A stretch of DNA of 64,000 nucleotides from Acetomicrobium sp. S15 = DSM 107314. Lineage in GTDB: Bacteria; Synergistota; Synergistia; Synergistales; Thermosynergistaceae. This document shows, one piece after another, positions 1 through 64,000 of this stretch. The notes below the pieces were generated by a model. That model searched no databases and was not told the DNA's origin. It saw only the letters and a program-made list of their open reading frames with translations. Position 1 is the first letter of the stretch. Each line of letters starts with the position of its first letter. The stretch spans positions 1-64,000 of the forward strand of contig NZ_JADEVE010000415.1 in the NCBI RefSeq assembly GCF_016125955.1, given 5' to 3'. The position numbers and the translations under genes are program-made.

Positions 1-137
1 GGGCCTGGCTCTAAGCTGCCCAAGGAACAGATGGTCTTTTGCCTGGGTCCCTTTGGTGTGGCCACAGACTCAACCAAGAGGTAGTTGACGTATTCTTTGC
101 CGTTTTTGCCCTTGTGTACGGTCTTCCTGATATACAT
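1..137 (-). mobile_element. IS1634/IS4-type transposase, N-terminal fragment at window edge
   Basis: The minus strand encodes about 45 residues starting at an ATG at 137 and running off the window without a stop. The segment KTVHKGKNGKEYVNYLLVE followed by a GPRQKTICSLGSL stretch is the N-terminus I associate with IS1634-family (IS4-like DDE) transposases. The catalytic part lies outside the window, so whether the element is intact cannot be judged. Identification rests on remembered family sequence, not a search. Confidence 0.7.
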
Positions 138-693
138 GCCACTACCATAACATACAAACCTGTATAAGTATAAGTCAACACATATATTCTACACCATTAG
201 TCACTATTATGAGTCAAGCCGATATGGCCCTCAGACTTTGCAAGGCTTTCCTGCCACTAAAGGGGCAAAATTGGCCAAAAATCCGGCCTAAGGTGCGGAA
301 GTTGGGGTACCCTTTCAGGCGTAGAGACATTCGGATAAATGTCTCGGAGTTGCCTCAGCTTTCATGCTTAGTCTTAGGTTGCTTTTGTCCTTTATTTTTC
401 GTCAAACACTTCCATTTCAAGTTCATCTAGTAGGCTTAAGCGATAGCATAGTAAGTGTAGTTTATTCTTATGCAACTTGCCTCAATGTACTCGAAGATGA
501 CGTTTGGGCTCTCTTTGTGGTAGTTAACTGTTCCTGCTTAAGCAATTCAGTCTAAAGTAGAGCATATTATTTAGCGCGTCTCTACAGCAATAGAGGATGA
601 TCTCTAAATCACATAAATAAATTTCCTATTAGACACCAGATACTTATTGCTCCTACAGTAATTCCCTAAGTCTTATGGCAAAGTTATGTTTTG
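138..693. other. Intergenic stretch, probable insertion-sequence end and no gene
   Basis: No convincing coding frame is seen on either strand. The part next to the transposase start (to about 315) is probably the 5' untranslated part and end of the insertion sequence, although I could not identify the terminal repeat. A short hairpin (gagacatt at 324-331 with aatgtctc at 338-345) lies just beyond. The rest, to the stop of the dehydratase gene at 694, is AT-rich and featureless. Confidence 0.4.
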
Positions 694-2214
694 CTAATTA
701 TTCTTATTATTAATCTTTCGTTCTTCAACTAATCCATCACCAAAAGAGGGCTCTAAAGTACGCAGTTTCGAATCGTCAAATTCAGCATCGATTCCAGCCA
801 AATACCGGGCTAACCTTTTCCGTTCATCGTAATCATATTCACTATTGAGAGCGATAGTCTCCATGACTGGCGATCCACCGCCGTGGACACCAGCAATCAG
901 ATACCATGCTGTCATAGGTGAAGCTCCTACGTTTTCTACAAATTTCCATATTTTTAGGGCTTCCTCGGCGTTGATGTACGGATTCCTCACAATGAACCGT
1001 GTTAATTCCTCCCTAGTCTCAGGAGCACCAAAATCTTCAGCAAAAGGAAGTGTCACCGAGATACCACCAGCAACCTCTGTAAGGATATTGTATTCATGAT
1101 AAATTGACTCCCCCGTCAACCGACGTCCTACATTGGCATAGATTTCGTTGGGGAAAAAAACCCCACTCGAAGTCTTTTTACCATAAACAGCAGCAGCAAC
1201 TCCCGCCGCATAGGCGAGTTCTGCGGTTCCAACATATTTAGATAGTTTCTCTCTGACATGAAACACCTTATCAACATTGTTAGCTTCAGCTGCCAGCAGC
1301 GTGGCACCACACAGAACGTCAGAAAGAGCTGGCTTGCAACCGCAGTAACTATGACGGTGGGAATTAGCAAAGAGAAGAGCAAGCCTTCTACCGTATTGCC
1401 ATTCCCCGCACATAAAAACCCGTTCCCAGGGAATAAAAACATCGTCAAAAATAATAACCGAATCCGAGACGCCATAGGTACAAAAGGGGGCTACATGTGG
1501 CTCGTCTTTATCTCTCAACCAAACGGGACGTGTAACCACTTTGATCCCATCCTCATCGGCAGGCACGGCAAACGCAATGGCATAATCAGCATCCTCTTCT
1601 TTTAGCGCCCGTGTTGGTATTACAAAAAAGACATCGGCATATGCTGCCTGAGTAATGGACATTTTTATACCTCGCACCACGACACCGTCTTTTTTCTTCT
1701 CCACTACATGAACATAGGAATCGGGATTTTCTTGCTGAGAGGGACGCTTCAGGCGATCCCCCTTGGCATCGGTTTGACAGCAAGTTCCATCCAGATCTTC
1801 TAATTGGTACCCTCGCAGGTAAGAAATAAATCGCGCATGATAATCTGTTCCCTCAGCCTCATCAATTTCCTTAGTGTATATAGCCAATGCGTTGATAGCA
1901 TCGTGCCCCATACAGCGTTGGATGCAACCTCCGACTCTTCGTGCAGCTAAACGGATCGCTTTTTGCTTTTGTAGGAGATCGTAAGGATTCTGAGGCAGGT
2001 GATTCCATCGATTAATTTCTTCCCCTGTGACCGATGAAATAGCCGTGGCAAGCCCTTTCCATCTCGGATCCTGTGCAAGATCAAAGGTTACATCCAACAC
2101 ATTTATCCCAGGACGTAGACGAGAGTCATCTCTGCCAACTCGCTGCCCGCCGACATAAATATTGTTCCTCATTGAAAAGAGACGTTCGTGATATTCCTCT
2201 TTCGTTCGTAGCAT
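694..2214 (-). CDS. abfD: 4-hydroxybutyryl-CoA dehydratase-like flavin/[4Fe-4S] protein
   Basis: Family: 4-hydroxybutyryl-CoA dehydratase/vinylacetyl-CoA isomerase within the HpaB flavoprotein group; known members convert 4-hydroxybutyryl-CoA to crotonyl-CoA. In this 506-residue protein the four cluster ligands appear conserved: C97 and C101 (GGCIQRCMG) and H286 and C293 (SHRHSYCGC), with the same CxxxC and Hx6C spacing as C99/C103/H292/C299 of the clostridial enzyme. The frame is open up to 2280, but the ATG at 2214 is preceded by GGGAGGAAAG at good spacing and gives the usual family N-terminus. It is the last gene of a minus-strand group with thiolase, crotonase and hydroxybutyryl-CoA dehydrogenase genes, which fits the reaction. 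A related HpaB-family role on another hydroxyacyl-CoA is the main alternative. Confidence 0.8.
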   Translation of the reverse strand: MLRTKEEYHERLFSMRNNIYVGGQRVGRDDSRLRPGINVLDVTFDLAQDPRWKGLATAISSVTGEEINRWNHLPQNPYDLLQKQKAIRLAARRVGGCIQRCMGHDAINALAIYTKEIDEAEGTDYHARFISYLRGYQLEDLDGTCCQTDAKGDRLKRPSQQENPDSYVHVVEKKKDGVVVRGIKMSITQAAYADVFFVIPTRALKEEDADYAIAFAVPADEDGIKVVTRPVWLRDKDEPHVAPFCTYGVSDSVIIFDDVFIPWERVFMCGEWQYGRRLALLFANSHRHSYCGCKPALSDVLCGATLLAAEANNVDKVFHVREKLSKYVGTAELAYAAGVAAAVYGKKTSSGVFFPNEIYANVGRRLTGESIYHEYNILTEVAGGISVTLPFAEDFGAPETREELTRFIVRNPYINAEEALKIWKFVENVGASPMTAWYLIAGVHGGGSPVMETIALNSEYDYDERKRLARYLAGIDAEFDDSKLRTLEPSFGDGLVEERKINNKNN

Positions 2215-2588
2215 TATTTCTTTCCTCCCATCCTTCGCATAGCAATACATAATATAAACATCGTGAACCTTTACTACCAAAACATTTTTTTTAGAAGATT
2301 ACTCTCTATGTCTTAAAGTGTCCAACTACTCAGCATATAAATATCCTTCAATTCTAACTTGAACACTCCTTAAGCAGCTCTTTTTCTCTTTTCTGGTAGA
2401 ATCGTTGTAATGAGCCTTTTGAGATCCTCTTTTAATCACTACAATTCCTGATGTATGAATTTGATATCTTTCATATCAGGAAGCATTTTTCTTTTGCACC
2501 TAAGACCTAAACACAGAGCAATAAATTATGTTACCCACAGACAGAGAGTTGCCGGTTCAGTACCTATGAAATATGGGGCCATCTCCCT
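2215..2588. other. Intergenic, no gene seen
   Basis: About 370 AT-rich bases between the thiolase stop and the dehydratase start. It contains the ribosome binding site of the dehydratase gene. No convincing terminator or coding frame is visible, so the dehydratase may have its own promoter here or be reached by read-through from the thiolase gene. Confidence 0.4.
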
Positions 2589-3764
2589 TCAGATCCGTCG
2601 GATGACCGTGGCTATGCCTTGCCCTCCTCCGATACAAAGGGTTATCAGGCCAAACTCTCCCCCACTTCTTTCTAATTCATGTACCGCTTTTGTTAACAGA
2701 ATTGCACCTGTTGCACCAATGGGATGACCCAGGGCAATGGCTCCACCGTTCGGGTTTACATTCTCAGGTTGCAGCCCGAGCTCTTTCAGGACGGCTAGCG
2801 ATTGCGCCGCAAAGGCCTCATTTAGCTCGATGACGTCCATATCTTGAAGAGTCACTCCTGCCATTTCTAACGCTTTCGGAACGGCATATACTGGTCCAAT
2901 TCCCATGTATTTCGGATCAACCGCAACCACGGCTTGTGAAAGAATCCGACACCCCGGAGTCAGCCCGAGAGCGACAGCCTTTTCCTTTTCCATGACCAGA
3001 ACTGCGGAGGCAGCGTCGTTAAGGCTCGATGCATTACCAGCAGTAACGGTGCCGCTAGGCTTAAAGGCCGGGCTCAATCTTGCCAGAGAATCCAGCGAGG
3101 TATCTTCACGGGGACCTTCGTCAGCTTCGACCACTACTGTCTCTTTCCTCGAAGCAATCCCAACGGGTATAATTTGCGATTCAAACCGTTTCTCCTGACG
3201 CGCCCTTACAGCTTTCTGATGACTTTTGAGAGCGAAAGCATCCTGCTCTTCTCTGCTAATTCCATATTTTTCAGCGAGATTTTCTGCGGTCAACCCCATA
3301 TGAATACCCAGCATGGGATCCGTTAACACAGCAACTACACTATCTGTCATTGTAACGTGTCCTAAGCGAGCTCCAGACCGCATGTGATCCGAAAAATATT
3401 GTCCATTACTCATACTTTCTGAACCACCAGCCACGCATATGTCGGCCAAGTTAAGCTGAATCAGTCGAGTTGCCTCGTTAATGGCTTCCAATCCTGAGCC
3501 ACAAAGACGATTCACCGTCACTGCAGGTGTTTCATTTGGGACACCCGCCTTTATGGCGGCCAGCCGGCTGAGATAAGCATTTTCCCCAAGTTGCAAGGTG
3601 CATCCCATAATAACGTGATCTACTTCAGAGGGAGAAAGACCAGTTCTTTTAAACAGGGCTGCGATGACCTTGGCACCCATATCTGAAGCGCTCAGTGAGG
3701 ATAAACCTCCCATAAAGCGACCGATAGGTGTTCTAACAGCATCTATGACAACGACTTCGCGCAT
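2589..3764 (-). CDS. Acetyl-CoA C-acetyltransferase (thiolase)
   Basis: A 391-residue biosynthetic-type thiolase that joins or cleaves acetoacetyl-CoA and acetyl-CoA. The nucleophile C88 sits in VNRLCGSG, H347 in GHPIGATGA and the second catalytic cysteine C377 in CIGGGQG; length is normal for the family. The ATG at 3764 has GGAGG upstream. It follows the DUF362 gene by 24 bases and stands with crotonase, 3-hydroxybutyryl-CoA dehydrogenase and the dehydratase, where it would perform the last step, giving acetyl-CoA. Longer 3-oxoacyl-CoA substrates cannot be excluded from sequence alone. Confidence 0.93.
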   Translation of the reverse strand: MREVVVIDAVRTPIGRFMGGLSSLSASDMGAKVIAALFKRTGLSPSEVDHVIMGCTLQLGENAYLSRLAAIKAGVPNETPAVTVNRLCGSGLEAINEATRLIQLNLADICVAGGSESMSNGQYFSDHMRSGARLGHVTMTDSVVAVLTDPMLGIHMGLTAENLAEKYGISREEQDAFALKSHQKAVRARQEKRFESQIIPVGIASRKETVVVEADEGPREDTSLDSLARLSPAFKPSGTVTAGNASSLNDAASAVLVMEKEKAVALGLTPGCRILSQAVVAVDPKYMGIGPVYAVPKALEMAGVTLQDMDVIELNEAFAAQSLAVLKELGLQPENVNPNGGAIALGHPIGATGAILLTKAVHELERSGGEFGLITLCIGGGQGIATVIRRI

Positions 3765-3788
3765 TTTCCTTCGTCCTCCTTTCGAAGT

Positions 3789-4997
3789 TCAGGCGTCAGC
3801 GCCTTTCTCGGTGGCGTAACGCCGTTCGATATTTTGATCTTCTCCAACAATAGCTCGAACGACAAATATGTTATTCGGTGGGCATCCTTGTGCATAGGTC
3901 CCCCGCCCTTGTAAATAGCGCGCACAAATGCCGACAAGGACCGTATTTTCTCTTTTTGCCCCCTCGGGGAGCGATTTTTCGTCAAGGGGGCCAGCAATTA
4001 TGTACTTGCCCTCCAGGCTGCCTTCAAGGCCCTGGCTTTTGAGGTCCATAATTGAGCTTATAACCGTGTTCCTACACCCCGTACAGGCTCCTTCAGTCAT
4101 CAGAAGTTTGAAAGGAGGTACTCCTTCCAGTTCAGTTTCGCTTGCTCGTTTGAACCGCTTTTCAACCTCCTCAATTGTCGCACCGCCAACCACTTGAATC
4201 TTATCAAGGTCCATTTCTCCAATGCCTCTGGCTGCGGCCCTGACAGTTATCATCACCTCTTTCGGATCATAGCCCATGATCCGGCTTCCCACGGCATCGG
4301 CTGCTACCAAGTCCTTCGAGGCCAGGACCAAACCCATGGACACGGGAACCCCAAATATCGGTCCCAATCCCTCTTGGCCAATAGTAGCATCCACTACAGT
4401 CATCAACTTGGGCCTTAATGTCATAACAAGATCGACGACCCCTTCTAAAAGCCCCTTTTGGTGAAAAGCCCTTTTTGTCGACTCGTCAAGGAGACCTTTC
4501 AAATTCTTCATGCTCAGGGTTACTTCTGTCTGGTCGTGAGTCTTCAAAACAGGAACGCTGATAATGGCATTCGCCTTTCGTACCAGCTCAAACGAGCCCA
4601 ACTCTGAAAAGACTACGCGACCGTCAGGTACCTTGATCTTTGCCCCCGGGCTCTTTTTCAGGTCGACGACCTTGTAACCCATCTCGCGCAGTCTATCGTA
4701 TTCACCAGCTTCAACAACTTTTTCTGTATCGACTCCGACCGCTGAACTTTCGGCAATAACCGGCCTCGCTCCTCTCTCCTTCACAAGGTCTGCGACAGCC
4801 TTACAAACCTCCCACCGAGTGATTGCCCCCGTCAGCCGGCCTGCCGGAACTGCGACAAGGTTTGGTTTAATGAGAACTAGGTCTCCGGGTTTAACGATAT
4901 CTTCCAGTCCACCAGTTAATTCTATCGAACGACGAACAGCCTCAGCTATTCCTCTTTCGTCATCATGCGTCACCCTTACAAGGGACACTACGCTCAT
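3789..4997 (-). CDS. DUF362 family protein
   Basis: A 402-residue DUF362-family protein, recognised by IKPNL (43-47), LKTHD (151-155) and MKNLKG (163-168). A C-terminal region has a CxxC pair (C305, C308) and further cysteines in GICARYLQGRGTYAQGC. Many DUF362 proteins carry ferredoxin clusters; here there are too few cysteines for two classic 4Fe-4S sites. The function is unknown. It lies between the crotonase and thiolase genes with short spacers, so it is probably co-transcribed with the acyl-CoA pathway; a redox or cofactor role for the neighbouring oxygen-sensitive dehydratase is only a guess. Confidence 0.75.
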   Translation of the reverse strand: MSVVSLVRVTHDDERGIAEAVRRSIELTGGLEDIVKPGDLVLIKPNLVAVPAGRLTGAITRWEVCKAVADLVKERGARPVIAESSAVGVDTEKVVEAGEYDRLREMGYKVVDLKKSPGAKIKVPDGRVVFSELGSFELVRKANAIISVPVLKTHDQTEVTLSMKNLKGLLDESTKRAFHQKGLLEGVVDLVMTLRPKLMTVVDATIGQEGLGPIFGVPVSMGLVLASKDLVAADAVGSRIMGYDPKEVMITVRAAARGIGEMDLDKIQVVGGATIEEVEKRFKRASETELEGVPPFKLLMTEGACTGCRNTVISSIMDLKSQGLEGSLEGKYIIAGPLDEKSLPEGAKRENTVLVGICARYLQGRGTYAQGCPPNNIFVVRAIVGEDQNIERRYATEKGADA

Positions 4998-5052
4998 AGT
5001 CTACCCCGCCTGTACGTGCACATTCTTAACATGGTTTTTGCTGTCCCGTATT

Positions 5053-5847
5053 TCACTGTTTTTTAAAATTGGGCTTTCGCTTTTCCAAAAAAGCCCGCAT
5101 GCCCTCACGGCTGTCATCATGTCTAAAACATCTGCCAAGGGCCTGGTTTTCTATCTCCAACCCTTCCTGAGGAGGCAAGCTTCTGCTGCTGTTCAAAACC
5201 TGCTTGGCACAGCCAAGGGCGTTTCTGCTTTGTGCGGCCAGATCTCTCGCGAAGGAAACAGATTCCTCCAAAAGCCGGTCCGCTGGGAATACACGATGAA
5301 TGAGCCCCCAGTTTAGGGCCTCTGCTGCATCTAATTTACGACCAGTAAGTATCATATCTTTTGCCCTCGCATGACCAACAATAGACGGAAGCCTTTGAGT
5401 GCCTCCAAAACCTGGAATAATCCCAAGGAGGATCTCTGGGAGTGCCACCTGAACATTTTCGGCAGCAAATCTGAAATCGCAAGAGAGCGCCAGTTCCAGT
5501 CCCCCGCCAAGGGCATAACCATTTAACACAGCTATGATAGGTTGCGACGCGCCTTCTATCATGTTGAAAAGCTCATAGCCGCTCCGAGAGAAGGCCATCG
5601 CTTCCTCGGGTGTGAAATTCACCAAAGCAGAAATATCTGCCCCAGCCGCGAAGGCTTTCCCCTTGCCCGTCAGCAGAATTACCCTTGCTGATGCACTCTT
5701 AGAAGCTGCGTCAAATGCTTCTTTCAATTGTTGCACAATCTCTGAGTTCAACGCATTCAAAGTTCTGGGACGATTGATGGAAAACACCCACACCCCGTCG
5801 CCAATATCTTCTACAATTACTGCTTTACTTTCATCAGATACGGTCAT
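5053..5847 (-). CDS. Enoyl-CoA hydratase (crotonase)
   Basis: A 264-residue crotonase-family hydratase, expected to add water to crotonyl-CoA giving 3-hydroxybutyryl-CoA. The oxyanion-hole segments AFAAGADISAL and GYALGGGLELAL are present, and both catalytic glutamates seem conserved (in GGGLELAL and LPEILLGIIPG), which favours hydratase over isomerase or hydrolase. The frame could start at a TTG at 5862, but the ATG at 5847 has GGAGG seven bases upstream. A 250-base gap separates it from the upstream dehydrogenase gene, so a promoter there is possible. Confidence 0.9.
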   Translation of the reverse strand: MTVSDESKAVIVEDIGDGVWVFSINRPRTLNALNSEIVQQLKEAFDAASKSASARVILLTGKGKAFAAGADISALVNFTPEEAMAFSRSGYELFNMIEGASQPIIAVLNGYALGGGLELALSCDFRFAAENVQVALPEILLGIIPGFGGTQRLPSIVGHARAKDMILTGRKLDAAEALNWGLIHRVFPADRLLEESVSFARDLAAQSRNALGCAKQVLNSSRSLPPQEGLEIENQALGRCFRHDDSREGMRAFLEKRKPNFKKQ

Positions 5848-6116
5848 GTTTTCCGCCTCCAATTGACTCCTCCCTTAATTCTAACCCCAGGCTCATACTC
5901 CCCTTTTTAGGCTTCACGCCCGTTGAGGAAGTCATATCACAAGTGTGTCTTTGTGCTCCGGCCTGCAAGCCAGTTCATGAGTCATAGCTGCAGAATAATC
6001 GATAACATTATCAACCTTCTTTCTAAGGTGATAGACAATGGGTTTGGACCTTCAAAGACTCTACATATTCATCGCAATTTTTTATAGGATCGCCATACCT
6101 TCAAGACTCGCCCAAT

Positions 6117-6965
6117 CTATTCATAGATGAAAAATCCTCGCTTTGTCTTGCGCCCCAAGAAACCAGCCCTGACATTTTTGCGCAGCAACGGACAGGGACG
6201 ATACTTAGAATCCCCAAATTCCCGATACAGTGTTTCCATGACTGCTAAGCAAACGTCAATACCGATCAAGTCTGCCAGGGCAAGAGGCCCAATAGGGTGA
6301 TTGGCACCTAATGTCATCCCTTTGTCGATGTCCTCGGCGGATGCAACGCCTTCCATTAGAGCATATGCAGCTTCGTTGATCATTGGAACCAATATACGAT
6401 TGACGACAAACCCTGGAGACTCTTTGACTACAATTGGCGTCTTCTCAAGAGACTCTACAAAGGCCTGGGCTTTTATTACCGTCTTGTCACTCGTAAAAAG
6501 TCCCTTGACTATCTCAACAAGCTTCATTACTGGTGCAGGGTTAAAGAAATGGATGCCAAGAAACCGTTCTGGAAAACTAGTAACCTTTGCTAATTCCGTA
6601 ATGCTTAGAGCAGAGGTATTAGTTGCAAAAATGGTTTCTGGCTTAGGTTTCAGCTCTTCTATTTTACGGAAGACCTCTTTTTTGATCGCCATATCTTCGA
6701 TTATTACTTCTATTATTAGATCCACCTCTGAAAGGATCTCAGATATATCCGTAATAGGTATAATCTTTTCGAGAACACGATCCGCCCTCTCTGCTGTTAA
6801 TTTTCCTTTCTGAACAGCACGATTTAGCTCGGAAGCCACTTTCTCTTTGCCCTCTTCGGCACGCTCCAACCCGCCAACAAGGAAAACCGTCTTCCCTGCA
6901 GCGGCACAAACTTGAGCTATTCCAACCCCCATAGTTCCAGCTCCGTAAACTAAGACTTTATCCAA
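6117..6965 (-). CDS. hbd: 3-hydroxybutyryl-CoA dehydrogenase
   Basis: A 282-residue NAD(P)-dependent 3-hydroxyacyl-CoA dehydrogenase of the short, stand-alone kind. The Rossmann motif GAGTMGVG starts at residue 8, and the catalytic region FATNTSALSI followed by HFFNPAPVMKLVEI is typical. The C-terminal domain with NRILVPMINEA is complete. It starts with TTG behind GGAGAG. The gene begins 44 bases after porB, so it may belong to the por transcription unit. It would oxidise 3-hydroxybutyryl-CoA to acetoacetyl-CoA, or run in reverse. Confidence 0.93.
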   Translation of the reverse strand: MDKVLVYGAGTMGVGIAQVCAAAGKTVFLVGGLERAEEGKEKVASELNRAVQKGKLTAERADRVLEKIIPITDISEILSEVDLIIEVIIEDMAIKKEVFRKIEELKPKPETIFATNTSALSITELAKVTSFPERFLGIHFFNPAPVMKLVEIVKGLFTSDKTVIKAQAFVESLEKTPIVVKESPGFVVNRILVPMINEAAYALMEGVASAEDIDKGMTLGANHPIGPLALADLIGIDVCLAVMETLYREFGDSKYRPCPLLRKNVRAGFLGRKTKRGFFIYE

Positions 6966-7009
6966 ACGACTCGCTCTCCTTAATATAGTCTCTGCTGGAT
7001 TAGGCTAAG

Positions 7010-7918
7010 TCACGCAAGCCCATATTTTAGGATATTTTCATCAACGCTCTTCTGTATGGCCTGTAAGACCTCCGAAAAAACATCATCCTTGAAGAGGTGT
7101 TGGTATCTTTTCTGCATTTTGAGGTATTCTTCAACCGGCACAGGTTTTATCTTCTTCACGGAGATGAGTTCTCCTTTTTTAAATTCGACAATGGGGAAGA
7201 TTCCCGTTTCAACAGCTTTTCTGGCCAACTCAACCGTCTCCGATGGATCGAAACCCCAGCCAAGATTACAGGGAGTTAATATAAGAAGTACGGCTGGACC
7301 AGGGGTCTCGATTCCTTTCCTAACCTTCTTGCACAATTCCACCGGATCAGAAATACTCGCCGTAGCAACATAGGGAGCATCGTGGGCCAGGGCAATTGCG
7401 ACCAGATCTTTCTTCGGAACCATCTTTCCAAAAGAGTCCCCAGCGACCGGGGTTGTCGTTGTGTCTGCGCCAAAGGGTGTTGCGCTGCTCCCCTGAATTC
7501 CGGTATTCATATAGGCCTCATTGTCGTAGCAAATGTAGAGAATGTCATCTTTTCTCTCAAGCATTCCCGAAAGGGAACCCATGCCGATATCATACGTCCC
7601 GCCGTCGCCGCTTATCACAACTACCTTCGTGCCCTTTGGGTTTCCCTTTGCGTTAAGTGCCGCTAATACTCCTGTCGCAATGGCGGGTGAATTTTCGAAA
7701 AGAGAATGTATCCAAGGTACCTCCCAAGAGGATCCCATAAAGGGGCTTGTAAACGTCTCTAGACATCCTGTCGCTGAAACAACGATCGTATTGCTTCCGG
7801 TTTCCCGAAGGATGAGCTTTACCGCCAATGCACACCCACAACCGGGACATGCTCTATGTCCTGGCGCTAATAGTTCCTTCACTTCCTTTTGCTCCATATA
7901 CATGGTCATCTTTTTCAT
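7010..7918 (-). CDS. porB: Pyruvate/2-oxoacid:ferredoxin oxidoreductase, beta subunit
   Basis: A 302-residue thiamine-diphosphate-binding subunit. The four proximal-cluster cysteines are C24, C27, C52 and C217 (CPGCGC, ATGCLE, LTPCNLG), matching the spacing in pyruvate:ferredoxin oxidoreductases. The ThDP/Mg motif GDGGTYDIGMG lies at 104-114. The start overlaps the porA stop by four bases, indicating translational coupling in a gamma-delta-alpha-beta operon. Pyruvate is the likely substrate given the acetyl-CoA-producing neighbours, but other 2-oxoacids are possible. Confidence 0.9.
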   Translation of the reverse strand: MKKMTMYMEQKEVKELLAPGHRACPGCGCALAVKLILRETGSNTIVVSATGCLETFTSPFMGSSWEVPWIHSLFENSPAIATGVLAALNAKGNPKGTKVVVISGDGGTYDIGMGSLSGMLERKDDILYICYDNEAYMNTGIQGSSATPFGADTTTTPVAGDSFGKMVPKKDLVAIALAHDAPYVATASISDPVELCKKVRKGIETPGPAVLLILTPCNLGWGFDPSETVELARKAVETGIFPIVEFKKGELISVKKIKPVPVEEYLKMQKRYQHLFKDDVFSEVLQAIQKSVDENILKYGLA

Positions 7919-9120
7919 TTTACCTCCGTCCCAAAAAACTCATAATTAAGGCCCATCCAGACGGTCTCCCTTTCTCTATAGCCTTGTTCTGCCTTCCTGC
8001 AGGCGATGTCTACAATCTCCTTGATGATTCTGCGGTTTACATCCTTACCTCCCAAGCCAGCCATAAAGGGCACGATAATGGGTTGGTTGGGGCTTCCGTA
8101 AAAAGCGCTTTTGACTTCAGTCGCCAGAACCCCCCCCATGTTAACGCTGAGGCTTTTGTCCAGAACTGCCACCAAAGGCACTTTGCCACAAGCCTCAAGA
8201 AGCTCTTCTTTTGGGAAGGGGCGAAAGGTCCTTACTTTTACCAGGCCGACCTTACGTCCTTCGGCTCTAAGCTCGTCTATAGCAGCGCGTATAGTCGAAA
8301 CCAGAGATCCCATAGCGATAAGTACCATTTCGGCATCTTCTGTGCAATAAGTGTCGATGAGATCGCCGTCGAAATGCCCAAAGACCTCCCTATACTCTGC
8401 AGCGACACTCCTTATCTTTTCCTTAGCCCTATCTTGGGCACGCATGAGTGCATAACGGTATTCCATCAACACGTCCTGGTCGGCGTATGAACCATAAGTT
8501 AAGGGTTTATCGGGATCTAGTTTCTGAACAGGCTTAAAGGTTCCCGCAAATTCTGAAACAGCTTCTTCCGGGAATATTGTAACCGGCTCATACGAATGGC
8601 TGATAACCCAACCATCCATACACACAAGCAACGGCAACTGGACCTCAGGATCTTCCGAAATGCGAAAAGCTTGCACATGGGCATCATAAGCCTCTTGCAG
8701 GCTCTCCACGTGAATTTGAAGAGCGCCGGTATCTCGAAGACTCATACTGTCCTGATGATCCGGCTGTATTGTTATAGGGTGAGAAACAGTCCGATTAACA
8801 ACTGTCATCACCACTGGCAGGCGCGTAGAAGCCATCGCATAAATGACTTCCGTCATCAAAAGAATTCCCTGGGAAGCAGATGCAGTATACGCTCGCGCTC
8901 CAGTCGCGCTTGCTCCATAGACTACAGATGCGGCAGAAAACTCAGAATCGGCCCGGACGAATTGACTCTTTAGCCGTCCGGATGCTACAAACCTCGCCAA
9001 GTTCTCGAGGATATGCGTCTGCGGGGTAATGGGATAGACAGAAATGACTTCTGGCCGACAGGCACAAACAGCCTCTGCCACCGCCCTCGACCCCTCGAGG
9101 ATAGCTGTTTTGCCTTTCAT
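7915..9120 (-). CDS. porA: Pyruvate/2-oxoacid:ferredoxin oxidoreductase, alpha subunit
   Basis: A 401-residue alpha subunit combining the pyrimidine-binding domain (N-terminal VYPITPQT motif near residue 30) and the transketolase-C-like domain near the C-terminus. It pairs with PorB to form the active site and binds the CoA-acceptor side. Length and order are as in archaeal and thermophilic bacterial four-subunit enzymes. The ATG overlaps the porD stop by four bases and its own stop overlaps porB by four. Confidence 0.9.
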   Translation of the reverse strand: MKGKTAILEGSRAVAEAVCACRPEVISVYPITPQTHILENLARFVASGRLKSQFVRADSEFSAASVVYGASATGARAYTASASQGILLMTEVIYAMASTRLPVVMTVVNRTVSHPITIQPDHQDSMSLRDTGALQIHVESLQEAYDAHVQAFRISEDPEVQLPLLVCMDGWVISHSYEPVTIFPEEAVSEFAGTFKPVQKLDPDKPLTYGSYADQDVLMEYRYALMRAQDRAKEKIRSVAAEYREVFGHFDGDLIDTYCTEDAEMVLIAMGSLVSTIRAAIDELRAEGRKVGLVKVRTFRPFPKEELLEACGKVPLVAVLDKSLSVNMGGVLATEVKSAFYGSPNQPIIVPFMAGLGGKDVNRRIIKEIVDIACRKAEQGYRERETVWMGLNYEFFGTEVK

Positions 9121-9374
9121 TTTTGCTCAACCTCCTTAGTTATAGCCTGGACTGGGCATTCGCGCATACAAACGAGACAACCCTTGCAGTAGAAAAGATT
9201 GACTTCAGCGCCATCGGCACCCATATTCATACATGAGTCAGGGCAGAAATCAACGCACCTACCACATTTGATACATTTATCCTTATCCACGACAGGACGA
9301 AAGGCCCTCCATTTCCCAGTCTCAAGCTTCTTGGATTCACCAGCCTTACACACTCCCCCAAGCGGCAGGCCCAT
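9117..9374 (-). CDS. porD: Pyruvate/2-oxoacid:ferredoxin oxidoreductase, delta (ferredoxin) subunit
   Basis: A roughly 85-residue polyferredoxin with two 4Fe-4S motifs, CIKCGRCVDFCPDSC and CKGCLVCMRECPVQA. It carries electrons from the ThDP site to soluble ferredoxin. The start is the ATG at 9374, which shares its A with the TGA of porG; a GTG one codon upstream is the alternative. The preceding residues (LPLGGVCKAGES) are typical of PorD. Confidence 0.92.
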   Translation of the reverse strand: MGLPLGGVCKAGESKKLETGKWRAFRPVVDKDKCIKCGRCVDFCPDSCMNMGADGAEVNLFYCKGCLVCMRECPVQAITKEVEQK

Positions 9375-9922
9375 CACTTACCACCTCCAACTTCTTCGAA
9401 GGCCTTGCGAACGGCCAGAATATTACTTTCCGCCACTTCTTTAGGAAACCTTTCCGAGACGACTTTTTCGATAGCGTCAACCCCAATAAGGCCCGTTATG
9501 CGTGCCAGGGCTCCTATAAGTGCCGTGTTCATAATGGGACGTCCAATAGTTTCAATCGCAATCTTTGTGGCAGGCACGAAAAACACCTTGACGTCATCGC
9601 GGTCTAGTGCGATAGGACTTTCTGCATTCACTAAGACAATTCCTCCCTTCTTCAATCCGGTCAGAACATCCACTACATCCATAATTGAAGGATCCTGAAC
9701 AACAACTATATCCGGTTCTTCGATCTTCTCTCGCAAACGAATCGGCGTATCGGAGATCCTTGCATAAGCTTGAACGGGGGCGCCTCTGCGCTCTCCGCCT
9801 CCTCCTAAATAAGGAAAGGCTTGAGCAAACTTACCTGCGGCAAACGCAGCCGCAGCTATCATTTCAGCCATTGCAACCGATCCCTGACCACCTCTGCCGT
9901 GTATTCTAATTTCCACAAACAA
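9374..9922 (-). CDS. porG: Pyruvate/2-oxoacid:ferredoxin oxidoreductase, gamma subunit
   Basis: A 182-residue gamma subunit with the N-terminal GRGGQGSVAMAEMIA motif characteristic of this domain. It is the first gene of the porGDAB operon. The start is a TTG behind GAGGTGAT; a GTG two codons inside is the alternative. All four subunits are complete and overlap head to tail, so the complex is likely functional. The 200 bases upstream presumably hold the promoter, but I saw no clear -35/-10 pair. Confidence 0.9.
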   Translation of the reverse strand: MFVEIRIHGRGGQGSVAMAEMIAAAAFAAGKFAQAFPYLGGGGERRGAPVQAYARISDTPIRLREKIEEPDIVVVQDPSIMDVVDVLTGLKKGGIVLVNAESPIALDRDDVKVFFVPATKIAIETIGRPIMNTALIGALARITGLIGVDAIEKVVSERFPKEVAESNILAVRKAFEEVGGGK

Positions 9923-10125
9923 TACAAATCACCTCTTTCTGCTTTAGCTCAAAAGAAATCTCAATTTTTACCTACTTTATCTAAAAACTCTGCACCATAA
10001 GTCACCAATCACTGACTTTTCCATCTATCAGATCTTAACTGTTATCTTTTGTCTTCCAAGCATAAATTAATTTGCTTTTAAGATGAACAAATCTTGTCTT
10101 GGTATCAAAAATGCTATCTTATCAA

Positions 10126-11421
10126 CTAATTATTTCTACCTCCAGCCATAAGTTTGGCCTGTGCCTGTCGCTTAAGCAAAAATAATGAAATTGGAACTAA
10201 CAGTCCACCTAAACCTAAGATGGCAAAAGATGGACCCCAAAATGTAGCATAAACTGGGGAAACAAGACCATTATATGCTTGAAGAATAGCCCCAAAAGCT
10301 AAAGGCGCAATTATAGTCGTAAAATATCCTACAGCTGATTGAAACCCCAGGCATAAACCACAAGTTTTTGGTGATACCATCTCTGTAAGTCCTGCTTTAT
10401 AAAGTGCCGAGTCAGCAACCACCCAAAATCCGATCCAAGCGGCAACTACTATTACAAATCCTATTTTATAGGTATATATGTACCCAAGTCCGAACTCCGC
10501 AACTAAACTAAAACAAGCTGCTAAAGCGATAGCCCGAATCCTGCCTATTCTATCTGAAACTACTCCCCATATCCATGACGCCGGAGCACCCAGGAGGATA
10601 ATACAGGCAGCTACTATTCCAGCCCAAGTAGCAGCGCGATCAGGTTTCATTCCACTACTTACAGCTACAGCAGTCATAAATGGCCCTATCCATCCCCAGA
10701 AAGCATATTGTTCCCACATATGGCCCATATATCCAAGGGATATTAGAAGTGGCCCCATTATATTCCTAGGTAACTTTGCTGACACTGTAGTGTTATTATT
10801 GCAAGATACCATTTGAGATTTAATTTGAATTGTGAACGCAGACTCTTCTGGAGTCGGAGCTTCAGAAACAAATAGAGATACTATTAATGCACCAATGAAT
10901 GCTGGTAGCGATGTCCATAAAATCCCAGTTCTCCAACCATATATTCCCGCAATGGGAGCAGCCACAAAATATCCTCCAGCATACGCTGCAACAAGCGCAG
11001 CTGTATACAAACCCAATACACCTCCACGCCTCTGCGGCGGGAACCAACGTGACAAAAGCGCTATACCCGGGACATATATGGCACCAGCTGATAGCCCGGT
11101 TAACAACCGAAATATCATGATACTTATTTTGCTACATGCGCCCCATACGAAAAGCGTAGAAAAAATCCCTGTGCTTAGCGTAGCCCAGAACACTATCCTC
11201 TTTAAGCCAATCTTATCGCCAAGCCAACCACTAAATACCACAATGACCACATATCCGGCTTGAAAACATGACAAAATCAATCCAGTATCCTGAGATGTTA
11301 AGTTAAATTCTTCAATAATGTATTTCGAAACAGCTGAAAAATTATACCATGGCATATAACCTAACAACATAGAAATTACCATTGCAAATAGAGTACGTCG
11401 TGCTTGTGTTTCTCTAATCAA
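10126..11421 (-). CDS. Major facilitator superfamily transporter
   Basis: About 431 residues with some twelve hydrophobic segments. The loop 2-3 motif GWLGDKIGLKR identifies the major facilitator superfamily; the layout resembles anion:cation symporter-type carriers for organic acids, but the substrate cannot be read from the sequence. The frame is open to 11490, yet the TTG at 11421 is preceded by GGAGGGG at good spacing and leaves the usual short cytoplasmic N-terminus. The gene is AT-rich, as are the por genes, and stands alone between two non-coding stretches. Confidence 0.8.
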   Translation of the reverse strand: MIRETQARRTLFAMVISMLLGYMPWYNFSAVSKYIIEEFNLTSQDTGLILSCFQAGYVVIVVFSGWLGDKIGLKRIVFWATLSTGIFSTLFVWGACSKISIMIFRLLTGLSAGAIYVPGIALLSRWFPPQRRGGVLGLYTAALVAAYAGGYFVAAPIAGIYGWRTGILWTSLPAFIGALIVSLFVSEAPTPEESAFTIQIKSQMVSCNNNTTVSAKLPRNIMGPLLISLGYMGHMWEQYAFWGWIGPFMTAVAVSSGMKPDRAATWAGIVAACIILLGAPASWIWGVVSDRIGRIRAIALAACFSLVAEFGLGYIYTYKIGFVIVVAAWIGFWVVADSALYKAGLTEMVSPKTCGLCLGFQSAVGYFTTIIAPLAFGAILQAYNGLVSPVYATFWGPSFAILGLGGLLVPISLFLLKRQAQAKLMAGGRNN

Positions 11422-11895
11422 ATTTACCCCTCCATAAAACACGGAAAAGGACACTTCAAAGTTAATCGTACGCAACATATTTTGTATCATGCTGCCTCAA
11501 ACTTTCCAACGAAAGTAAATTTGTCAAGTTTTAGGTAATAATCCTAAACAAAGGACTACATAGTTTAAAAAGTATATCATTGTCTGTGATAGATGTAGCC
11601 TTAAGACTTATCAACTTAGTACCTTGATATCTTATAAGACAAAAGTCCTGCTATCTTAACTTGGAAAAATGTTGCGGCGGTTTATGAAGTTCTGTAGTGT
11701 AAAGAGATAACCGCCGCCATCCAAGTCACCAACTTTACTTTAAGACGTACCTTTGTCGATCATAAGCCCCTCAAGGAGCAGGCCTATTTAGATCTCAACT
11801 TCCCTTGATTATGGTACAAGGACAAAGGACCGCCATCAAACTTCGCTTTAAAGCGCATTCCAACAATGTCGAATTAACCTAAATCAATTTATCAA
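11422..11895. other. Intergenic stretch with a long-loop inverted repeat
   Basis: No gene recognised. An exact inverted repeat, gcggcggtt at 11674-11682 and aaccgccgc at 11709-11717, stands out because it is GC-rich in AT-rich surroundings; it could be a terminator-like fold or a protein site. Downstream of it, at about 11730-11875, there are short frames with coding-like look but stops in all of them, so a decayed gene is possible but unproven. Confidence 0.35.
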
Positions 11896-12834
11896 TCATA
11901 CTTTGGGAACAAAGAGGTCTGATGCCCCTTGCGGTGAAACCTTTATATCAGGCTCATTCTCTTTAACATGATTAATAACCCACTCAGCCCATTTGACCTT
12001 CTTGCGCATAAGATCCATGTGGTTTTCATCAGCAACAAAAGGAGAATAGTAATTAGCAGTGGGAGCAGGTTCAAATTTTAAATAGCAAGGGGAATATATT
12101 TTAATAACTTCTGGCGCATCGTAAATACGATTGGCTCCACCATAAGAATCGAATGTCCAGATATAAAAATCAATTGGTATATCGGTAACTTTGCGGATCG
12201 AAGCCAATTGAGGTAAGGAAAGATCAGAAATAGGATTAAAGGAACTTGCTCCAATCTCTTGAGCTAAACGGGCACCGCAGGCAGAGCTTACGCCAGCCCA
12301 CACCGAAAATTTAATCGCCACATCTTTTGGAAACTCGTTGATTTCTTGGAGTTTTTTGACCATAGCCAGCACTCCCCAATCAACCAACATAAACCCACGA
12401 ATGCCAAGTTCATACATAGAAAGTATATCAGTAAGGACTTTTCTTACTTCATCGGATCCTCGATGATTAAGACCTCCACACCTTTGGCCATCTGGTGTTA
12501 TAAATTGGCGACCCATGTCCCATGCGTTTCGTGGCCCTGGGACAGCTATTACTTCCATTTTTTCTTCAGCTGCCATCTGAGCAAAGTCTCTTAGCTCCGC
12601 CTTATCAAATAGAGTACCACCCTGGCAAAAAGAAATCAGGCGATGAACAGGAACATTTCTTTTGTGTCGCTCATCGATGAGAGCCTTCAATACCTTAGGG
12701 CCTTCGACTCCTGACATTTCAATCCTATAATGACAACCATCCGGAAAAGTTTTGCCGCTTTTAGGTAGGTCGTACAAATCTCTTCCTGGAATCCCAACCT
12801 TTTCCATAAGCTCAGATGCTTTTGACAGTTTCAT
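11896..12834 (-). CDS. Uncharacterised U32-peptidase-like TIM-barrel protein
   Basis: A 312-residue soluble protein with a clean start (AAAGGAGG seven bases before the ATG). The stretch GIRGFMLVDWGVLAMVKKL followed by IKFSVWAGVSSACGARL and later LPQLASIRKVTDIPIDFYIW has the strand-helix rhythm and some wording of peptidase family U32/YhbU TIM barrels. The usual U32 signature with its conserved glutamate and cysteine cluster is not obvious, so it is a remote member at best. Several cysteines (GCHYRIE, FCQGG, QRCGG, SPCYL) could bind metal. It is a single gene in the AT-rich left part; function unknown. Confidence 0.5.
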   Translation of the reverse strand: MKLSKASELMEKVGIPGRDLYDLPKSGKTFPDGCHYRIEMSGVEGPKVLKALIDERHKRNVPVHRLISFCQGGTLFDKAELRDFAQMAAEEKMEVIAVPGPRNAWDMGRQFITPDGQRCGGLNHRGSDEVRKVLTDILSMYELGIRGFMLVDWGVLAMVKKLQEINEFPKDVAIKFSVWAGVSSACGARLAQEIGASSFNPISDLSLPQLASIRKVTDIPIDFYIWTFDSYGGANRIYDAPEVIKIYSPCYLKFEPAPTANYYSPFVADENHMDLMRKKVKWAEWVINHVKENEPDIKVSPQGASDLFVPKV

Positions 12835-13194
12835 TTCAATGCCTCCTTTAAAGTTATAGTTAAATAATACCCTAGGAAAAATAAATCTTTGAGCTTTTAT
12901 TGTAGTTACTTAAATGCTTTTGTCCAAAAATTTTTAGACCCTTTAAAAATACTATTTTATCTGCAATAGTTCTCAATATTTCTTATTGTTAATAGTGCAC
13001 TTTTGGCAATAACAAAATGTTTCCTGCGTAAAGGCATTTATGCTCCTATATTATAACACAGATCTAAAGGATCATGATATTCAATCCTGCAAACCCTAGA
13101 GCATCCTCTAAAAGGATCAAAGAAGATGCTCTAGGGTTTTTCAGTCTACTTCAAAGCCTCTTCATGGTATGAAGTATGCAAATTTCCCATCCTC
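12835..13194. other. Intergenic, AT-rich, with one terminator
   Basis: No gene seen. The U32-like gene's promoter should be here. The only clear structure is the hairpin at 13091-13139 described separately. Base composition changes around 13.1-13.2 kb from AT-rich on the left to GC-rich on the right. Confidence 0.5.
13091..13139 (-). terminator. Intrinsic terminator after the 13195-14454 gene
   Basis: A 15-base perfect inverted repeat (aaaccctagagcatc at 13091-13105 and gatgctctagggttt at 13125-13139) with a 19-base loop. The A- and T-rich ends of the stem make it a possible bidirectional terminator; only the minus-strand gene ends next to it. Confidence 0.7.
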
Positions 13195-14454
13195 CTAACG
13201 GCCATGTAATCCCCTGGCTGCTACGAAAGCTATCCCGTGCTTGGTCAGGCTTTCAGCGGTGCGGTTTAAGGCTATGTGCTTGAGCATATAATTCTTCTCG
13301 AGGCTTTCCCAATGACCGGAGGCTATGACCTCCTCTTTGGCGCGGAAGTAATCGAGTATATCGGAGGGGTGATCCAGAGAAGATTCGTCCTCGAAGTCGC
13401 CTCCCTCGTGTTTGGCCGATATGTTGGGCACCGTCACGGCTACTTCTACCAATTCGTCCCTGCGGCAGTATGGTTGGCGCACGATGCTTTTGGCTGTTTC
13501 GGTTATGTGGTGTTCTATGCGCACCTGGTCTTCAAATCCGAGGTCGCGCCTGATCTGCGCCGCGGTCTTTATCGTGGCGGCGTTGACGGAGTTTGAGAGG
13601 TTTATGCCAGAAAGCGCAGTCGTGCCGTCTTCCCTCGCCAAGAGGCGAGCCGCGGTGAGGGTCCACAGGAAGGAGTAGGGGTTGTCGATGCCCTTAAATA
13701 CGGAGATCTTGAACTTTATATTCACGCCGAGCTTGTAGAGCAAAAGCGCAAGGAGGATGGTGCCTTCGTTAACGTTGAGCACCTCTTGCACCCCGTAGTT
13801 CGTGTAGTAATATAGGAACTCATCTACCCATGCCAGGGCGTGCTCGTTCGGCTGTCCGATGCCTCCGAAATAGCCGGTTATCGTCTCTGGCCCCATCAGG
13901 TGAATGTTAGACCCGTCCGTCCCCTTGGTGTCGAGGGTCTCGACACAGCTCGCCCCCGCCATCTCCGTGGCCGCGTGCACCGCTAAGAGGTCGCCGTCTT
14001 TGACCTGTTCCCTCATGTTGCGTACCCGTATATATCGCCCGGGCATGAGTTCGCCCTTCTCTATTGCCCTCTTGGCCTCAGCTATAAACCATGGGAAGTA
14101 TTGCAGGGCGCTGATTTCAAGCGTAACGGCACTGCTTTCGTCCGGAAGCTCGGCGCCTGCTCCTTCGCCTGAGACTTTCTTTCGAAAGTCCGAGATCGAT
14201 ACGAAGGCTTTGCGTTCTTTTTGCTCCTCAAGCCACTCGAGGTCTTTTACGTAGGAAGGCTCTACACGTTTAAGGCGAGCTATGAGGTTTTCTACCTTCC
14301 GTGCCTCTTTTGCCCTCTCGTTTATCTCCTGAGGTGTGTCATATTTTTTGATCACGTTGACGAGGCTTTGGACGACGCTGTTCTTTTTGCTGGATAGATA
14401 GGTATTGATCTCGGCTACGCCTTTCTCTCCCAGGCAGCACATTTCACTCGACAT
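13195..14454 (-). CDS. Conserved-looking protein of unknown function
   Basis: A 419-residue soluble protein I do not recognise. The first 110 residues are charged and helical (ERAKEARKVENLIARLKR), then comes a long alpha/beta region with motifs GPETITGYFGGIGQPNEHA, VLNVNEGTILLALLLYKLG and ARLLAREDGTTALSG, which could be a barrel-type enzyme. No signal peptide or membrane segment is visible. It starts 31 bases after the HD-GYP gene and is followed by a terminator, so the two probably form one transcript. A B12-type mutase resemblance crossed my mind but no signature supports it. Confidence 0.7.
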   Translation of the reverse strand: MSSEMCCLGEKGVAEINTYLSSKKNSVVQSLVNVIKKYDTPQEINERAKEARKVENLIARLKRVEPSYVKDLEWLEEQKERKAFVSISDFRKKVSGEGAGAELPDESSAVTLEISALQYFPWFIAEAKRAIEKGELMPGRYIRVRNMREQVKDGDLLAVHAATEMAGASCVETLDTKGTDGSNIHLMGPETITGYFGGIGQPNEHALAWVDEFLYYYTNYGVQEVLNVNEGTILLALLLYKLGVNIKFKISVFKGIDNPYSFLWTLTAARLLAREDGTTALSGINLSNSVNAATIKTAAQIRRDLGFEDQVRIEHHITETAKSIVRQPYCRRDELVEVAVTVPNISAKHEGGDFEDESSLDHPSDILDYFRAKEEVIASGHWESLEKNYMLKHIALNRTAESLTKHGIAFVAARGLHGR

Positions 14455-14485
14455 GGTATCTTACCCCCTACTCTATTAATTTTTT

Positions 14486-15694
14486 TCACGCTTTGCGTGC
14501 GCTCCCCGCAAGTCCTTTTACTGCCGGCTCCTCTTGGTCTAACGCTCGCTTATCCACGCTACCGATGCTTCGTCTGATATAAAGGTCTGACTCTCTCAGG
14601 TTAACAAGGCGCAAACTGCCCTCTTGCCCCTCAAAATCGGCAAAGAGCATGACTGTTGGACGCACCAAGTCGCCTGGAAAGGTTGAAACCACCACGCCCA
14701 CACTGCCGTCTGAGAGCTCCACAGTGACCCCTGGAGGATATAGTCCGAGCGACAAAAGCAGCTCTCTGACGACACCGGGGTCGAAGTGATTGCCGGCATC
14801 TCCTACTATTATGGAAATCGCATTTTTCGGTGATTCGGCTTCCTTGTATATCCTGTTCGTGGTGAGCGCGTCAAATACGTCTGCTACGGCGGCTATCCTT
14901 GCAGGAAGCGGTATCGCTTCGCCTCTTAGCCTATCTGGGTAACCGTTTCCGTTCCATCGCTCGTGATGACCTCGTACGACGGTCAACACTTCTTCGTCTC
15001 TTATCCCCTGCTGCAGCGCCAACTCGAAACCTTTTACGGGATGGGTCTTTATTATGGCAAATTCGGCGTCAGTCAATCTGGCGGGTTTATTCAATATGTG
15101 CAAAGGGACCTTAGCCTTGCCAAGGTCGTGAAGGAGGATCCCCGTCGTTATCTTATTTACAAGAACATTGTCGCCTGGGCGCAGCCTGGAGGCCAGAAAG
15201 CCGGAGAGCAATGCCACGTTGAGCGAGTGCACGAATGTATATTCATCCCATTGCCGCATCTTATAGAGCGACAACGTAATCGCCTTAGAGCTGAGGATCT
15301 CCTGTGCGAGGATATGACCCGTAGAGAGAAGCGGCTCGAAGAGGCCTTCGGTCATCCCATCACTTGCTATCCTTCGGTAGACGTCACCGAGCTGCCTCAC
15401 GGCCTGGCAGGCTAAGGCGCGGTCTATTTGCTTGACCGGCCCTCTAATCCTTTGGATTAGCTCTTCTAAGTCCCGAGCCGAAGGGGTTTTCTCGACGAAA
15501 ACCCTTATGTGCGTAACCCCTTCAGATTTAAGCCTCTGGACGAGCCTCTTTTTGGCGCTCCCAAACCAGGACAAATCTACCCCTTTTGGGAGCAAGAGAA
15601 CTTTCTTGGCAGAGACTATATCCTCCGCCAGAACGAAGTCGCGCGTCGCTATATCCTCTACTGGTATTTCTTGCGCCGACAACGGCTGCTCCAT
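14486..15694 (-). CDS. HD-GYP domain phosphodiesterase
   Basis: A 402-residue protein with an N-terminal regulatory region of about 130 residues and an HD-GYP domain. Visible motifs are HSLNVALLS (156-164), LLHDLGKAKVP (188-198, HD at 189-190) and GHHERWNGNGYP (242-253), so both HD and GYP triads are intact. Known members hydrolyse cyclic di-GMP, so a signalling role is likely. No receiver or membrane domain is present. It leads a two-gene unit with the uncharacterised 419-residue protein, which might be its effector or client; that link is inferred from position only. Confidence 0.88.
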   Translation of the reverse strand: MEQPLSAQEIPVEDIATRDFVLAEDIVSAKKVLLLPKGVDLSWFGSAKKRLVQRLKSEGVTHIRVFVEKTPSARDLEELIQRIRGPVKQIDRALACQAVRQLGDVYRRIASDGMTEGLFEPLLSTGHILAQEILSSKAITLSLYKMRQWDEYTFVHSLNVALLSGFLASRLRPGDNVLVNKITTGILLHDLGKAKVPLHILNKPARLTDAEFAIIKTHPVKGFELALQQGIRDEEVLTVVRGHHERWNGNGYPDRLRGEAIPLPARIAAVADVFDALTTNRIYKEAESPKNAISIIVGDAGNHFDPGVVRELLLSLGLYPPGVTVELSDGSVGVVVSTFPGDLVRPTVMLFADFEGQEGSLRLVNLRESDLYIRRSIGSVDKRALDQEEPAVKGLAGSARKA

Positions 15695-15975
15695 GGCCGC
15701 TCCTTAAATTCCTTAAAATGATAAATTGTATTTTAATTATACCAAAATATCGCGCCTTGTGCTTTGGTCGTGAGCGACGCTTGCAAATCGAAGACAAGCG
15801 CATTGAAATGGCCTTTATAGAGCAGGCACAAACCGAGGCATAGATGAGACAAACAGGCTGCGCCGCCTGAGCTTTCAGCTGTGTAATGTTGCTCGTGACA
15901 GATGAAGGTCAGGCGAGCTTCTTCAAGGTGGGCAATGCGCTTACCCACAGAGCAGGCAGAGCAAGGGTGTTTTGC

Positions 15976-16887
15976 CTATTTTGCGCTGTTTTGCGCTGTG
16001 TCTGTGGCGGTAGAGGCATACTTCCTCTCCATGGCGAGCAGGCCCTTTAGGTTCACGATATCGGTGAACTCGTCAAACGATACGAGTTTCTCTTCCAGCC
16101 CTTTGGAGCTTCCGGTCTTTTTGAGGTGCGACAGGGCTTCGATCATGCCCTTTGTGGCCGAAAAAAGCGGCGTCAGGGCGAAGACGATGTATTTGAAGCC
16201 CATACTTTCTGCCTCTTCCACAGAAAAGAGCGGGGTCTTCCCTCCCTCTATGAGGTTTAACATCAGCGGCGCGTCGATTTCGCTCACCACCCGTTCCATC
16301 TGTTCTTTCGATTCCAATGCTTCTACGAAAACCATATCCACGCCCAGGGCTGCGGCTGCGTTGCCGCGGGCGATGGCTTCTTCTATGCCTGTTACGGCCA
16401 CGGCATCCGTTCGGTATATGATGACGAAGTCGGGGTCGAGCTCGCGCTTGGCGTCGATTGCGGCCTCGAGTTTCCCCTTCATCTCATCCCAACCGATGAC
16501 CTCCTTCCCCTCCATGTGGCCGCACCTTTTAGGCCATCTCTGGTCTTCGATGAACAGTCCGGCAGACCCTGCCCATATATACTCCTGCACGGTGCGGTAG
16601 ACGTTCAAGGGGTTTCCGTATCCCGTATCGGCGTCTCCTAAAACCGGGATGGAGACCGCCCTGGCTATGCTCTTTACGCGATGGCACATTTCGGTGAAGT
16701 CCAAAAGGCCTATATCTGGGGCTCCCAAAAGCGTCGCGGCTGTGCCGAAGCCTGAATGGTGGACCACCTCAAAGCCGCACAGCTCGGCGATGCGCGCGCT
16801 CAGGGCGTCGTAGACGCCAACTCCCACCAGCGCACCGGGTTTTTTCAAGCGTTCCCTCAAAAGCGTGCTCTTTCTTTCCCCTGACAT
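15976..16887 (-). CDS. PEP mutase/isocitrate lyase family C-C lyase
   Basis: A 303-residue enzyme of the phosphoenolpyruvate mutase/isocitrate lyase superfamily. DADTGYG (85-91) supplies Mg-binding aspartates and KRCGH (120-124) is the catalytic loop form seen in 2-methylisocitrate lyases and related 2,3-dimethylmalate lyases. No other methylcitrate-cycle gene is nearby. It lies 24 bases after the TRAP permease gene on the same strand, so it probably acts on a dicarboxylate or malate derivative imported by that transporter. Substrate is not determinable here. Confidence 0.82.
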   Translation of the reverse strand: MSGERKSTLLRERLKKPGALVGVGVYDALSARIAELCGFEVVHHSGFGTAATLLGAPDIGLLDFTEMCHRVKSIARAVSIPVLGDADTGYGNPLNVYRTVQEYIWAGSAGLFIEDQRWPKRCGHMEGKEVIGWDEMKGKLEAAIDAKRELDPDFVIIYRTDAVAVTGIEEAIARGNAAAALGVDMVFVEALESKEQMERVVSEIDAPLMLNLIEGGKTPLFSVEEAESMGFKYIVFALTPLFSATKGMIEALSHLKKTGSSKGLEEKLVSFDEFTDIVNLKGLLAMERKYASTATDTAQNSAK

Positions 16888-16911
16888 TATATTACCTCCA
16901 TAAATGTATGC

Positions 16912-18192
16912 TCAATGCATGATCGACGGAAGCCATGTGCTCATAGGCGGATAAGCGATGGCCAGGATCAACATGGCCACCATGAGGATCATGAACGGAA
17001 AGACACCCTTTACTATTTCTCCCATTGTTATATCATCTCTGATCCCATGGATTATGTAGAGGTTCACTCCCACGGGAGGTGTTATCAGCGCCATCTCCAA
17101 GTTTATGACCAGTACGACGGCGTACCATATGGGATCTATCTGGAGCGCTCCCAAGATCGGGGCTACCAGAGGCATCGTAAGGAGCACGATCGATACGGTC
17201 TCCAAAATGCACCCCAACCCCAACATGAGGATGTTCATGGCTATGACAAAGCCAAGGGGTGAAAGTCCGGCGTCTATGACCATCTGGGTGAGCTGTTGAG
17301 GAATCTCGAGCAGCGTCATTACTCTGCCGAATAGGAGAGCGCCGGCGATGATCATAGCGATCATGCACGAGGTTCCGACAGAGCGCAAGCATACCCCGGG
17401 CAAGTCTTTGAGCGAAAGAGTTCTATAGACGACGAGTGTGATGAATAGACTGTATATCAGGCCGACAGCTGCGGCCTCTGTCGGGGTGAACACCCCGGTG
17501 TAAATGCCTCCCATTATGATGATAGGGAGAGCTATCCCCCACAGGTTCTTTCTTGTGACTCGAAAGCGCTCTTCCCATGAGGCCGGCTCGTAAGCGCGGT
17601 AACCTCCTCCTCGGCTTCGAATGATGGCGTAGATTACGAATATGGCGGTGAGCACGAGTCCCGGAATGATGCCGGCCATGAAGAGCTTACCCACCGACTC
17701 TTCAGTTACGGCACCGTATAGGATCATAGGTATGCTGGGTGGGATCAGGATGCCGAGTGTCCCTCCCGCGGCCAAAAGACCCAAAACGAAACGCCTCTCA
17801 TATCCTCGTTCGGTTAGCGCGGGGAAAGCTACCATGCCTATCGTAGCCGCAGTAGTGGCGCTTGAACCTGTGATCGCGGCGAAAAAGGCGCAACTCAAGA
17901 TCGTCGCTATAGCAAGCCCTCCTGGAAAATGTCTTACCCAGGCGTTCATTACATCAAAGAGGTCATCTCCGACTCTGCCGTCGAGCAAGACTTGGCTCAT
18001 CAGGACGAATAGAGGCACAGCCAATAGGACGAAACTGTCTAACGAAGAGAATATGCTCTGTCCCACGATCTTAAGCGGAAGATCGAAGGCGACGATGAGA
18101 GCAAGTGATGCCGTCCCCAAGGAAAAAGCCACTGGCAGGCCTATGAAGAGCAGAGCGAGGAGCAGCATTACTACGAAGAGAAACGTCATCAT
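16912..18192 (-). CDS. dctM: TRAP transporter large permease (DctM)
   Basis: A 426-residue integral membrane protein with the many hydrophobic segments of DctM, the ion-coupled channel subunit of TRAP transporters. Typical segments are GLPVAFSLG near the N-terminus and the glycine-rich FFAAITGSSATTAATIG. Its ATG overlaps the small permease stop by four bases. Together with DctQ and DctP it would import a carboxylate driven by a sodium gradient. Confidence 0.93.
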   Translation of the reverse strand: MMTFLFVVMLLLALLFIGLPVAFSLGTASLALIVAFDLPLKIVGQSIFSSLDSFVLLAVPLFVLMSQVLLDGRVGDDLFDVMNAWVRHFPGGLAIATILSCAFFAAITGSSATTAATIGMVAFPALTERGYERRFVLGLLAAGGTLGILIPPSIPMILYGAVTEESVGKLFMAGIIPGLVLTAIFVIYAIIRSRGGGYRAYEPASWEERFRVTRKNLWGIALPIIIMGGIYTGVFTPTEAAAVGLIYSLFITLVVYRTLSLKDLPGVCLRSVGTSCMIAMIIAGALLFGRVMTLLEIPQQLTQMVIDAGLSPLGFVIAMNILMLGLGCILETVSIVLLTMPLVAPILGALQIDPIWYAVVLVINLEMALITPPVGVNLYIIHGIRDDITMGEIVKGVFPFMILMVAMLILAIAYPPMSTWLPSIMH

Positions 18193-18695
18193 GGCACATC
18201 CACCCCGCGTTTTGTGTTTTCAAGTCTATCTATCAATCCTGCGGCAAACTGCACTGAAAGCAGGAGAAACCCCACAGGGAGCGACGTCTGGGGTATCCAC
18301 ATGGGAAAACGAAGCGGTGTGGCCGAGAGTTTGTGGTATTTAAACGCTGCCATTACCATTTCATACCCCTGATACGTAACGACGATGGAAAAGATCAGAC
18401 CCAACGCTCCCGTGAGTATCTCGAGTTTCCTTCTGGCGGCGGGGGAGAGGTGGGATATCAGGAGATCTATATGGACGTGCTTGCCCTGTTCGAGCGTATA
18501 GGCGGCGCCGGCAAACATCGTCCACATAAAGAGATATATGGAAACCTCTTGGACCCACGATGTAGGTGCGTTAAAAATATACCGCATTATAACTTCATAA
18601 AAAAGGATCAATCCCAAGACCAACATGCCGATACCGCTGGCATAACCCATGGCATTATTGAGCCTGACGATGAACCTTCTTGCGCGCATTTTCAT
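18189..18695 (-). CDS. dctQ: TRAP transporter small permease (DctQ)
   Basis: A 168-residue protein with four hydrophobic segments. The region with PTSWVQEVSIYLFMWTMF and GKHVHIDLL is characteristic of DctQ. It bridges the binding protein and the large permease. Its end is fused by a four-base overlap to dctM. A stem-loop separates it from dctP upstream. Confidence 0.92.
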   Translation of the reverse strand: MKMRARRFIVRLNNAMGYASGIGMLVLGLILFYEVIMRYIFNAPTSWVQEVSIYLFMWTMFAGAAYTLEQGKHVHIDLLISHLSPAARRKLEILTGALGLIFSIVVTYQGYEMVMAAFKYHKLSATPLRFPMWIPQTSLPVGFLLLSVQFAAGLIDRLENTKRGVDVP

Positions 18696-18800
18696 CTCGT
18701 CATTCGCTCCTTCTGTGTTGACAAAGGCATCATTTAAAAGTGGGCAAACGCCGCGCCTCCTTTCAACGTCTGCCTGAAAGGTTTTGCGAGTCGACCGAGC

Positions 18801-18831
18801 GGCCCGAAGCAGTGATTCGCTGCTTCGGGCC
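18801..18831 (-). other. Intercistronic stem-loop between dctP and dctQ
   Basis: A perfect 12-base inverted repeat (ggcccgaagcag at 18801-18812, ctgcttcgggcc at 18820-18831) with a seven-base loop. There is no T-run after it on the minus strand, so it is more likely an RNA-stabilising or attenuating element that raises binding-protein levels above permease levels, as is common in TRAP operons, than a full terminator. Confidence 0.7.
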
Positions 18832-18849
18832 GAGAGGCGAAAAACTCGG

Positions 18850-19848
18850 TCACTGTATGGAGAGGGCTATGTCTAAAAGCTGCTTACCCAAGGTGCCGCT
18901 CTGCTTGAGGAATGTTTCGCGCACCTTCATGGTTGCGTCAGCAAAGGCTTTGTGCTCCTCAGGAGTTAGCGTCGTAATTTGCAGGCCGTATTCTTCGAGA
19001 AAGCGCTGCGCCTCATTTTCGGAATCAGCTATGGCGCTCCTTATCCACTCTTCGGCATCGTTGCCAGCTTTTAGGAGCACTTCTTTTGTGGACTCGGGAA
19101 GCTTCTTCCACCAGGGGAGGTTCGCCTGGACCATGAATTGCGCCGTGGAGTAGTTGCAGAGAGTCATATATTTGAGGACCTCGTGAAGCTTTCTGGAAAC
19201 CGCGGCTGGCATGCCGGTGGTTACACCGTCAATCGTCCTCCTTTGAAGAGCCATATACATCTCGGACGAGCTTATTACGACGGGGCTTCCGCCCAATGCC
19301 TCTATGGAATCCGCCGATCCTTTGCTGAAGGCCCGGATCTTGAGCCCTTTGAAATCCTCGGGCTTCCTCAAGGGCCTTACATTATTGAAGAACTGCACGA
19401 AGCCGTAGTCAACCCAGAATACTACCTTAGCTCCCATCTCCTGGAACGCTTCATCGAGCAGCTTCCCGCCGCCGGCTTTGAAGAATTTTCCTGGCGAGGA
19501 TAAGTCGGCGAATACAAAGGGCATCTCAAAGATGTCGGCCGCTGGAATCATGCCTGACCACTTGTTTACAGGCACAACCCCGAGCTCTACGAGGCCGTTC
19601 TGAAGCGCCTCGACGATCTCTGCGTCGCTAAAGAGTTGGGCAGAGTGGAGCACCTTGATCTCCACCTCTCCATTTGAATACTCCTTGACCTTCTCGGCGA
19701 AGAGGTCCATGCCCTTGGAGATGTGGTGCGACGGCGGAAGCTGGTTTGAAAGCCTATAGCTTTCAACGGCATCGCTATCACCTGCTGCTGCGCCCAACAG
19801 AATAAAAGCTGCCAAAAATGCCAACCCCTTGAATCTCACTTTCATCAC
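18850..19848 (-). CDS. dctP: TRAP transporter substrate-binding protein (DctP)
   Basis: A 332-residue secreted binding protein. An N-terminal signal peptide (MKVRFKGLAFLAAFILLGAAAG) precedes the mature part. The core motif LKIRAFSKGSADSIEALGGSP region and the AMQ-like ALQRRTIDGVTTGM segment are typical of DctP proteins; the conserved arginine for carboxylate binding is probably in GLKIRAF. It is the first gene of the TRAP unit and likely sets the substrate, which I cannot name. Confidence 0.92.
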   Translation of the reverse strand: MMKVRFKGLAFLAAFILLGAAAGDSDAVESYRLSNQLPPSHHISKGMDLFAEKVKEYSNGEVEIKVLHSAQLFSDAEIVEALQNGLVELGVVPVNKWSGMIPAADIFEMPFVFADLSSPGKFFKAGGGKLLDEAFQEMGAKVVFWVDYGFVQFFNNVRPLRKPEDFKGLKIRAFSKGSADSIEALGGSPVVISSSEMYMALQRRTIDGVTTGMPAAVSRKLHEVLKYMTLCNYSTAQFMVQANLPWWKKLPESTKEVLLKAGNDAEEWIRSAIADSENEAQRFLEEYGLQITTLTPEEHKAFADATMKVRETFLKQSGTLGKQLLDIALSIQ

Positions 19849-20033
19849 CCTCCTATGTGCGATCTCTTGCGCTGTGTGTCCAACGCTTCGTCCTTGAGCA
19901 AGAATTATATAACATATCTCGTTGGCCTATCTACCTTGCGCGTCGCTCAAGTGATCATCGGCGGTTTGTGTTAGAATTTTTAAAGCAGTTACGAAATATA
20001 TGGGACCGTAAATGACCGATTGGAGGTAAGGCT

Positions 20034-21101
20034 ATGACAGAGCTCTTTTCCGCAATTTCCATACGCGATGTCACGCTCAAAAACAGGATCGTCATGTCGC
20101 CCATGTGTCAATATTCAGCGACATCAGGAATGGCGGGCGATTGGCACCTGGTGCACTATGGCTCCAGGGCCATCGGGGGTGTCGGGCTGTTGATCGTCGA
20201 GGCCACGGCGGTAGAAGCGCGCGGCCGTATCACCCCCGGCGATTTAGGTCTGTGGGATGACGGACAGATCGAGCCAATGACTAAGTTGGCGAGCTTTATC
20301 CACGCACAGGGGTCGAAAGTTGGGGTGCAGCTTGCCCACGCGGGACGGAAGGCGAGCATGGACCTGCCATGGAGGGGTGAGCGACCGCTCAAAACCGACG
20401 AAGGAGGATGGCCCGTCGTCGGGCCGAGCTCTGTCCCCTTTGGGCCGGGATACCCCACGCCTCAAGTCCTGGACGAGGGCGCGATAAAAGGGGTCGTTTT
20501 GTCGTTCGCCGAGGCGGCCCGACGTGCTCATCGTGCCGGTTTCGACTTGATCGAGATACATGCGGCTCACGGCTACCTCATTCACCAATTCCTATCTCCT
20601 TTGAGCAACAAAAGAACTGACCGCTACGGCGGCTCCCTGGAAGGCAGAATGAAGTTCGCCCTTGAAGTCGCCGAAGCCGTGCGGGATGCCGTTCCTGATG
20701 GGATGCCGCTCTTCTTCCGCATATCCGCGACCGACTGGGTCGATGGCGGATGGGACTTGGAGCAATCCTTGGCGCTGGCTTCGGCCCTCAAGGAGCGCGG
20801 CGTAGATTTGATAGATTGTTCTTCAGGAGGGCTTGTACCCGATGCCAAAGTCCCTGCTAAGCCAGGTTATCAGGTACCTTTCGCCTCGAAGATACGCAAA
20901 AGAGCAGGCATTATGACGGGAGCAGTTGGCATAATAACGGAGCCGCTCCAGGCCGAAGGTATCGTGAGCTCTGGTGACGCGGACGTGGTCATTTTGGGGA
21001 GGGCGCTGCTTAGAAATCCTCACTGGCCCCTTCATGCCGCGACAACCTTAGGCGAGGATATCGATTGGCCCCTCCAGTACCTGAGAGCCAAGCCCAAGTG
21101 A
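20034..21101 (+). CDS. NADH:flavin oxidoreductase, YqjM-type old yellow enzyme
   Basis: A 355-residue FMN enzyme of the YqjM/NamA class of old yellow enzymes. PMCQYSA (23-29) holds the cysteine that tunes FMN redox potential in this class (C25), and IEIHAAHGYLIHQFLSP holds the paired histidines that bind the substrate carbonyl or nitro group. Length is normal. It reduces activated C=C bonds with NAD(P)H. It is a single plus-strand gene behind GGAGG, convergent with the following MFS gene; physiological substrate unknown. Confidence 0.9.
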   Translation: MTELFSAISIRDVTLKNRIVMSPMCQYSATSGMAGDWHLVHYGSRAIGGVGLLIVEATAVEARGRITPGDLGLWDDGQIEPMTKLASFIHAQGSKVGVQLAHAGRKASMDLPWRGERPLKTDEGGWPVVGPSSVPFGPGYPTPQVLDEGAIKGVVLSFAEAARRAHRAGFDLIEIHAAHGYLIHQFLSPLSNKRTDRYGGSLEGRMKFALEVAEAVRDAVPDGMPLFFRISATDWVDGGWDLEQSLALASALKERGVDLIDCSSGGLVPDAKVPAKPGYQVPFASKIRKRAGIMTGAVGIITEPLQAEGIVSSGDADVVILGRALLRNPHWPLHAATTLGEDIDWPLQYLRAKPK

Positions 21102-21146
21102 AGACAAGCAGTAGATCGGCTTAGCTTTCGTTGGCCGCGGTCCACT

Positions 21147-22352
21147 TTACGAGCGCTTTTTAAGCTGACCCCAGCGCTCGTGCCATGCCCATTTGGCCAC
21201 AAAGAACGATGCCGCGAATATCGATAGCGAAAATACCCTCAAAGATGCGATGACTCCTGCAGATGAGGAGATATGCCCTACGAAGATGGGGAAGAGGAAG
21301 AAGATTAAGCTGTAGAGGAACCAAAACAACGACGACAATCTTGCCCTCAAGCGAAGAGGCACCACGTCCCCTACGAGTGATACGTGTACGGGATAACCGA
21401 ATCCCATAGAGAGGCCGTAGGCGGCTCCACATATGGCGAAGTGCCAGTTGTTCGAGGAGAACGTGGCAGTTAATATGGCGAGGGCCATAATGCCGAAGGA
21501 TGGAGCCGCTATGGCTTTTCTGGGGAGCCTGTCCATGGCGCGAAAACAGAGAAGGCGCACGCCTATGGCCGCAAAGGCGTAGGCGGAGAGGAAAGACGAG
21601 GGGATTAAACCCTTTATCATGCTGATGCTTGCAATAAAAAGGATAAAGGCGTCGGATACGCCCAGGAACGCCACGGAGATCAGAAGAGCCCTGACATCTG
21701 GCATCCTGAGCAAAGCTGCCCAACCTTTCATCCCCTTAGACTTGCCTGGGGCGTTCTCCTGCTCCTCGGGCAAATCGATCTTGACAAAGTAAGACGCCAG
21801 GGCCAAAAACGGTGGTATCCATGGATAGATGGAGTTGAACCCCTTGTGGAGGAAGAAATCGGCGATGGGCGTAAAGACGAGCATGGAGGCCATGGAACCT
21901 GCCGAAGTCAAAGCGAACGAGCCTCCCCTCTTGTCATCGGGGACGGCTATCATTTGCGCTGTCGATATGGCCACCAGGAGCACGCCGAAGGCGATGCCCG
22001 ACATGGCGCGAAAGCACAAGATAAGCGCGACTGAGCTTCCAGATAGTGCTATCCCGATGGCGCTGCAAAAACAGATGAGAGTGGAGGCCTTAAGCACACG
22101 TCGTAGTCCCCACATCTCGATGAATTGTGCGGTGAAAGGCCTCCCGATCGTGGAGGCCCCGAAATATATCCCCATTACCCAACTTATGAGCTTGATATCG
22201 ACGATGCCCATTTTATCCAGATATGACGGTAGAAGGAAGTAGGTGTTGCTATAGCTCAACATTAGGAAATTTACAATTACAAACCTCCACAATAACCCGT
22301 TCACAGGGTATCGAGCTCCTCGGCTGACTGGCCAAAGATATGTTAAAGGCAT
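21147..22352 (-). CDS. Major facilitator superfamily transporter
   Basis: A 401-residue carrier with about twelve hydrophobic segments. The N-terminal half contains IGRPFTAQFIEMWGLRRVLK at the loop 2-3 position and the second half MDRLPRKA, both weak versions of the MFS motif A. It could be a drug or metabolite exporter. It is transcribed away from the RraA-like gene, with which it shares an 88-base promoter region, and converges on the flavin oxidoreductase gene. Confidence 0.82.
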   Translation of the reverse strand: MPLTYLWPVSRGARYPVNGLLWRFVIVNFLMLSYSNTYFLLPSYLDKMGIVDIKLISWVMGIYFGASTIGRPFTAQFIEMWGLRRVLKASTLICFCSAIGIALSGSSVALILCFRAMSGIAFGVLLVAISTAQMIAVPDDKRGGSFALTSAGSMASMLVFTPIADFFLHKGFNSIYPWIPPFLALASYFVKIDLPEEQENAPGKSKGMKGWAALLRMPDVRALLISVAFLGVSDAFILFIASISMIKGLIPSSFLSAYAFAAIGVRLLCFRAMDRLPRKAIAAPSFGIMALAILTATFSSNNWHFAICGAAYGLSMGFGYPVHVSLVGDVVPLRLRARLSSLFWFLYSLIFFLFPIFVGHISSSAGVIASLRVFSLSIFAASFFVAKWAWHERWGQLKKRS

Positions 22353-22440
22353 ACGTGTAAGTTCATTATAAGCCGTATAAGTCTATTCTTTACCGTTAGC
22401 GGTATCATTAAAGGTAGTGCCATAAATCGCAAAAAGGGGC

Positions 22441-23178
22441 GTGATCCTTTTGGCAGCAGAATTTGCGAAAGTTTCTGGAAAGGTCCTGGAGGAGTTGAAG
22501 AAGATTCCCACGCCGGCCATCGCAAACGCGATCGAGGCTTTTGAGATCAGGCCGAGGAATGTGGGATTTTGTGACTCACGCATGCATCCCGTGTTTGCCG
22601 ATGTGGGTCCGATCGCCGGGTATGCCACCACCCTCACAGTTGGGGCTGATCTTCCGTACAAGGCGGCGAAGTCGGCCGACAGGAGCGGCTACTGGAAACA
22701 TATCCTCTCGGTGCCGGAGCCGCGCATTGCCGTAGTGCGAGACATGGACGACCAACCGGTCGGAGCCTTTTGGGGCGAGGTCAACGCCAACGTGCACCTC
22801 TCTTTGGGCTGTATCGGTACAGTTACCCACGGCGGCGTGCGGGATTTGGAGGAGGTGGAGGAGCTCGGTTTTGTCTATTTCGCCACGGACGTTCTGGTAT
22901 CTCACGCCTCCATATATATGATCGACTACGGCATTCCGGTGAACGTCTGCGGCCTCGTGGTCTCGCCGGGAGACTTGCTCGTCTGCGATATCCACGGCGT
23001 AATAAATGTCCCAATGGAGATAGCCGAAAAGATTCCGGAGATGGTGAAGAAACAGGCCGAAGCCGAGCGCATCGTTATCGACTATTGTTCTTCGGGAAGC
23101 GTCACCGTCGAAGGTCTTTCGTCGGCCTGGAACAGGATGGAGGAGGCGCGAAGAGCGCTCTCGAAGAATAAGATGTAA
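22441..23178 (+). CDS. RraA family protein (aldolase/dimethylmenaquinone methyltransferase-like)
   Basis: A 245-residue RraA-fold protein starting at GTG. The segments VNANVHLSLGCIGTVTHGGVRD and LLVCDIHGVINVP provide the conserved RD and DxxGV motifs used for metal and substrate binding in 4-hydroxy-4-methyl-2-oxoglutarate/oxaloacetate aldolases of this family. The protein is longer than the RNase E inhibitor RraA (about 160 residues), so an aldolase or decarboxylase is more likely than an RNase regulator. Position opposite an MFS gene may point to a catabolic pair. Confidence 0.75.
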   Translation: MILLAAEFAKVSGKVLEELKKIPTPAIANAIEAFEIRPRNVGFCDSRMHPVFADVGPIAGYATTLTVGADLPYKAAKSADRSGYWKHILSVPEPRIAVVRDMDDQPVGAFWGEVNANVHLSLGCIGTVTHGGVRDLEEVEELGFVYFATDVLVSHASIYMIDYGIPVNVCGLVVSPGDLLVCDIHGVINVPMEIAEKIPEMVKKQAEAERIVIDYCSSGSVTVEGLSSAWNRMEEARRALSKNKM

Positions 23179-23427
23179 AAACCTTTCGGCAAAGAGGCAG
23201 ATTCTTTTTTTATGCCTGCCTCCTTGCTTGGCTCACTTGGCAATTGCCGCCTCTATTTGTTTCCGCGGCAAGCGCACTACGGCAACCCTTTCCACGACGA
23301 GACTGCGCTCCGCTGGGCTGCGTCCAACGATATCTATCGCTCTCGATCATTTTGCTTGAGTTTTTTGTGCCATTTTTGCAGCTCGGGGCTTAGCGGCTTT
23401 TGCCTGCGATGTTATACTTTTCGTATT

Positions 23428-23718
23428 ATGAGAGAAAGAAGAGAGATAAAACGAGCGCGTGTTTGGGTCTCGGGCTTCGTCCAAGGGGTGGGCTTTCGCC
23501 ACTACGCCGTGAGAGAGGCTGAAAGGAGAGGCGTGAAGGGGTGGGTGAGAAATCTGCCCGATGGGCGAGTGGAGCTCCTCCTTCAGGGCGAAAGCGACGC
23601 AGTGGAGTCGATGATAGCCTGGTGCCGTAAGGGGCCGCCATATGCCTCGGTGAAGGATGTAGCAGTACTGTGGGAGGAACCCGAGCCCGGCCTCGTGGAC
23701 TTTCATGTGGAATTCTGA
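23428..23718 (+). CDS. acyP: Acylphosphatase
   Basis: A 96-residue acylphosphatase that hydrolyses acyl phosphates. The phosphate-binding loop VQGVGFRHYA contains the catalytic R24 and the catalytic asparagine N42 lies in GWVRNLPDG. The frame is open from 23212, but the ATG at 23428 gives the family length and the upstream part has no acylphosphatase features. It ends 18 bases before gpsA, so the two are probably co-transcribed. Confidence 0.92.
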   Translation: MRERREIKRARVWVSGFVQGVGFRHYAVREAERRGVKGWVRNLPDGRVELLLQGESDAVESMIAWCRKGPPYASVKDVAVLWEEPEPGLVDFHVEF

Positions 23719-23736
23719 ATCGGGGAGGTAAACTGC

Positions 23737-24753
23737 GTGGAGGGAATTGCCTTATTCGGAGCGGGAAGCTGGGGCACGGCTTTAGCGGACTTGTTGGCCA
23801 AAAAAGGCATTTCTGTGTGCCTGTGGTCGCGCAATCCCGAAGCTGCCAGGGCCATAAACGTCACGGGGCACAATATGCGCTATTTGAGGGAGCACCGCCT
23901 GCACAGCGGCGTCTATGCCACATCGAGTTTAGAAGAGGCCGCTGCCTTCTCTAAGTTGTGGGTGTCAGCCGTGCCCACCCAAGCGGTTCGCGAGACCTTG
24001 CGCCTGTTGCGTCCACTTGCGGGCGACGACATCTTGCTGTGCAACGCTGCAAAGGGGATCGAAATCGAAACTGGCCTCAGAATAAGCCAAATCGCCGACG
24101 AAGAGCTTCCCGGCCTTTCTTACAGCGTTATCTCCGGTCCGAGCCACGCAGAAGAAGTGATAGTAGAGCAACCCACCGCCGTAGTCGTAGCTTCGTCCAA
24201 AGAAGAAGTCGCTTCGATGTGGCAGGAGGTTTTCGGCTGTTTTTACTTCCGCGTGTATACGAGCGTTGATGTGACGGGCGTTGAACTCGGAGGCGCCGTC
24301 AAAAACGTCATCGCCATAGCTTCAGGCATAGCCAGGTCCATGGGCCTCGGCGACAACACCCTGGCCGCACTGGTCTGCAGGGGATTGGCGGAGATCATGA
24401 GGCTCGGGGCCAAGATGGGGGCCAACCCGCTCACGCTCGCCGGTCTGGCCGGCGTTGGGGACCTCGTGGTGACTTGTTATAGCACGCACTCGCGCAATTT
24501 GAGGCTCGGCATGTGCGTGGGCGAGGGGATGTCGCTCGAAGAAGCGCAGGCAGAACTGGGCCAGGTAGCCGAGGGAGCATATACGGTTATACCCATAGTC
24601 GAGCGAGGACGTGCCATGGGCGTAGACCTTCCAATAGCCAAGGCAGTCCGCGACATACTCTACGGAGGGATAACTCCTAAAGTGGCGATGGAGGAACTGT
24701 TGCTGCGCGAGATGAAGCCGGAACTCCCTCCTCAGATGCTGTGGTCGCAGTAG
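23737..24753 (+). CDS. gpsA: Glycerol-3-phosphate dehydrogenase [NAD(P)+]
   Basis: A 338-residue enzyme making sn-glycerol 3-phosphate from dihydroxyacetone phosphate for phospholipid synthesis. The nucleotide-binding GAGSWGTALA starts at residue 6, the catalytic lysine lies in GGAVKNVIAIASG, and GLAGVGDLVVTCYS is the signature of the C-terminal domain. Start is GTG behind GGGGAGG. It follows the acylphosphatase gene closely. Confidence 0.95.
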   Translation: MEGIALFGAGSWGTALADLLAKKGISVCLWSRNPEAARAINVTGHNMRYLREHRLHSGVYATSSLEEAAAFSKLWVSAVPTQAVRETLRLLRPLAGDDILLCNAAKGIEIETGLRISQIADEELPGLSYSVISGPSHAEEVIVEQPTAVVVASSKEEVASMWQEVFGCFYFRVYTSVDVTGVELGGAVKNVIAIASGIARSMGLGDNTLAALVCRGLAEIMRLGAKMGANPLTLAGLAGVGDLVVTCYSTHSRNLRLGMCVGEGMSLEEAQAELGQVAEGAYTVIPIVERGRAMGVDLPIAKAVRDILYGGITPKVAMEELLLREMKPELPPQMLWSQ

Positions 24754-24818
24754 CGGAAGGGCGCTGTTCGATGCGCGTCTCTTGTAATGGGCGCGTCTTT
24801 GGCTTTGCGGCCAGCGTC

Positions 24819-24848
24819 TTGCTAAACGGTGGGCTTAGCCGTTAGAAT
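24819..24848 (+). promoter_or_regulatory. Promoter of the small ferredoxin gene
   Basis: TTGCTA (24819-24824) and TAGAAT (24843-24848) are separated by 18 bases and lie 50 bases before the ferredoxin start. The spacer contains a short palindrome (aacgg...ccgtt), which could be a regulator site. Confidence 0.55.
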
Positions 24849-24897
24849 AGCGTGAGCACATAAAAAGCATTTTCAATATCGCAAAGGAGGGTGCGTA

Positions 24898-25071
24898 ATG
24901 GCAAAGGCAGTAGTCGACAGGGACACGTGCATTGGATGTGAAGCATGTGTAGGTGTTTGCCCGGTTGAAGCGATATCGATAGTGGAGGGCAAGGCGCAGG
25001 TGGATCCCGATACGTGTATCGAGTGCGGCGCCTGCGTCTCCACCTGCCCGGTGAGCGCGATCTCCCAGTAG
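24898..25071 (+). CDS. 2[4Fe-4S] ferredoxin
   Basis: A 57-residue clostridial-type ferredoxin with two complete motifs, CIGCEACVGVCP (11-22) and CIECGACVSTCP (40-51). The ATG follows GGAGG. It is monocistronic, with its own promoter, and is the likely electron carrier for the pyruvate oxidoreductase and other ferredoxin enzymes in this organism. The converging sigma-factor gene begins its 3' end 32 bases away. Confidence 0.96.
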   Translation: MAKAVVDRDTCIGCEACVGVCPVEAISIVEGKAQVDPDTCIECGACVSTCPVSAISQ

Positions 25072-25103
25072 CATCTGACAAAGGCAACCTAAGCAAGTCT
25101 TTT

Positions 25104-25574
25104 TCAAGCGAAGGCTCCGCGCCTCATGCGGCGGAGCCTTGCGCTTACTGCCTGCTGCGACATTCCGAGGATGGTCGCAGCCTCTTTTTGGCTATAGCCT
25201 TCCGTCAAAAGCGAAATGAGATATCTGTCTTTTTGGTCGCGAATCAAGCTCTCTGCGAGGAACAGTGCGGCGAGATGCGCGTCGCTGTCGTACGTCAGCG
25301 CTCGCTCGTCTTCCAAGTCGTCTGCCTCTATAGGCACTTCGCTGTGCGCGCCTCTTCTGAGCCGTCTTGCGGCGTCGCGAATTGCCCTGGGCAGGGATTT
25401 CTTCAGGAAAAGCGGCAGAGCATCCCGTCGGCGGCACTTAGGTATAAGCGTTAGGAGCGCTGCGTATCCTTCTTGTGCGAGGTCTTCAGCTTCGGCGCCC
25501 CTTCCGGCATATCGCTTTGCCAGCGACTCTACCAAGGGGCGGTACTGCGTTATGAGCGTGTCGATTTCATCCAT
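25104..25574 (-). CDS. Small sigma-70-like RNA polymerase sigma factor
   Basis: A 156-residue protein with a region-2-like N-terminus (LAKRYAGRGAEAEDLAQEGYAALL) and a region-4-like helix-turn-helix at the C-terminus (YSQKEAATILGMSQQAVSARL). It is as short as ECF or phage-type sigma factors. The ATG at 25574 is chosen; a TTG at 25583 would overlap the upstream stop. It is the last gene of a cassette with an M15 peptidase and YvrJ, DUF2922 and DUF1659 proteins. In Bacillus subtilis yvrJ likewise lies beside the split sigma factor genes sigO/rsoA (from memory), so the association may be functional. Confidence 0.75.
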   Translation of the reverse strand: MDEIDTLITQYRPLVESLAKRYAGRGAEAEDLAQEGYAALLTLIPKCRRRDALPLFLKKSLPRAIRDAARRLRRGAHSEVPIEADDLEDERALTYDSDAHLAALFLAESLIRDQKDRYLISLLTEGYSQKEAATILGMSQQAVSARLRRMRRGAFA

Positions 25575-25579
25575 GAGTT

Positions 25580-25930
25580 TCAACCCTTAGGCCAGACGCC
25601 CAAATGTATAAAGTTCCTGACGCCGTAGAGAATTACCTGGTCGAAGCCCGCTTCACGCGCAAGTTTGCTCACATGCCCTTGATCAGAGGCGGCGCAGACT
25701 ACATCTGCCGCAAACCCCTTCGTGTGGCGGCTTTCCTTTGCACCTCCCACCTCTCGGTTGTGATCCGCGCAGCGGTAACCGCTCGTTATAACTATCGGAT
25801 TGCCCCAAAGTTCCCTCAGGCGCTCCAGCGCCTCCAACAGCATCGGGTGAATTTTAACTGCCCCGCAGCAGCGACATTGGAACTCTTTGAGCTTAAAATG
25901 AGAAGAGAGGCGGATGTCGTTTATGGGCAT
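25580..25930 (-). CDS. M15-family (D-Ala-D-Ala carboxypeptidase-type) peptidase
   Basis: A 116-residue M15/VanY-like zinc peptidase. Metal and catalytic residues are visible as H69 and D76 in SRHTKGFAADVV and H109 in NFIHLGV. The N-terminal part has FKLKEFQCRCCG, a cysteine cluster common in the phage and cassette forms of this peptidase. There is no signal peptide, so release to the wall would need another route. Its stop is adjacent to the sigma factor start, and the YvrJ stop is one base upstream. Confidence 0.88.
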   Translation of the reverse strand: MPINDIRLSSHFKLKEFQCRCCGAVKIHPMLLEALERLRELWGNPIVITSGYRCADHNREVGGAKESRHTKGFAADVVCAASDQGHVSKLAREAGFDQVILYGVRNFIHLGVWPKG

Positions 25931-25931
25931 C

Positions 25932-26081
25932 CTAAAATACCCCCTTGCTGGTTATCGTCATCTGTAAGTCGCGAATCGCCGCGGTGAGCTCCTCTAAGCG
26001 TTTTTCCATCCGCACCAGGAGATACCCGGCTACCGCTACGGCGAAGCCGCTTTGCAAGGCTGCGGATACGAAATCTGCCAT
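25932..26081 (-). CDS. YvrJ family small membrane protein
   Basis: A 49-residue protein: a hydrophobic segment (FAVAVAGYLLVRM) followed by an amphipathic, charged helix (EKRLEELTAAIRDLQ). This is the YvrJ pattern. The ATG at 26081 has AGAGGTGA upstream; an ATG 11 codons earlier is less likely. Function is unknown. The single membrane helix followed by a coiled-coil-like tail resembles a holin or anchor, but that is a guess from size and company. Confidence 0.8.
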   Translation of the reverse strand: MADFVSAALQSGFAVAVAGYLLVRMEKRLEELTAAIRDLQMTITSKGVF

Positions 26082-26160
26082 CTTCGTCACCTCTCTTGTG
26101 TAGGCGCGCGGCAAGTGGTATATAAAAACCGCTCGCCGCGCGCCGTCTATCTACATTTGC

Positions 26161-26361
26161 CTACAGAAGCTCGGTCACTGTGCGGTCCACAATCTCGGCA
26201 CCGGCTATGGAGACCGGCCCGGAGACGAAAACGTCGTTGTCGACTATGGTCTGCATGGCGGTCTCCACCTCCGTGGCGGTGACGTCATCCTTGGGGTAAC
26301 GGAGGGAGAGGATCCACTGGTCGTCATCGGCCGTGTTGAAAATCATGCGCAGCGTCTTCAC
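26161..26361 (-). CDS. DUF2922 family small protein
   Basis: A 66-residue soluble protein with the DUF2922 opening MKTLRMIFNTADD and a C-terminal half ending in VDRTVTELL. It starts at GTG behind GGGAGGTGAT. DUF2922 proteins are known only as small proteins encoded next to DUF1659 and YvrJ, as here. Function unknown. Confidence 0.8.
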   Translation of the reverse strand: MKTLRMIFNTADDDQWILSLRYPKDDVTATEVETAMQTIVDNDVFVSGPVSIAGAEIVDRTVTELL

Positions 26362-26405
26362 TTTATCACCTCCCTATCTTTTGAATTTTGCTTCCTTGGG
26401 CTACA

Positions 26406-26621
26406 CTAACTTACGATGTCGGTGTCGACCTTCTGGATCTCGTGGACCGGATAAGACAAGAGTCCGCCGATCGCCTGAGCTACTGCGTAGGTGGCGTTGG
26501 CATCGGCCGAGGGATCCACGCCGGAGAGCGAAAGCGTTCGCAACTGCGGCCGCCCGAGCGAGTAGGTTCCGATCTGGAGCCTAAGGCTAAGGCGACTGGA
26601 TACGGGAGCGTAACTGGCCAT
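26406..26621 (-). CDS. DUF1659 family small protein
   Basis: A 71-residue soluble protein of DUF1659 type, recognised from the layout ending with YAVAQAIGGLLSYPVHEI and KVDTDIV. It is the first gene of the cassette DUF1659-DUF2922-YvrJ-M15-sigma. The 130 bases between it and the divergent CCA-adding gene should hold the cassette promoter; a TTGACG on the minus strand near 26730 is a candidate -35. Confidence 0.75.
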   Translation of the reverse strand: MASYAPVSSRLSLRLQIGTYSLGRPQLRTLSLSGVDPSADANATYAVAQAIGGLLSYPVHEIQKVDTDIVS

Positions 26622-26757
26622 CTCTTCTTCCCCCTTTCTTAAGGTCTCATTTATAAGAGTGGAAGGAGAAGGTTATGAATACAAATAGTATACATAAATC
26701 ATTATTTGACATTTATTTGTTGTCGTCAAGGGCGCATTTGGAGGGGAGTGGCCGTTG

Positions 26758-27996
26758 ATGGAGCGCATATCGAATACCTTGGCAATCGTCCGGGGGCTGG
26801 AAATAGAGGGATACGAAGCGGCGATAGTGGGTGGGGCTGTCAGGGATCTCTTTCTCGGAAGGCAGCAATTATCGGATGTCGATGTGGCCACGAGTGCGAG
26901 CCTCGAGGCGATCCGATCCCTCTGGGGGGAACGGGTCAAAGTGACGAGGAAGGGACCTCCCTGGACGGCGGTAATCCCCATGGACGGCTTCAATGTAGAG
27001 GTTACCCCCTTTTTGAGTGAAACGCTCGAAGGGGATCTCAAGAGGCGGGATTTCACCGTCAACGCCCTGGCTATGAAGGCGGACGGCAGAGTCATAGATG
27101 TAGTAGATGGGGTAAAAGACCTGTCCAGGCGCATCCTTCGCTTCAATGGAGAGGCGGCTGTGCGTATTCGCGAAGACCCGTTGAGGGCGCTGCGCTTGGC
27201 CAGGTTCGCGGCCGTGCTTCCGGCGTTTGTCGTGGATGAGGCTTCGCTTTCAGCTGCACACGGCTGGCAGGATGCGATGTCGCAGGTGCCGAAGGAGCGC
27301 ATCGGCAAGGAGGTACTCTGCGCGATGCAAGGCGACGCGGTGCGCTTTACGGCTTTCCTCAGAGAGCTCGACCTTGCGAAAACTCTGCTGCCTGGGCTGT
27401 CCGCCGAAACCGAATCGTGCCTGACATATGCTCACATTGCGACGGATAGGGCGGAGGTAAAGGCCGCCTGCATATTGGAGTGCATGGCGAGAGCGAGGAT
27501 ACGAGAGGTGCAAGGGAATGCGGCCTTTGAGGGGTGCCTCGACCATCGCGTTGCTAAGGCTGCCGACCAGATCATGAGTGCCTGGGCCTGGCCGCGTAGG
27601 TTGGCCGACCACATAGCTGGGCTCGTAAAATGGCAGGAGGTAGCGCATTCTGGCCTCTCACCCTGGGTCTTCTTGCGGCTCCTCAAAAGTTTCGGCCGGA
27701 CCTGGCTTGACGATCTCTTCCTTTTGGCTTGGGCAGAGGCTATGGCCGATGGGAAAGACCTCTCTGCCTGGATGAGGAACAGGATAACTGCCGTTTATCT
27801 CGAAGTGAATACCCCCCAGCCGCTCGTTTCGGGGGAAGACGTAATGGAGGTCTTGGGCATAGAAGAAGGCCCCGAGGTGGGGAGGATCCTCGAGGCCATA
27901 GAAAAGGCTCAGGCGGAAGGAAGGATCTGCACCAGGGAGGATGCCATCCGCCTTGCCAGCGCGCTATATAAAAACCCATCACATCAGGATGGTTAG
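26758..27996 (+). CDS. cca: tRNA CCA-adding enzyme/poly(A) polymerase family nucleotidyltransferase
   Basis: A 412-residue class II nucleotidyltransferase. The head has VGGAVRDLFLGRQQLSDVDVA with the metal-binding DVD, followed by RRDFTVNALA and the RRILRF segment for nucleotide recognition. No HD domain is visible at the C-terminus. The ATG at 26758 is taken; a TTG one codon before is the alternative. It adds or repairs the CCA end of tRNA. An A-adding or poly(A) polymerase variant cannot be told apart by eye. Confidence 0.88.
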   Translation: MERISNTLAIVRGLEIEGYEAAIVGGAVRDLFLGRQQLSDVDVATSASLEAIRSLWGERVKVTRKGPPWTAVIPMDGFNVEVTPFLSETLEGDLKRRDFTVNALAMKADGRVIDVVDGVKDLSRRILRFNGEAAVRIREDPLRALRLARFAAVLPAFVVDEASLSAAHGWQDAMSQVPKERIGKEVLCAMQGDAVRFTAFLRELDLAKTLLPGLSAETESCLTYAHIATDRAEVKAACILECMARARIREVQGNAAFEGCLDHRVAKAADQIMSAWAWPRRLADHIAGLVKWQEVAHSGLSPWVFLRLLKSFGRTWLDDLFLLAWAEAMADGKDLSAWMRNRITAVYLEVNTPQPLVSGEDVMEVLGIEEGPEVGRILEAIEKAQAEGRICTREDAIRLASALYKNPSHQDG

Positions 27997-28144
27997 CCGC
28001 TGTGCAGCATGTCGAAAGCGCGGCTGCGAAGCGATTACGATATTATTGTATGTGAAATGGGCGGAGTGATAAAATATAGTTGCACTTTCCTGATCTGTTT
28101 CACAGTAAGCCTTTAGGCGCAATTTTGAAGGAGGTGGAGGTTTT

Positions 28145-28984
28145 ATGAGAGTTCGCATGAGAGGTCGTCTTCTTGGAGTGGTCGTGGTCCTGCTTTTGAC
28201 CGCATATCTTGCGCCTGTGGCTGCGGCAGCGGAACCGACGCTTCTTGAGATTTATCAGGTGCTCCAGAAAAAAGAGTTTGTCGATCTCACCCACAGCTTT
28301 GCGCCAGGCATACCGCATTGGCCCGGTTTCCCGGACGAGAGGCGGGAGACCATATACTGGTACGACGAGGGCGTGGGCTCCGCAGGTTATGGTTTTTTCG
28401 CCCACGTTTACACGCATGTGGGGCAGTGGGGGACGCATTGCGACCCGCCGGCCCACTTCATTAAGGACCTTCGCACAATAGACCAGATAAGCGTTAAGGA
28501 GATGCTCCTTCCGCTCGTGGTCCTCGATATTCACGAGAAAGCTGCACAAAACCCCGATTACGTCGTCACGATGAATGACGTGAGGGCATGGGAGAACCGC
28601 AACGGCCCCATACCGGAGGGCTCTTTTGTGGCACTGCGGACTGATTGGTCCAAACGATGGCCGGACGCGGCAGCCATGCGCAACGCCGATAAGGATGGTG
28701 TGGCTCACTATCCCGGCTGGTCACTCGAAGTGCTGAAATACCTATGTGAGGAGAGGAAGATTACTGCCTCCGGTCACGAGACTACCGACACGGATCCCGG
28801 TATCGCCACGTCGAAGGGCGATTATTCCTGTGAGACCTACATCTTGTCCCAGGACCGCTATCAGATAGAACTGCTCGCTAACCTCGATAAAGTACCGGAG
28901 TACGGCGCGCTCGTGGTGGTGGCCTTCCCAAAGCCGGCTCACGGTTCTGGATTCCCGGCTAGGGTTTTTGCAATACTTCCTTGA
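28145..28984 (+). CDS. Secreted cyclase (kynurenine formamidase-like) family protein
   Basis: A 279-residue protein with a signal peptide (hydrophobic LLGVVVVLLLTAYLAPVAA ending in AAA). The mature part has the cyclase/formamidase metal motif WGTHCDPPAHF and FVDLTHSFAPGIP near its start. The family includes kynurenine formamidase and isatin hydrolase, metal-dependent amide or ester hydrolases. Export is unusual for a formamidase, so the substrate is probably extracellular or periplasmic. A second, longer secreted paralogue is at 48064-49062. Confidence 0.83.
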   Translation: MRVRMRGRLLGVVVVLLLTAYLAPVAAAAEPTLLEIYQVLQKKEFVDLTHSFAPGIPHWPGFPDERRETIYWYDEGVGSAGYGFFAHVYTHVGQWGTHCDPPAHFIKDLRTIDQISVKEMLLPLVVLDIHEKAAQNPDYVVTMNDVRAWENRNGPIPEGSFVALRTDWSKRWPDAAAMRNADKDGVAHYPGWSLEVLKYLCEERKITASGHETTDTDPGIATSKGDYSCETYILSQDRYQIELLANLDKVPEYGALVVVAFPKPAHGSGFPARVFAILP

Positions 28985-29058
28985 AATGTCACTTTGTCAG
29001 CACGGTTTACGGTATAGGGCGCAGTTTATGGCATAGCGTAGGGAGGTGAACGAAGAAG

Positions 29059-30051
29059 TTGAAAGCTATCGTTTTGAGGGAATATGGTGGGCCTGAGGTC
29101 TTAAAGGCGGAAGATATACCAGAACCTCAAGTCTTGTGCCCTTACGATGTGAAGGTGGCCGTGCACGCTACGGCCCTGAACAGGGCGGATGTGTTGCAGA
29201 GGCGCGGCAAATATCCGCAGCCTGGGCCCAAGCCTCAGTACGAAGTCCCAGGGCTCGAGTTTTGCGGAGTTGTGGAGGAGGTCGGATCGCAGGTCCTCGA
29301 ATGGAAGGTCGGCGATCGCGTTATGGGGCTTCTCGCTGGTGGAGGCTACGCCGAGTACGTAGTGACTCACGAGCGCATGCTCATGCCTGTTCCACGGGAT
29401 TTAAGCTTCCATGAGGCTGCAGCCATACCGGAGGTCTTTCTGACCGCTTATGACGCGCTCTTTTTCAAGGGCAGGATGGAAGTCGGCGATGTGGTTTTGA
29501 TCCACGCCGGCGGAAGCGGCGTCGGCACTGCCGCTATTCAGCTCGCCAAGATAGGCGGCGCGAGCAAGATATTCGTCACGGCTGGAAGTGCGGATAAATG
29601 CGAAAGGACCGTAAGGCTCGGAGCGGATAGAGCCATCAACTACAAAGAAGAGAACTTCGCCGATGTGGTGCTCTCTGAAACGGGAGGGCGAGGGGTCGAT
29701 GTGACCTTGGACTTCATAGGAAAACCCTACCTGGATGGCAACACAAAGGCCGCGGCTATGGATGGAAGGATAGTCCAGATCGCCGTCATGGGAGGCGCAA
29801 AGGGCGAGGTGGATTTAGGGGCCTTCATGAGCAAACGCCTTACGCTTGTCGGGACCACGCTTCGCGCCCGCCCGATAGAGCAAAAAATCGCCCTGACCCA
29901 GCGCTTCCGCAAGGAGATCCTGCCATTGTTCGAATCCGGCCGCTTGAGGCCTATCGTGGATACGGCTTTCCCGCTTGAGCGCGCGGCGGAGGCGCATCGC
30001 TACATGGAAGAGAACAGGAACTTCGGTAAGATCATATTGGCAGTTCGGTGA
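29059..30051 (+). CDS. NADPH:quinone oxidoreductase, zinc-less MDR family
   Basis: A 330-residue medium-chain dehydrogenase/reductase of the quinone oxidoreductase type. Key pieces are ALNRADVLQRRGKYP, the cofactor loop HAGGSGVGTAAIQLAKIGG and the C-terminal AAEAHRYMEENRNFGKI. No zinc-ligand cysteines are present, as expected. It starts with TTG behind GGGAGG. It ends just before a strong terminator. Confidence 0.9.
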   Translation: MKAIVLREYGGPEVLKAEDIPEPQVLCPYDVKVAVHATALNRADVLQRRGKYPQPGPKPQYEVPGLEFCGVVEEVGSQVLEWKVGDRVMGLLAGGGYAEYVVTHERMLMPVPRDLSFHEAAAIPEVFLTAYDALFFKGRMEVGDVVLIHAGGSGVGTAAIQLAKIGGASKIFVTAGSADKCERTVRLGADRAINYKEENFADVVLSETGGRGVDVTLDFIGKPYLDGNTKAAAMDGRIVQIAVMGGAKGEVDLGAFMSKRLTLVGTTLRARPIEQKIALTQRFRKEILPLFESGRLRPIVDTAFPLERAAEAHRYMEENRNFGKIILAVR

Positions 30052-30099
30052 GGTGTCCTTTGGCACTCTCGACGAAGGCGGCCATAGCGGTCATAAGCG

Positions 30100-30142
30100 A
30101 AGCGGCGCCCGGTCTTGGTTTTTAACTTGCCGGGCGCCGCTT
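30100..30142 (+). terminator. Bidirectional terminator between convergent genes
   Basis: A 13-base GC-rich perfect inverted repeat (aagcggcgcccgg at 30100-30112, ccgggcgccgctt at 30130-30142) followed by tagtttta. It lies between the plus-strand quinone reductase and the minus-strand ilvD gene and can serve both. Confidence 0.85.
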
Positions 30143-30160
30143 TAGTTTTAAGCCGTGGAG

Positions 30161-31831
30161 CTAGAACTTGAATATTGCTCCCTTAGATGCCGATGAGGCT
30201 AGCTTGGAATATAGCGCCAGATAGCCGGTCTTGACCTTCGGCTCTGGGCGCTTCCACTGGGCGAGCCTACGTTTGATCTCCTCGTCGCTCACATGGAGCG
30301 TGAGCTCCCTCTTTTCTACATCTATAGTGATCTCGTCTCCGTCCTTGACGATCGCCAAAGGACCCCCTTCAGCGGCCTCGGGCGATATGTGGCCGACGAA
30401 GCAACCGTTGTTCGTGCCGGAGAATCTGCCGTCCGTGACGAGCGCCGTGGAAAGGGCGAGTCCTCTCCCGTAGAGGTATTTCATGGCGTTGTACATCTCT
30501 CTCATCCCGGGGCCTCCTTTTGGCCCTTCGTATCGTATGACGACCACCGTACCAGGGCCCACCTTGCCGTCGAGGATCGCCTTGTCGGCGCTCTCTTCGT
30601 CGTCGAAAACCATGGCTTTGCCCTTGAAGTGCCACACGGACGGGTCCATCGCGCCGGGTTTGCATACTGCTCCGTCTGGCGCCAAATTGCCGTGCAGAAT
30701 GGCCAGTCCGCCCGTGGCGTTGAACGGATCAGATAGATCCCTTATGACCCTCTTGTCCTCCGGATAGTGGTAGCGGTAACTTGCTAAATTCTCTGCCACC
30801 GTGCGCCCGGTGCAGGTCAGGGCGTCGCGGTTGATGAGGTCTCCCAAATTTTCCATGACCCTCGGTATGCCGCCCGCCATGTAGAAGGCTTCCATGTCCC
30901 ACTTGGAGGCCGGGTTCACCTTGGCTATCTGCGGCGTTGTGCGGCTCAGGGAATCGAACATCTCCAAAACATCGAGCGACAGGCCAGCCTCATAGGCGAT
31001 AGCAGGTAGATGCAGGGCCGCGTTTGTGGAGCCGCCCGTCGCCATGCATACCCTTATGGCGTTTTCCAGCGAGGCCTTGTTTATGATCTTGCGTGCGCTT
31101 ATGTTTTTCTTGACGAGTTCACATATCGCGATGCCGCTTTCTTGAGCTATCCGCAACCGCTCGGCGTATGTGGCTGGGGTGAGCGCTCCGCCTGGAAGCG
31201 TCATCCCGAAAGCCTCGGCGAGCGAACACATGGTGTTGGCCGTTCCGAAGAAAGCGCAGGAACCACATCCGGGGCAGGCGACATCCTCGAGATTGTAGTA
31301 CTCTTCCTCGCTTATCTTCCCGGCGCTCATCATGCCCAGCGCCTCAGAAACTGATGTGAGATCTGCCTTGCGCTCGTCGAACTCGATCCCACCCAACATC
31401 GGCCCGCCAGGGACTATTATGGCCGGTATGTCGAGCCTGGCCGCCGCCATGAGCATGCCCGGAACGATCTTATCGCAGGAACCCAAAAGCACTAAGCCGT
31501 CGAGCCTGTGGGCTTGTGCCATGACTTCGATGTCATTTGCTATGAGCTCTCTGGAGGGGAGAATGTAGTGCATTCCGTCGTGTCCCTGGGCCACCCCGTC
31601 GCAGGCGGCTATTACGCCGAACTCCACAGCTGTGCCGCCGCCTCTGTATATCCCTCTCTTTACGAACTCGCTCACCAACCGCAGGTTGAAATGTCCTGGC
31701 ACGATCGTGTTCCACGAATTGGCTATACCTATTATGGGGCGCGACAGGTCGTCATCTGAATATCCCATTGACTTGTAAGCAGCCCTCTGCATGGAAAACT
31801 CCGGCTTTTTAAGCACTTCCTTGCTCCTCAA
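30161..31831 (-). CDS. ilvD: IlvD/Edd-family dehydratase (dihydroxy-acid dehydratase)
   Basis: A 556-residue dehydratase of the IlvD/Edd family. C119 in GSCDKIVPGM and C192 in ACPGCGSCAFFG fit two of the usual iron-sulfur ligands. The third, normally a cysteine in a WNxxxPC motif near residue 47, is replaced here by glycine (NSWNTIVPGHF). GRFSGTNNG near the C-terminus is typical. No other branched-chain biosynthesis gene lies nearby, so a sugar-acid dehydratase role is possible. The gene is monocistronic. Confidence 0.8.
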   Translation of the reverse strand: MRSKEVLKKPEFSMQRAAYKSMGYSDDDLSRPIIGIANSWNTIVPGHFNLRLVSEFVKRGIYRGGGTAVEFGVIAACDGVAQGHDGMHYILPSRELIANDIEVMAQAHRLDGLVLLGSCDKIVPGMLMAAARLDIPAIIVPGGPMLGGIEFDERKADLTSVSEALGMMSAGKISEEEYYNLEDVACPGCGSCAFFGTANTMCSLAEAFGMTLPGGALTPATYAERLRIAQESGIAICELVKKNISARKIINKASLENAIRVCMATGGSTNAALHLPAIAYEAGLSLDVLEMFDSLSRTTPQIAKVNPASKWDMEAFYMAGGIPRVMENLGDLINRDALTCTGRTVAENLASYRYHYPEDKRVIRDLSDPFNATGGLAILHGNLAPDGAVCKPGAMDPSVWHFKGKAMVFDDEESADKAILDGKVGPGTVVVIRYEGPKGGPGMREMYNAMKYLYGRGLALSTALVTDGRFSGTNNGCFVGHISPEAAEGGPLAIVKDGDEITIDVEKRELTLHVSDEEIKRRLAQWKRPEPKVKTGYLALYSKLASSASKGAIFKF

Positions 31832-32044
31832 ACCCCTTACCCCCTTCTCGACAATGTCATAACCCTCGTCCCATTATAAACCAACCCCTGGATCAGGTCT
31901 TTATTTTTTTGTGTTTACCCTTGCTCATCTTATATGGCGATGCCATTGCTATGGCGATTGGCTATACAACAGGGCAACGATAGCACCGATGGCCTTCGGG
32001 CGCTGGCTGCCGAACATCACTACAAGGTGCCGGCCGAGTTTTCT

Positions 32045-32962
32045 TTACGAGGTTTTAAAAGCGGCCGTGCTAAGGTATTTATCGCCTCTATCCGGTGAGA
32101 TGGTGACGATATTTCCACCTATCTCCCTCGTCAAGGTCAGGGCAGCCCACACGTTGGCACCCGTTGATATCCCCACGAACAAACCCTCTTTTCGCGCGAG
32201 GAGTCGCGCCATTTCCATGGCTGCTTCGTCTGGTACTTGCACGACTCGATCTATTATATCGAGGTCCAGGTTTTTGGGGATGAAGCCGGCCCCGATCCCC
32301 TCTATTGCGTGTCTTCCTGCGCTTCCTCCACTCAAAACTGCGCTCTTTTGTGGCTCTACCGCGATGACCTGTGCGTTGGGGAAGGCGGCTTTTACGATGC
32401 GCCCCACGCCCGTTATCGTGCCGCCGGTTCCAACGCCGGCTACGAAGGCGGCGATCTCTTTCCCTTTTATGTCTGCCACGATCTCGGGACCGGTCGTCAC
32501 CTGGTGAGCCCACGGGTTACCAGGGTTTGAAAACTGATCTGGCATAAAGGCCCTCGGGATTTCGCTTACAATCTTTTGAGCGGCCTCGATGGCTCCCTTC
32601 ATCCCGGTTTCTGTGGGGGTGAGCACGACTTCCGCGCCGTAAGCGGAAAGCACACTCCTCCGCTCCAAAGACATCGACTCTGGCATCGTTAAAATCACCT
32701 TGAGGCCCAGAGACGCTCCCAACATGGCAAAGCCTATGCCGGTATTGCCCGATGTAGGCTCGACGATCGTCGCGCCCTCTTGGAGCTTTCCCTCAATCTC
32801 AGCAAAGCGGAGCATCCCCCAGGCGGCTCTGTCTTTCACCGAGCCTCCGATGTTGTTACCCTCGAGTTTTAGCCATATACGAGATCCCTCGAGGGCGAGC
32901 TTCATCATTGGGGTCTTCCCTATGAGCTTTCTTAAGGCGATGCGATCGACGGCGCAATCCAG
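32045..32962 (-). CDS. cysK: Cysteine synthase (O-acetylserine sulfhydrylase)
   Basis: A PLP enzyme making cysteine from O-acetylserine and sulfide. The PLP lysine is K43 in GGSVKDRAAWG and TSGNTG (70-75) binds the phosphate. The first ATG in frame (32908) would cut off the conserved LRKLIGKTP segment. The frame continues upstream in homology to a CTG at 32962, directly after the cysE stop and behind AAAGGAGG at good spacing; no ATG, GTG or TTG is available. I therefore annotate a CTG start giving 305 residues. It forms an operon with cysE. Confidence 0.88.
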   Translation of the reverse strand: MDCAVDRIALRKLIGKTPMMKLALEGSRIWLKLEGNNIGGSVKDRAAWGMLRFAEIEGKLQEGATIVEPTSGNTGIGFAMLGASLGLKVILTMPESMSLERRSVLSAYGAEVVLTPTETGMKGAIEAAQKIVSEIPRAFMPDQFSNPGNPWAHQVTTGPEIVADIKGKEIAAFVAGVGTGGTITGVGRIVKAAFPNAQVIAVEPQKSAVLSGGSAGRHAIEGIGAGFIPKNLDLDIIDRVVQVPDEAAMEMARLLARKEGLFVGISTGANVWAALTLTREIGGNIVTISPDRGDKYLSTAAFKTS

Positions 32963-33667
32963 CTAAACCGCCTCCTTTGATCCCGTTACATCTTCCTCTA
33001 AGTCTTCCAACAAGCTGAGGCGCTCTTTGAGGAGTTTGACCTCTGTCTCCAGCGCTTTGAGTCTTAAAACCAGAGGCTCGGGAAGGTCTCCATGGTTTAA
33101 CCTCTCCCTTGGACTTCTTAGTTTGGCTCCGCGCTCTCTTACCACGATGCCGGGTACGCCGACCACCGTGCTTTCAGGCGGCACGTCGCGGACCACGACA
33201 CTGCCGGCTCCAATCCTGGCGTTTTCCCCTATCACGATATTTCCTAAAATCTTGGCCCCGCTGCCCACAAGGGCTCCCTCCTCCAGCGTGGGGTGGCGCT
33301 TGCCCTTGTCTTTGCCGGTGCCGCCCAATGTCACGCCCTGGTAGAGCGTAACATTGTCCCCTACGACAGCCGTTTCGCCTATCACCACGCCCATACCGTG
33401 GTCTATGAACACGCCCCTGCCGATCTTAGCTCCTGGATGAATCTCGATTCCCGTTATCCACCGGACCAATTGGGATAAGAAGCGCGGCAGAAAGGGAATG
33501 TGAAGCCTCGAGTGCAGGAAGTGCGTTAGGCGATGAAAAACGATTGCGTGGAATCCGGGGTAGCATGTCATTGCCTCTAAAACTCCCAAAAAGCCCCGCG
33601 GTAGAGCAGGATCCCGTTCTCTCACCGCCGTAAAATCCGCCTTTAATGTTTTCCACATTTCTTTCAT
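32963..33667 (-). CDS. cysE: Serine O-acetyltransferase
   Basis: A 234-residue hexapeptide-repeat acetyltransferase. The N-terminal helical part is short, as in EpsC-type enzymes. [28 protein letters not shown] and [16 protein letters not shown] mark the left-handed beta helix and active site. A charged helical tail ([20 protein letters not shown]) follows. It makes O-acetylserine for the downstream cysK, whose start abuts its stop. A structured leader with a terminator lies upstream. Confidence 0.93.
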
Positions 33668-33741
33668 CTCGTTTCCCTCCTCACTGGTTAGCTTGTTTTC
33701 AGTCTTTTTAAGTTAAAAGTATCGTTGTATAGCAGTTATAA

Positions 33742-33780
33742 AAAGGCGGGTTTACCACCGCACTGGGTAAACCCGCCTTT
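33742..33780 (-). terminator. Leader terminator upstream of cysE
   Basis: A perfect 15-base inverted repeat (aaaggcgggtttacc at 33742-33756, ggtaaacccgccttt at 33766-33780) with a nine-base loop. On the minus strand it is followed by a run of five T, the classic intrinsic terminator form, but it lies before cysE and not after a gene. Confidence 0.85.
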
Positions 33781-33856
33781 GAATAATCTTTGTCGATTTA
33801 TGCCTTGCGGCTTGCGCTATGGCCGCCTTGTGCCTTCCCCCAGCTGCGGTTCGTCT

Positions 33857-33903
33857 CCACCGCGGCCAAGAGAAAGCCGCGGTGGATCAGGAGAGGATCC
33901 ACC
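33857..33903 (-). promoter_or_regulatory. Two mutually exclusive stem-loops in the cysE leader
   Basis: Stem 1 pairs 33857-33866 (ccaccgcggc) with 33876-33885 (gccgcggtgg). Stem 2 pairs 33881-33888 (ggtggatc) with 33896-33903 (gatccacc). The two share 33881-33885, so they cannot form together. Such switching is what an attenuator or riboswitch would need. Confidence 0.55.
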
Positions 33904-33990
33904 TACATATACACACATTTGTTCTTAAAATACGCCCTTTAACTTTAACCGCCCTCACTCAATGTCACCGCCCACTTTGCGTCGAAGTTA

Positions 33991-34019
33991 AGCCTACCTA
34001 ACTTTTCTCCCTCTGTCAA
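33991..34019 (-). promoter_or_regulatory. Candidate promoter of cysE-cysK
   Basis: On the minus strand TTGACA (34014-34019) is followed after 17 bases by TAGGCT (33991-33996). The -35 is perfect and the -10 weak. Confidence 0.45.
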
Positions 34020-34189
34020 CCCCTGAGTGACAAGTTTTTTACTTTTTGTGTTTTTGCCCTTTATATCCAGATGACAATATCGTTGCTCATGTAATTGTGA
34101 CGCAGGTGAGAAGTGGCGCGAAGAGCGAGCCTCCTGTTATAAAACTGTAATCGATTTGGGTTAAAATTACTGCAAAAGGAGGGATCAGC

Positions 34190-34624
34190 ATGTCTGCTCA
34201 ACAGAATAAAATCAAGGTGCTCTTTGTGTGTGGTAGAAATACCGCCAGAAGCCAAATGGGAGAGGCCCTTCTTAAGGCCTTAGGAGGAGATCGCTTCGAG
34301 GTGGAGAGCGCTGGACTTGAGGCTGGAGATGAGATAAACCCGCTCGCCATCGAAGTCATGAAAGAAATCGGGATCGACATATCCAAAAACGCGACGAAGA
34401 GCATCTTTGACCTTTACAAAGCAGGTAAAACGTACCATTACGTCATTGCCGTCTGCGACGCAGTTCAGGCGGAGCGCTGCCCTATATTTCCTGGCGTAAG
34501 AGAACAGCTCCACTGGTCGCTTCCGGATCCAGCCTCGTTTACAGGCAGCTGGGAAGAGAAGCTCCAAAAAGCGAGAGAACTACGTGATCAGTTAAAAGCA
34601 AAAATCGAAGAATGGATAAAATAA
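34190..34624 (+). CDS. arsC: Arsenate reductase (thioredoxin-type) / low-Mr phosphatase family
   Basis: A 144-residue protein of the low-molecular-weight phosphatase fold. The P-loop CGRNTARS holds C14 and R20 (CX5R), and a second cysteine pair, C89 and C97 (VCDAVQAERC), matches the redox relay of thioredoxin-coupled ArsC. LPDPASFTG supplies the general-acid aspartate. It reduces arsenate to arsenite. No arsenite exporter or ArsR lies beside it, so it acts with genes elsewhere. A strong GGAGGGA ribosome binding site precedes the ATG. Confidence 0.87.
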   Translation: MSAQQNKIKVLFVCGRNTARSQMGEALLKALGGDRFEVESAGLEAGDEINPLAIEVMKEIGIDISKNATKSIFDLYKAGKTYHYVIAVCDAVQAERCPIFPGVREQLHWSLPDPASFTGSWEEKLQKARELRDQLKAKIEEWIK

Positions 34625-34697
34625 CTCTGGCGGTCAGGTCCTTACTTTTTGTGTTTGTTGACTGCCGTTAGCTCTTACTAAATCACAATATCAATTA

Positions 34698-34720
34698 AGG
34701 GGGCGGCTTAGCCGCCCCCT
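34698..34720. terminator. Terminator between arsC and the encapsulin gene
   Basis: agggggcggc (34698-34707) pairs with gccgccccct (34711-34720) around a three-base loop. It sits between convergent genes, close to the encapsulin stop. The T-run is weak on both sides. Confidence 0.6.
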
Positions 34721-34727
34721 GCGCTCC

Positions 34728-35522
34728 TTATACCTCGAGTCTGAGTATAGCTTCGGGGTTAACGACGCGGAACGTGAACGATTCCGTCAGGAAGAGTTTC
34801 ACACTTTCGGCGCTCCTGTTCACAAAGCCCAGAGAGAAGTCAACCCCCAAGACGAGTTCCATATCGCCGCCGCGGAGCGATACTACGTAAGCCTCATCTA
34901 TGGATGGGGCAGGTATAATCTTTTCGGCGAGAGCTTCGATCCTTTTGGCCAGCGGATAGCCTTCGGCTCGGCTTAGGATCCACTTCCATATCTTTGTTCC
35001 GGCCACGAGGACATAAGGTCCTTCTACGCCGCTCGATTTTAGAGAGGAGACAGCATCGGCCACGCCGCCGATGAAGCTCGACTCTTCCATGGAGACCTTA
35101 AGGCTCCTCTGCGCTGTGGCTTCTCTTAGGCCGACGATGCTTCCTTCTTTAAGGCCTTTGTATATAGCTTCTTCTTCGAAGCACGCCATCTGGCGCGCAG
35201 CTTCCTCGAGAGGCGATAGGTCAGGGTTCTTTAGACCCCTCGTGATGTTGTCCAGCTCCCACAGGCACAGCTCAAACTCGACTCGAGGTTCGACGAGGGG
35301 AAGCACCTGCCTCACGCCGAGGCATATGCCTTTCCCCTCACATGCTTTAACTGTCTCGACTTTACCCGTCGGGCAGGCCGCATAGTCCCAGCCCATCGGT
35401 CCCACAACGTCCACGAACTTCCTTGCGGAGAGATTGTTGATCAAAATCTTCTTTGCCTGGTCATCTATCTGCTCCCATGCTTCTGCTGAAATCGGAGCCA
35501 ATTTCCTCTTCAGGATATCCAT
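34728..35522 (-). CDS. enc: Type 1 encapsulin shell protein
   Basis: A 264-residue shell protein with the HK97 fold, assembling into a protein nanocompartment. The opening LKRKLAPISAEAWEQID, ARKFVDVVGPMGWDYAA, LWELDNITRG and the ending TFRVVNPEAIL follow the Thermotoga maritima encapsulin along the whole length. It lies 25 bases after the encapsulated-ferritin gene, with which it shares a promoter; the cargo carries a matching targeting tail. The shell therefore stores iron. Confidence 0.95.
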   Translation of the reverse strand: MDILKRKLAPISAEAWEQIDDQAKKILINNLSARKFVDVVGPMGWDYAACPTGKVETVKACEGKGICLGVRQVLPLVEPRVEFELCLWELDNITRGLKNPDLSPLEEAARQMACFEEEAIYKGLKEGSIVGLREATAQRSLKVSMEESSFIGGVADAVSSLKSSGVEGPYVLVAGTKIWKWILSRAEGYPLAKRIEALAEKIIPAPSIDEAYVVSLRGGDMELVLGVDFSLGFVNRSAESVKLFLTESFTFRVVNPEAILRLEV

Positions 35523-35547
35523 AGCTATACCTCCTATTCCTTTTTTA

Positions 35548-35889
35548 TCACTTTAGACTGCCTATGTCGAGGCTTCCCCTACCGTTGGCTTCTTCTTCGC
35601 CCGCGGCGGAGGCTTCTATCTCGGTGATGGGTTCTTCTGTGAATAGATAAGTGCGCAAGGCTTCATCCCACTCCGGGACATTTCGCCTCAGCCACTCAAG
35701 GAGCATACTGGCATGCTCCATCTCCTCATTGCGGTTGTGTTCAATTATGGCTTTCACGGCATCGTCGCTCGCGGTGGCCGCTCTTTGGTGGTACCAATCG
35801 ACAGCCTCAACCTCCTCCTTGAGGCTGACTAACGCCCTGTGGATATCCCGGTCTTTGCTGCTCAATTCCTCTACTGGCTCATGATACAT
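35548..35889 (-). CDS. Encapsulated ferritin-like cargo protein
   Basis: A 113-residue protein. Residues 1-95 form the two-helix EncFtn ferroxidase domain, with the metal residues expected in EEVEAVDWYHQR and HNRNEEMEHASM. The acidic linker EEEANGR is followed by SLDIGSLK at the very C-terminus, the targeting peptide that docks type 1 cargo to the shell interior. It oxidises ferrous iron and delivers it into the encapsulin made by the next gene. Confidence 0.93.
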   Translation of the reverse strand: MYHEPVEELSSKDRDIHRALVSLKEEVEAVDWYHQRAATASDDAVKAIIEHNRNEEMEHASMLLEWLRRNVPEWDEALRTYLFTEEPITEIEASAAGEEEANGRGSLDIGSLK

Positions 35890-35939
35890 TTCTACCCCTC
35901 CTTCAGGGCAATATCTATGACTTTGACATTTACGACAAA

Positions 35940-35970
35940 AGGATAGGCATAATTGAGAATAATGTCAATT
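35940..35970 (-). promoter_or_regulatory. Promoter and palindromic operator of the encapsulin operon
   Basis: On the minus strand TTGACA (35963-35968) and TATCCT (35940-35945) are 17 bases apart. A palindrome AATTGA-N8-TCAATT (35951-35970) covers the -35 and the spacer, as expected of a repressor site. It does not match a Fur box well; an iron or peroxide regulator is a reasonable guess. Confidence 0.6.
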
Positions 35971-36035
35971 GACGTCAGGCTCCGCCCAAGCTATATTCAC
36001 TTAGGTTAAGGGGGTTAGAAGGGGGTTAGAAGTGA

Positions 36036-36668
36036 ATGGCGCTTCTTACATGGAAAGACCTGGTACCGTCTCTTCCGCAGGAGAAGAGTTTTAGCAGTAG
36101 CGGCGAGGTGAAAGCGAAGGAAATACTGCTGCTTCAAGGCCCCTCGGGCGCTGGAAAGACGACGCTGCTGCGCACGCTTGCCCGCCTCCACCCGCGCATA
36201 AGCGGAAACATTTGGCTGAACGGAAAACCCTGCGAGGATGTACCGCCTTCCAGGTGGCGACGAAGCGTACATTACGTTGCGCCTCAAATGCTTGCTAACG
36301 CTACGGTCTTGGAAAACATAACGTATCCCTTTCGATTTTCCATCTACAAAAAAGAGACGCCGCCGCTGCGCATGACAGTCGCGCTTCTTTTAAACGAGTT
36401 GGGGCTGGATGAAGGAATATTGGCTCAAGAAGCGCGTACTCTTTCAAGTGGGGAGGTTGCCCGGGTCGCCTTGGTGCGGGCCATCCTCATAGAACCGATC
36501 GTGTTGCTGCTCGATGAACCTGCAGCCCCTCTCGACGAGAAAGCGAAAGAAAAGCTCGCGTCTTTTCTCTCTCGTTGGGTTGCGGGCGGCGAAAGGGGTA
36601 TCTTGCTTGTCTCTCACCAAGGGATGGAAGGCGTAACGCGCACCATGAGCATTAACAAGACTCACTGA
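36036..36668 (+). CDS. fetA: ABC transporter ATP-binding protein, FetA/YbbL-like
   Basis: A 210-residue ATPase with Walker A GPSGAGKTTLL (near 34-44), Q-loop HYVAPQM, signature LSSGEVARVALVRA and Walker B VLLLDEPAAP followed by the switch histidine in LLVSHQG. The company of an UPF0014 membrane protein identifies it as FetA-like, half of an iron exporter. It is divergent from the encapsulin operon, so iron storage and export stand together. Confidence 0.85.
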   Translation: MALLTWKDLVPSLPQEKSFSSSGEVKAKEILLLQGPSGAGKTTLLRTLARLHPRISGNIWLNGKPCEDVPPSRWRRSVHYVAPQMLANATVLENITYPFRFSIYKKETPPLRMTVALLLNELGLDEGILAQEARTLSSGEVARVALVRAILIEPIVLLLDEPAAPLDEKAKEKLASFLSRWVAGGERGILLVSHQGMEGVTRTMSINKTH

Positions 36669-36698
36669 TATAAGGCTCAAGGACGGAGGTAATATCAT

Positions 36699-37496
36699 AT
36701 GAGTGGAGTAATACCGATCTCCAACGGGCAGCTCGTTCTCTCTACCATTCTTCTCGTCTTAGCCGGCGTTTTAGCGGCGTCTTTGAGGCTCGGCATTGTA
36801 AAGTCCCTTGCTGTCAGTGCCATTAGGACTTTCTTTCAACTTTACATCATGGGCTTCATCCTTTCGGTTCTCTTTGCACAGAAAAATTTATTCCTCACTG
36901 CCGCGGTCATAGTTATCATGACGGCTATAGCCACACAGGCTGCCACGCGCCGCACCAAGGGCGTGCCTCAATATCCCCGCGCGTTGGCGTTCCTGGCGCT
37001 CCTTTTGAGCACGCTTATAACCGGCTTGATGGTAGTAACGCTGATAATCAGGGCAGAGCCGTGGTACTCGCCCCGCATTGTGATCCCCATATTCGGCATG
37101 ATATTGGGAAACTCGATGAATGCCGTGGCCATCTCGCTCGAGCGGTTGTATGCTTCGGCCAGGGATAAGATTAACGAGTTGGAAGTACTCATCGCCTGCG
37201 GTGCCACGCCTTGGGAAGCGGTGCGTGGTTGCGTTTGTGACGCAGTGCGGGCAGGGATGACTCCTACTATAAACTCAATGATGGTAATAGGGTTGGTAAG
37301 CCTTCCGGGGATGATGACAGGTCAGATCTTGGGAGGGGCAGACCCACGCGAAGCCGTGCGATATCAAATCGTCATCATGTATGTAATCGCCGCTGCCGTA
37401 ACCATGGGGAGTTTCATCTTGGTAGGCCTCGCATACAAACGCCTTTTCGACAAGGAAGGAGCCTTGCTTTTGAACCTAAAGTTCAGCGCGAAGTAA
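36699..37496 (+). CDS. fetB: UPF0014 membrane protein, FetB/YbbM-like exporter subunit
   Basis: A 265-residue membrane protein with about seven hydrophobic segments. Family markers are AIRTFFQLYIMGFIL, MTAIATQAATRR, GMILGNSMNAVAISLERL and NSMMVIGLVSLPGMMTGQIL. In Escherichia coli FetA-FetB exports iron and protects against oxidative stress. It follows fetA by 30 bases and ends before a terminator. Confidence 0.87.
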   Translation: MSGVIPISNGQLVLSTILLVLAGVLAASLRLGIVKSLAVSAIRTFFQLYIMGFILSVLFAQKNLFLTAAVIVIMTAIATQAATRRTKGVPQYPRALAFLALLLSTLITGLMVVTLIIRAEPWYSPRIVIPIFGMILGNSMNAVAISLERLYASARDKINELEVLIACGATPWEAVRGCVCDAVRAGMTPTINSMMVIGLVSLPGMMTGQILGGADPREAVRYQIVIMYVIAAAVTMGSFILVGLAYKRLFDKEGALLLNLKFSAK

Positions 37497-37527
37497 CAGA
37501 GTCAATTTAAGCGTGATTACCACTTTG

Positions 37528-37562
37528 CAACCCCCATTCCATTGAATGGAATGTGGGGTTGT
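37528..37562 (+). terminator. Terminator after fetB
   Basis: An inverted repeat, caacccccattccatt with gaatggaatgtggggttg, folds into a hairpin with one mismatch, followed by T-rich sequence. It lies 30 bases past the fetB stop. Confidence 0.75.
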
Positions 37563-37587
37563 TGTTTGCTATTGGGGTTGCTATAAT
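37559..37587 (+). promoter_or_regulatory. Promoter of the TctCBA operon
   Basis: TTGTTG (37559-37564), a 17-base spacer and a perfect TATAAT (37582-37587). It overlaps the end of the fetB terminator and lies 110 bases before tctC. Confidence 0.65.
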
Positions 37588-37698
37588 AAAATCAAAGCAA
37601 ATCTGAGCGGTGAGGGGGTGACAAGCAGCAGCGTCGAGGTCTTTTGGAAAAGCGTTTCGGTTTTTCAGAAATAAGCAGATTGAAAGGGGGCAGGTAGG

Positions 37699-38727
37699 AT
37701 GTTTAAGAAAGCGGCGTTCCTGGTTTTGGCTGTTGCGCTGGCGGTGTCGTTGACAGGAGGAGCTGCCTTAGCGGCGTGGCCCGAGAGGCCTATAACTGTA
37801 GTTGTGCACTTCGCTGCTGGTGGAGCCACGGATATGGTGGCGAGAGCCTTGTCGGCGGAGATGCAGAAGGTCCTTGGGCAGCCGATCTCTGTGGTCAACA
37901 TGCCCGGTGCTTCTGGAGCTGTAGCGACCGCCTTCGTGCTCGCAAAACCGCATGACGGCTACACCCTCGTGGGCGAATCCGACAACATCCGCATGTTCCA
38001 GGTGATGGATCTCGGCAACTTCAACTACAAAGATTTCCATCATTGGATAGGGGCCATGGGGACGCTCTGTATTTCGGTCAGACCTGGCTCGCCTATAAAA
38101 GATGGTCATGACTTGATCAAATTTCTCAAGGAAAAGGGCGCAAGCGCCACTGTTTCTGGCTCTGGACTGGGAACCGGCTGGCATGTGGGCATGGAGATGC
38201 TCAAGGCCGTCGTGGGGTTCGACTACAAATATGTTCCGTACTCTGGAGGGCACCCGGCCACGGTGGCTGCCATCGGTGGCGAAGTCGATATAGCGGCTAC
38301 AGGGCTCATGGAGCAGGCTGAATTCATCAGAGGAAAGAAAGTCAGACCATTGATGAATTTCAGCGACGAGCCAGTAGAGCTTCCGGGTTATGGCCCGATT
38401 CCGCCCGTTACAGACTTTGTGCCGGAAATGAAGGGCCTGGTCCCCTTTGGCGGTTGGTGGGGCATCGCCGCGCCCAAAGGCGTCCCGGATGAAGTGCTGC
38501 AAAAGTTGGATGAGGCTTACAAGGTGGCTGTTAACAGCGAAGGCTTTAAAAAATTGTGCGAGTCGCAGGTTATGGACTGGGTCGGCTACGATAGAGCTCA
38601 GTCTGAAGAGCTGGCGGCCAAAGATACCTCCCTGGTCTCTTGGATACTCTGGGAAGTGGGCGTAGCCAAGAAAAACCCGGCCGACTTGGGAATCCCCAAG
38701 CCCGAAGGGCTTAGTTTAGGCAAGTAA
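37699..38727 (+). CDS. tctC: Tripartite tricarboxylate transporter binding protein (TctC/Bug)
   Basis: A 342-residue secreted binding protein. A signal peptide (MFKKAAFLVLAVALAVSL, cleavage after ALA near 31) is followed by WPERPITVVVHFAAGGATD, the ligand-binding loop of Bug proteins. Length and order match TctC. It binds a carboxylate outside the membrane and hands it to TctA/TctB. A terminator-like hairpin after it should keep its level above that of the membrane subunits. Confidence 0.92.
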   Translation: MFKKAAFLVLAVALAVSLTGGAALAAWPERPITVVVHFAAGGATDMVARALSAEMQKVLGQPISVVNMPGASGAVATAFVLAKPHDGYTLVGESDNIRMFQVMDLGNFNYKDFHHWIGAMGTLCISVRPGSPIKDGHDLIKFLKEKGASATVSGSGLGTGWHVGMEMLKAVVGFDYKYVPYSGGHPATVAAIGGEVDIAATGLMEQAEFIRGKKVRPLMNFSDEPVELPGYGPIPPVTDFVPEMKGLVPFGGWWGIAAPKGVPDEVLQKLDEAYKVAVNSEGFKKLCESQVMDWVGYDRAQSEELAAKDTSLVSWILWEVGVAKKNPADLGIPKPEGLSLGK

Positions 38728-38741
38728 TAGAGTAGTCTTAT

Positions 38742-38768
38742 AAAGAGGGGGCATCCTGCCCCCTCTTT
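38742..38768 (+). terminator. Attenuating hairpin between tctC and tctB
   Basis: aaagagggggca (38742-38753) and tgccccctcttt (38757-38768) form a perfect 12-base stem with a three-base loop, followed by T residues. It lies inside the operon, so partial termination after tctC is likely. Confidence 0.8.
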
Positions 38769-38808
38769 TCTTCGTTTACGTTTTCGTCTAAGAGGGGATG
38801 ATTGAGCC

Positions 38809-39288
38809 ATGGATAGCAAGGGAACGTCGAAAACAGATGTGAAGATGGGCCTTGCTTTTGCGGCATTCGCCGCCCTTGCCTTGGAGGAATCGTTGCGCAT
38901 GCCTGTTTACGACGACGTCTATACAGCGCCTGGTTTGTTTCCGGCCTTTCTTTCTTTTTGCATCATCGCGATGAGCCTGGGATTGGTTTTTTGGGGGAGG
39001 CGCAGGTCGAAGTTTCAGGCAGAAGATGCCGTTGAAGTGTCCCACGAGGAAGCGGCGGTGATTGCCACAGAGAGGAAACGTCTATTTTTGGCTATAGGGC
39101 TTATTTTATTGTATTGTTTCGTGTTTTTGGGTCACATTAATTATACGCTCGCCACCTTTCTCTTCCTTGTCATTTCAATGTCATTTTTTAAGGCCACTAA
39201 AATACATTGGATCGTGATCATATCAGCATTGGCTTCTTTGGGAATTTCTTACCTCTTTGGGAAGATATTTTTGATTCCGTTGCCATAA
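38809..39288 (+). CDS. tctB: Tripartite tricarboxylate transporter small subunit (TctB)
   Basis: A 159-residue membrane protein with four hydrophobic segments and the loose TctB pattern (VYTAPGLFPAFLSF near the start). It stands between tctC and tctA, which fixes the identity despite poor conservation of the family. The ATG is at 38809, preceded by GAGGGG. Confidence 0.87.
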   Translation: MDSKGTSKTDVKMGLAFAAFAALALEESLRMPVYDDVYTAPGLFPAFLSFCIIAMSLGLVFWGRRRSKFQAEDAVEVSHEEAAVIATERKRLFLAIGLILLYCFVFLGHINYTLATFLFLVISMSFFKATKIHWIVIISALASLGISYLFGKIFLIPLP

Positions 39289-39312
39289 GGAGCCCTAAAA
39301 GGAGAGGTAAAT

Positions 39313-40815
39313 ATGGACGGTTTATCGATCGTATTCCAGGAGATAACGAGGCTGTTCACCCAACCTTTCATGCTGTTCACCATGGCTTGGGCCACCTTTC
39401 TGGGCATAGTTGTGGGGGCTCTGCCGGGGCTTACGGCCACGATGACCATAGCCCTTTTGAGCGGCCTCACCTACGGTGTTGATCCTCGGGTGGCTATTCC
39501 CATCTTGATATCCGTGTATTGCGGAGCGATCTACGGAGGAAGCCAGTCGGCAATACTTGTAAATATCCCCGGCACCCCGTCGGCTGCCGCTACGACTCTG
39601 GACGGTTACCCTTTAGCCAGGAAAGGGGAAGCCGGTCCTGCCATAGGGCTTGCCACGACTGCCTCTTTTATAGGGGGGGTCTTGGGCGTCTTGGCCGTGG
39701 CTGTTGCCACGCCCCTTTTGGCCCAGGTGGCGCTGAAATTCGGTTCTTGGGAATATTTCTTGTTGGCCGTCTTTGGTATAGTGATTTCCGGAAACCTCAC
39801 TGCTGAGGATCTGCCCATAAAGGGATGGATCTCCGGCTTCATCGGACTGTTACTTTCCATGGTGGGACTCGAGGGGATCCATGCCTTTCCGCGCTTTTCT
39901 TACGGCAACGTGCAGCTTGCCGCGGGCATATCGCTGATACCGGCCCTCATAGGGCTTTTTGGCATAGCCGAGGTCCTTGCGGTTTTGAAAGACATCAAAC
40001 CACGAAGGGTAGAAAGTCAGCTAAACCGCATAGTGCCAAAGATAGGAGAAGTGTTGAGTCATTGGAAGACAACCTTTAAAGCGGCCTTAGTAGGGATAGG
40101 GATAGGCCTAATCCCGGGAGTGGGTGAGGATGTGGCTGCCTGGGTGTCTTACGACGTGTGTAAGCGCACCAGTCCGGAAAAAGAGAAGTATGGCACCGGC
40201 TGCTATGAAGGACTTGTGGCGGCAGAAACGGCCAACAACGCCTGCATAGGGGGAGCTATAATACCGATGCTGGCCCTTGGTATACCGGGAAGCGGCGCGG
40301 CTGCGGTGCTTTTGGGCGGGATATGGCTTCACGGCATTCGCCCTGGTCCCATGATCTTTTTCGAATTCCCCACCTTTACCTATGAGCTCATCGGTCAGCT
40401 TATAGTGGCAAATGTGATGATGCTCATCTTAGGGCTTACGCTTACACGGTTTACCGTGCGCGTGTTGGAGATAAAGAAGGAGATTTTTATGCCCTTAGTG
40501 GTGGTGCTCTGCGTTATAGGAGGTTACGCCGTAAACATGCGCATCTTCGACGTTTATCTTATGCTCGGCTTCGGCTTGCTCGGTTATGCGCTGCGCATAG
40601 GCAAATTCCCGGCGGCGCCAATGACGCTTGGGATAATTTTAGGGCCCATGGCGGATGAGAACTTCAGGCGGGCGTTGAGCATAGCCGATGGCAGCCTGAC
40701 TCCCTTTTTCACGAGGCCCATAAGCCTTGGGTTGGTTATTTTGATCGTGTTGTTGATGTTGAGCCAGAATAAAAAACTTATGGCAAAAATATTTAGAAGA
40801 GGGGTGTCGGCATGA
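39313..40815 (+). CDS. tctA: Tripartite tricarboxylate transporter large subunit (TctA)
   Basis: A 500-residue, twelve-segment membrane protein. GIVVGALPGLTATMTIALL, YCGAIYGGSQSAILVNIPG and GIPGSGAAAVLLGG are strong TctA signatures. Its end overlaps the SDR gene by four bases. With TctB and TctC it forms a cation-coupled carboxylate importer. Confidence 0.94.
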   Translation: MDGLSIVFQEITRLFTQPFMLFTMAWATFLGIVVGALPGLTATMTIALLSGLTYGVDPRVAIPILISVYCGAIYGGSQSAILVNIPGTPSAAATTLDGYPLARKGEAGPAIGLATTASFIGGVLGVLAVAVATPLLAQVALKFGSWEYFLLAVFGIVISGNLTAEDLPIKGWISGFIGLLLSMVGLEGIHAFPRFSYGNVQLAAGISLIPALIGLFGIAEVLAVLKDIKPRRVESQLNRIVPKIGEVLSHWKTTFKAALVGIGIGLIPGVGEDVAAWVSYDVCKRTSPEKEKYGTGCYEGLVAAETANNACIGGAIIPMLALGIPGSGAAAVLLGGIWLHGIRPGPMIFFEFPTFTYELIGQLIVANVMMLILGLTLTRFTVRVLEIKKEIFMPLVVVLCVIGGYAVNMRIFDVYLMLGFGLLGYALRIGKFPAAPMTLGIILGPMADENFRRALSIADGSLTPFFTRPISLGLVILIVLLMLSQNKKLMAKIFRRGVSA

Positions 40816-41579
40816 TAATCGATAAGTTTAAGCTCGACGGGAAAGTGGCGCTCGTTACGGGTGGAGCCAGAGGCTTGGGAAGGGGTATAGCTCAAGGGCT
40901 TGCCGAGGCAGGAGCAGACGTTGCGGTAGCGTCGCGCACGGTTGATGAGGGCAAGAAGGCCGCTGAGGAAATGGCTGCCCTGGGTAGAAGGACCCTTGCC
41001 GTACAAGCAGACGTCTCAAAGCTGCTGGAAGTTTATCGTCTGATCGACGAGGTCGTAAATCACTTCGGCCGCTTGGACATATTGGTGAACGCGGCTGGGT
41101 TCAACATAAGGAAACACTTCCTTGATTTCACCGAAGAGGATTACGAATCGCTGATGGCTGTCCAGCTCAAGGCGGTGTTTTTCGCCTCACAACGGGCGGC
41201 TAAGGTCATGAAAGAGCAGGGCGGAGGTAAGATCATAAACATAGGTTCCCTCACGTGCGTCGAATTCGCCGGGCCCAATATTGCGCTTTACGGCACGGCG
41301 AAAAGCGGCGTCTTAGGTTTGACGCGCGGAATGGCCAAAGACCTGGCACCGTATAATATAAACGTGAACGCCATAGGCCCGGGCTGGTTTAAAACTAAGA
41401 TGACCGAGAGAGTGTTTCAAGACGAAGCCAACGTTCAAAGGATGCTATCGCGGCTTCCCTTGGGACGCTTCGGTGTGCCGGAAGATTTGGCAGGCGCTGC
41501 GGTGTTTTTAGCGTCTTCCGCGTCGGACTACATAACAGGACAGATCATCTTCGTAGACGGTGGCTGGCTCATAAATTAA
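40812..41579 (+). CDS. Short-chain dehydrogenase/reductase
   Basis: A 255-residue classical SDR. TGGARGLGRG is the cofactor loop, NAAG follows at about 93, and the catalytic set is a serine in NIGSLT and YGTAK (Y-x-x-x-K), with the ending SDYITGQIIFVDGGW. Resemblance is greatest to gluconate 5-dehydrogenase or 3-oxoacyl reductase types. Four-base overlap with tctA suggests it oxidises or reduces the compound that TctCBA brings in. Confidence 0.9.
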   Translation: MIIDKFKLDGKVALVTGGARGLGRGIAQGLAEAGADVAVASRTVDEGKKAAEEMAALGRRTLAVQADVSKLLEVYRLIDEVVNHFGRLDILVNAAGFNIRKHFLDFTEEDYESLMAVQLKAVFFASQRAAKVMKEQGGGKIINIGSLTCVEFAGPNIALYGTAKSGVLGLTRGMAKDLAPYNINVNAIGPGWFKTKMTERVFQDEANVQRMLSRLPLGRFGVPEDLAGAAVFLASSASDYITGQIIFVDGGWLIN

Positions 41580-41595
41580 CAACTTATATGGCTGA

Positions 41596-41757
41596 CTAAC
41601 TATATCAGGCTTAACGAGCGAAGAAAGTGGAGATCGGGCGGAGCTTTTGGAAACATTGGCGAGCCGCCCACCTGTAAATGAGCCGGAGAAACTTCAGTTG
41701 TTGATCCAGGGAGTGGTCACTTTCACGGCAATGATGCTGTTTTATATCTTTGCTTAA
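41596..41757 (+). pseudogene. Orphan C-terminal coding fragment
   Basis: A 53-codon open stretch between a TGA (41593-41595) and a TAA, without a start codon, reads like the tail of a membrane protein: a charged part (RAELLETLASRPPVNEPEKL) then a hydrophobic end (GVVTFTAMMLFYIFA). It could be the remnant of a deleted transporter gene. I do not recognise the family. Confidence 0.4.
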
Positions 41758-41770
41758 AGTGCCCTTTCTC

Positions 41771-41808
41771 ACAACCCCCCTGCGGTAATACTTGCCGCAG
41801 GGGGTTGT
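41771..41808. terminator. Bidirectional terminator between the SDR and E2 genes
   Basis: acaacccccctgcgg (41771-41785) pairs with ccgcagggggttgt (41795-41808) with one bulged C. It separates a plus-strand and a minus-strand gene. Confidence 0.8.
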
Positions 41809-41830
41809 ATTGTGTTGCTTTGAGGCAAAG

Positions 41831-43051
41831 CTAAGAGAGTAGAAGTAGCGGGTTTTGCACCAGTTCTTTGATCCTTTTTAGGAATTGCGCTCCCTGTGCG
41901 CCGTCGACGATTCGGTGGTCAAAGGTCAGAGAGAGCACCATGATAGGTCTTATAACCACCTCACCATCGATCGCTACAGGGCGATCTGTCATCGCGCCTA
42001 CGCCGAGAATGGCGCACTGAGGGGGGTTTATGATGGGCGTGAAGTCCCTTACGTCGAACATGCCGAGGTTAGTTATCGTAAACGTGCCGCCGGATATGTC
42101 GTCCGGTGTGAGCCTCTGTCCTCTCGCCCTTTCGATCAGCTCTTCCGTTTCCACTGCTACTCGGAAGAGTCCTTTCTTATCTACGTTTTTAACTGCGGGT
42201 ACTATGAGGCCGTCTTCCAGGGCTATGGCCAACCCGATGTTCACCTCGTCCTGAAGGATGACTTCATCGCCTTCAAGGCGGGTGTTGAGCATGGGAAATT
42301 CGACAAGGGCTTGAGCGCATATCTTCAGGAGAATGTGGTTGTAGGAAAGGCTTGCCCCCCTCTTTTTGAATTCATCTTTCAGTTCCTCTCGCAGCGACTT
42401 CAGGCCGGAGGCGTCCGCTTCGCTGTTCAGTGTGACCATGGGAGATGTGTGCCAGCTTTCGCTCATCCTCTGGGCTATTACCTTCCTCATCCCCACGAGG
42501 GGAATCCTCTTGGCAGGGGCTGCAGGTAGAGTTTCCTTAGGGCCTGCAACGGGCTTTGCAGCCTCTATCTTTTGTCTTTCTATATAATCTTCCACGTCTT
42601 TTTCTACAATTCTACCGCCGGGGCCTGTGCCCGTAACGAGCGATAGATCGATGCCGTGGTCTTTGGCGAGTTTTTTGGCTGCCGGGGAAGCTTTTATCAC
42701 CTGCGTAGCTGGAGTTTGTGCGGCAACGGGTGCGGGTGGTGCTTTGGCTTCAACCCGAGTGGCGGGTGCAGCCTCAGCCGTTCCTTTCGGCATTAGGCTT
42801 GAAATATCCTCATCGACTTCAGCTATTATCGCTATAGGCGCAGTAACGGGCACCTTAGCGTCCGGTTCTATCAATATCTTTCGCAAGATCCCGCTTTCTG
42901 GAGCCTCCAGCTCGTAATTGATTTTATCTGTGGATACCTCGGCGATGATCTCTCCCTTTTCTACCCTTTCACCTTCCTTCTTATGCCATTTGGATACGGA
43001 GCCTTCCGTCATAGTCAGGCCCAATTTGGGCATTGTAACGACTGTAGCCAT
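41831..43051 (-). CDS. acoC: 2-oxoacid/acetoin dehydrogenase E2 (dihydrolipoyl acyltransferase)
   Basis: A 406-residue E2 with a lipoyl domain (lipoyl lysine in STDKINYELEAP, near K43), an Ala/Pro-rich linker, a peripheral subunit-binding domain (ASPAAKKLAKDHGIDLSLV) and a catalytic domain with the HxxxD motif in SLTFDHRIVDGAQ. It transfers the acyl group from the E1 pair to CoA. It is the last gene of the operon that starts with acoA. No dihydrolipoamide dehydrogenase gene is present here. Confidence 0.93.
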   Translation of the reverse strand: MATVVTMPKLGLTMTEGSVSKWHKKEGERVEKGEIIAEVSTDKINYELEAPESGILRKILIEPDAKVPVTAPIAIIAEVDEDISSLMPKGTAEAAPATRVEAKAPPAPVAAQTPATQVIKASPAAKKLAKDHGIDLSLVTGTGPGGRIVEKDVEDYIERQKIEAAKPVAGPKETLPAAPAKRIPLVGMRKVIAQRMSESWHTSPMVTLNSEADASGLKSLREELKDEFKKRGASLSYNHILLKICAQALVEFPMLNTRLEGDEVILQDEVNIGLAIALEDGLIVPAVKNVDKKGLFRVAVETEELIERARGQRLTPDDISGGTFTITNLGMFDVRDFTPIINPPQCAILGVGAMTDRPVAIDGEVVIRPIMVLSLTFDHRIVDGAQGAQFLKRIKELVQNPLLLLS

Positions 43052-43058
43052 CGATTGA

Positions 43059-44075
43059 TCATCCCTCCTTACGCTTAATGTTATTTGCCTTGAAATAGCC
43101 GCGCTGGACCGCCAGTTTCATCGTCTTTTCTATATTCACCACGCGAGGTCCTTGATCGCTCAACTGCACCGCAGCTGTTTGGTTCGGCAGGATCTCTACC
43201 TCCCTTTCCCCGTCGAGAGCCAATACTGCTGGAGCCGCTTCAAACTCGACCACGTCTCCTACTTCCATGACATCGAACGCGTCTACGTATACCGATCTCA
43301 CGAACCCAGGAGCTACCGGCGCTGTTATTTCAATTTTGCCTTCTTCCATGTGGCTGCCCAAGCGTATATGAACCCCCTGATTTTGCGAAAGCCCCCCCTC
43401 GAGAAGGACGCCCCCTATGGAGGAAAGCCCTATATTGCTCGGTTTGGCCTGGGTCAAAGTGATTTCCTTTACCTTGCTCATGTCCCATATGGCTTTTGCG
43501 CCTACAAATATGTCGTCATAAAGCGCAACGTCGATCAGGGCCAAATCTGTGACTTGTCCGTCCAAGAGTATATCGAAGCGCTTTGTAGCTGAGGTGGCTT
43601 CAACGACGGAGACTGCTCCGGTGGCCAAAAAGCCGGCAGCCAAGCCCGCTATTGTGCTCTCCACCATGAAAGGAAAGACGTTGTTCGTGCCCGTGGAAAT
43701 AGGCATAAAAGGAACGGCGGTGCTCCCCTTGGCCACGGCGCGGTTAGTGCCATCGCCCCCTAATACCACAATGCACTTTGCGCCTCTTTCCTCCAAAAGC
43801 CTCGCCGCACAAGTAGAATCGTTCTGGTTTCCTTCGCAGGGCATATCCAACGCTTCGACGTCCATGCGCAAGTGGACGCTGTCCAGGGCCCTTGGGACTA
43901 TGTTGTAGTAGTCCGGCATATATAAGACCTCTTCTACTCCCGCAGCTTCAAGCCCGAGAAGGGCTCTCCGCACGATGTTTACCTTTTCTTGATTGTCGAA
44001 CACCGAACCATAGGCCACGAGCCTGCGTATGTCCTTGCCCGAGGCCGGATTGGCGATTATCCCTACTTTAGACAC
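43059..44075 (-). CDS. acoX: AcoX-like ATP-NAD kinase family protein
   Basis: A 338-residue protein of the NAD kinase/diacylglycerol kinase fold, with GIIANPASGKDIRRL at the N-terminus and VLGGDGTNRAVAKG near residue 110. Proteins of this type (AcoX) are encoded in acetoin dehydrogenase operons; their function is not settled. It follows acoB/SDR genes and precedes E2, consistent with that. Start is ATG at 44075. Confidence 0.85.
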   Translation of the reverse strand: MSKVGIIANPASGKDIRRLVAYGSVFDNQEKVNIVRRALLGLEAAGVEEVLYMPDYYNIVPRALDSVHLRMDVEALDMPCEGNQNDSTCAARLLEERGAKCIVVLGGDGTNRAVAKGSTAVPFMPISTGTNNVFPFMVESTIAGLAAGFLATGAVSVVEATSATKRFDILLDGQVTDLALIDVALYDDIFVGAKAIWDMSKVKEITLTQAKPSNIGLSSIGGVLLEGGLSQNQGVHIRLGSHMEEGKIEITAPVAPGFVRSVYVDAFDVMEVGDVVEFEAAPAVLALDGEREVEILPNQTAAVQLSDQGPRVVNIEKTMKLAVQRGYFKANNIKRKEG

Positions 44076-44093
44076 GCTGGTTTGAGCTCCCTT

Positions 44094-44399
44094 TTAAGAA
44101 AAGATTTCGTCGCCGCTTTTGCCACCAAGGCCAGGATGGCTATCGAAACGCACCACGCCTACGGCAGCTTTGCCGTGCGTCACTTTAGCTACGCGAGCGG
44201 TTCCCTCGTGGCCAAAGCCACCGCACAGCTCTATCGCCACTACGCCTTCTTTTATCAGTTCCTTTGCCACACTTTCGGCCTCATCGTAGTTGTGGACTCC
44301 TATGGCTATTAACTCCAGAGAAGGTGTTTTTATGGAGGTGCGATGAACCTTAGGATCCGCTCCTTCTGCTACAAACATGAAAGCTGCTTTTAATGTCAT
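44094..44399 (-). CDS. DUF6506-like small protein
   Basis: A 101-residue soluble protein with a simple alpha/beta pattern (AAFMFVAEGADPKVHR, ELCGGFGHEGTARVAK). The GGFGHEG loop may bind a ligand. The ATG at 44399 has AGGAGAGG just upstream; one five codons earlier is less likely. It sits between the SDR and acoX genes, so it belongs to the dehydrogenase operon. I name the family from memory; function unknown. Confidence 0.65.
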   Translation of the reverse strand: MTLKAAFMFVAEGADPKVHRTSIKTPSLELIAIGVHNYDEAESVAKELIKEGVVAIELCGGFGHEGTARVAKVTHGKAAVGVVRFDSHPGLGGKSGDEIFS

Positions 44400-44466
44400 G
44401 CTACCTCTCCTCATTTGTGGAATATTTTTAATTATACATCATGAGCTCGAGATGATACGCTTTATA

Positions 44467-45285
44467 TCAATGTTCGACCGCGCCACCATCTACGTTTATG
44501 GCCTGTCCCGTGACGTGGTCCGAATAGATGAAAAATAATGTGAGCTTTGCCATGTCTTCCGGTGTTTGCTCTACCCCTTGAGGTATCATACTCTCTACAC
44601 TTCGCTTAAAGGATTCTTCCCAGCTTTCGCCTGGCCTTCTCCACACTTCGGCTAAAAGGTCCCACATCTGAGTGCGCACTATACCTGGACAGATGGCGTT
44701 TACAGTGATGCCCGTTTGCGCAAGCTCCTTAGCCAGCGCATTCGTAAACCCTACGATGGCATGTTTCGAAGCACAATAGTGAGGCAATGTGGCAGTGCCT
44801 CTTTTGCCGGCGATAGAGGCCACGTTTATAATCCTGCCCCATCTCTTCTTTTTCATGTAAGGAATAGCGGCCTTAGAGCAGAGAAAAGTTCCCTTAGCGT
44901 TTACGTCCATCACGAGATCCCAGGCCTCTTCCTCGAGCTCTTCCGTAGTAGATATAGTGATAGCGCCGGCGTTGTTCACCAATATATCGATAGACCCCAG
45001 TTCTTCCACCGTACGCTTTATCATGGCTTGCACTTGATCGCTTTTGCTGACATCGGCGTTTATGGCTATGGCTTTACGCCCCAAAGCCTTTAAGTCTTCA
45101 ACAACTTTTAAAGCTGCAGAGTAACCTTTTATTTCCTTAGTGCCATACTGATTTTTGGGACTGTCTAAGACTTCAGCGTCGGCTATAGCTACGTCAGCTC
45201 CTTCTTTTGCCAACATTAATGCAATACCTCTACCTATGCCCCTGCCTCCGCCTGTTACGAGTGCTACTTTGCCGTCAAGTTTCAT
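44467..45285 (-). CDS. Short-chain dehydrogenase/reductase (acetoin-operon)
   Basis: A 272-residue SDR with cofactor loop TGGGRGIGRG, NNAG near 106, catalytic serine in NVASIAG and YCASK, and the C-terminal DHVTGQAINVDGG. It could be a diacetyl/acetoin reductase or a 3-oxoacyl/hydroxy reductase supplying the substrate of the E1-E2 complex. It is in the operon between the VOC and DUF6506 genes. Confidence 0.88.
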   Translation of the reverse strand: MKLDGKVALVTGGGRGIGRGIALMLAKEGADVAIADAEVLDSPKNQYGTKEIKGYSAALKVVEDLKALGRKAIAINADVSKSDQVQAMIKRTVEELGSIDILVNNAGAITISTTEELEEEAWDLVMDVNAKGTFLCSKAAIPYMKKKRWGRIINVASIAGKRGTATLPHYCASKHAIVGFTNALAKELAQTGITVNAICPGIVRTQMWDLLAEVWRRPGESWEESFKRSVESMIPQGVEQTPEDMAKLTLFFIYSDHVTGQAINVDGGAVEH

Positions 45286-45313
45286 AGGTAACCCCCCCTC
45301 CCTGCGATATTGC

Positions 45314-45802
45314 CTATGGATACGTAGCCTCAGGCGTCGGGAATTGCCACCCCTCTGGTTGATTATAGATCTCCACGATCGTGGCTAAATCGTCCCTCGT
45401 ATCGAGATAGGTGTAGGTGAAACCAAACCACGTGCCACCTTGGATTAGGTTGATTCCCTTTTCTTTCGCCAGCTCCATCGTTTCGCTGTAGCTTCTTGTC
45501 CCCAAAGCGACGTGGTGGAGTCCCTCGCCGTGGACTTTTAAGAATTCCGCATATATGCTCTTTTCGTCCAATGGCTGTATGAGTTCCCACTGGACGTTGC
45601 CGATCTGTGCGAGCGCAAGCCGCATAATGTAATCTTCACGTTTGCCGCGCAAGATCATGTCTTTAACTGTGTTAGGGTCAAAGGTGTAGATGGACCAGGG
45701 GCCTATACCCCACTCATTCCAATATTTCTTCATGGATACCTCCAGGTCTTTAACTACCACGGCCACCTGAAGCACATCATTAAAGAGCCCTTCCTTAGTC
45801 AT
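45314..45802 (-). CDS. VOC (glyoxalase/epimerase) family protein
   Basis: A 162-residue vicinal-oxygen-chelate protein. VLQVAVVVKDLEVSMKKYW starts the first module, ELIQPLD and GLHHVALGT the metal-ligand positions, and VEIYNQPEGW the end. Closest type is methylmalonyl-CoA epimerase or glyoxalase-like. The frame is open to 45973 but overlaps acoB there; the ATG at 45802 behind GGGGAGAG is preferred. It may process a hydroxy- or oxo-acyl substrate for the operon. Confidence 0.83.
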   Translation of the reverse strand: MTKEGLFNDVLQVAVVVKDLEVSMKKYWNEWGIGPWSIYTFDPNTVKDMILRGKREDYIMRLALAQIGNVQWELIQPLDEKSIYAEFLKVHGEGLHHVALGTRSYSETMELAKEKGINLIQGGTWFGFTYTYLDTRDDLATIVEIYNQPEGWQFPTPEATYP

Positions 45803-45866
45803 CTTTCTCTCCCCCTGTTCGCTTGGCAAAAAAGGGGGGCGGGAAGCGCCGCCCCCCCCTGATTTC

Positions 45867-46844
45867 TTACTCTTGAAGGAGCGCCTTGACGGCGGAAGTG
45901 ATCTTCTCTTTGCTTGGCACGAAATCCTTTTCCAAGGGCGGACTGAACGGGACAGGCGTAAACGGTGCAGCAACTCGTTTTATGGGGGCGTCTAGGTAGT
46001 CGAACGCTTCTTCCGCTATCATGGCCGCTATCTCCGCTCCAGGACCGGCGAACTTCACCGCTTCGTGCACGATGACTGCCCTGTGCGTCTTCTTTATGGA
46101 GTTTATGATCGTCTCGTTATCGAGGGGCTGCAGCGTGCGCGGATCCACAACCTCCGCGCTGATCCCGTCCTTTTCCAGGTCGGCAGCGGCCTCTAATGCC
46201 CTGTGCACCATAGCCATGGTGGCTATTATCGTGACGTCTTTACCTTCTTTCTTCACATCTGCCTTGCCCAGGGGGATCGTATAAGGTTCTTCCGGCACAT
46301 CTCCTTCGGCTCCGTATAGGAATTTGTGCTCTATGAATACCACCGGATTGTCATCCCTGATAGAGCTAATCAGAAGTCCTTTGGCGTCGTAGGGCATCGA
46401 AGGGGCCACCACCTTGAGGCCGGGAACGTGCATGAGCCAAGCCTCTAAGCACTGAGAGTGTTGAGCTGCCGCTGACCCCCCGGCACCGCAGGGCATCCTG
46501 AGGACCATGGGAACCTTCGCCTTGCCGCCGAACATGTACCTCATTTTGGCAGCCTGGTTAAAGATCTGGTCCATGGTAACGCCGATGAAGTCGATGAACA
46601 TGAGTTCCGCTACTGGGCGCAGGCCGGTGGCTGCTGCACCTACAGAGGACCCTACGATGGCGCTTTCGGTAATGGGCGTATCGCGGACGCGATCGGGGCC
46701 GAATTCCTCTATTAAGCCTGCGGTGACGCCGAAGCAGCCGCCGAATACACCCACATCCTCACCGGTTACGTAAACTCTGGGATCGCGTCGCATCTCCTGA
46801 CGGAGGGCCTCATTTATCGCCTTGAGCATCGTGAGTTTGCGCAT
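45867..46844 (-). CDS. acoB: 2-oxoacid/acetoin dehydrogenase E1 beta subunit
   Basis: A 325-residue E1 beta. MKAINEALRQEMRRDPRVY, GEDVGVFGGCFGVT and DRVRDTPITESAIVG are family signatures. It forms the heterotetrameric E1 with AcoA, decarboxylating the substrate on thiamine diphosphate. It starts 14 bases after acoA. Acetoin, pyruvate and branched-chain 2-oxoacid complexes are alike here; acoX context favours acetoin. Confidence 0.92.
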   Translation of the reverse strand: MRKLTMLKAINEALRQEMRRDPRVYVTGEDVGVFGGCFGVTAGLIEEFGPDRVRDTPITESAIVGSSVGAAATGLRPVAELMFIDFIGVTMDQIFNQAAKMRYMFGGKAKVPMVLRMPCGAGGSAAAQHSQCLEAWLMHVPGLKVVAPSMPYDAKGLLISSIRDDNPVVFIEHKFLYGAEGDVPEEPYTIPLGKADVKKEGKDVTIIATMAMVHRALEAAADLEKDGISAEVVDPRTLQPLDNETIINSIKKTHRAVIVHEAVKFAGPGAEIAAMIAEEAFDYLDAPIKRVAAPFTPVPFSPPLEKDFVPSKEKITSAVKALLQE

Positions 46845-46858
46845 CTATCTCACTCCCC

Positions 46859-47821
46859 TTATACGGCGTAGACGTCTTCCGTGATTTCTTCCGGAGAAGG
46901 CCATGGGCTCTCCTCGGCGAACTTCACGGCCTCGTCTATGAGTTTACCTATCTCGGCTTTTATGGTTTGTGCCTGATCCGGGGCGAGGATTCCCATCTTT
47001 GCAAGTTCATTCTCGAAGCGAGGGATCGGGTCTTTTTTCTTCCATTCCTCGACCTCTTCTTTGGGCCGGTAGACGGTGGGATCACCCTCGAAGTGACCGC
47101 GATAGCGGTAGGTCTTGCACTCCAAGAGCGTCGGTCCTTCGCCGGAGCGTGCGCGTTTTATCGCCTCGCCCGCAGCTTCATACACGGCCAAGACGTCGTT
47201 TCCGTCCACCACCACGCCCGGCACATTATAGGCTGCGGCCCTGGCTGCCACATCCGGCACGTTCATCGACTTTTTTTGGGACATGGATATGCCGTACATG
47301 TTGTTTTCGTTCACGAAGATGACGGGAAGCTTCCATATAGAGGCCAGGTTCAAGGCTTCGTGAAATGTCCCCTGGTTTGAAGCGCCGTCGCCAAAGAAAC
47401 ACACCGCCACCTGATCCGTGCCATTGTACTTGGCCGTGAGGCCGGCCCCGGTGGCGATTGGGAACCCCCCTCCCACGATGCCGTTGGCTCCCAAGATCCC
47501 AAGCTCTACGTCAGCTATGTGCATGGAACCGCCCTTACCTTTGCAGTATCCCGTCTTCCTGCCGAAAAGCTCAGCCATCATGAGTTTCAGGTCGCCGCCT
47601 TTGGAGATGAGGTGGCCGTGCCCTCTATGTGTGCTCGTGATGTAGTCATCCTTGCGCAGGTTCGCGCAGACGCCGGTTGCTGTCGCCTCTTCGCCCACAT
47701 AGAGGTGCACGAAGCCGTAAATCTTGCCTGCGGCGAAATATTCGGCTACGCGCTCCTCGAAAAGGCGAATAGTAACCATGTTCCTGTACATCCACAACAG
47801 CTTTTCTTTTTCGATGGCCAT
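46859..47821 (-). CDS. acoA: 2-oxoacid/acetoin dehydrogenase E1 alpha subunit
   Basis: A 320-residue E1 alpha with the ThDP motif GDGASNQGTFHEALN and the GKGGSMHIAD and STHRGHGHLIS segments. It is first in the operon acoA-acoB-VOC-SDR-DUF6506-acoX-E2. The promoter should lie in the 240-base divergent region it shares with the secreted cyclase-family gene. Substrate uncertain as for AcoB. Confidence 0.93.
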   Translation of the reverse strand: MAIEKEKLLWMYRNMVTIRLFEERVAEYFAAGKIYGFVHLYVGEEATATGVCANLRKDDYITSTHRGHGHLISKGGDLKLMMAELFGRKTGYCKGKGGSMHIADVELGILGANGIVGGGFPIATGAGLTAKYNGTDQVAVCFFGDGASNQGTFHEALNLASIWKLPVIFVNENNMYGISMSQKKSMNVPDVAARAAAYNVPGVVVDGNDVLAVYEAAGEAIKRARSGEGPTLLECKTYRYRGHFEGDPTVYRPKEEVEEWKKKDPIPRFENELAKMGILAPDQAQTIKAEIGKLIDEAVKFAEESPWPSPEEITEDVYAV

Positions 47822-47981
47822 TTAAATGCCTCCTTTCGCTTCGGTTTTTTGGAGGTTACATCGCGCGATTTGTGCCTCGCATCACCTCCTCGGCTGCTCG
47901 CTTTATGTTTTTGGATATGCCATGGGGAATAAATGACGCAATGGCCAACTCCTCAGCAATTTCAAAATTATTCTAACGCGA

Positions 47982-48013
47982 CCTTGACAGGCCGTCAAGG
48001 ATCGCGATATCAT
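47982..48013 (+). promoter_or_regulatory. Promoter with overlapping palindrome, before the second cyclase gene
   Basis: TTGACA (47984-47989), an 18-base spacer and TATCAT (48008-48013). A palindrome ccttgac-aggcc-gtcaagg (47982-48000) covers the -35, a typical repressor position. It lies in the divergent space between acoA and the cyclase-family gene and might control both. Confidence 0.6.
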
Positions 48014-48063
48014 TTTCGCAATTTACAATGAAAAACTTTACAATAAAATTGGAGGGATGAAAG

Positions 48064-49062
48064 ATGCATGTCAAGCGGTGCGGATTAGTAGTGGCGTTTG
48101 TGATGTTGGTGCTTTTTCTCTTAACTCCTGTTGTCATAGCCGAGGAAAAAACTGCCCCGGCGATGGAGCCGTGGTGGCCTTCGCGATACGGTCCTGACGA
48201 CACCTTGGGGACGCTCAACGAAATAACCCCACAAAAGATCGCAGAAGCTGCCATGCTGGTCAAGAAGGGAAAGGTTATAGAACTGGGCACAGAGTACAGC
48301 GCCGAATCCCCGGGCTTCCCCCCGCGCTTCTGGCAGACTCAAGCATTGGCCCATAAGGTTATCAAGCCTTTGGGAGAGAACAAGTTTGTGTGGCTTGAGG
48401 AGCAGTTTGAAGGGTGTCCCGGCGTAGGAACTCAGATCGACGTGCCGAGTCATGTGGGCGTGGAATATGCCCCAGGCGACATACGCTTTTATAACGGCGC
48501 GAAGCTCGAGGATGTACTTGATACCAATAAGGCCTTGGTAAAAAAATACGGCATAGAGTCCATGCCGCCCGTGATAACGAGAGGAGTCCTCGTAGACATG
48601 GAATCCTATAAGGGCAGGAGGCTTGAGGCTGGAGAAGTGATCACTGTATCCGACATAGAAGGTTTTTTAAAACAGCACAAATTGGAGCTTAGACCGGGAG
48701 ACGCGCTCCTCATAAACACAGGATGGATGTACTGGTACAAAGAGGACCCGAAAAAGTTTATATCTGGTGAACCAGGAATCGGTAAAGAGGTCGTGCCTTG
48801 GATGTACGAGAAGCGCATAGCCTTTATCGGCACTGATCAATGGTCTACAGAGGTCGTTCCGATGGAAGATCCCGACGAAGCCTGGCCAGTCCACTGTGAA
48901 ACCATAGCCAAGCGCGGTTTTACCTGGGGGCAGGACCTCGTTTTGGATGGGCTTGCCAAGGATTGCGCTGAAGACGGCGTATATGAATTTATGTTCGTCT
49001 TCACGTTCCCCAAGATCACTGGCACTACGCAAGGGATAGGCAATCCGGTGGCTATTAAGTAA
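48064..49062 (+). CDS. Secreted cyclase-family hydrolase, longer form
   Basis: A 332-residue protein with a signal peptide (LVVAFVMLVLFLLTPVVIA). The metal motif is GVGTQIDVPSHV, a variant of the cyclase HxGTHxDxPxH where the first two histidines are not kept. ALLINTGWMYWY and VHCETIAKRG resemble the larger cyclase-family proteins. Function unknown; possibly a lactonase or amidase acting outside the membrane. Divergent from the aco operon. Confidence 0.8.
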   Translation: MHVKRCGLVVAFVMLVLFLLTPVVIAEEKTAPAMEPWWPSRYGPDDTLGTLNEITPQKIAEAAMLVKKGKVIELGTEYSAESPGFPPRFWQTQALAHKVIKPLGENKFVWLEEQFEGCPGVGTQIDVPSHVGVEYAPGDIRFYNGAKLEDVLDTNKALVKKYGIESMPPVITRGVLVDMESYKGRRLEAGEVITVSDIEGFLKQHKLELRPGDALLINTGWMYWYKEDPKKFISGEPGIGKEVVPWMYEKRIAFIGTDQWSTEVVPMEDPDEAWPVHCETIAKRGFTWGQDLVLDGLAKDCAEDGVYEFMFVFTFPKITGTTQGIGNPVAIK

Positions 49063-49093
49063 TCGATCTGAAGCGCGTTAACGTGCAGCAAAG

Positions 49094-49137
49094 AGTGGGT
49101 AGTGGGTTGGTAGCGCAAAGACCGCCTACTACCCACT
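49094..49137 (+). terminator. Stem-loop after the cyclase gene
   Basis: agtgggtagt (49094-49103) and actacccact (49128-49137) pair exactly, with a smaller inner pairing. It lies 30 bases past the cyclase stop and 54 bases before panB; no strong T-run follows, so termination may be partial. Confidence 0.5.
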
Positions 49138-49191
49138 GACTTTGGACAGATGTTAAAATATGAGAAATTAAAAGTTGAGGGAGGAATCGAC

Positions 49192-50025
49192 ATGTCTAAG
49201 GTAACGATTCAGCAATTGCAGAAGATGAAGGCCGAGAAAGAAAAGATCTCAATGATTACCGCATACGATTATCCCACGGCGCGATTTGTGGACAAGGCTG
49301 GGATCGAGATCATCCTGGTGGGTGATTCGCTCGCCATGACTGTGATGGGGCTCGACTCGACCGTCCCTGTCACTATGGAGGAAATGATCCACCACACAAA
49401 GGCAGTTGTGCGCGGGGTGGAGAACTCTATGGTTATAGGAGATCTGCCCTTCGGTTCGTATAACCAGTCGAAGGAACAGGCCATTGCAAATGCGACCCGC
49501 CTCATGAAAGAAGGGGGTTGTGATGCAGTAAAACTCGAGGGGGGCGTGGAGATGGCTGAAATTACCAAGGCCATCGTCAATGCCGGCATACCCGTAATGG
49601 GACACATTGGCCTAACGCCTCAAACCATATCAAAGCTCGGGGGTTTCAAAGTGCAGGGCAAAGGGGCACAGGAGGCCGAAAAACTCTTAAAAAGCGCCCT
49701 AACCCTCCAGGAAGCCGGGATATTTTCCATAGTGCTCGAGTGTGTGCCCGAGGAGGTAGGACGGCTCATCACAGAAAAGCTTTCGATCCCCACGATAGGG
49801 ATAGGGGGTGGTAGGTATTGTGACGGCCAGGTCCTCGTCTTCCACGACACGCTTGGGCTCTTCGAAAAGTTCCTGCCAAAGTTCGTGAAGCGCTATCGTA
49901 ATTTAGGGGAGGAGATCGTAAAAGCTCTGGAAGAGTACAAGCAGGAGGTCAAGGAGGAAAAGTTTCCTGGGCCTGAACATGTCTTCGGCGGCGTAACTGA
50001 AGAGGAATTGAAGCGTTTGTATTAG
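49192..50025 (+). CDS. panB: 3-methyl-2-oxobutanoate hydroxymethyltransferase
   Basis: A 277-residue TIM-barrel enzyme of pantothenate synthesis making ketopantoate. MITAYDYPTARFVDKAG, LVGDSLAMTVMG (metal aspartate) and AVKLEGG are typical, and IGIGGGRYCDGQVLV follows near 205. The ATG at 49192 behind GAGGGAGG is chosen over one 14 codons upstream. First gene of panB-panE-yhdT-panF. Confidence 0.95.
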   Translation: MSKVTIQQLQKMKAEKEKISMITAYDYPTARFVDKAGIEIILVGDSLAMTVMGLDSTVPVTMEEMIHHTKAVVRGVENSMVIGDLPFGSYNQSKEQAIANATRLMKEGGCDAVKLEGGVEMAEITKAIVNAGIPVMGHIGLTPQTISKLGGFKVQGKGAQEAEKLLKSALTLQEAGIFSIVLECVPEEVGRLITEKLSIPTIGIGGGRYCDGQVLVFHDTLGLFEKFLPKFVKRYRNLGEEIVKALEEYKQEVKEEKFPGPEHVFGGVTEEELKRLY

Positions 50026-50066
50026 TGAGGTTTTGTAATTCATTACAGAGAAAGGGAGTGGCCACG

Positions 50067-50990
50067 TTGAAGGTAGCGGTTGTAGGAGCTGGAGCTATGG
50101 GAAGCCTCTTCGGTGGGAGCCTTGCTGCTTCTGGCCATGAGGTCTGGCTAATTGACGTTTGGAAAGAGCATGTGGAAGCGATAAACAAAAATGGCCTCCT
50201 TATAGAGGAGGTCGGTGGCCGAGAACGCCTCATCAAGGATATCAAGGCGACAACGGACCCTCGCGAGGTTGGCACTGTAGACCTCGTCTTGATTTTCGTG
50301 AAGTCCGCCCTTACGGAGGAAGCGACGCGCAACGCCCTGCCGCTCTTCGGTAGAAGCACTACGGCCATAACGCTTCAAAACGGCCTGGGCAATGTGGAAA
50401 AGATCGCCTCTGTCGTGGGCGAAGAAAGAGTAACGGCCGGTGTCACATCTCACGGCTCTACCATGCTCGGCCCCGGTAGAATCAGGCACGCTGGCGTCGG
50501 CGAGACGCTCGTTGGAGAGCTTGACGGGCGCGTTACCGATAGAATAAAGCGCATAGCCGATGCATTAAACTCAGCAGGTATAGAGACAAAGGTGACCGAC
50601 AACATACAAGGCGCTATATGGGGAAAGCTCATCGTGAATGTGGGAATAAATCCCCTGACTGCACTCACCGGCCTTTTAAACGGCCAGCTCCTTGATTTTA
50701 AGGAGACGGAAGAGTTGCTGGAAATGGTTGTCGAGGAGGCTGTGGAAGTAGCCAAGAAGAAAGGCATTAGCCTGACCTACGATAACCCCGTCTCTCATGT
50801 AAAGGAGGTATGTCGCCTGACGGCTGCGAATAAATCATCGATGCTCCAGGATGTAATGAATAAGCGTCGCACGGAGATAGATGTAATAAATGGTGCCATA
50901 GTGAAGGAAGGCGAGAAAGTAGGTGTATCCACGCCTGCCAATAAGGTCGTGACGAACCTGATATCCGTGATTCAGCAGAACTATAAATAG
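50067..50990 (+). CDS. panE: 2-dehydropantoate 2-reductase
   Basis: A 307-residue reductase converting ketopantoate to pantoate with NADPH. The Rossmann loop GAGAMGSLFGG lies at the N-terminus and IWGKLIVNVGINPLTAL holds the catalytic lysine. The TTG at 50067, eight bases after GGGAG, starts the protein directly before the Rossmann fold; the frame is open from 50025 but the extra residues are not family-like. Next to panB, so the identity is firm. Confidence 0.93.
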   Translation: MKVAVVGAGAMGSLFGGSLAASGHEVWLIDVWKEHVEAINKNGLLIEEVGGRERLIKDIKATTDPREVGTVDLVLIFVKSALTEEATRNALPLFGRSTTAITLQNGLGNVEKIASVVGEERVTAGVTSHGSTMLGPGRIRHAGVGETLVGELDGRVTDRIKRIADALNSAGIETKVTDNIQGAIWGKLIVNVGINPLTALTGLLNGQLLDFKETEELLEMVVEEAVEVAKKKGISLTYDNPVSHVKEVCRLTAANKSSMLQDVMNKRRTEIDVINGAIVKEGEKVGVSTPANKVVTNLISVIQQNYK

Positions 50991-51018
50991 AGCGAATTAG
51001 GGAAGGAGGCAGATCACA

Positions 51019-51324
51019 GTGGCGCAGGTTAGGGAAGATCCGCGTTATGGTCAGGCCAGAAAGGAGGCGCTTTACACGATAGCTCTGGCCGCGGCGAACT
51101 TCATTTGGTGGTACGCTTTTGCTTACGGGCTGGGTTCTCGTCCCGTGGAGGAGTATACCTATGTATGGGGTTTGCCTTCCTGGTTTTTCTGGAGCTGCGT
51201 GGTGGGTTTTTTGGTATTTTCCTTTGCGGCGTGGATAATGGTCGCCACGTGCTTCAAAGATATCCCTCTGGAAGGGCATCCAGAAGAAGCGCCCTCTCAA
51301 AGGGTACCAGGAAAGGGGGTTTAG
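51019..51324 (+). CDS. yhdT: YhdT/DUF997-type small membrane protein of the pantothenate symporter
   Basis: A 101-residue protein with two hydrophobic segments (ANFIWWYAFAYGLG and FFWSCVVGFLVFSFAAWIM). It starts at GTG and ends three bases before panF, the position of YhdT in other genomes. It is presumed to assist the sodium/pantothenate symporter. Confidence 0.82.
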   Translation: MAQVREDPRYGQARKEALYTIALAAANFIWWYAFAYGLGSRPVEEYTYVWGLPSWFFWSCVVGFLVFSFAAWIMVATCFKDIPLEGHPEEAPSQRVPGKGV

Positions 51325-51327
51325 ACT

Positions 51328-52800
51328 GTGGCGCGCTTCGAGTTATTGTTACCCATGATCCTATATCTGGCGGTTGTCTATGGCCTTGCCGTTTATAGCA
51401 GTAGAGTGATGACCAAGTCGAAAGTTGGATTTGTAGAGGAGTATTTTTTGGGCAACAGGGCCATGGGGGGGTTTGTTTTGGCCATGACCTTGGTTGCCAC
51501 TTACACCAGCGCCAGCAGTTTTGTTGGAGGTCCTGGGGTGGCGTATAACGTCGGCCTGGGATGGGTGCTTTTGGCCATGGTCCAAGTCCCTGTGGCTTAT
51601 TTCACGCTGGGTGTGTTAGGGAAGAAGTTTGCCATAGTGGCTAGAAAGATAAAAGCCGTGACGGTGACCGATTTTCTCAGGGCCCGCTATGAAAGCCCGG
51701 CCGTTGTAATTATAGCTTCCGTGGGAGTGATCATTTTTCTCGTCGCTGCGATGGTGGCCCAGTTCATCGGTGGGGCCAGGGTTTTTGAGGCTGTTACGGG
51801 ATTTCCCTATGAGATAGGTCTCATTGTCTTCGCTGTAACGGTGATCATATACACCACAGTGGGCGGATTTAGGGCCGTGGTCTTGACGGATGCCGTTCAA
51901 GGTGTTGTCATGACCTTAGGCACGGCTGCGATACTCTGGGGTATAATCCATTTTGGAGGAGGTATGTCTTCCATAGTGGAGCAAATCAAAGCTGTAGACC
52001 CGGCGCTCCTCACCCCTTTTGGGCCGAATAATGCCGTGGCCAAGCCTTTCGTCCTGTCATTTTGGATCCTCGTGGGCTTTGCGACGGTTGGCCTTCCCTA
52101 TACAGCGGTGCGTTGTATGGGCTACAGGGATTCACGCTCCATGCATCAGGCTATAGTGATAGGCACATTTGTAGTAGGATTTCTGATGCTTGGCATGCAT
52201 TTATCCGGGGCTCTCTCGAGGGCTATAGACCCCAACATAAAAGGAGCAGATATTGTCATTCCGACCATTACGATAAAGGTGCTACCTCCTTTTTTGGCCG
52301 GTATATTCTTGGCCGGTCCGTTGGCGGCGATCATGTCTACCATCGACTCGCAGTTAATATTGGCCTCGTCGGCCATAGTGAAGGATATTTACCTAAACTA
52401 CGTCAACCCGGGGGCTATTGATAACCCAAAAAGGGAGAGAGGTCTAAAGCGCCTGAGCTTTCTCACGACAGCGATCATGGGGATCATCGTCTTTGCGATC
52501 TCCTTTAAGCCGCCCAGCATCATTGTATGGATAAACCTCTTCGCCTTAGGAGGGCTCGAATCGGTCTTTTTGTGGCCTATCATTCTCGGCCTTTATTGGA
52601 AGAGAGCGAACGCTCCTGGGGCCCTTGCTTCTATGGTCGTGGGGTTAGTCTCCTTTCTCCTTTTGAGCAATTATGTGGGGCGGCTGTGGGGGATGCACGT
52701 AATCGTCCCGTCTCTTCTCATCGCGCTTGTTGCCTTCGTCGTCGTGGCTAATTTGACGCCTCCTCCGCCTCAAGAAGCTATACGCAGAATCTGGGAGTGA
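51328..52800 (+). CDS. panF: Sodium/pantothenate symporter
   Basis: A 490-residue sodium:solute symporter with about thirteen hydrophobic segments. EYFLGNRAMGGFVLAMTLV, YTSASSFVGGPG and LAGPLAAIMSTIDSQLILA are SSS-family markers with the sodium-site serine/threonine region. The pan gene company supports pantothenate as substrate. Start GTG. Confidence 0.9.
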   Translation: MARFELLLPMILYLAVVYGLAVYSSRVMTKSKVGFVEEYFLGNRAMGGFVLAMTLVATYTSASSFVGGPGVAYNVGLGWVLLAMVQVPVAYFTLGVLGKKFAIVARKIKAVTVTDFLRARYESPAVVIIASVGVIIFLVAAMVAQFIGGARVFEAVTGFPYEIGLIVFAVTVIIYTTVGGFRAVVLTDAVQGVVMTLGTAAILWGIIHFGGGMSSIVEQIKAVDPALLTPFGPNNAVAKPFVLSFWILVGFATVGLPYTAVRCMGYRDSRSMHQAIVIGTFVVGFLMLGMHLSGALSRAIDPNIKGADIVIPTITIKVLPPFLAGIFLAGPLAAIMSTIDSQLILASSAIVKDIYLNYVNPGAIDNPKRERGLKRLSFLTTAIMGIIVFAISFKPPSIIVWINLFALGGLESVFLWPIILGLYWKRANAPGALASMVVGLVSFLLLSNYVGRLWGMHVIVPSLLIALVAFVVVANLTPPPPQEAIRRIWE

Positions 52801-53036
52801 TGTGTGTGCGGGTAACAGTGCGCCTGAAAGGGCAACTGTGTTGGTACGATAAAGAGAGGCGCAAAGAGGTAACCTTAGAGGCTCCTTCTTTGACCGTGCG
52901 GACGATCTTACAAGAACTGGGCATACCCGAATCGGAGCTCTACATGGCGACTGTCGATGGAATAAAGGTAAGCCTCGATCAACCCCTGAAAGATGAGGCG
53001 ACGGTGGAACTACTGCCGGCTATAGGTGGAGGTTAG
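52800..53036 (+). CDS. ThiS/MoaD-like ubiquitin-fold protein
   Basis: A 78-residue beta-grasp protein ending in IGGG, so the C-terminal diglycine for thiocarboxylate formation is present. SLTVRTILQELGI and VELLPAIGGG are typical. Its ATG overlaps the panF stop (TGATG), so it is translated with the symporter gene. No adenylating enzyme or sulfur-acceptor gene lies nearby, so its pathway (molybdopterin, tungsten cofactor or other sulfur transfer) is unknown. Confidence 0.8.
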   Translation: MCVRVTVRLKGQLCWYDKERRKEVTLEAPSLTVRTILQELGIPESELYMATVDGIKVSLDQPLKDEATVELLPAIGGG

Positions 53037-53050
53037 CGCTTAGCGTGCGG

Positions 53051-54565
53051 TCAGTCGGCCTCTTGTTGCCTCATTGTGCGGCGCCCTCGGGGAAAGAGCG
53101 GAGGAAGAGTGCTTTCTGGGAAGTCGCCCAGCGCTTTGCCCGCCGCAGTGCGGAGGAAGTTGTCGACCCACCAGAATATGTCTTCCTGCGTTATGTTTCT
53201 CCGTAACAGCCTCATGCGCCTTCTCCTCTGAGAAAGGGGCATAGTGAGGGCGCGATATAGGGCGTCCGCTACGCCTTCGATGTCATAAGGGTTTACCAGC
53301 AGGGCGCCGCCTCCTAATTGTGAAGCGGCGCCTGCAAATTCGCTCAAGATCAATACCCCCGGATCTTCTACTTGACAAGCACAATATTCCTTACACACAA
53401 GGTTCATGCCGTCCTTCAGTGGGGTTACAAGCGCTACGTCGGCAGCTCTGTAGTGCGCCACCAGCTCATCCCTCGGTATGGATTGATAGCGGTAGACTAT
53501 AGGTACCCATCCACCCTGGGTGAACTCTCCGTTTATCTGCCCCACGAGGGCGTCTATCTCCCCCTTGAGGGCACCGTAAGCGGGCACACGTTCGCGGCTG
53601 GGCACCACAATCTGTACCAACGTTATACTTCCTCGAAGTTCTGGGTATCGCCTTAAGGCGAGGCGGAAGGCGTTTAGCCTCTCCGGAATCCCCTTTGTGT
53701 AATCGAGCCTATCTACTCCGATTATCAAATGCTCGCAGTGATATATCTCTTTCAGCTGTTTTGCCTGTGCGGCTACATCCGATTGCTTGGCCTGCCTGGA
53801 GAAACCCTTGAAATCGATGGATATGGGTAGATGTGCCACGTTCGCCGTATACCCCATGGACGTGACTTTGATAGCAGGACCTCTGCCCGATACAGTCGTC
53901 CTGCGGTCCAAGGCTCTCAAAGATCCGAGGAAATTCCTGCGATCTCTCAACGTTTGGAAGGCTATGAGGTCATTTTGCAATAGCATCCGCAGTAACTGTT
54001 CGCGCCAGGGAAGTTTTAGGAAAAGGTCTGGGGGAGGAAATGGTATGTGGAGGAAAAAGGCGTACCGCCTCTTTACCCCTGTTTCCTTGAGAGCCGCAGA
54101 GAGCCCCATGAGGTGGTAGTCATGAATCCATACCAAATCATCCTCTTGTGTATGCCTTGCCACCACCCTGGCATACTTCGCATTCACCGCTACATAGCTT
54201 CTCCAATAAGCGGGGTCGAAACGGCACCTCGTTTGCAAGTCGTGGAAGAGAGGCCAGAGCACCTCGTTCGCAAAGCCGTAATAAAATTGGTCCGCTTCTT
54301 CGTCGGAAAGGAGTACAGGATACAGACGGAAACCCCACTCCTCGGAGGCTGGCCCCAGTATAGTGCGCAATTGACGTATGCTCAATGTCTCCGTGGTGCC
54401 AAGCCACCCTATCCAAATTCCGCCGCGATCCTTCAGTATTGGCGTTAAGGCTGTCACTAACCCCCCGGAACCGGGTTTAAGCCTCTGAGAGTTGTCGTCC
54501 TTTTCTAAGACTACAGGAAGCCTGTTTGAAACCACTACAAGGCGCGGTTCTTTTGCCATACGCAT
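53051..54565 (-). CDS. otsA: Trehalose-6-phosphate synthase
   Basis: A roughly 504-residue GT20 glycosyltransferase that joins UDP- or ADP-glucose to glucose 6-phosphate. VVVSNRLPVVLE, HDYHLMGLSAALKE, GVDRLDYTKGIPERLNAF and LKDGMNLVCKEYCA are signatures; the sugar-phosphate site and the GT-B fold are complete. No phosphatase is fused. The phosphatase otsB is on the same strand 8 kb away with intervening mobile-looking DNA. Start could also be the ATG at 54559. Confidence 0.93.
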   Translation of the reverse strand: MRMAKEPRLVVVSNRLPVVLEKDDNSQRLKPGSGGLVTALTPILKDRGGIWIGWLGTTETLSIRQLRTILGPASEEWGFRLYPVLLSDEEADQFYYGFANEVLWPLFHDLQTRCRFDPAYWRSYVAVNAKYARVVARHTQEDDLVWIHDYHLMGLSAALKETGVKRRYAFFLHIPFPPPDLFLKLPWREQLLRMLLQNDLIAFQTLRDRRNFLGSLRALDRRTTVSGRGPAIKVTSMGYTANVAHLPISIDFKGFSRQAKQSDVAAQAKQLKEIYHCEHLIIGVDRLDYTKGIPERLNAFRLALRRYPELRGSITLVQIVVPSRERVPAYGALKGEIDALVGQINGEFTQGGWVPIVYRYQSIPRDELVAHYRAADVALVTPLKDGMNLVCKEYCACQVEDPGVLILSEFAGAASQLGGGALLVNPYDIEGVADALYRALTMPLSQRRRRMRLLRRNITQEDIFWWVDNFLRTAAGKALGDFPESTLPPLFPRGRRTMRQQEAD

Positions 54566-54662
54566 CAACTCGCTTTATGCACTATAGTTTATATAAACCT
54601 ATATTAATTTTAAATAACAAAATTATGATCTATTCCTTGCTATTTAAATAATTAAGTTAGCA

Positions 54663-55151
54663 TTATAATAGACCTCCATAATCTACTTCAATATCACCAT
54701 CGATTTTTCTATAATAAATAATCTTGACGTCTATGTGTTCTGGCAAGGATGCTTTAGCGCTATAAGTATGTGGTTTTATAGATACAGGGATTTCTCCGAT
54801 GTAGCCATCGATTCCTTTTGCTTCTTCATCAGCCTCGGATAGTCGATAGCTGGTTTTCTTTATCTCGGCACCTTTCTTTAGTATCGCTTCTTGAAATCGT
54901 AGGCCTACAAAAGTTTTCACAATCACTAAATCCTTTACCCATTGTTCAACCATCGTTTGGTCGATTTTATTCAAAGAATTTTTAAATTCTTCCAGTTTTT
55001 GCAGTATTTTTTCTGTTGCGTTTTTAATCGCTTCTGGTTTTTTCTTTAAATACCATTCTTCTCATTCAGACAACGTCTTTCCTTCAAATTCATTGATAAG
55101 TTCGCTCATTTGGCCAACTACCTTTGGGCGTGTTCCTTGCGCATATTTACT
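54663..55151 (-). pseudogene. MjaI-type restriction endonuclease remnant with in-frame TGA
   Basis: The minus frame reads AQGTRPKVVGQMSELI, a TGA at 55062-55064, then EEWYLKKKPEAI, GLRFQEAILKK, GIDGYIGEIPVSIKP and VKIIYY, the order of MjaI-type type II endonucleases (by memory). The TGA falls where a tryptophan is expected (SE-stop-EEWY), i.e. a TGG to TGA change. The same frame continues upstream past a second TGA at 55152-55154 into the 96-residue frame. Only the part from 54974 down can be translated on its own. The gene looks inactivated. Confidence 0.65.
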
Positions 55152-55442
55152 TCATGTTATCAAATCATAAACTAATCTTGCTTTGTAAGCAGCCAAATCA
55201 GAAGGTAGCGCATCTTTATCCGAAAGTTTTTTATAGCTTTTATTGTGAATCCTCTCTTGAAAAGCAAAAGCACTCAATGAACAATTCGCGATAATAAAAC
55301 AAAGTGCCTCTTTGTGATCAAAGCCGTTTTTCAAAAGCAATCTGAAAACACTGTCAAAAGTATAAAGCTCATATACAATATATAATCCATTACGGTCTTT
55401 TGGAAATTTTTCCAGAAAGTCTAAACTGCTTTCTTCTCTCAT
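55152..55442 (-). CDS. Uncharacterised 96-residue protein in the R-M locus
   Basis: A short frame with ATG start, 13 bases after the nuclease-like gene at 55456. It is in the same frame as the MjaI-like remnant and separated from it only by a TGA, so it may be its N-terminal part or a separate small gene. It contains IVYELYTFDSVFRLLL and CFIIANCSLSAFAFQE. I do not recognise it. Confidence 0.45.
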   Translation of the reverse strand: MREESSLDFLEKFPKDRNGLYIVYELYTFDSVFRLLLKNGFDHKEALCFIIANCSLSAFAFQERIHNKSYKKLSDKDALPSDLAAYKARLVYDLIT

Positions 55443-55455
55443 TTAAATCATCTCT

Positions 55456-56544
55456 TCAAATTTGTAATGGTATCTGCAGTTGTTCCCTTCTTAAGTGTAA
55501 ATATAACTCTAAGTAGCCTAAAACTCGGGAGCCTAAAGTTGTTAAGACCATTCTATCATACTTGGATTTAGAAAGCCTCATCCTTTCTACCAATTCAAGC
55601 TCCTCACACTGATTACAGGTAAATAAGAGAAGTTTTCTTATAGTAGTCCACCTGTAGCTCTTACCAAATAAAAAGTTAATAAATTTCAATTTCTCTTTAT
55701 CCTCAGATATGCCAGAGTTGGGCAGCCAATCGCCATTTGTGAGATGCACGAATCTAAGAAAATAGTATATGTTTACTTTACTTTTTGTAAAAACCCCATT
55801 GGTTAAAACTTCTAACAAAATTCTTTTTTGCTCTGTGCTTAAATCTGGCATACTAGCTCTTGACTTAATTATTTCAGCATTATAATTATCTCTAAACCTC
55901 TTGCCATAATCTGTTAATCCTGCCATCCCATTTTGTTTTTCTTCTATTAATTCAAAATATTTTGTTAAAGATGTATATACTCCAAAACTTGTTCTGGATT
56001 TGAAAATATTTCTTACGTCAGTAATGGATAGCTCGTCAGCGTTTTTATCGTAGAAGGGTTTAATGACTTTATTGAGCCAGCGGAGATAGACGACATCCAT
56101 AGCCACAGGTGGGCCGAGATGTATCCCCGTGCTTTTACTGAGTTCCTCTAAACATTTTTTGTATAGTTTCTGAATATCTAAAATAGAATAAGTCCTTAAT
56201 ACGATATCTAATTTCTCACAAAAATCATGCAATGGCTTTATAAACTTTGGAGAAGTATTTTCTTCATCAAATAAAATAATAAATTTTACAGGCTTTTGTG
56301 TGACAAAATCTATATCTTTGTATCTCGTTACTTGTTCGAGACAATACTCAAATTTTGCTTTATTATTTATTCCCGTCTCAAGTTCTACGACCAATATTTC
56401 ACTTTTTGTTTCAAAAGCAAAATCTATTCTACCTTGTTCGGTGGTGTAATTCTCCCCAAGTTTTCTTTCCAGCTCAAAACCGAGTTTTTCCTGTAAGTAT
56501 TCAGGTCTCCTTAGCAAAACCCATTGAACAAGGCTTTCATTCAT
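55456..56544 (-). CDS. Putative nuclease-like protein in the R-M locus
   Basis: A 362-residue AT-rich gene overlapping the methylase stop by four bases. Near the N-terminus GRIDFAFET...ILVVELETG resembles the D-(x)n-ExK core of PD-(D/E)xK nucleases, though the usual lysine is threonine here. The C-terminal half is helical and DNA-binding-like (TLGSRVLGYLELYLHL). It could be a restriction enzyme partner or a decayed one. No family name is offered. Confidence 0.55.
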   Translation of the reverse strand: MNESLVQWVLLRRPEYLQEKLGFELERKLGENYTTEQGRIDFAFETKSEILVVELETGINNKAKFEYCLEQVTRYKDIDFVTQKPVKFIILFDEENTSPKFIKPLHDFCEKLDIVLRTYSILDIQKLYKKCLEELSKSTGIHLGPPVAMDVVYLRWLNKVIKPFYDKNADELSITDVRNIFKSRTSFGVYTSLTKYFELIEEKQNGMAGLTDYGKRFRDNYNAEIIKSRASMPDLSTEQKRILLEVLTNGVFTKSKVNIYYFLRFVHLTNGDWLPNSGISEDKEKLKFINFLFGKSYRWTTIRKLLLFTCNQCEELELVERMRLSKSKYDRMVLTTLGSRVLGYLELYLHLRREQLQIPLQI

Positions 56545-57152
56545 ACTGTCATGCCTTCTTCCGGGAACATGGCCAAATGTTTGTTTTGTTTTTCACCAGG
56601 GAAGTTCCAATGCTCGTAAAAATATTGATTCCATTCTTCTTGCGTCAACTTTGATTGCTCTTTAATGTCATTGTTGACCGTTGGAGCAGCTTCATATTTT
56701 TTGAAAATTAAAATAAACTCGTAATCCAGTTTAATGATTCCGTTTCTGGGGTAAGGAAACGACCCCATTACTGTCGCTCCTCCGGTTGTGTGACATGTGG
56801 TAACCTTTTGCCAAATAATGGCTCCCATATAGTCAAAACCGGCACTCTCACAAAATTTAATTATCTCTGTTCTTATAGGAATGACTTTGTATCTTCCATA
56901 GTAAACTGACCTGGCAAATTGATCGCCTATGTTGATACACAAGCGACAACCTTTATGTAGAACCCTGTGACATTCATTCCAGACCAAATTGAGATTGTTA
57001 ATGTACTCCTCATAAGTATCATTGAAGCCAATCTGCTTCTCGTTTCCATAATCTTTTAATTGCCAATATGGCGGAGATGTAATGACAAGATGAACAGATT
57101 CGTCGGCTACTTCATCCATGCACCTTGAGTCGCCAATAATTATTTTATGCAA
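56541..57152 (-). pseudogene. Type II DNA methyltransferase, C-terminally truncated
   Basis: A 203-residue beta-class N4/N6 methylase half. The catalytic TSPPYW lies at residues 30-35, followed by LKDYGNEKQIG, and the target-recognition part runs to HLAMFPEE. In complete relatives this is followed by RLI...DPFLGSGTT, the AdoMet-binding motif I. Here GMTV and a stop follow at once, and the next gene starts inside. The enzyme therefore lacks its cofactor site and is probably inactive. A CTAG target is suggested only by the MjaI-like partner. Confidence 0.78.
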
Positions 57153-57309
57153 CGTCTTCAGATTGTGATCACCTCAAATGCCTTATAATATTTTCCATGG
57201 CAACTGTGTAATTCCCAAAGGTAGCTATGCTCAATATTTTACCACCCTTCTTCGATTCGTTTCTATAGTTTATTCATGCTGTATGCTAAACATATCGAGA
57301 AAAATTCCC
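57153..57309. other. Intergenic stretch at the edge of the methylase gene
   Basis: Non-coding AT-rich DNA upstream of the methylase. It presumably holds the methylase promoter. It grades into the degraded otsB copy. Confidence 0.4.
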
Positions 57310-57618
57310 GGGGTTTTAACTGCGCGCATCGATCCAAGCAGTTCAAAAAGGAGAGGAACTCTTTGGGCGGGACGAGTCAGGTATCAGCCTTTGTAGGGTG
57401 CTATGCGCGCCGCACAGGTGCCGACAGCCCTTTTCAAACTTACCGAGTTATGAGCATTGGTAAATGAAGCATCGGTGACAGACCAAACCGCAAATGCATA
57501 TCCCGTCAAGGCACGTCGGGCATCATGCGCGCAATCGATACAATGTTTATTGCCATGCAGAGCAGCAATCAGCGACCACGAAAGTTCAAAGCCCATGACA
57601 AACAATGTTGCTATGCGT
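57310..57618 (-). pseudogene. Decayed otsB 3' fragment, left copy
   Basis: On the minus strand this stretch aligns with the 3' third of otsB (62649-62900). The block 57393-57432 matches 62725-62764 at about two thirds of positions, and in frame it reads KGLSAPVRRA, a stop, then PT.AD, against KGLSALVRGE and WRPTIAD in otsB. The first stop replaces a tryptophan. Shadow translations also agree (HRSK..KE..S.GG). Insertions and deletions abound. The same sequence occurs at 60890-61162. Confidence 0.7.
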
Positions 57619-57801
57619 TCCTGTATGTGCTATATAATATACCTTATTCGTAAGCAAACAAACGGGTTGCACCGAATTTTGCCCACATATGTTGACGTGT
57701 ATGCAAATTGTTGGTGATTGAGCATGCAGATTGACTGCTAAGGGCTACATGTTGCCATTAGATAAGTCATAATTCACAAGCAGGAGGAGGTTTTGCGTAT
57801 T
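57619..57801. other. Upstream region of the deacylase gene
   Basis: AT-rich non-coding stretch; it must hold the promoter and contains GGAGGAGG ahead of the deacylase ATG. A -10-like tataatatac lies near 57632. Confidence 0.4.
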
Positions 57802-59397
57802 ATGGCAGATGTGCTCATTCGTAATGGCTTAGTGGTAGACGGCACAGGGGGGCAGGGATATAGAGCCGATGTGGTTGTGCAAGAGGATAAGATTGTCGAA
57901 ATTGGAGCGAGGCTTAGCACACCTGCGAAAAGAACGATCGATGCCGATGGACTCGTAGTAGCGCCTGGTTTTATCGACATACACTCGCACAGCGATGGCA
58001 GTATTTTTGCCCATCCTTTATCCGAAAGCAAGATCCTTCAAGGAGTCACCAGCGAGGTGGTGGGAAACTGTGGGATAAGTGCGTTTCCGGTAGCGCCAGC
58101 CCATATAGAGGAACTTGTAGGTTACCTCAAGATGCACGAGTTTCTGTTTTCGTCAGAAAACATCACTTGGACAGATTTTAAAGATTATGCGCATATTTTA
58201 GAAAAGCGCGGGCTGGGGCTTAATTTTTTGCCTTTGGTTGGACACGGTGCTCTGCGCGGTGCAGTTATGGGGTTTGAGGACAGAGAGCCTACCGCTGATG
58301 AACTTGCAAGCATGGAAGGGCTGCTTGCTCAAATGCTGGATCAAGGCGCATGGGGGATGTCAACGGGGTTGATTTACCCGCCGGGCAGCTTTGCTAAAAC
58401 CGATGAACTTGTCGCCCTTTCTCGCGTATTGGCCCATTATGACGCTTTATACTCAAGCCACATCCGCGGCGAAAGCTCCACGTTGCTTAAGGCTTTAGAT
58501 GAAGCTATTTATATCGGGGCAAATAGCGGTGCCAAGGTTGAGGTTTCTCACCTTAAAGCTATGGGTAGGCCGCAATGGGGACAGGGGAAGGAGTGTTTGG
58601 CGCGCTTAGCCAAAGCGCGCGAACAAGGCGTCGATATCGGCGCCGATCAATATCCCTATGAGGCATCCAGCACTTCCCTGACGGCATTGATACCTCAATG
58701 GGCACATTCCGGTGGCGCAAGGGAACTATTAAAGCGTTTGAATGCACCAGAACTAAGAGAAAGACTAGAAGCAGAGATCCAGCGTGAAATGACGATGCGC
58801 GGAGGTCCCGAGCGAGTCCTCATCGCTGGTGTGGGTTCAGCGAAAAACGCAAACCTATCAGGACAAACCTTAGAACAGATTGCTAAACTCTGGGGTGTCA
58901 GTCCAGCAGTCGCAGTGATACAGCTTCTTGTAGAAGAGGAAGCAGCTGTGGGGGCTGTTTACTTTTCCATGGCTACAGAAGATGTAGAGGCTATCTTGGC
59001 CGATAGGCAAGTGGCAGTGGGTTCAGATGGTCGTGGCATGAATGTCGAAACAGATGCCGGTAAAGCTACTCATCCGCGTTCTTATGGGACCTTTGTTAGA
59101 GTTTTGGGCCGCTATGTTCGAGAGAAAAAACTCTTAACTCTGGAAACGGCGGTTAATAAAATGACTGGTTTACCAGCTCTCCGCCTTAACCTCAGTGATC
59201 GTGGCCATCTCAAGCCTGGATCGGCTGCAGACATAACCATATTTGACCCAGCCAAAGTCATCGATGTGGCAGATTTCGTCAACCCGCATCAGTATGCCAG
59301 AGGTGTTGAATATGTCTTCGTAAATGGCTCTCTGGCGGTTGTATCGGGCCGTCTGACAGGCGATATGGCAGGGCGAGTCTTGCGTAAACGATCATAG
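57802..59397 (+). CDS. N-acyl-D-amino-acid deacylase (D-aminoacylase)
   Basis: A 531-residue amidohydrolase. VVAPGFIDIHSHSDG provides the metal histidines, GNCGIS the bridging cysteine, SSHIRGE and VSHLKAMG further ligands, and VGSDGRG the catalytic aspartate. It releases free D-amino acids from N-acyl forms. The ATG at 57802 is chosen although TTG at 57793 is possible. It is followed by a permease that may import the substrate. Confidence 0.9.
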   Translation: MADVLIRNGLVVDGTGGQGYRADVVVQEDKIVEIGARLSTPAKRTIDADGLVVAPGFIDIHSHSDGSIFAHPLSESKILQGVTSEVVGNCGISAFPVAPAHIEELVGYLKMHEFLFSSENITWTDFKDYAHILEKRGLGLNFLPLVGHGALRGAVMGFEDREPTADELASMEGLLAQMLDQGAWGMSTGLIYPPGSFAKTDELVALSRVLAHYDALYSSHIRGESSTLLKALDEAIYIGANSGAKVEVSHLKAMGRPQWGQGKECLARLAKAREQGVDIGADQYPYEASSTSLTALIPQWAHSGGARELLKRLNAPELRERLEAEIQREMTMRGGPERVLIAGVGSAKNANLSGQTLEQIAKLWGVSPAVAVIQLLVEEEAAVGAVYFSMATEDVEAILADRQVAVGSDGRGMNVETDAGKATHPRSYGTFVRVLGRYVREKKLLTLETAVNKMTGLPALRLNLSDRGHLKPGSAADITIFDPAKVIDVADFVNPHQYARGVEYVFVNGSLAVVSGRLTGDMAGRVLRKRS

Positions 59398-59549
59398 CAA
59401 CAAGCTTATTTTTGGTAAGCGTGTCTTATTGAGCGGTTGTCAAGTCTTGTAATTGCCTTACGACATGAATCTTTAACTCCGTTATTCATGCTCGGTCAAC
59501 TGTCTTTGGTCAGCCGAAGTATAAATTTAAAATGGGAGGTTATGAAGTT

Positions 59550-60857
59550 ATGGCAGAAAACAGCTTTAATATTTGGCTTGGACTCTTAGGGCTTTTACCT
59601 CTTGCAGTCTATATAGTTCTTGTCTTTAGAGACTGGGAACCGCTCCCGGCCACATTGGTGTGTGTATTGATTGGTGCGGTAATAACACATCAGTCTTTAA
59701 TATCTTTTGGAGATGTAATAGCAAAGTCTATGGGCTCGTTTTTGGCTTTGGTTGGCCTAATTATAATGTTAGGGCGCGGCCTCGGCGAAGTGCTCACGGA
59801 GACCAAAGTAGCTCACACACTGGTGCATGGAATCATTTACAGTGTAGGAGTTAACACCAAGAAGAAATTGATGTTGGGCATTATGATAGCTGATATGGTA
59901 GTAGTTGCGTTACTAGGGACTATGGCAGGCGGCGTTGCTATTATCGCGCCAATAGTGTTACCCATTGCGGCAGAGGTAGGACTTTCTAGCAGCACAGTAG
60001 CCATCCTTTTTCAAGCGGTAGCAGAAACGGCGCTTATACTTGGCCCCTTTACTCCACCCGTAGTGGCGCTCCTTGGCTTTACCAAGCTCTCTTATCTTGA
60101 TATGCTTCTTAAAGTGGCTATCCCTATCTCTTTAATAACGTTAATCCCTACATGGTTTATGGTGCAGCGCATTCAGCGTGAGACCGAAGAGAAGGCCGCT
60201 TATCCGCGGCAGGAAGGCGTAACCAAATTCATCCCGACACCTACAAGTCGTCGAGCTACTTTGACTTTCGGCCTCCTTTTCTCTGTAGCTATAGTCTATG
60301 GCATAATGGTTAAAGCTTCTACATCTTATGTCATCGTAATAATGTTGGGATTAGCGTTAGCGACAGGCTTTGTTGGCGGATTAAACCTCGATCATATCTT
60401 AAAAGTTTTTGTAAGGGGCATGGCAGGCAATGTAGGCATGTTTTTCCTTTTTGTGTTGCTTGAACCCTTCATTAACTTTATCGTTCAGGCCGGCGGTTTT
60501 GCCGCACTAGCTCAGCTCTTTAGGCCACTTATCGAGATAGGTGGCAGATCCATTGTCGTTATTTTAGGCGGTATTACTGGTGCTTTTGGTATTTCTGGAG
60601 CGGTAGTAGGGGAGTTAAAGACTCTCCATGAGATGTTTCTTCCTTTACTCTCTGAATACAATGTCTCTATGACTGCTTGGGCAGTAGCACTGATAGTTGC
60701 TACCCGTGTGACCAACTTTATTTACCCGGGCGGCAACATGTTTAGTTGTCTAGGTTTTGCGGGCTCGCGCGATGTAAAGTCTGTCATCAAAAACGGTGTC
60801 GTAATTGCGATTTGCCAGACGGTTTTTCTTATTTTTTACGCCATTCTTTTTGCTTAA
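59550..60857 (+). CDS. Permease, ion transporter-like superfamily
   Basis: About 435 residues with eleven to twelve hydrophobic segments. GTMAGGVAIIAPIVLPIAAE and ALILGPFTPPVVALLG are hairpin-like loops seen in GntP/NhaC/CitM-type carriers; the symmetrical halves are visible (LKVFVRGMAGNVGMF, ISGAVVGELKTLHEMF). The ATG at 59550 follows GGGAGG. It is 150 bases after the deacylase gene, so it probably carries N-acyl amino acids, peptides or the released products. Confidence 0.75.
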   Translation: MAENSFNIWLGLLGLLPLAVYIVLVFRDWEPLPATLVCVLIGAVITHQSLISFGDVIAKSMGSFLALVGLIIMLGRGLGEVLTETKVAHTLVHGIIYSVGVNTKKKLMLGIMIADMVVVALLGTMAGGVAIIAPIVLPIAAEVGLSSSTVAILFQAVAETALILGPFTPPVVALLGFTKLSYLDMLLKVAIPISLITLIPTWFMVQRIQRETEEKAAYPRQEGVTKFIPTPTSRRATLTFGLLFSVAIVYGIMVKASTSYVIVIMLGLALATGFVGGLNLDHILKVFVRGMAGNVGMFFLFVLLEPFINFIVQAGGFAALAQLFRPLIEIGGRSIVVILGGITGAFGISGAVVGELKTLHEMFLPLLSEYNVSMTAWAVALIVATRVTNFIYPGGNMFSCLGFAGSRDVKSVIKNGVVIAICQTVFLIFYAILFA

Positions 60858-60889
60858 GCTGTCGGTATGCGGTAAGTGCGTAAGCCGTG

Positions 60890-61162
60890 ATCCGGTAATT
60901 CAAGTAGGTAGTTACTTTGGGTGATTATCTGCACGTCGACACCCGTAGGGCGCTATGTGCGCCGCGCAGGTGTCGACAACCCTTTTCAAACTTCCAAGGC
61001 AGGAGCAGAGTGATAAGTGAAGCATTAAGACCAAACCGCAAATGTGTCCTGTCAAGACGTACCGGGTACTATGTGCATAATTGATAGATGTTTATTGCTT
61101 GCAGAGCGACAATCGGCGATAACAAAGGCTCAGTGTCCAGGATGCAACAGTGTTGCTATGCG
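60890..61162 (-). pseudogene. Decayed otsB 3' fragment, right copy
   Basis: This stretch resembles both the left copy and the true otsB end. The 35 bases from about 60922 match those from about 62701 at roughly three quarters of positions; in frame it reads KGLSTPARRT, a stop, RPTGVDVQII, against otsB KGLSALVRGE, W, RPTIADVWII. Frameshifts interrupt the rest. It also contains an exact inverted repeat, gtcgacacc (60935-60943) with ggtgtcgac (60969-60977), which the left copy does not keep. Confidence 0.72.
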
Positions 61163-61172
61163 TGGTTTTGAG

Positions 61173-61352
61173 TTACGGAATATTCAGCTTATCTTTGATG
61201 GTTCTCACATCGTCGTAAATTCTTCCAATTGCGTAAAGCACTATGCCATTTATGATGATGGCAATTCCTGATGGAATCGTTACCACCGGAAGCATTATTA
61301 ATACCCCAATTATTATGCCTATGATCCCAAATATTCTTAGCATTTTCCCCAC
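61173..61352 (-). CDS. Small hydrophobic membrane protein
   Basis: A 59-residue protein from a GTG at 61352, preceded by GAGGGGGG at good spacing. Two hydrophobic segments (GIIGIIIGVLIMLPVV and GIAIIINGIVLYAIG) are followed by a charged tail (IYDDVRTIKDKL). A longer frame in another register covers the same DNA but has no such logic. It lies downstream of the PII-like gene and may be co-transcribed. Function unknown. Confidence 0.6.
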   Translation of the reverse strand: MGKMLRIFGIIGIIIGVLIMLPVVTIPSGIAIIINGIVLYAIGRIYDDVRTIKDKLNIP

Positions 61353-61480
61353 GAGAAACCCCCCTCAATTCAGATGTATAACTAAAAACATTAGAAAACC
61401 AGTACGTTTCAAGAAATAAGACAAACAAGAGCATTAATATCTGCATAAAAAAATGAATATACTGTGCTTTGAGTGTTAAC

Positions 61481-61816
61481 CTATCCTGCATTATTTAGTT
61501 TCGAGTATTCTATAAAATGCAAACCAGTCAACTCAGATACCATAAATGTGAATATAACACCTGTGCCTGGCTCTTGAAGCTTGTCTTCCTCGACAATGGC
61601 GTCATAAATTGGTTTATATTCTCCTACGTCACTAAGTATGAGAATTATTTCTTTAGAAGCCTCGATGCGTAGATTGAGAAATTTTAATGCCTCTGCTTGC
61701 CCCGTGCCTCTTCCGTAAAGAATTGTGGCTCCTTTTGCGCCCGTTTTTTTGGCTCTTTCTACAATTTTATCAGCTTTACCTCTTTCAACAATAGCAACAA
61801 TACATTTGGCTTCCAT
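61481..61816 (-). CDS. PII-like signalling protein
   Basis: A 111-residue GlnB-fold protein: AIVERGKADKIVERAKKTGAKGAT, the loop start GRGTGQ, and later TGVIFTFMVSELTGL. The T-loop is short, unlike GlnB/GlnK, so it is one of the PII-like regulators coupled to transporters. Its partner is the DUF1538 protein encoded 31 bases upstream. Confidence 0.82.
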   Translation of the reverse strand: MEAKCIVAIVERGKADKIVERAKKTGAKGATILYGRGTGQAEALKFLNLRIEASKEIILILSDVGEYKPIYDAIVEEDKLQEPGTGVIFTFMVSELTGLHFIEYSKLNNAG

Positions 61817-61847
61817 GATACTTTATCTCCTTAATCATTTATGTTAT

Positions 61848-62549
61848 TCATATTTTTGTCAATATTCCTAAAGTTAATACCGATATTACAGCTCCAATTG
61901 AGGTGAGTCCCACTATACCAAACCCATATGCTAATGGATCTACGTTTTCGAGTACCTTTGCTAAGCCAATTGCTAAAGCCATATTTATAGGAATATTGAC
62001 GGGACCAGTAGTAGCGCTAGCTGAATCCGTTGCTATTGATACAAATTCTTCTGGTGCAAAAAGGGTTAATATGAGGATTAATAAAAGTAAAAATGTGACA
62101 ATTTTTATGTAAGATGTACTATTTAAGATTTTATATATGCCTATGCCCATTCCAGCGCCGAATCCGATAGCTACGGAGTGAATTAAAGTCATGTGCGGTA
62201 TAGCTCCAATGGTTATCTCTTCTACTTCTAAAGCCAATGTCTTTAAGGCTGGTTCAACTAAAGTTCCAAAGTATCCTATGGCGAATGCTGCTGCTATTAT
62301 CAACCATTTGTTATTTAAAATAATTATACTTCCACCTACAGAATCTCCAAGCGGGTGAAGGCTCATTAAGACACCTTTTAAGAAGAAATGTAGACCAAAT
62401 ATGCATAATAAAATTCCAAAAATGAATTCCTTAACATTTTTGATTGGTTTTTTCAGTATAACCACCTGAAAAAAGACAAGTATTATAGCCAATGGAAGCA
62501 CGCTTCTTGTGGTTTCCCATAAATCTTTTAAATTCATCAAAACTCTCAT
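61848..62549 (-). CDS. DUF1538 membrane protein
   Basis: A 233-residue protein with about seven hydrophobic segments. GTLVEPALKTLALEVEE and DSASATTGPVNIPINMALAIG are the DUF1538 signatures. Many genomes have two DUF1538 genes or a double-length protein; here only one half is seen, so it may form a homodimer. The function is thought to be ion or solute transport under PII control, but is not established. Start ATG at 62549 has AGGAGG 12 bases upstream. Confidence 0.82.
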   Translation of the reverse strand: MRVLMNLKDLWETTRSVLPLAIILVFFQVVILKKPIKNVKEFIFGILLCIFGLHFFLKGVLMSLHPLGDSVGGSIIILNNKWLIIAAAFAIGYFGTLVEPALKTLALEVEEITIGAIPHMTLIHSVAIGFGAGMGIGIYKILNSTSYIKIVTFLLLLILILTLFAPEEFVSIATDSASATTGPVNIPINMALAIGLAKVLENVDPLAYGFGIVGLTSIGAVISVLTLGILTKI

Positions 62550-62648
62550 ATAATATGATAACCTCCTGTTGCTTGTGCGGTTGATATACTATACGATCAA
62601 CCCATATTGCTTACGCGGCACAGACCAGAAGACGGAGGCAAGAAGCCG

Positions 62649-63386
62649 TTATCTGGATGCCGCAATCCATCGGTCTAAGAAAGAAAGCAGCTCCTCTGGG
62701 GGGATTATCCACACGTCGGCAATTGTGGGGCGCCATTCTCCTCGCACGAGGGCCGATAATCCCTTCCCCTTTATGGCGGAGAAAGCGTCCTCATCGGTGA
62801 GGTCGTCGCCGAGATAAGCCATGGCAGCATCTCCTTCTTCTGCAATTATGGTCTCTATGGCCATCGCTTTGGTGCAGGAAAGAATTCTCAATTCAAGCCC
62901 GCCGTCGAAGGGCATGAGCCCGAGCCCGCAATCACACAGAGTATCGAGCAATTCTTTAAGCTGATAGCCTATATCATAGCTGAGGCCGCGCAGATGAAAT
63001 GCCACAGAGAGCGGTTTTTTCTCCACGCGCCTTTCCGGAAGGAGGGCGAGTGCAATCTCACTCGCCCTCTCCAACGCTGCCCTCTGCGCAGATGTTAAAG
63101 GAAGGGTGTGGAGTTCACCCGAAGGCAGGAACCTCTCTCCGCCGTGGCATCCCCAGACCTCGAGCGGCGGATCTGTCGGCAAAAATCGCAGGATCTCCCT
63201 TGCGCTTCTGCCCGTAACGATGACGACGCGCGTATCGCTCTGTCTTATTGCGCTCAGGCGCTCTATTACGCCGGGATATGGGAAAGCCTCGTCGCGGTCC
63301 TCGACAAAGGGAGCGAGCGTTCCGTCGTAATCGGAGAGCAGCGCACGCCTTTTGGCCTCAGAGAGCTTCTTCCAAAAATCCTCCAT
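62649..63386 (-). CDS. otsB: Trehalose-6-phosphate phosphatase
   Basis: A 245-residue HAD-family phosphatase. Motif I is DYDGTLAPF (19-27, nucleophile D19, acid D21), ARNDDD-like T/S motif in VIVTGRSAREI, and motif IV GDDLTDEDAF near residue 204. It yields trehalose from its phosphate. It starts ten bases after treT. Fragments of its 3' end occur at 57310-57618 and 60890-61162. Confidence 0.93.
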   Translation of the reverse strand: MEDFWKKLSEAKRRALLSDYDGTLAPFVEDRDEAFPYPGVIERLSAIRQSDTRVVIVTGRSAREILRFLPTDPPLEVWGCHGGERFLPSGELHTLPLTSAQRAALERASEIALALLPERRVEKKPLSVAFHLRGLSYDIGYQLKELLDTLCDCGLGLMPFDGGLELRILSCTKAMAIETIIAEEGDAAMAYLGDDLTDEDAFSAIKGKGLSALVRGEWRPTIADVWIIPPEELLSFLDRWIAASR

Positions 63387-63395
63387 CGGTTTCAG

Positions 63396-64000
63396 CTAAA
63401 CCACCACCTCAAGCCTGGAAACCTCCCCTTCTTTAAGGCTCATCATGAGCGCTAGGTAGTTCCGCACCTGTTGTGTGATCAAGAAATTGTCCTTCACAAA
63501 ATTGTGGGCATTTTGCCCCATGCGCCTGGCTTTTTCATGGTGGTGGAGGAGATAGCGTATTCGCAGCGCGGCGCCCTCAGGCGTGCGCACGCGGAAGCCG
63601 TTGAAGCGGTCTATCACCTGGAGGCGTATCCCGCCTATGTCTCCTCCGACGACCGGTTTGTATTTCCACAGGGCCTCGGTCACCGTTAGACCAAACCCCT
63701 CGCGCAGTGACTTTTGAAGCACGACCTCTGCCGCTCGCTGGAGGGCGTTTATCGTGCGGTTGGCAGTGGGGGGCAGTTCCAGTATGTGTATGTCAGGGTC
63801 ATCCTTGGCTGCCTCGAGCACTTCGCCCAAGACTACCCCTCCCTCAGGGTCATCGGAGGCGCCGCCGCCCGCCAATACCAACTGCACGCTCTCCTGAAAA
63901 CTTTTTACGATTTTATAGGCCTCTATTACGCCCAAGGGGTCTTTGAAGCGATCGAAGCGCGAGACCTGCAAAATGAGTGGTTTTTTGCGATCTAAATTGA
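63396..64000 (-). CDS. treT: Trehalose synthase-like GT4 glycosyltransferase, C-terminal part
   Basis: The C-terminal 201 residues of a GT4 glycosyltransferase; the reading frame stays open to the window edge (DRKKPLILQVSRFDRFKDP). LILQVSRFDRFKDPLGVIEAY starts the GT-B C-terminal domain and SLREGFGLTVTEALWK the nucleotide-sugar site. The pattern matches TreT-type trehalose glycosyltransferring synthases, and otsB follows ten bases later. The N-terminal half is outside the window. Confidence 0.82.
   Translation of the reverse strand, partial: NLDRKKPLILQVSRFDRFKDPLGVIEAYKIVKSFQESVQLVLAGGGASDDPEGGVVLGEVLEAAKDDPDIHILELPPTANRTINALQRAAEVVLQKSLREGFGLTVTEALWKYKPVVGGDIGGIRLQVIDRFNGFRVRTPEGAALRIRYLLHHHEKARRMGQNAHNFVKDNFLITQQVRNYLALMMSLKEGEVSRLEVVV

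What the first reader, a model, noticed from the sequence alone, without database searches (positions are those of the whole stretch)
25104..26621. Sigma factor - M15 peptidase - YvrJ - DUF2922 - DUF1659 cassette
Five tightly packed small genes join an alternative-type sigma factor, a peptidoglycan-type peptidase without signal peptide, a one-helix membrane protein, and two tiny proteins of unknown function. The trio DUF1659-DUF2922-YvrJ is known mainly from Firmicutes, with yvrJ next to sigO/rsoA in B. subtilis (recalled). The combination looks like a regulated cell-wall or release module, or the remains of a phage-like element, and has no described role.
Basis: partly seen in the sequence, partly recalled or inferred. 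Interest (0 to 1): 0.68.

Follow-up and report, generated by a model that had tools for sequence, protein, structure and literature searches.

The report
Self-switched holin–endolysin cassette with own sigma
A five-gene chromosomal operon, kept across the Synergistota and with relatives in Bacillota and Caldiserica, pairs two unstudied small proteins with phage-style membrane-hole and wall-cutting proteins; its own sigma factor appears to read only the operon's own promoter, which suggests a dedicated on/off switch for letting something out of the cell.

Summary
In detail: five co-oriented genes (DUF1659, DUF2922, YvrJ, M15 peptidase, sigma; minus strand, 26621-25104) all match their families. 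The cassette is not a prophage relic. It is a mostly single-copy chromosomal operon kept across Synergistota (DUF2922 in 94 of 121 genomes), with the same gene order in most sampled genera. TTTGTA-N18-CACTNTTATA lies at 26652-26685. In 30 whole genomes all 12 perfect matches sit in front of a cassette or its split half, and none elsewhere. Genomes that lost the sigma gene lost the motif, and most carry TTGACA-N17-TATAAT instead. Where the sigma gene is unlinked, the pair keeps the motif, and usually the sigma operon has a copy too. So this sigma most likely reads only its own operon. YvrJ resembles a phage holin family, and unrelated phage holins replace it in other loci. The peptidase position is taken by unrelated phage-type wall hydrolases elsewhere. 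In Bacillota a ComK-like activator often replaces the sigma. Best reading: an autocatalytic holin/endolysin release cassette, working like the clostridial UviA-UviB or type 10 systems, with the DUF1659/DUF2922 pair as likely cargo. The cargo role and lysis are inferred.

The parts
26652..26685 (-). Promoter element TTTGTA-N18-CACTCTTATA, inferred target of the cassette's own sigma factor
   Evidence: Only perfect match in the genome; conserved in front of sigma-bearing cassettes
26406..26621 (-). DUF1659 protein, 71 aa, predicted beta-beta-alpha-beta
   Evidence: Pfam PF07872 E 1.1e-17; AlphaFold2 pLDDT 84
26161..26361 (-). DUF2922 protein, 66 aa, GTG start, same predicted topology
   Evidence: Pfam PF11148 E 1.9e-23; AlphaFold2 pLDDT 87
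25932..26081 (-). YvrJ, 49 aa from the likely ATG at 26081, one membrane helix, holin-like
   Evidence: Pfam PF12841 E 1.8e-14; phrog_4898 holin E 3.6e-4
25580..25930 (-). M15 peptidase, 116 aa, no signal peptide, endolysin-like
   Evidence: Pfam PF08291 E 2.5e-27; phrog_894 endolysin E 4.9e-36; zinc motif present
25104..25574 (-). Sigma-70-family factor (regions 2 and 4 only); ATG 25574 likely start, TTG 25583 alternative
   Evidence: Pfam Sigma70_r2 E 1.6e-14; TIGR02937 E 6.6e-19

Best explanation
The cassette is a self-amplifying release module. A small sigma factor, last gene of the operon, directs RNA polymerase to the single promoter in front of the operon and so raises its own level, giving a switch-like, probably minority-of-cells response (inferred from topology). 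The operon then makes a one-helix holin (YvrJ) and a signal-less M15 peptidoglycan peptidase. By analogy the holin lets the peptidase reach the wall, opening the cell locally or lysing it and releasing contents, most likely including the co-encoded DUF1659/DUF2922 proteins, probable structural relatives that may work as a pair. Shown by sequence: the genes, their conservation, the near one-operon regulon, the motif tracking the sigma gene, the swapping of holins and hydrolases. Inferred: that the motif is the sigma's promoter, holin and peptidase activity, release or lysis, and the cargo role.
For: Conserved order DUF1659-DUF2922-YvrJ-M15-sigma across Synergistota loci; DUF2922 in 94/121 genomes. 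Motif: 12 of 12 perfect matches in 30 whole genomes lie at a cassette or its split half (checked); in 700 kb of locus sequence all 14 matches at 14-15/15 lie in cassette promoter regions. Among genomes searched for the sigma gene, 9 of 9 with it show the motif and 0 of 13 without it do; 11 of those 13 have sigma-A-like promoters. Split cassettes: G076 and G006 carry the motif in front of both halves; G046 and G053 carry weaker copies at both sites. YvrJ resembles phrog_4898 holin (E 1.8e-6 for L091). Unrelated phage holins occur where YvrJ is missing: Phage_holin_Dp1 in Aerococcus, phrog_13712 in L152 and L206, phrog_6384 in L083. The hydrolase position holds M15_3, VanY/M15_4, Amidase_2, Amidase_3, GH108 or CHAP. 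All YvrJ matches over the cut-off in 61 Synergistota genomes fall at cassettes. PMC9527704: clostridial toxins and Bcn5 bacteriocins lie with a sigma factor, a holin (one-helix BhlA type for Bcn5) and an endolysin.
Against: No activity measured. One large genus (g5) and others keep DUF1659-DUF2922 under a sigma-A-like promoter with no linked YvrJ, hydrolase or sigma, so the pair does something without the linked lysis genes. About half of the non-Synergistota loci show no recognised hydrolase or regulator within 2 kb. YvrJ-to-holin similarity is modest. In G020 the unlinked sigma has no motif in front of it. The 22-bp gap between TTTGTA and the TTATA-like end is long for a standard -35/-10 pair, so the exact promoter elements are uncertain. 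The genome comparisons are not corrected for shared ancestry.
Confidence: 0.6

Rival explanations
1. Non-lytic secretion: YvrJ and the peptidase open the wall locally and export DUF1659/DUF2922 without killing the cell, as in holin-dependent type 10 secretion.
For: Signal-less small proteins beside a holin-like protein and a wall peptidase; PMC9527704 describes non-lytic holin/endolysin export and one-helix holins in clostridia. Order and pairing conserved.
Against: No evidence that the pair leaves the cell; the pair persists without linked holin and hydrolase.
Confidence: 0.35
2. Competence-linked wall remodelling or DNA release: the cassette acts in a DNA-uptake programme, opening the wall for pili or releasing DNA from sibling cells.
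For: ComK-like genes beside the pair in 20 of 72 non-Synergistota loci, 6 of 20 members scanned touching Pfam ComK, best 3.1e-6; ComF-type genes next to 7 loci; in B. subtilis rsoA 8.7x and sigO 3.9x in competent cells (PMC7317962), and SigO-RsoA transcribes yvrJ (PMC8103513).
Against: Outside Bacilli the ComK match is weak; in the window's genome the sigma's only clear target is the cassette, not competence genes.
Confidence: 0.25
3. Decayed or domesticated prophage lysis module with no present function.
For: Holin- and endolysin-like parts; GH108 versions in f4/g7 with possibly phage-like neighbours.
Against: Intact genes and promoter across most of a phylum, single copy, chromosomal flanks, no structural phage genes nearby in the window; no match to DUF2922 in 50,697 phage records or in two IMG/VR scans.
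Confidence: 0.07
4. DUF1659/DUF2922 is a regulator or brake of the lysis genes rather than cargo.
For: First in the operon and inseparable as a pair (132 of 134 loci); swapped holins and hydrolases still keep the pair.
Against: The pair is kept where linked lysis genes are absent.
Confidence: 0.2

Closest known systems
Clostridial UviA-UviB-Bcn5 and TcdR/TcdE-type release modules
   Same: Small sigma factor, holin (one-helix BhlA type in UviB), endolysin and signal-less product encoded together (PMC9527704)
   Different: Product is two about 70-aa DUF proteins, not a bacteriocin or toxin; M15 instead of amidase; sigma has S/T-Q-Q where group 5 has the SRQ marker and the -35 is TTTGTA not TTTACA (PMC4031146); phylum-wide chromosomal
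Type 10 secretion (Serratia ChiW/ChiX)
   Same: Holin plus wall endopeptidase-type enzyme, cytoplasmic enzyme without signal peptide
   Different: Own sigma factor; proposed cargo in the same operon; no spanin-type genes seen; one-helix YvrJ
B. subtilis SigO-RsoA / yvrJ
   Same: yvrJ under an alternative sigma (PMC8103513)
   Different: Two-subunit sigma; the B. subtilis control matches YvrJ but not DUF2922
PBSX XhlA-XhlB-XlyA-like phage lysis cassettes (recalled)
   Same: Small membrane protein, holin, hydrolase in order, as in the Aerococcus locus
   Different: No phage structural genes; dedicated sigma or ComK-like control

Membership tests
Holin/endolysin release module (works like) | Small membrane protein of holin type | tested here: met
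   phrog_4898 holin matches for five YvrJ proteins, modest scores; phage holins in place of it
Holin/endolysin release module (works like) | Signal-less peptidoglycan hydrolase | tested here: met
   M15_3, phrog_894; other hydrolase families in the same place
Holin/endolysin release module (works like) | Release or lysis on expression | not testable with these tools
   Needs expression assay
TcdR/UviA group 5 sigma factors | SRQ motif in region 4.2 and -35 TTTACA | tested here: not met
   Alignment A7 shows S/T-Q-Q; motif TTTGTA; criterion from PMC4031146
BhlA/TpeE holin family | Sequence membership | not tested
   Only topology resembles; no BhlA profile hit reported
Type 10 secretion | Holin-dependent export of co-encoded cargo | not testable with these tools
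   No secretion data
Prophage or prophage remnant | Structural/packaging genes or phage-collection relatives around it | tested here: not met
   Chromosomal flanks; no phage or viral-contig relatives
ComK regulon | ComK family activator linked | tested here: inconclusive
   Met in some Bacilli, weak elsewhere, not seen in the window's Synergistota version

The most novel reading that the evidence does not exclude
A widespread cellular programme in Synergistota, Caldiserica and Bacillota in which one dedicated, self-amplifying regulator (sigma, or a ComK-like protein) commits a cell to release a DUF1659/DUF2922 particle or effector through a domesticated holin-endolysin pair.
Probability: 0.3. 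Interest if true: 0.85.

Novelty: new variant of a known kind. Interest (0 to 1): 0.68.

Why it matters
DUF2922, nearly always with DUF1659 beside it, occurs in about half of the sampled genomes of the Bacillota group and most Synergistota, yet full-text search finds one passing mention of these names. A testable promoter, a one-operon regulon and holin/endolysin partners turn an unknown into a concrete release hypothesis, and would add a widespread non-phage, possibly competence-linked release system.

Tried and rejected
Prophage remnant: rejected on distribution, flanks and phage collections. A wider sigma regulon: own-genome search with up to 3 mismatches gave one perfect hit plus background (17 vs 11 control); the best secondary hit lies near the start of a + strand gene, on the opposite strand, with no clear target ORF (L256). 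PDB sequence and fold searches for the DUFs and viral fold search for DUF2922: nothing significant. An attempt to find a short attachment core for the yvrJ prophage gave only a 9-base chance match.

Full report
What is there. Five genes on the minus strand, in transcription order DUF1659 (26621-26406), DUF2922 (26361-26161), YvrJ (likely 26081-25932), an M15 peptidase (25930-25580) and a sigma-70-family factor (25574 or 25583 to 25104), match their families. Neighbours are ordinary chromosomal genes. The host is placed in Synergistota because G073, a genome of the window's order, coincides in its DUF2922 matches with a locus titled Synergistaceae bacterium UBA4066.

Distribution. DUF2922 occurs in 94 of 121 Synergistota genomes, mostly once, and the order DUF1659-DUF2922-YvrJ-M15-sigma recurs. 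It occurs in 148 of 300 genomes of the phylum of Bacillus massilionigeriensis and 27 of 41 of the phylum of a Caldiserica genome. In 134 loci DUF1659 accompanies DUF2922 in 132 and YvrJ is present in 100. YvrJ matches over the cut-off in 61 Synergistota genomes lie only at cassettes.

The promoter. TTTGTA-N18-CACTNTTATA was read off upstream sequences and lies at 26652-26685. In 30 whole genomes all 12 perfect matches lie in front of a cassette or, once, of a split YvrJ-M15-sigma operon; one-mismatch extras are at control level. In 700 kb of locus sequence the 14 matches of 14-15/15 are all in cassette promoter regions. Cassettes with a linked sigma score higher for the motif (Mann-Whitney P 2e-5). 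Of the loci without a linked sigma that keep the motif or a weak form of it, G087, G020, G006, G076, G053 and G046 were searched and all have a sigma homologue elsewhere in the genome (E 2.8e-32 to 4e-62). Thirteen genomes without such a homologue (only sigma matches of E about 1e-8 to 1e-10, or none) lack the motif, and 11 of them have a near-canonical sigma-A promoter. In G076 and G006 the unlinked M15-sigma operon has its own copy of the motif; G046 and G053 have weaker copies; G020 has none; in G087 the sigma part was separated by a prophage. I infer that the sigma acts chiefly or only on its own operon, a positive feedback loop. The counts are not corrected for shared ancestry.

The effectors. 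YvrJ has one membrane helix and a charged tail and resembles phrog_4898 holin in five members. Loci without YvrJ carry phage holins of other families: Phage_holin_Dp1 with a CHAP enzyme in Aerococcus, phrog_13712 in L152 and L206, phrog_6384 in L083. The hydrolase is M15_3 in Synergistota and Amidase_2, Amidase_3, VanY/M15_4, GH108 or CHAP elsewhere; GH108 is found in a few Synergistota too. Exchange of unrelated holins and hydrolases at one place in an operon is typical of phage lysis modules (established knowledge).

The regulators outside Synergistota. ComK-like genes lie beside 20 of 72 non-Synergistota loci; one Peribacillus member passes the Pfam ComK cut-off, 6 of 20 scanned touch it. 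ComF-type genes are next to seven loci. In B. subtilis SigO-RsoA initiates yvrJ transcription (PMC8103513) and rsoA and sigO are raised in competent cells (PMC7317962).

The pair. DUF1659 and DUF2922 are both predicted as beta-beta-alpha-beta (pLDDT 84 and 87). Profile comparison gives probability 66%, E 5.7e-5 over 38 columns, so common descent is suggested, not shown. Both are mostly acidic, which argues against simple DNA binding. Fold searches gave no significant relative.

Mechanism and comparison. The parts fit a release module like the clostridial sigma-holin-endolysin loci for Bcn5 and large toxins (PMC9527704) and type 10 secretion. It is not a group 5 sigma system by the SRQ and TTTACA criteria of PMC4031146. 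Whether the cell lyses and whether the pair is released remain inferred. The main difficulty is the genus (g5) that keeps the pair without linked YvrJ, hydrolase or sigma.

A prophage in yvrJ. In G087 about 39 kb separates a 5' piece of yvrJ, next to DUF1659-DUF2922, from its 3' piece, next to M15 and sigma; the stretch holds terminase, portal, tape measure and a large serine integrase beside the yvrJ fragment. The cassette is here a phage target, not a phage part.

Noticed in passing
L038, L249, L257, L258 (genome G087): A prophage of about 39 kb with a large serine integrase interrupts yvrJ and splits the cassette; pieces shown by PHROG hits to terminase, portal, tape measure and integrase. 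The attachment core was not defined.
   Followed up: partly
L089 (G108:C78): Two five-gene cassette copies in opposite orientation about 8 kb apart; inverted duplication or assembly artefact.
   Followed up: no
L083 (G105): Tandem DUF1659-DUF2922 twice, then M15 and a phage-type holin instead of YvrJ.
   Followed up: partly
L075, L076 (G029): DUF1659-DUF2922 with a different, longer sigma factor and no YvrJ; DUF2922 found three times in that genome.
   Followed up: no
L092, L091, L096: Geobacillus/Bacillus relatives, several on plasmids: ComK-like gene, DUF1659, DUF2922, YvrJ, wall hydrolase, site-specific integrase.
   Followed up: partly
window 26700-26760, and upstream of the cassette in L033: A near sigma-A-like TTGACG-N17-AATAAT sits upstream of the cassette in this genus; possible basal promoter feeding the loop.
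   Followed up: no
L042, L046, L052, L090 (f11): No linked sigma; promoter regions instead share TTTACTATAGCAAA and a CATCTATATA-type element.
   Followed up: no
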